Below are positions 1 to 17,263 of a stretch of 17,263 nucleotides of DNA, in pieces (the first letter of the stretch is position 1; the number at the start of each line of letters is the position of its first letter). This DNA comes from Alistipes sp. (GTDB lineage Bacteria; Bacteroidota; Bacteroidia; Bacteroidales; Rikenellaceae): assembly GCA_017934845.1 (NCBI GenBank), contig JAGBIR010000235.1:1-17263 (forward strand), given 5' to 3'. Under the pieces are notes generated by a model. It was not told the DNA's origin. It saw only the letters and a list, made by a program, of their open reading frames with translations, and made no database searches. The position numbers and the translations under genes were made by a program.

Positions 1-82
1 AAATTCAAAATTCAAAATTGATTTACTCCTTCCCGTAACGACTTAAAACCTCAATGTAGAAAACAATAAAAAACGATAAATT

Positions 83-514
83 ATGAAAGTAAAGATTGTA
101 AACCATTCGCGCTTTGCGTTGCCCGAGTACCAGACTCCGTTGTCGGCAGGTTTGGATATCCGCGCCAACATAAAAGATAGCGTGACGCTTATGCCTTTGG
201 AGCGCGCGATGATTCCTACGGGATTGTTTGTTGAGCTTCCCGAAGGCTACGAGATGCAGATTCGCCCCCGCAGTGGCTTGGCTGCCAAGCACGGCATCAC
301 GGTTTTGAACTCGCCCGGCACTATCGATGCCGACTATCGTGGCGAGATTAAGGTTATATTGGTGAACCTGAGCAACGAACCATTCGTTATCGAGGGAGGC
401 GAGCGCATCGCCCAGATGGTCGTAGCGCGCCACGAGCAGGTCGAGTGGGAGAGTGTCGAGGAGCTTGGCACAACCGAGCGCGGTGCCGGTGGCTTCGGCT
501 CAACAGGAAAGTAA
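83..514 (+). CDS. dut: Deoxyuridine 5'-triphosphate nucleotidohydrolase (dUTPase)
   Basis: Hydrolyses dUTP to dUMP and pyrophosphate, keeping uracil out of DNA and supplying dUMP for thymidylate synthesis; cytosolic homotrimer in this family. All five dUTPase motifs are visible in the 143 residues: AGLDIRA (22-28), RPRSGLA (61-67), [10 protein letters not shown] (79-88, with the expected catalytic Asp82), GERIAQMV (106-113) and the C-terminal glycine-rich [10 protein letters not shown] (133-142) that closes over the active site. Length is normal for the trimeric family. The ATG at 83 follows an A-rich stretch with no clear Shine-Dalgarno, as is usual in Bacteroidetes. It is followed by 330 bp of repeats before holB, so it is probably transcribed separately from that operon, or is the last gene of a unit entering from the left. 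Confidence 0.97.
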
Positions 515-532
515 ATGTTTTAATTCAGAATT

Positions 533-583
533 CAGCCGTAACGGCTGTTTCCTGAAGCGGTCGTAACGACCGTTTCCTGAAGC
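533..583 (+). repeat. Two tandem GTAAC-loop hairpin repeats
   Basis: Two adjacent units of about 25 bp, each a short hairpin with loop GTAAC followed by TTTCCTGAAGC. The first hairpin is CAGCC-GTAAC-GGCTG (533-547), the second CGGTC-GTAAC-GACCG (558-572). The stem bases differ in a compensated way while loop and tail are identical, which suggests that the fold, not the exact sequence, is maintained. Related copies lie at 13361-13395 and 17084-17105. The first hairpin lies about 20 bp after the dut stop and is followed by TTT, so it could also weakly terminate dut transcription (inference). Confidence 0.75.
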
Positions 584-629
584 ATTATGGCGGAAATTAC
601 AGCAAGAAAGGCTTGCAAGGTGGGAATTT

Positions 630-677
630 ATACCCCTCTGTCCTGCGGACATCTCCCCTATATTAGGGGCGAAGTTT
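630..677 (+). repeat. Left-type (L) half-repeat of the DUF559-associated family
   Basis: Starts ATACCCCTC and ends GGGGCGAAGTTT. It contains an inner hairpin TGTCC-TGC-GGACA (639-651) and a second hairpin around CCCCTATATTAGGGG. The same unit occurs at 13509-13559, 13657-13706 and 14274-14324 around the DUF559 gene. The sequence just upstream (GCAAGAAAGGCTTGC, 602-616) matches the spacer type that precedes the copy at 13657, so this is a fragment of a longer composite element. No gene is present in this intergenic region (515-844). Confidence 0.85.
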
Positions 678-688
678 GGGATGGCAAA

Positions 689-738
689 AAACTCTCCCCT
701 TAAGATAGGGGGAGTCCCCGAAGGGGGAGGGGGTATGA
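689..738 (+). repeat. Right-type (R) half-repeat of the DUF559-associated family
   Basis: Reads AAACTCTCCCC..., a CCCCTTAAGATAGGGG-type hairpin, then CCCCGAAGGGGG, and ends GGGGTATGA. It matches the R units at 13423, 13575 and 14184. It lies 11 bp after an L unit in the order L-R, whereas the complete composites near 13.4-14.3 kb have the order R-spacer-L. L-R is, however, the order in which L and R flank the DUF559 gene, so this pair may be a gene-less counterpart (inference). Confidence 0.85.
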
Positions 739-780
739 CAAATGAGCAATTCAAAAAAATATTTCGGCGTGTAAGCCAAA

Positions 781-788
781 TAATTTTG
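781..788 (+). promoter_or_regulatory. Possible -7 promoter element upstream of holB
   Basis: TAATTTTG fits the Bacteroidetes -7 consensus TAnnTTTG and lies 57 bp before the holB start, in an otherwise gene-free stretch. No convincing TTTG -33 box was found 19-21 bp upstream; TATTTCGG lies too close. The match is part of an AATTTTGAATTTTGAATT repeat, so it may be fortuitous. Confidence 0.25.
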
Positions 789-844
789 AATTTTGAATTC
801 TCCGCACAGAGATACAATAGGAACAAAAACATAACCAAGAAAAG

Positions 845-1981
845 ATGCGTTTTGCAGATATCATAGGTCAGGAGAGCCTGAAACGACACCTCGCCGAGAG
901 TGTCGATAAGGGGCGTATCAGCCACGCACAGCTATTCAGCGGTGCGGCGGGTGTGGGTACGTTGCCCCTTGCCATAGCCTATGCGCAATACCTCAACTGT
1001 ACTTCCCGTCACGATGGCGATTCGTGCGGCGAGTGCCCTTCGTGCCGACAGATTGCCGAGGCGGCACACCCCGACCTGCACTTCGTCTTCCCCGTAAACA
1101 AGCAGGGCAAGAAGTCGGGCGAGGTGGTTCTCTCGGACGAGTTTATGCCTCTGTGGCGTGAGATGCTGGAAGAGAGTGGCGGCTACTTCACGCCCCAGCA
1201 GTGGTACGATAGGTTGGACTTGGGTAAGACCCTCAAGGGCCTTATCACAGCCCGCGAGGCCGACGAGATAATCCGTCGCCTGCAATTCAAGAGCTTCGAG
1301 TCGGAGTACAAGATTATGATAATCTGGCAACCCGAGGCAATGAACGAGGATGCCGCCAACAAGATACTGAAAATCCTTGAGGAGCCGTGGGAGAAGACCG
1401 TTTTCCTGCTGGTGTCGGAGCGTCCCGACCTGCTGTTGCCAACCATCCTCTCGCGCGTGCAGGAGGTTGCCGTGCCGCGCCTTGCGATTGAGGATTTGAT
1501 GCCTATGGGTCGGGGTGACGAGCAACAGCGACGTAACATGGCACGCCTGGCGGCGGGTAACCTTATCGAGATGCGCGCCCTGGCCGGAGGTGAGCAGGAT
1601 GCCATCAAGGCCGAGAGCTTCGAACTCTTCTGCCGACTCATGCGCCTGTCGTATAACGACAAGCACCTCGAACTTATGGAGTGGGCCGACGAGGTGGCTC
1701 AACTCACGCGCGAGCAGCAACGCGCCCTGCTACGTCATACGGCGCGCCTTTTGAGAGAGAGCTATATGCTGCACGCGGGCTTGGGCTCGATTAGCTACCT
1801 GTGGGGTGCCGAGGCCGACTTCTGCAATAAGTTTGCACCATTTATAGGCAACCAGAATGTAGAGTTCATCCTCGACCAGATTGAGACGGCAATGCGCCAA
1901 GTGAGCCAGAACGGCAATGCGCGAATAATCTTCACGCACTTTGCGCTGGCGGTAAGTAAAACCATTAACCGCCTGAAGTGA
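845..1981 (+). CDS. holB: DNA polymerase III clamp-loader subunit delta'
   Basis: Subunit of the clamp loader that places the sliding clamp on primed DNA. The 378-residue protein has the AAA+ layout of delta': the N-terminal MRFADIIGQESLKRHL start typical of clamp-loader subunits, a degenerate P-loop GAAGVGT (33-39) lacking the ATP-binding lysine (normal for delta', which does not hydrolyse ATP), and a zinc-binding Cys set at C52, C61, C64 and C67. After these come ANKILKILEEP and LSRV, where many relatives have SRC; here Val replaces Cys. The C-terminal 150 residues are helical, as expected for the collar domain. The stop codon overlaps the start of folK by one base. It is probably the first gene of the long operon running to 9724. 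Confidence 0.93.
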   Translation: MRFADIIGQESLKRHLAESVDKGRISHAQLFSGAAGVGTLPLAIAYAQYLNCTSRHDGDSCGECPSCRQIAEAAHPDLHFVFPVNKQGKKSGEVVLSDEFMPLWREMLEESGGYFTPQQWYDRLDLGKTLKGLITAREADEIIRRLQFKSFESEYKIMIIWQPEAMNEDAANKILKILEEPWEKTVFLLVSERPDLLLPTILSRVQEVAVPRLAIEDLMPMGRGDEQQRRNMARLAAGNLIEMRALAGGEQDAIKAESFELFCRLMRLSYNDKHLELMEWADEVAQLTREQQRALLRHTARLLRESYMLHAGLGSISYLWGAEADFCNKFAPFIGNQNVEFILDQIETAMRQVSQNGNARIIFTHFALAVSKTINRLK

Positions 1982-2475
1982 TGCACCGTGTAACACTCCT
2001 TACGGGAAGCAACGATGCTTCGGCACGCGAGATACTCCACCTCGCAGCGCAACTGCTCGCCGAGCGCATAGGAGAGCTGGAGGCAGCGTCGGAGATTTAC
2101 TCTTCCGAGCCGTGGGGTTTTTCGGCCGAGCGCGGTTTTTTGAATCAGGCACTGCTATTCAGGAGTGAGCTCGAGCCGCTGGAGGTGCTCGATGTGGCAC
2201 TCGATGTTGAGCAGAGGGTTGGCCGTCGTCGCGACGAGGAGCTGCGCGAAAAGTTATCTACGGGCGAGAAGTATGCCTCGCGCGTGGTCGATATCGACGT
2301 TATGTTCTACGACGATAGAGTAATCCGCAGCGAGCGACTCTGCGTGCCGCACCCGTTACTGCACCGTCGTGAGTTCGCCCTGCGACCGCTATGCGAGATT
2401 ATGGGCGATGTTTGCCATCCGGTGCTGGGCATAAAGTTGAAAGATATAGACCCCGAAAGGGAGTACGAAATATAA
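1981..2475 (+). CDS. folK: 2-amino-4-hydroxy-6-hydroxymethyldihydropteridine pyrophosphokinase (HPPK)
   Basis: Transfers pyrophosphate from ATP to 6-hydroxymethyl-7,8-dihydropterin, the step before dihydropteroate synthase in folate synthesis. Family signatures are present: LLTGSN at the N-terminus, SEPWGF (the 'PPWG' region), NQALLFRSEL, the GRRRDEE segment, and VVDIDVMFYDD with the Mg-binding aspartates D104 and D106, then LCVPHPLLHRREFALRPLCEI. The length of 164 residues is typical. I start at ATG 1981, which overlaps the holB TGA by one base (TGATG); a GTG lies one codon earlier at 1978 but gives no advantage. The overlap implies translational coupling with holB. folE, encoding the first enzyme of the same pathway, lies 8 kb downstream in this window. 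Confidence 0.95.
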   Translation: MHRVTLLTGSNDASAREILHLAAQLLAERIGELEAASEIYSSEPWGFSAERGFLNQALLFRSELEPLEVLDVALDVEQRVGRRRDEELREKLSTGEKYASRVVDIDVMFYDDRVIRSERLCVPHPLLHRREFALRPLCEIMGDVCHPVLGIKLKDIDPEREYEI

Positions 2476-2493
2476 TTTTTGTTGAGAAAAGAT

Positions 2494-3009
2494 ATGAAAA
2501 GAGCAATATCGATATTGATAGTTGTGGCTGCGGCGGCCTCGCTGCTGTGCGGCTGTTTCAAGCAGGTTGTAGCCTACACGGTGCTTAACGTTGCCATTTA
2601 TGAGCAGAGCGAGCAGGATGGCCCTACGCCCCGCGCCAAGGATATTATCTCGTATGCCTACTATGTTGACACGGTAGATTGGCACATAGCCTCGTGGGAT
2701 GATGCTTTGGTTGGACGCATTACAAACAAGACCACAGGCGAGGTGCTTTCGGCCCCCGACGTGATTGGCGAGTTTAACTCTACGGCCGACTATCAGATGT
2801 CGATCGAGCTGAATCAGAAGATATCGATGGTTGTGGCGGTAAATCCCGAAATCAAGATGTATGCCTACCGCAAATATGAGCTGCCCATAAACCTCGACCA
2901 TGTGGATGCCAAGCTCTATATGTCAACGTGGAAGCGCAGCCACACAAACTCGGGATGGTGGGTTGTAAATCCGTTCTACGGCATTAAGACCGAGACCACA
3001 GAGCAGTAA
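2494..3009 (+). CDS. Small lipoprotein of unknown function
   Basis: A 171-residue protein I do not recognise. It begins with a short basic stretch and a hydrophobic core (MKRAISILIVVAAAASLL) followed by a lipobox-like CGC, so it is probably exported and lipid-anchored at about residue 21. The mature part is soluble-looking, with acidic and aromatic residues (DIISYAYYVDTVDWHIASW, TNKTTGEVL, KSHxNSGWW-like end WKRSHTNSGWWVVNPFYGI), and looks like a small beta-rich envelope domain. The frame is open back to TTG 2479, but ATG 2494 gives a canonical lipoprotein signal and lies 18 bp after folK. The next gene, 28 bp downstream, is also a lipoprotein, so a shared envelope role is plausible (inference). 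Confidence 0.8.
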   Translation: MKRAISILIVVAAAASLLCGCFKQVVAYTVLNVAIYEQSEQDGPTPRAKDIISYAYYVDTVDWHIASWDDALVGRITNKTTGEVLSAPDVIGEFNSTADYQMSIELNQKISMVVAVNPEIKMYAYRKYELPINLDHVDAKLYMSTWKRSHTNSGWWVVNPFYGIKTETTEQ

Positions 3010-3037
3010 ACATTGAAAACAGAGATTTAAGAGATAT

Positions 3038-5131
3038 ATGAACAGAATAATTTTTCATCGTGGCCACCACTCAGCAAAGAGTTGGATGACGGCAGCCGTA
3101 GTGATACTCTTTGCCGGTGCGTTTTTCAGCCGCTGTGCCTCGATAGGTCAGTTGGACGGAGGCCCTAAAGATACCATTCCGCCCGTAGTGCTGGGTATGA
3201 TGCCCGAGAACTATACCGAGAGCCTTACGACAAAGCGTATCGCCGTTGAGTTTAACGAGTATATAAAGCTGAAGGATCAGCAGAAGGAGCTTTACACCTC
3301 GCCGGCAATGAAGAAGAAACCTACATTGCTGATGCGTGGCAAGACCCTCTTTATCGATATCAAGGACGACACGCTCAAGCCCAACACCACCTACGCCATT
3401 GAGTTTGGTGGTGCCGTAGCCGACAACAACGAGGGTAACCCGCTGCATGGCTTCCGCTATGTATTCTCGACAGGAGGCCCCATCGACTCGCTCTTTATGT
3501 CGGGCTATACCGAGGATAGCGAGAAGGCCGATTCGCTGGGTCGCTCGTTTATCTACTTCTTCGAGGCCGACTCGGTTGCCGAGCCTAAGGATTACGACTC
3601 GACAATCTTCAACTACAAACCATCGAAGATTGCCCGCTCGAACGGTAACGGAATATTCATTGCTCAGAACCTCAAACCGGTGAATTATCGCATCTACGCC
3701 ATGTATGACGACAACGACAACCAGACCTACGAGCCGGGTGTCGATAAGGTAGGATTTGTCGATGGCGTATATAATCCGCTGGAGATGCCCGCCTTTGGTG
3801 TGTGGTTCGACTCGTTGCGCCACTATATGTCGGCCGACCCGCAGATCTACTTCCGTATGTTTACCGACGAGAGCTTCGTGCGCCAGTCGTTGCAGGATCA
3901 CCTGCGCCCCGACCAGCACAAGGTGCTGCTCTACTTCGCGACGAAGAACCCCGATATAAAGGAGATTAAGCTCGACGGCATAAATCCGCGCGACATCATC
4001 ATCGAGCCGCAGTCGTCACGTCGCGATACGTTGACACTTTGGCTCAAGACCCCGTCGGAGATGCTGCCCGATACTATTCGAGGCTTCGTGCGCTATATGA
4101 AGCACGACTCGGTGCGCGTATTGAGAGAGGATACGGCAAAGTTGCGACTCACTTGGCGATTGGTCGAGAGCCGCGAACAGGAGCGCGAGCGCGAGCGACT
4201 GGAGAAGGAGAAGGCCAAGGCCGAGGCCGAAGGTGTAGAGTGGCGCGAGCCACCACGCCCATCGACCTTCAAGATGGAGAAGTTCCAGGCTACGGCTGAG
4301 GTGAATCCCGAACAGGATCTGTCGATAGAGTTCTCTACTCCGCTTTTGAAGTTCGACTCTACGGCTGTCGAGATGCTCTCGTGGGGCGAGGGAGGCGATA
4401 CGCTGCCCGAGACCATACACTTCATACCCGATACGCTCTCACCGCGCAAGTGGAAGGTGCGTACGCAGTGGAACGCCAAGCGTAAATACCAGCTCTTCTT
4501 CCCCACCGACTCGATGGAGGATATTACGGGCGAGGGCAACGACTCCATTACGATGAACCTTACGGTGAGCGATAAGGATAAGTTTGCCGTACTCAACCTG
4601 CGTGTAATACCGCGCGATCCCGACTACAACTACATCCTGCAACTCACCGACGCCTCGTCGAACCGAGTTCAGCGCGAGCTGCGTTTTGCCGGTGCAGGTG
4701 TCCACACTATAAACTACGTCCCCGCGGGCGAGATGCGCATACGAATCATCGAGGATATGAACCGTAATGGCCAGTGGGATGGCGGTAATCTTGTTGAGCG
4801 CCGACAGAGTGAACGTGCCGAGTTCTACAAAAACGACAAGGAGGAGGAGATTATGACCACCAAGACGGGCTGGGAGTTCGACATCACACTCGATATGACA
4901 AAAATCTTCGCACCCGTTACTATGGAGCAGCTTATCGAGCGATTGGATAAGCGCGAGGAGGCTCGTGTGCTGAAGCTCGAGGAGGAGCGTCGCAAGAAGG
5001 CTCTCGAGGAGCAGAACAAGAGTGCCGGCGGCTTTGGTGGCATGGGCGGCATGGGCGGCGGCCTCGGAGGTATGATGGGCGGCATGACCGGCGGTATGGG
5101 CGGCGGCATGGGCGGCGGTATGAACTATTAA
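3038..5131 (+). CDS. Ig-like (SbsA/Big_5-type) domain lipoprotein with Gly/Met-rich tail
   Basis: A 697-residue envelope protein of a family common in Bacteroidetes, without an assigned molecular function. The N-terminus carries a hydrophobic segment (about 17-30) ending FFSRCAS, so lipidation at C33 is likely although Arg at -1 is unusual. The segment CASIGQLDGGPKDTIPP followed by a beta-rich domain (about 45-148, with VEFNEYI and TTYAIEFGGAVADNNEGN) matches the bacterial Ig-like 5 domain. A highly charged Glu/Arg/Lys run occupies about 375-403. More beta-rich sequence follows, including an EDMNRNGQWDGGN calcium-loop-like segment. The end is a charged helix and then a low-complexity tail of Gly and Met (about 664-697) closing with NY. 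It sits between another lipoprotein and an outer-membrane barrel, consistent with an outer-membrane role (inference). Confidence 0.85.
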   Translation: MNRIIFHRGHHSAKSWMTAAVVILFAGAFFSRCASIGQLDGGPKDTIPPVVLGMMPENYTESLTTKRIAVEFNEYIKLKDQQKELYTSPAMKKKPTLLMRGKTLFIDIKDDTLKPNTTYAIEFGGAVADNNEGNPLHGFRYVFSTGGPIDSLFMSGYTEDSEKADSLGRSFIYFFEADSVAEPKDYDSTIFNYKPSKIARSNGNGIFIAQNLKPVNYRIYAMYDDNDNQTYEPGVDKVGFVDGVYNPLEMPAFGVWFDSLRHYMSADPQIYFRMFTDESFVRQSLQDHLRPDQHKVLLYFATKNPDIKEIKLDGINPRDIIIEPQSSRRDTLTLWLKTPSEMLPDTIRGFVRYMKHDSVRVLREDTAKLRLTWRLVESREQERERERLEKEKAKAEAEGVEWREPPRPSTFKMEKFQATAEVNPEQDLSIEFSTPLLKFDSTAVEMLSWGEGGDTLPETIHFIPDTLSPRKWKVRTQWNAKRKYQLFFPTDSMEDITGEGNDSITMNLTVSDKDKFAVLNLRVIPRDPDYNYILQLTDASSNRVQRELRFAGAGVHTINYVPAGEMRIRIIEDMNRNGQWDGGNLVERRQSERAEFYKNDKEEEIMTTKTGWEFDITLDMTKIFAPVTMEQLIERLDKREEARVLKLEEERRKKALEEQNKSAGGFGGMGGMGGGLGGMMGGMTGGMGGGMGGGMNY

Positions 5132-5149
5132 CGAGAAAGGAGTATTAGA

Positions 5150-6010
5150 ATGATGAAACACAGATTGATAATATTTTTGGCTTCTCTCGGCGCGCTATTC
5201 TTCGCGCTCTGCCCTGCGGCGCAGGCTCAACATACGGTGGGCGTTTTTGGCGGTATGGGCATAGCATCGATGCGCCCCTTCCCCAAGCAGGAGATGAAGA
5301 GCATTGTCGGAGCGCAAAACTACGGCTTCTCGTGGCGATACTACTCGTTGCCGCGCTTTGTGGGTGCTGTGGGTGCCGATGTTGAGTTTATGCAACGTGG
5401 CTACACCTTTGGCTACACATACCGAACAATACTCGACGAGAATGGCGAGGAGCAGCGCGAATACAAATACTTTACGCGCAAGCTCAACTCCATTATGGTG
5501 CCGCTGATTTGGCAGCCCCACGTCTATCTGGCGCGCAACCACGTAAGACTCTACATCGAGGGTGCGCTTACACTGTCGTATAACTTTGGTGGTGGATATG
5601 AGTATGTCGATACCGACCGCAAGGGCGACTACGACTGGCGCGTGGAGCGCGACAACCGCTGGAACTACGGTCTGGCAGGTGGCGGAGGCTTTGCCCTGCT
5701 GTTTGGTCGCTACGAGGTAGGTTTTCGTGCGCGCTACTACTTCGGCTATGCCGATTTGATGCGTAACCTCAACAAATATTACGACAATGGCACCGATGGC
5801 GATGAGAATCCGTGGTATCGCACCCCCAACCGCTCGCCACTCGACAACATAACATTCAACCTGACGCTCGCCTACCGCTTCAACAAGGAGGGCTTCACCT
5901 CGTGGACCCACAAACAACAGAAGGCGCGCCGCGAGAAGAACAAGGAGTTTAACTTCTCGGAAAAGACCAACAATCGCTCGGCTACGCCACGCCCCAACCG
6001 CCGTCGATAG
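5150..6010 (+). CDS. Outer-membrane beta-barrel protein, PorT-like family
   Basis: Predicted 286-residue outer-membrane protein. Residues 1-26 form a Sec signal ending AQA before Gln27. The mature region has alternating amphipathic strands rich in Gly, Tyr and Arg (GVFGGMGIASM, FVGAVGADVEFMQRGYTFGY, VRLYIEGALTLSYNFGGGYEY, YEVGFRARYYFGYADLM, ITFNLTLAYRF) typical of the small Bacteroidetes OMP_b-brl_2/PorT-like barrels. PorT itself belongs to type IX secretion, but sequence alone does not show that this is the orthologue. After the last strand an unusual basic, Asn-rich tail of about 45 residues ends RPNRRR. An AAGGAG at 5137-5142, 7 bp before the ATG at 5150, is a rare good Shine-Dalgarno in this window; ATG 5153 is an alternative start. 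Confidence 0.82.
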   Translation: MMKHRLIIFLASLGALFFALCPAAQAQHTVGVFGGMGIASMRPFPKQEMKSIVGAQNYGFSWRYYSLPRFVGAVGADVEFMQRGYTFGYTYRTILDENGEEQREYKYFTRKLNSIMVPLIWQPHVYLARNHVRLYIEGALTLSYNFGGGYEYVDTDRKGDYDWRVERDNRWNYGLAGGGGFALLFGRYEVGFRARYYFGYADLMRNLNKYYDNGTDGDENPWYRTPNRSPLDNITFNLTLAYRFNKEGFTSWTHKQQKARREKNKEFNFSEKTNNRSATPRPNRRR

Positions 6011-6049
6011 AGGTAACAAAATATCGAAAATCAGAAACACAAAACATAT

Positions 6050-6397
6050 ATGGAAGCAACACAAACTACACGACAGCAGAAGATTGCGCGACAGATTCAG
6101 CGCGACATTGCCGAGATTTTGCAGAAGGAGGCACGCGCCGTGACGGCAGGTGCTATGGTTACCGTCACCACCGTACGCGTATCGCCCGATTTGGCCTACG
6201 CGAAGGTATATTTCAGCATCTTCCCCTTCAACCGCAACGAGGAGGTTATGGAATCGCTCAACTCCAACAACTGGCTCTTGCGTCGCGAGCTTGGCAAGCG
6301 CATACGCAACCAGCTGAAGGTTGTCCCCGAGCTGCAGTTCTTCCTCGATGACTCGCTGGAGTATATCGAGAATATCGACTCGCTGCTCAAGGAGTAA
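6050..6397 (+). CDS. rbfA: Ribosome-binding factor A
   Basis: Binds the 30S precursor and helps maturation of the 5' end of 16S rRNA; needed for growth in the cold in other bacteria. The 115 residues show the RbfA KH-like fold pattern: RQQKIARQIQRDIAEIL at the N-terminus, the beta strands VTVTTVRVSPDLAYAKVYFSI, and the conserved end LKVVPELQFFLDDSLEYIENI. Length is normal. It lies 39 bp after the barrel gene and 40 bp before the permease, in one direction. The last 5 codons plus the following bases are duplicated in tandem (6385-6416). Confidence 0.95.
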   Translation: MEATQTTRQQKIARQIQRDIAEILQKEARAVTAGAMVTVTTVRVSPDLAYAKVYFSIFPFNRNEEVMESLNSNNWLLRRELGKRIRNQLKVVPELQFFLDDSLEYIENIDSLLKE

Positions 6398-6416
6398 AAC
6401 GCTCAAGGAGTAAAAC
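6385..6416 (+). repeat. Perfect 16-bp tandem duplication at the rbfA 3' end
   Basis: GCTCAAGGAGTAAAAC occurs twice in direct succession (6385-6400 and 6401-6416). The first copy contains the rbfA stop codon; the second lies in the spacer before the permease start at 6438. It looks like a local slippage duplication and does not change either protein. Each copy carries AAGGAG, but the second is about 28 bp from the next ATG, too far for a normal ribosome site. Confidence 0.9.
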
Positions 6417-6437
6417 CGCATAACGACCCCACCGGAA

Positions 6438-7646
6438 ATGGATATCCGACTACTCATAGCGCAACGCTACCTCCGCTCACGGAACTCGCACTCGGTCATA
6501 AACCTCATCTCGAAGGTGAGCATAGTGGCTATGACGGCACCCGTGGCGGCAATGATTGTGCTTATGTCGGTATTCAACGGACTGGAGGGTATGACGCTCA
6601 AGCTCTACGATGCGGTAGATGCCGACATTACCATCTCGCCCGCTTCGGGAACTACTATGCCGTCGAGCGACGAGATGTCGGCAACGATTCTCTCGACCGA
6701 GGGTGTTGAGGTGGCAACCGAGGTGCTGCAACAGGGCGCACTTGCCTCATTTCTCGACTTCCGCACCATAGTGCGCGTGAAGGGTGTCGATAACCTCTAC
6801 AAGGATGTTATCCCCATCGACGAGCAGATTGTAGCGGGTACGTTTACCACGCAGATGGAGCAGAACGACTGCGCTGTGATAGGGCCCGACGCGCTCTACA
6901 ATATGCACTTCTCGCGGCACGACTTGGGCGAAAACATCGACCTCTACGCCATCAACCGCGCGCGATTCTCGTCGCTGCTGCCCGTAGGAGGCTACACCAA
7001 ACGCACGATGCCCGTGACGGGAGTCTTTTCCATTGACAAGAGCAATGGCGATGTGGTCTTTACCTCGTTGCGTGCTGCGCAAGAGCTGTTCAACTACCCC
7101 GACCGCATATCGGCTGTGGAGTTGAAAACAGCCCCAACGGCCGACCTCGATAAGGTTGCCGACGATTTAAGGCAGCGACTGGGCGAGGAGTACAAGATAA
7201 AGACGCGCTACGAGAGCAACTCCATCTATCGCCTTATGGCACTCGAGAAGTGGGGAGTATTCTTCATCTCGGCCATAGTGCTGGCCATAGCGTCGCTCTC
7301 GATAGTGGGTACGCTGGTAATGATTATCATCGACAAGCGCGACGATGTGGCTACGCTCCGCACGCTCGGCCTTGGCGAGGAGCGAATTCGCGGCATATTT
7401 ATCACCGAGGGCTACCTGATGGCCCTTATAAGCCTTGTGGTGGGCGTTACGATTGGTGTTGCGCTTACGCTTTTGCAGCAATATCTGGGCATTGTAAGGC
7501 TCAACACCCTGACGCTTATGGTTGATGCCTACCCCGTAGAGTTGCGCCTGAGCGATGTGGTGCTGACCATTGTGGCATACGCCCTAATAGCTGCGGCAAT
7601 TACCCGACTGACGGTTGGAAGTATGATGCGCGAGGAGCGAAAGTAA
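6438..7646 (+). CDS. FtsX-like ABC transporter permease (LolC/LolE type)
   Basis: A 402-residue inner-membrane protein with the four-helix MacB/LolCE/FtsX topology. A first transmembrane helix at about 27-47 (ending VLMSVFNGLEGM) is followed by a large periplasmic domain (about 50-265), then three helices at about 272-298, 325-350 and 372-395. The N-terminal MDIRLLIAQRYLRSRNSHSVINLISKVSI and the cytoplasmic loop IDKRDDVATLRTLGLGEERIRGIF are family hallmarks; the latter is the coupling-helix region that contacts the ATPase. Family knowledge suggests extraction of lipoproteins from the inner membrane toward the outer membrane. No ATPase gene is adjacent, so its LolD-like partner must be encoded elsewhere. 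Its place between rbfA and a lipoprotein gene fits an envelope role. Confidence 0.9.
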   Translation: MDIRLLIAQRYLRSRNSHSVINLISKVSIVAMTAPVAAMIVLMSVFNGLEGMTLKLYDAVDADITISPASGTTMPSSDEMSATILSTEGVEVATEVLQQGALASFLDFRTIVRVKGVDNLYKDVIPIDEQIVAGTFTTQMEQNDCAVIGPDALYNMHFSRHDLGENIDLYAINRARFSSLLPVGGYTKRTMPVTGVFSIDKSNGDVVFTSLRAAQELFNYPDRISAVELKTAPTADLDKVADDLRQRLGEEYKIKTRYESNSIYRLMALEKWGVFFISAIVLAIASLSIVGTLVMIIIDKRDDVATLRTLGLGEERIRGIFITEGYLMALISLVVGVTIGVALTLLQQYLGIVRLNTLTLMVDAYPVELRLSDVVLTIVAYALIAAAITRLTVGSMMREERK

Positions 7647-7655
7647 GATAAAAGA

Positions 7656-8576
7656 ATGAGAAAAATGATTTACTTTATGAGATATTTCTGGTACACACTT
7701 TTGGCCACCACACTGCTCGCGCTGGGCAGCTGCGAGAGCCGCAAGACCATCCCCGACGACGAGCTGGCCGACATCTTCCACGATGCTGTGCTGGTAAACG
7801 CCTACATCGGTAACCAACATTTTCGACTCGACTCGATGAATATCTACGAGCCAATTTTCGAGAAGTATGGCTACACGACCGAGGATGTGCGTTATACGAT
7901 TTCGAGCTTCCTGCGTCGCAAGAGTGCCAACCTGAGCGACGTGGTTGACGATATGATTAAGAGCATCGAGCAGGAGTACGACCTGCTAAAGATTGAGGTT
8001 GCCAAGCTCGACACCATCGACGATGTGGCAAAGCGCGTTGGCTACCGCCGCATTATGAACGACACTACCCATATCGAGATTAAGAGCAAGCGCGACACAG
8101 CAAAGTTGCGCCACAAGATTGAGTTTCAGGGTGCCGGCGAATACTCGCTTGGCGCGACGTTCAGCATCGACAAGAACGATAAGTCGCGCGGCCGCCGTAT
8201 GACTCTTAGAAAGATGCTCCGCGACTCGTCGATGCAGACGGTTTACAGCACCTCGATGAGTTACCGCGAGGATGGCTTCGCAACGGGTAAGGTTACCATC
8301 TCGGAGCGCGATGCCGAGAACATCATCGGCATGGAGCTATACTTCGACGACTTCTCGCAGGTCTCGAAGAAGATGAGCAAGGAGTATCCCCGCCCGAAGG
8401 TCTCGAAGATGACCATCAAGTCGATTGTCGTTGACTACACCCCAACGCTCGAGAAGTGTATCGAGGATTTGTATGAGCAGCAGCTTGGCATACGCATTTT
8501 TGCCGACACGCTCATCCGCTCGATTGAAAAACAGGATATTCCAGAGAGTAAAGATAGTAACGATATTAAAGAGTAA
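7656..8576 (+). CDS. DUF4296-domain lipoprotein
   Basis: A 306-residue protein of unknown function. A hydrophobic signal ends in the lipobox LGSC, giving lipidation at C26. Residues about 30-115 match the DUF4296 pattern known from Bacteroidetes lipoproteins: IPDDELADIFHDAVLVNAYIGN, then SMNIYEPIFEKYGYTTEDVRYTISSFLRRKSANLSDVVDDM. The remainder (about 150-280) is a less conserved beta-rich and charged region. In-frame ATGs also lie at 7665 and 7677; I chose 7656, 9 bp after the permease stop, but the shorter forms would also carry the signal. Its position directly after a LolC/E-like permease is notable because that family handles lipoproteins. Confidence 0.85.
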   Translation: MRKMIYFMRYFWYTLLATTLLALGSCESRKTIPDDELADIFHDAVLVNAYIGNQHFRLDSMNIYEPIFEKYGYTTEDVRYTISSFLRRKSANLSDVVDDMIKSIEQEYDLLKIEVAKLDTIDDVAKRVGYRRIMNDTTHIEIKSKRDTAKLRHKIEFQGAGEYSLGATFSIDKNDKSRGRRMTLRKMLRDSSMQTVYSTSMSYREDGFATGKVTISERDAENIIGMELYFDDFSQVSKKMSKEYPRPKVSKMTIKSIVVDYTPTLEKCIEDLYEQQLGIRIFADTLIRSIEKQDIPESKDSNDIKE

Positions 8577-8581
8577 AGGCA

Positions 8582-9724
8582 ATGGGAGCTACACGATTCA
8601 TTGCAGCCCACTACCTTATCGACCGCGGTGAGGTGATTCCGCGACCAATAGTTAAGGTTGATGCCGATGGCACAATCCTGAGCGTTGAGCAGTGGGAGCG
8701 ACTCGACTCGATGGCAAACACCGAGTTCTATGGCGGAGCAATATGTGCCGGAATGGTCAATGCCCACTCGCACGTCGAGCTGTCGTACCTTCGCGGAGCC
8801 ATACCCTCGGGTACGGGTTTCGCAGGCTTTGCCCGCGCCATAGGTCAGGTGAGAGGCAATTTCAGCGCAGAGCAACGCCAGCGGGCAATGGAGGCAGCCG
8901 ACCAAAAGATGTGGCAGGAGGGTGTTGCAGCCGTTGCCGACATAGTGAACGACTCTTCGACGGTCGATATGAAACGTCGCAGCGCGATTCACTACCACTC
9001 GATGGTCGAGGTTTTTGGCCTTAACTCGTCGATAGAGCCATCGCAGCAGATAGCCCGCGAGTTTGGCGATGCCGACCTTACCACCCACTCGACCTACTCG
9101 ATTCAGGATGGTGTGTTCCGCCAGATAGCCGACGAGTGCCGAGGCCCGCTGTCGATTCACTTTATGGAGTCCGACGACGAGGCTGCCCTCTATCGGGGCG
9201 AAGGTTCACTCGCGGCGTGGTATGAGCGAATGGGCTGGAGGTGCGACTTTCTGCACTACGGCTCGCCCGCACAACGTGTGATAAGCTCGGTAGCACCCTA
9301 TAAACGCATTATGCTCGTTCATAACTGCTGCGTTAGCGAGCAGGAGGTGCAGCAGCTCGAACAACACTTCGATGAAGGCCCCAGCTGGGTGTTGTGTCCT
9401 CGCTCGAACGACTACATTTCGGCTCTGCGGCCACCTGTCGAGATGTTGCGACGCGCGGGCGCGCGTATATGTATAGGAACAGACTCTCTGGCGTCGAACT
9501 CCTCGCTCTCGATGATTGACGAGCTGAAGTGTTTTTCCGATGTGCCGGCTCGCGAAGTGCTGAAGTGGGCGACAATAAATGGTGCCGAGGCTCTTGGCCT
9601 AAGGCAGCAGCTCGGCTCGATTGAGAAGGGTAAGCGTCCGGGCGTGGTCTTGATTGACAAGGTGGTGAAACGCGGCGACGAGCTGTATATTGCCGATGAT
9701 GCCGTAGCGCGACGCTTGGTTTAG
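8582..9724 (+). CDS. Metal-dependent amidohydrolase (cytosine deaminase/chlorohydrolase-like)
   Basis: A 380-residue amidohydrolase-superfamily enzyme, probably deaminating a nucleoside, base or related small molecule. Metal and catalytic elements are visible in order: NAHSHVELSYLRGAIP with metal ligands H62 and H64, THSTYSIQD, SIHFMESDDEAALY with H193 and a nearby Glu, LVHNCC with H247, LCPRSN, and GTDSLASNSSLSMIDELK with D301. The C-terminal EALGLRQQLGSIEKGKRPGVVLID is the usual return to the beta-sandwich domain. This arrangement is shared by S-adenosylhomocysteine, aminodeoxyfutalosine and guanine deaminases and by chlorohydrolases, so substrate cannot be assigned here. It starts 5 bp after the DUF4296 gene and is the last gene of the tightly spaced run; 200 bp of non-coding sequence follow. 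Confidence 0.88.
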   Translation: MGATRFIAAHYLIDRGEVIPRPIVKVDADGTILSVEQWERLDSMANTEFYGGAICAGMVNAHSHVELSYLRGAIPSGTGFAGFARAIGQVRGNFSAEQRQRAMEAADQKMWQEGVAAVADIVNDSSTVDMKRRSAIHYHSMVEVFGLNSSIEPSQQIAREFGDADLTTHSTYSIQDGVFRQIADECRGPLSIHFMESDDEAALYRGEGSLAAWYERMGWRCDFLHYGSPAQRVISSVAPYKRIMLVHNCCVSEQEVQQLEQHFDEGPSWVLCPRSNDYISALRPPVEMLRRAGARICIGTDSLASNSSLSMIDELKCFSDVPAREVLKWATINGAEALGLRQQLGSIEKGKRPGVVLIDKVVKRGDELYIADDAVARRLV

Positions 9725-9924
9725 CCTCTTACACTCCGAAAGGAGCTGCCCCGAAAAAGAGCCCAAAAGGGAGTCGACAAAGGGTGTGAAAGAGAAAAAA
9801 GATTAAGATTTTGATTTTTTTAATTCGGAATTTAACCGCACAACAACGCCCCGCAGACGAGTTGCCCCGCAGCTTTTGGGAGGGGTGAAAATAGAGAAAA
9901 AGTAACATAAAAATATAATAGAAA

Positions 9925-10452
9925 ATGGAACTCAAACAGATTCTTTCGTCGCGTCGCAGCACGCGAAAATTCTTGGAGCGCGAGGTTGAGCGCGCAAAAT
10001 TGGAGCGCGTAATAGAAATGGCACTTACCGCTCCCTCGTCACGCAACACACGCTCGACACGCCTGTGGGTAGTTACCGACAAGGGCCAATTACAGACCAT
10101 ATCGGAGATGCGCGATTATGGTGCTGCGTTTGTGAAAAACGCCCCTGTAGCTATTCTGGTGATGGGTGACAAGGAAAAAAGCGACCTCTGGCTGGACAAC
10201 TGCGCCATCACGGCAACCACCCTTCAGCTCGCCATTGTCGATGAGGGCCTGGCATCGTGCTGGGTACACGTCAACGACCGCCCCGTAAAGAAGGATGAGC
10301 TCGAGGGCGAGAAGGCCGACTGCTTCTTACGTCGCGAGTTGCAGATTCCCGAGCGTTATGGCATCTTGTGCGCCGTAGCTCTGGGATATTCCGATTTCCA
10401 GCCTGCACCACTGCCCGCCTATGAGGGTGAGGAGCGAGTAAAATGGTTATAA
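9925..10452 (+). CDS. Nitroreductase-family flavoprotein
   Basis: A 175-residue FMN-dependent oxidoreductase of the nitroreductase fold; the members reduce nitro compounds, quinones, flavins or other substrates using NAD(P)H, usually as dimers in the cytosol. The N-terminal SSRRSTRKFLEREVERAKLERVI and ALTAPSSRNTRSTRLWVV carry the Arg/Ser residues that bind the FMN phosphate. DNCAITATTLQLAIVDEGLASCWVHV and IPERYGILCAVALGY are the usual central helix and C-terminal FMN-contact segments. Length fits the short subfamily. It has its own 200-bp upstream region, so it probably begins a new transcript, with folE 30 bp downstream. The natural substrate cannot be read from the sequence. Confidence 0.9.
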   Translation: MELKQILSSRRSTRKFLEREVERAKLERVIEMALTAPSSRNTRSTRLWVVTDKGQLQTISEMRDYGAAFVKNAPVAILVMGDKEKSDLWLDNCAITATTLQLAIVDEGLASCWVHVNDRPVKKDELEGEKADCFLRRELQIPERYGILCAVALGYSDFQPAPLPAYEGEERVKWL

Positions 10453-10469
10453 TGCCATTTTTGCGGGTA

Positions 10470-10500
10470 TTGTTTTTTTGTAATGAAAATATTAAATTTG
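10470..10500 (+). promoter_or_regulatory. Possible -33/-7 promoter overlapping the folE start
   Basis: TTG at 10470-10472, 20 bp, then TAAATTTG at 10493-10500 fits the Bacteroidetes pattern TTTG / TAnnTTTG with acceptable spacing. The -7 box overlaps the annotated first codons of folE (ATG 10483), so if it is active, translation would have to begin at ATG 10504 or 10507 or later on a nearly leaderless transcript. Chance occurrence in T-rich sequence is quite possible. Confidence 0.25.
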
Positions 10501-11121
10501 CAAATGATGGAGGAGGCGATAACGAATTATAAGCGCGAAGACGTCTATGACGCCGAGCGTATCGAGAAGCTGGCATATCACTATCGTGAGATTCTCTCGC
10601 TGCTTGGTGAGGATGCCTCTCGTGAAGGACTTATCAAGACACCCGAACGCGTGGCAAAGGCTATGTCGTTCGTTACAAAGGGTTACTCGCAGAACCCTAT
10701 CGAGATTATTAACTCGGCAATTTTCCGCGAGGAGTACCAGCAGATGGTGCTGGTGAAGGATATTGAGCTATTTTCGATGTGCGAACATCACCTGATGCCC
10801 TTTGTCGGCAAGGCCCACGTGGCCTACATCCCCAACGGTCGCATCACGGGTCTCTCGAAGATTGCCCGCGTGGTAGAGTGTTTCGCCCGCCGCTTGCAGG
10901 TGCAGGAGCGTCTGACGGTACAGATTCGTGACTGCATTCAGGAGGCACTTAACCCGATAGGTGTTGCGGTGGTTATCGAGGCAAGCCATATGTGTATGCA
11001 GATGCGCGGTGTGGAGAAGCTCGGCTCGGCAACTACAACGTCGGCCTTTACGGGCGTATTCCTTAAGGATACCCGTACGCGTGAGGAGTTCCTGACGCTC
11101 ATCAGCAACAAATACCGATAG
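10483..11121 (+). CDS. folE: GTP cyclohydrolase I
   Basis: Converts GTP to 7,8-dihydroneopterin triphosphate, the first step of folate (and other pterin) synthesis; family members form cytosolic toroidal decamers. The 212-residue protein contains [20 protein letters not shown], then the zinc-site motif [21 protein letters not shown] with C100 and H103, [22 protein letters not shown], and [10 protein letters not shown] with the third zinc ligand C171, followed by the [10 protein letters not shown] end. These identify the zinc-dependent FolE1 type. ATG 10483 gives a 7-residue extension over ATG 10504 and 10507; the conserved region begins later, so the exact start is uncertain. It lies 30 bp after the nitroreductase gene and 30 bp before the EEP lipoprotein gene. 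Confidence 0.96.
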
Positions 11122-11151
11122 GTGTGAACAAAAACTTAAAACTACTTTAAT

Positions 11152-12237
11152 ATGAAAAAATTTCTCTCGTTTGCAGCTTTTTCGCTAATGGCGATGATGG
11201 CCTTGTCGAGCGTTGCATGCTCGGAGGATGACAAGAAGGAGGAGAATCTGTGGGAAGTCCCCTCGGAGGATCAGATTATCACAATCGAGCCCTCGTATGC
11301 CGTAACCGAACTTAAGGTTATGTCGTTTAATATCCTTACCAACGGTAACAGCGGTACGGAAAACAACTGGGACAAGCGTAAAGATGTTATCATCGATATG
11401 ATTAATGAGGAGGCTCCCGCAATCTTCGGTTTGCAGGAGGCTCGTAAGTCGCAGGTCGATTACTTGGCCGACAACCTTTTGAATTATAATTATATAGCCG
11501 TAAGCCGCGAGGATGGTGGCGAGGACTCTCCGGGTGAGCGTACAGCCGTATTCTACAACACCGACGTTGTTGAGATGATGGATATCGACGGCGAGGATTA
11601 TCACACTTTGTGGCTCTCGGAGACCCCCACTCAGCCCTCTATCGGCTGGAACGACGAGGTTAGCGAGTTGGGAGGCCGTTACAAGCGTACCTACACATGG
11701 TCGTTGTTCCGCGTTAAGGAGACCGATGCCGAGGTATTGTTCTTCAACACCCACCTCGAGTATGGTCACCACGTAGGTATCTACCAAAAGCCCCGTACCG
11801 AGTCTATCAAGCAGATTTTGGCGAAGATAAGGTCGGTTACAACACCCAATCGTGCCGTTGTTTTCTGTGGCGATATGAATCAGGCTTATGGTCACGAGAT
11901 GTTCGACCCCTTGTATAACTGGGGTATGTTCGACTCGCGCGAGAAGGCTGAAGAGTATATTAGCTTGGCTAACCTGTGGGGCAACACTTGGAGTGACTAT
12001 GGTAAGGCTGAGGCCGAGGATGATCCAAAGTTGAGCAACATCCCCGACAAGAACCGCCACGTCGAGGATACAAAGGTTAACATCCGCCAGATTGACTACA
12101 TCTTCCTGAAGAACTGTAACGTTAAGTTCCACAAGATTCTCAACGATGAGAAGTGGCGCAACAACGGTTACTACCTGTCGGATCACCACCCCGTAACAGC
12201 TACTATCTCGTGGGGTGATATAACTCCGGGTGAGTAA
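11152..12237 (+). CDS. Endonuclease/exonuclease/phosphatase-family lipoprotein
   Basis: A 361-residue exported hydrolase of the EEP superfamily (DNase I, sphingomyelinase, inositol-phosphate phosphatase fold). The signal ends LSSVAC, giving lipidation at C23. The following SEDDKKEE is acidic in the way of Bacteroidetes surface-export signals, so it may face outward (inference). Catalytic motifs appear in order: LKVMSFNI, FGLQEAR (metal-binding Glu), FFNTHLEYG (catalytic His region), FCGDMNQ (Asp/Asn), IDYIFLKN and SDHHPVTATI (Asp/His pair). Such Bacteroidetes proteins often act on phosphate esters or phospholipids rather than DNA; the substrate is unknown. A strong terminator follows, then a paralogue with the same order of motifs (12313). 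Confidence 0.9.
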   Translation: MKKFLSFAAFSLMAMMALSSVACSEDDKKEENLWEVPSEDQIITIEPSYAVTELKVMSFNILTNGNSGTENNWDKRKDVIIDMINEEAPAIFGLQEARKSQVDYLADNLLNYNYIAVSREDGGEDSPGERTAVFYNTDVVEMMDIDGEDYHTLWLSETPTQPSIGWNDEVSELGGRYKRTYTWSLFRVKETDAEVLFFNTHLEYGHHVGIYQKPRTESIKQILAKIRSVTTPNRAVVFCGDMNQAYGHEMFDPLYNWGMFDSREKAEEYISLANLWGNTWSDYGKAEAEDDPKLSNIPDKNRHVEDTKVNIRQIDYIFLKNCNVKFHKILNDEKWRNNGYYLSDHHPVTATISWGDITPGE

Positions 12238-12252
12238 ATAAACAAATAGTGT

Positions 12253-12292
12253 AAAGCAGTGACAAACCGCAGAGCTTGTTGCTGCTTTTTTT
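12253..12292 (+). terminator. Intrinsic terminator after the EEP lipoprotein gene
   Basis: The left arm AAGCAGTGACAA (12254-12265) pairs with TTGTTGCTGCTT (12276-12287) over 12 bp with two G-T wobbles and a 10-base loop. It is followed by a T-run to 12292. It starts 16 bp after the stop codon and would separate the two EEP genes into different transcripts. Confidence 0.88.
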
Positions 12293-12312
12293 AACCCTAA
12301 ACCCAACCTACT

Positions 12313-13296
12313 ATGATTAGAAAAATTCTAACCCTTTGTGCCGTTTTCTGCGCGTTGATGACGGCCGATATGGCTTTTGCTGCCGCGCCGCTGAAGGTGG
12401 TGTCGTTTAATATTGTGGTAAGTAACCACGAGACCGAGAATGGCTGGAACATCCGTAAGAGTGCCATCGCAAACTTCCTCAACGAGGAGAAACCCGACGT
12501 TGTGGGCTTGCAGGAGGCTACTTATATGGAGATTGTATATCTGCTCGAGCAACTGCCCGACTACGCCTATTATGGCGTGAGCCGCGACACAGGTAAGGCA
12601 GGCGACAGGGGCGAATATACCGCGATTCTTTATAACAAGCAGACCATCGAACCTATGCAGCAGGGCGAGTTCTGGCTTTCGCCTACGCCCGACAGGCCTT
12701 CGCGCAGCTGGAACGACGAGCAGCAGACAAAGATTGAGCCCCACCCGGGAGCTATGAAGTATAATCGCGTTTGTACGTGGATGCAGCTCAAGCATAAGCC
12801 CTCGAAAAAGGAGTTTTTCCACTTCAACACCCATCTCGAGTTTGGCTATCACGCCAACTACAACCTCGGCCAGACAGCTCGCGAGAAGGGAGTGGAGCTG
12901 ATTGTCGAGCGTATGAAGCAATTGACGGGCGAGAGTGCCGTAATCCTTACGGGCGATATGAATCAGGTGTCGGGCGACAAGTGCTTCAACCCCGTATTCG
13001 AGTGGGCTATGAAGGATGCACGCATCGAGGCAAAGCGCGTTGTGAGCGAGGAGAACCGCAACAGTGTAACGTGGAACGGCTTTAACTTCAATTCGGGTCA
13101 GGCTTCGAATATCGAGAAGGAGGAGAAGAGCAAGGGTCCGGGCAACTTCCATATGATTGACTACATTTTCTATAAGAATTGTAAGGCTATGGAGTACCGC
13201 ACCGTACGCGATAAAATTTATGACAAGGAGCCCGTCGTCGAGGGCATTCCCTATATGTCGGACCACTACCCCATTATGGCAATCTTAAAGTTGTAG
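12313..13296 (+). CDS. Secreted endonuclease/exonuclease/phosphatase-family hydrolase (paralogue)
   Basis: A 327-residue EEP-superfamily enzyme. A Sec signal peptide ends AFA before AAPLKVVSF, with no lipobox cysteine, so the mature protein is predicted periplasmic or secreted. Motifs: LKVVSFNI, VGLQEATY (metal Glu), HFNTHLEFGYH (His), LTGDMNQ, MIDYIFYKN and MSDHYPIMAI. It aligns by eye with the neighbouring lipoprotein over nearly the whole mature length, including SRxxG, the WLSxTP segment and WNDE, so the two are a tandem duplication that diverged in cell location. It lies between two intrinsic terminators and is therefore probably a single-gene transcript, but I see no clear promoter box in the 20 bp left between terminator and start. 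Confidence 0.9.
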   Translation: MIRKILTLCAVFCALMTADMAFAAAPLKVVSFNIVVSNHETENGWNIRKSAIANFLNEEKPDVVGLQEATYMEIVYLLEQLPDYAYYGVSRDTGKAGDRGEYTAILYNKQTIEPMQQGEFWLSPTPDRPSRSWNDEQQTKIEPHPGAMKYNRVCTWMQLKHKPSKKEFFHFNTHLEFGYHANYNLGQTAREKGVELIVERMKQLTGESAVILTGDMNQVSGDKCFNPVFEWAMKDARIEAKRVVSEENRNSVTWNGFNFNSGQASNIEKEEKSKGPGNFHMIDYIFYKNCKAMEYRTVRDKIYDKEPVVEGIPYMSDHYPIMAILKL

Positions 13297-13317
13297 GGTT
13301 ATATCTCTTTATATTTT

Positions 13318-13349
13318 ATCCGCTACCTCGTCGGGGTGGCGGATTTTTT
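13318..13349 (+). terminator. Intrinsic terminator after the second EEP gene
   Basis: ATCCGCTACC (13318-13327) pairs with GGTGGCGGAT (13335-13344) through ten base pairs, one of them T-G, around a seven-base loop. It is followed by five further T residues. It is one of the clearest terminators in the window and marks the left boundary of the repeat island. Confidence 0.93.
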
Positions 13350-13351
13350 AG

Positions 13352-13359
13352 TATCTTTG
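13352..13359 (+). promoter_or_regulatory. TAnnTTTG box at the left edge of the repeat island
   Basis: TATCTTTG fits the Bacteroidetes -7 consensus exactly and lies 3 bp after the terminator T-run. No TTG is found 19-21 bp upstream, where the terminator stem lies. If active, it would transcribe the repeat island toward the DUF559 gene. Confidence 0.25.
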
Positions 13360-13360
13360 T

Positions 13361-13395
13361 GTGCAGGAAACAGCCGTTACGGCCGATTCCTGAAG
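13361..13395. repeat. GTAAC-loop hairpin repeat, inverted copy
   Basis: A near-perfect inverted repeat: CAGGAAACAGCCGTTAC followed by GGCCGATTCCTG. On the - strand it reads as the same family as 533-583 (stem-GTAAC-stem-TTTCCTG), here with TTCCTG on both flanks. It is followed at 13393-13420 by a module (AGCATAATAGTGGAAATGAC, then AGCAAGA) that closely matches 581-608 and partly 17151-17165. Confidence 0.75.
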
Positions 13396-13422
13396 CATAA
13401 TAGTGGAAATGACAGCAAGATA

Positions 13423-13559
13423 AAACTCTCCCCCTAAGATAGGGGGAGTCCCGAAGGGGTGGGGTATGATTTTTTGAATGTAAATTATGCCTGCCGGATG
13501 GGAATGTTATACCCCTCTGTCACTTGCGTGACATCTCCCCTATTTTAGGGGCGAAGTTT
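13423..13559 (+). repeat. Composite R-spacer-L palindromic element 1
   Basis: The R half (13423-13469) begins AAACTC, holds the hairpin CCCCCTAAGATAGGGGG and ends GGGGTATGA. The spacer includes TGCCTGCCGGATGGGAAT. The L half (13509-13559) begins ATACCCCTC, holds TGTCAC-TTGC-GTGACA and CCCCTATTTTAGGGG, and ends GAAGTTT. R and L are approximate reverse complements, so the whole 137 bp can fold into one long imperfect hairpin as well as into small ones. The spacer is almost identical to that of the copy at 14184-14324. Confidence 0.9.
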
Positions 13560-13574
13560 GAGTTAGTAAAATAT

Positions 13575-13706
13575 AAACTCTCCCCCTAAGATAGGGGGAG
13601 TACCCGAAGGGGGTAGGGGTATGACTGCAAGAATAACTTGCAGAGCGGTAATGATAATACCCCTCTGTCACTAACGCGACATCTCCCCTATATTAGGGGC
13701 GAAATT
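13575..13706 (+). repeat. Composite R-spacer-L palindromic element 2
   Basis: Same architecture as the element at 13423, which ends 15 bp upstream. R runs 13575-13624 and includes ACCCGAAGGGGGT; L runs 13657-13706. The spacer differs: it contains the perfect inverted repeat CTGCAAG-AATAA-CTTGCAG and resembles the sequence before the L unit near 602-630. The L end has GAAATT instead of GAAGTT and its inner hairpin TGTCACTAACGCGACA has one mismatch, so this copy is slightly decayed. Confidence 0.9.
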
Positions 13707-13717
13707 ATTGATTATAC

Positions 13718-13740
13718 AAAATTCTCTTAAAGAAAGGGGA
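13718..13740 (+). repeat. Degenerate R-like fragment before the DUF559 gene
   Basis: AAAATTCTCTTAAAGAAAGG followed by GGA resembles the start of an R unit (AAACTCTCCCCTTAAGATAGGGG) with several substitutions. It lies 17 bp before the DUF559 start codon. The similarity is short, so it may be coincidence. Confidence 0.4.
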
Positions 13741-13756
13741 AAATGTATTAATATTT

Positions 13757-14146
13757 ATGAAAACACCGCTTATTGCAAAAATAAAAAATTACAATAACAG
13801 CAATCAAAAAGAGCTCCGTCGCCAACTACGTAATAATGCGACAAGTGCGGAAGCTTCATTATGGTTATTGTTAAAAAATAGACAATTAGCGGGTTATAAA
13901 TGGCGGCGACAATACTCTGTTGGGGAGTTTATTTTGGATTTTTATTGCCCAACATGTCGTCTTGCTATTGAACTTGATGGGCAACCTCATTTTTCAATTT
14001 CTGGAAGAGAAAACGATTTTTTGAGAGATAAGATTTTATTACAAAAATATGGAATACAAGTTTTAAGATTTGAGAATAATCTTATTTGGCAAACTCCAGA
14101 AGGGGTTATTGAATTTATAGAAAAACATTTAAAACAAGAGAAATAA
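13757..14146 (+). CDS. DUF559 endonuclease-domain protein (Vsr-like PD-(D/E)XK fold)
   Basis: A 129-residue single-domain protein. Features of the DUF559 family: RRQLRNNATSAEASLWLLL (conserved Glu32), KWRRQYSVGEFILDFYCP (Asp61 following a beta strand), CRLAIELDGQPHF (Glu72, Asp74, His78), LRDKILLQKYGIQVLRFEN and a C-terminal helix. This is the restriction-endonuclease-like core related to the mismatch-nicking enzyme Vsr, so DNA cleavage or nicking is expected; no target has been shown here. The gene is strikingly AT-rich, with AAA/AAT/TTA codons, unlike its G/C-ending neighbours, and is wedged between composite palindromic repeats. This suggests acquisition together with, or a role in spreading, the repeats (inference). 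All putative catalytic residues are intact. The length of about 130 residues is normal for the family. Confidence 0.9.
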   Translation: MKTPLIAKIKNYNNSNQKELRRQLRNNATSAEASLWLLLKNRQLAGYKWRRQYSVGEFILDFYCPTCRLAIELDGQPHFSISGRENDFLRDKILLQKYGIQVLRFENNLIWQTPEGVIEFIEKHLKQEK

Positions 14147-14160
14147 GTTTAAAACTTATT
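14142..14160. terminator. AT-rich inverted repeat at the end of the DUF559 gene
   Basis: AATAAGTTT-A-AAACTTATT is a perfect 9-bp inverted repeat that includes the stop codon of the DUF559 gene. The stem is weak, with no G/C clamp and no long T-run, so termination is only a possibility. Confidence 0.35.
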
Positions 14161-14183
14161 ATAAGAAGTTTATAGGATTATAA

Positions 14184-14324
14184 AAACTCTCCCCCTAAGA
14201 TAGGGGGAGTACCCGAAGGGGGTAGGGGTATGATTTTTTGAATGTAAATTTTGCCTGCCGGATGGGAATGATTATACCCCTCTGTCACTAAAGTGACATC
14301 TCCCCTATTTTAGGGGCGAAGTTT
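14184..14324 (+). repeat. Composite R-spacer-L palindromic element 3
   Basis: R is 14184-14233 and L is 14274-14324. R (same CCCCCTAAGATAGGGGG and ACCCGAAGGGGGT hairpins) is identical over nearly all its length to the R unit at 13575, and the spacer plus L closely match those of 13423-13559, including TGCCTGCCGGATGGGAAT. The inner L hairpin is TGTCAC-TAAA-GTGACA. It lies 37 bp after the DUF559 stop, so the gene is bracketed by copies of the same element in the same orientation. Confidence 0.92.
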
Positions 14325-14346
14325 TGGGAAAAGTAGCAGAAAAAAC

Positions 14347-14388
14347 ACCCTTATTTTAGATGCGAATTTTAGGAAAGTAATAGAAAAT
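14347..14388 (+). repeat. Decayed tandem copy of the L end
   Basis: CACCCTTATTTTAGATGCGA and the following 22 bases match, with substitutions, the preceding TCCCCTATTTTAGGGGCGAA at 14300-14319 and its flank (GTTTTGGGAAAAGTAGCAGAAAA versus TTTTAGGAAAGTAATAGAAAA). The repeat offset is about 47 bp. It no longer forms the CCCC/GGGG stem. It directly precedes mrp, whose upstream region is thus made of repeat debris. Confidence 0.7.
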
Positions 14389-14405
14389 AGTTAAAAAATA
14401 ATATC

Positions 14406-15449
14406 ATGGAACAACAAATTAAAGAGTTGCTGGCGCGGGTTGTGCATCCCGAGACGCAGCAGAACATAGTCCAGAGCGGCATCGTAGAGTCGGTTACGGC
14501 GCGCGAGGAGAAGATTTTTGTGGTGGTTTGCTTACCAAAGGCACGCGACCCCATTTCACAGCGTATCCGCACCGTTGTTGAGCAGTTGTTGAAGGAGGCT
14601 TTCCCCGCTGCGGCCGACAACATCACCATTGCCGTTAAGGAGGGTACTCCCCGTGCGCCACAGCCAAAGCGCGAGAGTACGACCGTTAAGGTTGGCAAGA
14701 TTATAGCCATAGCTTCGGGTAAGGGTGGCGTTGGTAAATCTACCGTTACGGCAAACCTCGCCCTTACGCTCCGCAATATGGGCCACCGCGTAGGTATTTT
14801 AGATGCCGACATCTATGGCCCCTCGCAGCCCAAGATGTTCAACCGCGAGGAGTATATCCCCGAGGCGGTTCGCGAGAATGGCGAAGATTATATCGTGCCG
14901 GCCGAGAGTATGGATATCGAGCTTATGTCGATTGGCTTCTTCATCCAGCCAACCGATGCCCTTATGTGGCGCGGTGCGATGGCTACAAACGCACTGAAGC
15001 AGCTGCTGCATCAGACTATGTGGGGCGGGTTGGACTTCTTGCTGATTGATATGCCCCCGGGAACAGGCGATATCCACCTTACAATAATCTCGGAGATAAA
15101 GCTCGACGGAGCGGTTATCGTATCTACACCCCAGCAGGTTGCCGTTGCCGACGTGGTGCGCGGTGTTGAGATGTTCCGCCACGAGCAGGTTGCCGTTCCT
15201 GTTTTGGGTATTGTGGAGAATATGTCGTGGTTTACTCCAAAGGAGCTGCCCGACAATAAATATTACATCTTTGGAAATGGTGGCGCACGCAGCTATGCCG
15301 AGCAGGCGGGCGTTCCCTTCCTTGGCGAGATACCTCTTATCCAGACCATTATGGAGGGTGGCGAGTGCGGAACTCCAACCGTCGAGACCGACTCGCAGGT
15401 TGAGAGCTACTACCGCGCAATTGCCGAGAAGATGATTAAAAACCTGTAA
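14406..15449 (+). CDS. mrp: Mrp/ApbC-family P-loop ATPase, Fe-S cluster carrier
   Basis: Cytosolic scaffold/carrier thought to deliver Fe-S clusters to target enzymes. The N-terminal 80 residues form a DUF59/MIP18-type domain ([26 protein letters not shown]). Then comes [22 protein letters not shown], with the deviant Walker A GKGGVGKS at 105-112 typical of the ParA/MinD class, [16 protein letters not shown] (Walker A' region/switch), [16 protein letters not shown] (Walker B), and [19 protein letters not shown]. The segment [20 protein letters not shown] stands where many Mrp proteins have a C-x-x-C cluster site, and no such motif is present; this variant appears usual in Bacteroidetes as I recall them. 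The 347-residue length is typical. The gene lies directly after the repeat island and 4 bp before the aldolase gene. Confidence 0.94.
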
Positions 15450-15453
15450 GAGT

Positions 15454-16479
15454 ATGCAGCACTTCGATAACGACTATATGGAGGGCGCGCACCCTCTGAT
15501 TCTGGAGCGACTGATGGCTACCAACATGGATAAAACAGTAGGCTACGGCTGCGACGAGATATGTGCATCAGCACGCGAGAAGATTCGTCAGGCTTGCGGC
15601 GCACCCGATGCCGAGGTACACTTCCTTGTGGGTGGCACCCAGACCAACGCTACTGTAATACGCGCTCTGTTGCGTCCGCACGAGGGTGTAATTGCTGCCG
15701 ACACCGGCCACGTTGCACTCCACGAGGCGGGAGCTATCGAGGCGGGCGGTCATAAGGTACTGACCATTCCTCACCAAAACGGAAAACTCTCGGCCGAGGC
15801 TATCGACCACTACATTGAGTCATTCCGCAACGACGAGGCGTGGGATCATATGGTATGGCCCGGGATGGTCTATATTTCGCAGCCTACCGAGTATGGAACA
15901 ATCTACTCTCTTTCGGAGCTGGAGGCAATAGCTGCCGTTTGTCGCAAATGGCAGATACCTCTCTTTGCCGATGGTGCGAGATTGGGTTATGGACTTGCAG
16001 CCGAGGGTGCCGACTTCACGTTGAAGGATCTGGCGCGTCTGTGCGACGTATTCTATATTGGTGGCACGAAGGTGGGCGCAATGTTTGGCGAGGCGGTGGT
16101 TGTTCCGCGCGCAGGACTTATACCCCACTTCTTCACAATTATCAAGCAGCAGGGCGCTCTTCTGGCAAAGGGACGTATGCTGGGTATTCAGTTCGACACA
16201 CTCTTTACCAACGAGCTATATCTTAAGATTGCGCGTCACGCCGTTGAGCAGGCAACACGTCTGCGCGAGGCTTTGGTGGCGAAGGGTTTTCAGTCGTATT
16301 ACAACTCGCCTACCAATCAGGTCTTTATGGTTCTTTCCGAGGAGCAGCTCGAGAGCCTGCGCCGCTGTACTACATTCAGCGAGTGGGAGCATCTGGAGGA
16401 TGGCCGTACGGTGATTCGCCTCGCAACGAGCTGGGCAACACGCGCCGAGGATATTGACGAGCTGATTGCCGCGATTTAA
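15454..16479 (+). CDS. ltaE: Low-specificity threonine aldolase / beta-eliminating lyase family
   Basis: PLP-dependent fold-type I enzyme that in characterised relatives cleaves L-threonine or L-allo-threonine to glycine and acetaldehyde. The 341 residues show DNDYMEGAHPLILERL at the N-terminus, VHFLVGGTQTNATVIRALL (cofactor phosphate loop), GHVALHEAGAIEAGGHKVL, ISQPTEYGTIYSLSELEAI, IPLFADGARLGYG (Asp/Arg contacting the cofactor ring) and FYIGGTKVGAMFGEAVV with the Schiff-base lysine K206. The length fits the family. Related beta-eliminating lyases share the pattern, so substrate preference is not certain. It lies 4 bp after mrp, so the two are probably co-transcribed, and it ends the unit before a strong terminator. 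Confidence 0.9.
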   Translation: MQHFDNDYMEGAHPLILERLMATNMDKTVGYGCDEICASAREKIRQACGAPDAEVHFLVGGTQTNATVIRALLRPHEGVIAADTGHVALHEAGAIEAGGHKVLTIPHQNGKLSAEAIDHYIESFRNDEAWDHMVWPGMVYISQPTEYGTIYSLSELEAIAAVCRKWQIPLFADGARLGYGLAAEGADFTLKDLARLCDVFYIGGTKVGAMFGEAVVVPRAGLIPHFFTIIKQQGALLAKGRMLGIQFDTLFTNELYLKIARHAVEQATRLREALVAKGFQSYYNSPTNQVFMVLSEEQLESLRRCTTFSEWEHLEDGRTVIRLATSWATRAEDIDELIAAI

Positions 16480-16553
16480 GGGTATTATTATACATTTTAA
16501 TTTTTAATCTGCATTTTGGTTACCGATTAAAATAAAAAGAGCAGGAAATTATA

Positions 16554-16592
16554 GAAAAGAGTAATGTTATGAGTTTTAACATTGCTCTTTTC
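16554..16592 (+). terminator. Intrinsic terminator closing the mrp-ltaE unit
   Basis: GAAAAGAGTAATGTT (16554-16568) pairs with AACATTGCTCTTTTC (16578-16592) over 15 bp with one T-G wobble around a nine-base loop. The T-run lies inside the descending arm. The near symmetry means it could also stop transcription coming from the right. Confidence 0.88.
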
Positions 16593-16615
16593 TTGTTAAC
16601 AAAAGCCGAAAAAAG

Positions 16616-17059
16616 TGTTGATAAGGTGTATGAAAAGATGATGATAACTTTTAATAAATATTTTTAACAAAAAGTCGTCAAAATAGTAATCATCTGAATT
16701 TGAATGGTGGTTGAGAATAACAAATTATTTATGCAAAATTTTATAAAAAGTTATTGCCTTCATTATTGACTTTTTCGAGGGGTGAAATGATTATAAAAAG
16801 TTGGTGTCGAGAAGTTGAAAACCAAAACCGCAAAATGTGGATAACCATGTTTTATCTCATTTTATTATTTATTAATTAATTGAAAAACAAACGAATAACA
16901 CAAAAACAAGTATTCACAAAGTTATAAAAAGAGCGGTTGCCGAGTGTTGAAAATTATTTTCATAAAAAGTTATCGACACAATTAACAGCTATATATATTA
17001 TTTACTTTTTATATTAATATTTAAAAAGAATTAAAAAATAATAAAGATTGTGTTGACAA
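16616..17059. other. oriC: Candidate chromosomal replication origin (DnaA boxes plus AT-rich unwinding tract)
   Basis: This gene-free stretch holds one perfect DnaA box, TGTGGATAA at 16836-16844 (complement TTATCCACA). Near matches are TGTTGATAA (16616-16624), GTATTCACA (16910-16918), TTATCGACA (16970-16978) and the weaker TGTTGACAA (17051-17059). Four TTATAAAAAG-type repeats lie among them. A tract from about 16980 to 17047 is nearly all A/T and could serve as the unwinding element. Against it: no dnaA or other origin-marker gene is in view, and all genes to the left read toward this site, which is unfavourable if it fires in both directions. It could instead be a plain AT-rich spacer. Confidence 0.5.
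16741..16971 (+). repeat. Four dispersed TTATAAAAAGTT-type repeats
   Basis: TTATAAAAAGTT at 16741-16752 and 16791-16802, TTATAAAAAG at 16922-16931, and TCATAAAAAGTT at 16960-16971, the last running directly into the TTATCGACA box. All have the same orientation. They are restricted to this non-coding region and lie among the DnaA-like boxes. Confidence 0.75.
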
Positions 17060-17083
17060 CTCAGCTCGGTTGAAATTCAAACT

Positions 17084-17105
17084 TCAGTTGTAACGGCTGT
17101 TTCCT
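17084..17105 (+). repeat. GTAAC-loop hairpin repeat
   Basis: TTCAGTTGTAACGGCTGTTT followed by CC is the same family as 533-583: CAGTT-GTAAC-GGCTG with G-T pairs in the stem, then TTTCC. It lacks the following TGAAGC. A GGCGGAAATGACAACAAA module related to 590-607 follows at 17151. Confidence 0.7.
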
Positions 17106-17107
17106 TA

Positions 17108-17139
17108 ATTCAAAATTAAGAATTCAAAATTCAAAATTG
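17108..17139. repeat. AATTCAAAATT simple repeat
   Basis: Four near-tandem AATTCAAAATT/AAGAATTC units. The same short repeat is at 1-20 and, inverted, at 781-800. All lie in gene-free sequence beside the hairpin repeats. Confidence 0.7.
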
Positions 17140-17177
17140 GTTGCTTACGCGGCGGAAATGACAACAAAAGAAATGTC

Positions 17178-17245
17178 ATGCCACAATTGGGTAAAGTACC
17201 GGTTGGCAAGTACGCACGTGCTACCCTTACCCAATTGACTGGCAT
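17178..17245. repeat. 68-bp structure with long inverted arms
   Basis: ATGCCA plus CAATTGGGTAA (17178-17194) is matched by TTACCCAATTG (17227-17237) plus AC and TGGCAT (17240-17245). This gives 17-bp arms with a 2-base bulge. The interior contains the palindrome GCACGTGC (17214-17221). It may be a small inverted-repeat element, or a leader structure for a gene beyond the window edge. Confidence 0.7.
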
Positions 17246-17263
17246 CTACCTTATATAAAAACC

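Follow-up and report, generated by a model that had tools for sequence, protein, structure and literature searches.

REP repeats are tied to HUH tyrosine transposases, the RAYTs (PMC3733652). The REPIN-RAYT systems (REPtrons; TnpA-REP with REP/BIME), as described in PMC3733652 and PMC8266576, combine short inverted palindromic pairs, present in tens or more per genome, with a small-nuclease gene that lies near its own repeat type, usually in single copy, and both head-to-head and tail-to-tail pairs occur; all of these traits are shared by the repeats described here. The CGTC REPs, whose hosts include Bacteroidetes, "apparently lack a dedicated transposase" (PMC3733652). DUF559 is labeled by Pfam a protein of unknown function. 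In Caulobacter, the DUF559-bearing VsrA is tied to the DNA damage that follows loss of an unlinked cytosine methyltransferase (PMC12907096). Among open-access titles and the beginnings of abstracts, we found no literature linking DUF559 with repeats of this kind, and a report in subscription journals or preprints is possible. Here we describe a DUF559 gene bounded by two hairpin units, L2 and R3, and argue that its product, a predicted Vsr-like nuclease, probably cuts the units and thereby spreads both units and gene.

The window, the whole stretch of 17,263 nucleotides that was analyzed, comes from an Alistipes genome assembly (G000) of 1.65 Mb in 242 contigs that is 70% complete. Its DUF559 gene (13757–14146, plus strand) matches PF04480 with 99.2 bits against a Pfam cut-off of 20.6 and has a GC content of 32%, compared with 51% and 54% for the two neighboring genes. 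Residues E32, D61, and E72, together with D74 and H78, show no variation across 19 aligned DUF559 proteins of the GTDB family. The reading made from the sequence alone, which had described an AT-rich gene for a 129-residue DUF559 protein with intact Glu32, Asp61, and Glu72, unlike its neighbors, is thus borne out in each of these points. The predicted fold is Vsr/homing-endonuclease-like, with the homing endonuclease I-Bth0305I and Vsr as the nearest solved structures of known function, and this fold and the conserved acidic residues place the predicted structure among the PD-(D/E)xK, Vsr-like nucleases. Pfam detects no HUH tyrosine transposase of the Y1_Tnp type in the protein, the only match besides DUF559 being MTES_1575 below its cut-off. 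The NCBIfam name PRK09767 is not applicable, because the score of 66.9 bits falls under the cut-off of 218. PADLOC gives weak partial matches alone to defense families (15.7 and 17.2 bits), and Rfam gives nothing over gathering scores within the window. The gene is placed between two complete genes; it is not carried by an intron or intein.

Three R and three L units alternate in the surrounding gap, each consisting of a C/G hairpin (hairpin 1), a second, short hairpin (hairpin 2), and a tail rich in G. In R1 (13423–13472, plus strand), hairpin 1 reads CTCCCCC..GGGGGAG and the tail is GGGGTATGA. L1 (13508–13559, minus strand) and R2 (13575–13624, plus strand) form a complete gene-less L-R element at 13508–13624. 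L2 (13657–13706, minus strand) and R3 (14184–14233, plus strand) form the inner left and right ends of the gene-bearing element, 577 bp in all, and L3 (14273–14324, minus strand) follows. The inverted halves that the sequence-only reading described on both sides of the gene are present, and their recurrence at 630–738 is confirmed as a gene-less L-R pair, TATACCCC...GGGGTATGA, at 629–738 on the plus strand. As DNA, the L-R pairs fold with z scores of −5.8 (13508–13624) and −4.0 (627–738), with 0 of 200 shuffles as good, and five single units fold with z scores of −2.0 to −4.4, between 0 and 7 of 200 shuffles doing as well. The window also contains another dispersed repeat (CAGCCGTAACGGCTGTTTCCTGAAGCAT... 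and GGAAATGACAGCAAGA...), at 524–607, 13355–13420, and 17069–17108; in the source genome it often lies beside L-R elements, as if these had inserted next to or into it.

The search of the source genome for R and L units called for by the earlier reading reveals a repeat dispersed genome-wide, with 61 blastn matches; the unit pattern matches 47 times, compared with 0 for a reversed control pattern. A script identified 16 neighboring L-R pairs in the fetched stretches, of which three are overlapping false pairs. The spacer in the other 13 is 23–48 bp, except for one of 68 bp. The elements are about 115 bp long, with the form TATACCCC...GGGGTATGA, mostly in the order L-R and with the G-rich tails facing outward. 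The proposed composite therefore stands as to its inverted halves and is refined to L-R pairs of this length and polarity. Most complete pairs elsewhere in the genome being L-R, the DUF559 gene takes the place of the L-R spacer in L2-gene-R3.

Gene-bearing and gene-less copies can be compared directly in Hymenobacter siberiensis (G278), where 12 R-L pairs separated by less than 700 bp were picked out by script from 18 fetched stretches. Eleven of these are gene-less (155–216 bp), and the sole gene-sized insert is at the DUF559 locus (525 bp). The pairs share their tail, the outer ACT (11/12) and the outer AGT (10/12), and most share an inner GTTGAAC-like stretch; the controls for this pair comparison were windows of any kind rather than intergenic windows only. 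Hairpin 2 varies in its letters from copy to copy with its pairing kept: a stem of at least 6 is found in 19 of 33 units, with 23 different arms (1.4% in shuffles). In both genomes, then, two inverted palindromic units are dispersed as one element, as in a REPIN, with L-R pairs in the window's genome and R-L pairs in G278.

A PF04480 search of the 268 genomes of the window's GTDB family gave matches in 24, with full-length genes (E < 1e-20) in 18 genomes at 20 loci, three of them in a single genome (G230). Units lie near 15 of the 20 loci by a simple pattern, and for the remaining five (L033, L037, L043, L046, and L048) they are visible on reading the flanks, so that all 20 are repeat-associated. 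Among the six genomes with weak matches, units are nearby in G053 alone, where a DUF559 relic with an in-frame stop sits between repeat copies (L167, G053:C180), consistent with decay of a driver gene. At L038, L039, L044, and L046, the C-terminal ends of the frames seem to enter the repeat (e.g., SPSKLEGVPEG...), implying that the repeats abut or overlap the coding end.

A wider scan of named genomes, for which all family proteins but the long L047 frame (19 of 20) were aligned as the query, found at least 571 DUF559 relatives, of which 78 loci were kept; four of these (L061, L064, L080, and L101) duplicate family loci, leaving 74. In a motif-free test of the 400-bp flanks, a repeat common to both sides of the gene was detected in 53 of 78 loci (52 of 74 once the duplicates are removed) and not in 25, the cut-off being the 99th percentile of 2225 overlapping pairs of control windows, which were of any kind and not intergenic only. 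Typed hairpins lie within 450 bp of 65 of the 74 DUF559 genes, nine having none, and of 36 of 315 other genes of the same loci; here the duplicates are excluded and the controls are other genes rather than arbitrary windows. With duplicates included, typed loci make up 56/65 in Bacteroidota, 2/2 in Fidelibacterota, 2/2 where the phylum is not given, 0/1 in Tectimicrobiota, and 1/1 each in Planctomycetota, Kiritimatiellota, Rhodothermota, Acidobacteriota, Nitrospirota, Verrucomicrobiota, Anderseniibacteriota, and Balneolota. Repeat-associated DUF559 genes thus occur in ten named phyla, eight of them represented by one locus each. Away from the locus, the strict type-B pattern recurs in the same genome in 15 of 26 genomes, with 0 for the reversed control. 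The preferential flanking of DUF559 genes by repeats anticipated from the window therefore holds both in the family and beyond it, and DUF559 genes free of repeats, which would have counted against the proposal, were not what the GTDB family contained. The nuclease gene adjoins its cognate repeats, as in a REPtron.

The hairpins also differ in type, and the type tracks the nuclease lineage. Five hairpin types placed on a DUF559 tree (83 typed of 94 loci, duplicates left out) require 15 changes, compared with a minimum of 33 in 300 shuffles; within Bacteroidales alone, 11 changes compare with a shuffled minimum of 17 (50 loci). Part of this signal is explained by host relatedness. Among 180 genomes of genus g1, the CTCCCTCT/CCCCCTCT pattern reaches at least 10 copies only in G069 (26), G089 (33), and G094 (17), the DUF559 flanks of which bear the CTCCCTCT type; the next-highest genomes are G054 (7) and G032 (3). 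The CTCCTCC/CCCCTCC pattern occurs 105 times in G211, which has a DUF559 gene within it, versus 0 in G210 of the same genus, and across 40 chosen genomes it is otherwise seen 7 times in G250 (with DUF559), 6 times in G253 (without), and 0 to 2 times in the rest. In G230, the three DUF559 genes adjoin hairpins of different letters, two of which are typed alike by script, and one of its hairpin types is common to G239 (L055 and L044).

Repeat abundance follows the gene within the GTDB family. Counting two unit patterns, with phylogeny not corrected for, at least three units are present in 16 of 18 genomes with full-length DUF559 versus 20 of 250 others (Fisher p 4e-14, kinship ignored), in 9/10 versus 12/170 genomes of genus g1 (p 6e-9, kinship ignored), and in 6/6 versus 6/17 of genus g20 (p 0.014, kinship ignored). 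The two DUF559 genomes with fewer units are G211, with its 105 units of a third type, and G074, which is 58% complete and has one unit. In this family, then, the repeats are not equally abundant without the gene, and the difference in copy number that the sequence-only reading called for is present; in Hymenobacter it is weak. There, DUF559 matches are found in 71 of 81 genomes, and at least 10 units occur in 20/71 with DUF559 versus 0/10 without (p 0.06), or 20/66 versus 0/15 if weak partial matches are counted as absent (p 0.017); at least three units occur in 34/71 versus 2/10 (p 0.17). Where DUF559 occupies one particular site (12 Hymenobacter genomes), the median number of units is 20 versus 1 (p 2e-5). 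The flank test is passed by 18 of the 30 highest-scoring Hymenobacter loci, compared with 2 of 59 controls, so that the link to repeats is not uniform across the DUF559 family.

However, we note that repeats can be present without DUF559. Eighteen repeat-rich genomes lacking a full-length gene were searched with the family alignment, and convincing matches were obtained only in G053 (the stop-containing relic, E 9e-11) and G237 (a fragment, E 7e-7); in the same search, four gave weak matches (E 0.002–0.1) and twelve none, including G233, G232, G235, G240, G030, and G054. Dozens of units accompany the lack of a full DUF559 match in genomes such as G233, G235, and G116. The most telling of these is G233, 95% complete and with 116 + 45 pattern matches, which argues more strongly than any other against DUF559 being strictly required. 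Genomes of this kind would be explained if the gene had been lost and its repeats had survived, and assembly breaks at repeats may conceal some DUF559 genes. G017, another genome with no DUF559 match, has 13 pattern matches that are mostly a different hairpin (CCCCTTATCAAGGGG...).

These genomes give some room to the view that another enzyme, such as a RAYT, an IS transposase, or a recombinase encoded elsewhere, mobilizes the repeats, with DUF559 as cargo or a trapped passenger. The mixed orientation of the gene relative to the units points the same way: by nearest units, 98 loci (four duplicates included) comprise 19 in the order R-gene-L and 6 in the order L-gene-R, the others being one-sided, same-sided, unclear, or without units, which also leaves the exact mobile unit uncertain. 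A foreign driver would not readily account for a genome-specific hairpin type that follows the DUF559 lineage, nor for the confinement of gene-sized inserts to the DUF559 locus among the 12 pairs of G278. Furthermore, among the 12 largest gene clusters listed for the 78 loci, DUF559 is the only gene common to them within 2.5 kb, the other clusters being shadow frames or one syntenic Hymenobacter site. We therefore regard another enzyme as an unlikely driver.

Comparison of homologous sites shows elements present in some genomes and missing in others. The window gap that holds the DUF559 cluster measures 1109 bp. Of 17 relatives examined, 14 have a homologue of the upstream gene ahead of the same Mrp gene, with a gap of 76–611 bp between them and no DUF559 there; this homologue shows 68% identity in the two closest relatives (G034 and G046) and 32%–38% in the other 12, in which it may be the neighboring paralogue. 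In the window itself, two paralogous genes of the endonuclease/exonuclease/phosphatase family lie side by side upstream of the element (11152–13296). G094 carries a gene-less pair of its own hairpin type in the homologous Mrp-side gap. In Hymenobacter, DUF559 lies upstream of transketolase in 12 of 30 loci fetched from 81 genomes, and 3 of 15 loci read (20 fetched) at a second site carry a gene-less element, the others having different inverted pairs or nothing. G278 and G318, which are ∼99% identical, have their elements in common in five of five stretches compared, with the alignment unbroken there, so no recent movement is seen in these five of the 18 stretches. At the ends read, no target duplication was found, nor was a base-exact empty site found for comparison; the syntenic gaps of the Alistipes group are too diverged for their junctions to be aligned by eye.

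These comparisons bear on a second alternative, in which DUF559 is a homing-type selfish gene that cuts intergenic hairpin sites without a copy of it and enters them through repair; on this view, it does not spread the gene-less pairs, which would instead be the sites it recognizes or its decay products. The kinship of the predicted fold to I-Bth0305I and Vsr fits such a gene, as does its patchy presence (full length in 18 of 268 family genomes). Homing of a gene does not by itself explain tens of gene-less pairs per genome in several genomes, and the gene-less pairs, which themselves have conserved ends, are present or absent at homologous sites; we consider this account improbable. That the hairpins are ordinary terminators or mRNA stabilizers, with a repair or restriction enzyme lying among them by chance, would suit the intergenic position of the units at the sites read and the tie of Caulobacter VsrA to DNA damage on methyltransferase loss (PMC12907096), but is very hard to reconcile with composite elements with matching ends, with the match of hairpin type to nuclease lineage, and with the excess of typed hairpins at DUF559 loci over other genes.

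Considered as a whole, the locus is likely best read as a REPIN-like mobile system driven by the Vsr-like nuclease. The suggestion that DUF559 plays the RAYT role for this repeat family is accordingly supported in part: association, co-occurrence, lineage match, and the relation of gene-bearing to gene-less copies speak for it, and G233 argues against a strict need for DUF559. In the mechanism we favor, hairpin 1 and the G-rich tail would form the recognition signal, and hairpin 2 would be retained for its pairing and not for its letters. The DUF559 protein would nick or break DNA where hairpins are extruded or single-stranded, as on the lagging strand, and the element would then be copied into a new intergenic site by the host's repair or replication. 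Because PD-(D/E)xK enzymes do not become covalently joined to DNA, the joining would fall to host repair, as in homing; the system would thus resemble RAYT-REPIN in layout and a homing endonuclease in chemistry. If a Vsr-like nuclease does drive such repeats, the uncharacterized DUF559 family gains a testable role and a class of intergenic hairpins gains an origin; an element spread by a nuclease unable to rejoin DNA would be a mechanism to study, and caution would be due in calling every DUF559 gene a repair or defense enzyme.

A possible second nuclease-repeat system is formed by small GIY-YIG nucleases and the GTCATSCTGAGC repeats of Hymenobacter. The flank test is passed by 22 of 30 GIY-YIG loci (L288–L317) versus 4 of 58 controls. 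Of these 30 genes, 15 have GTCATSCTGAGC-type motifs on both sides and 25 on at least one side; the outer parts of the 30 loci contain three such motifs altogether. At two Hymenobacter sites, GTCATSCTGAGC repeats replace the DUF559 element. Gene-less inverted GTCATSCTGAGC pairs are also seen where relatives have DUF559 elements (L195 in G320, L189, and L201). The CGTC-tagged REPs, as described in PMC3733652, are likewise short stem-loop repeats with Bacteroidetes among their hosts; their sequence differs from that of the DUF559 repeats, and it is the GTCATSCTGAGC repeats, which go with GIY-YIG genes, that resemble them. We regard as evenly balanced the broader proposal that nuclease-only REP systems are a general, unnoticed class of mobile DNA, in which stand-alone nucleases of unrelated folds, with no transposase, each drive their own hairpin superfamily: DUF559/Vsr-like enzymes the CCCC..GGGG..GGGG-tailed repeats of ten phyla, and GIY-YIG enzymes the CGTC-like GTCATSCTGAGC repeats, with both swapping at the same intergenic sites. 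If so, the CGTC-like repeats, for which the mobilizing enzyme has so far been an open question, would gain a GIY-YIG driver.

Among the other known systems, pairs of IS and MITE share with these elements inverted ends common to gene-bearing and gene-less copies, and differ in that here no transposase family is matched and no target duplication was found. In contrast to the Vsr-like homing endonuclease I-Bth0305I, the DUF559 gene is a free-standing intergenic gene between repeats with many gene-less copies, and it differs from the Vsr/VsrA mismatch-repair endonucleases in being repeat-flanked. From the REPIN-RAYT systems it departs in three respects: the enzyme is DUF559, with a predicted Vsr-like fold and no HUH family match; each unit has two hairpins, the second varying in letters with its pairing kept; and no conserved GTAG-type tetranucleotide adjoins the palindrome. 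The tails read GGGGTATGA in the window's genome and GGGGTGGT in Hymenobacter, and GTAG follows only in some type-B tails (L032 of G211 and L037 of G250). Because its enzyme family and tag are not those of the RAYTs, the DUF559 system is REPIN-like and stands outside the RAYT family.
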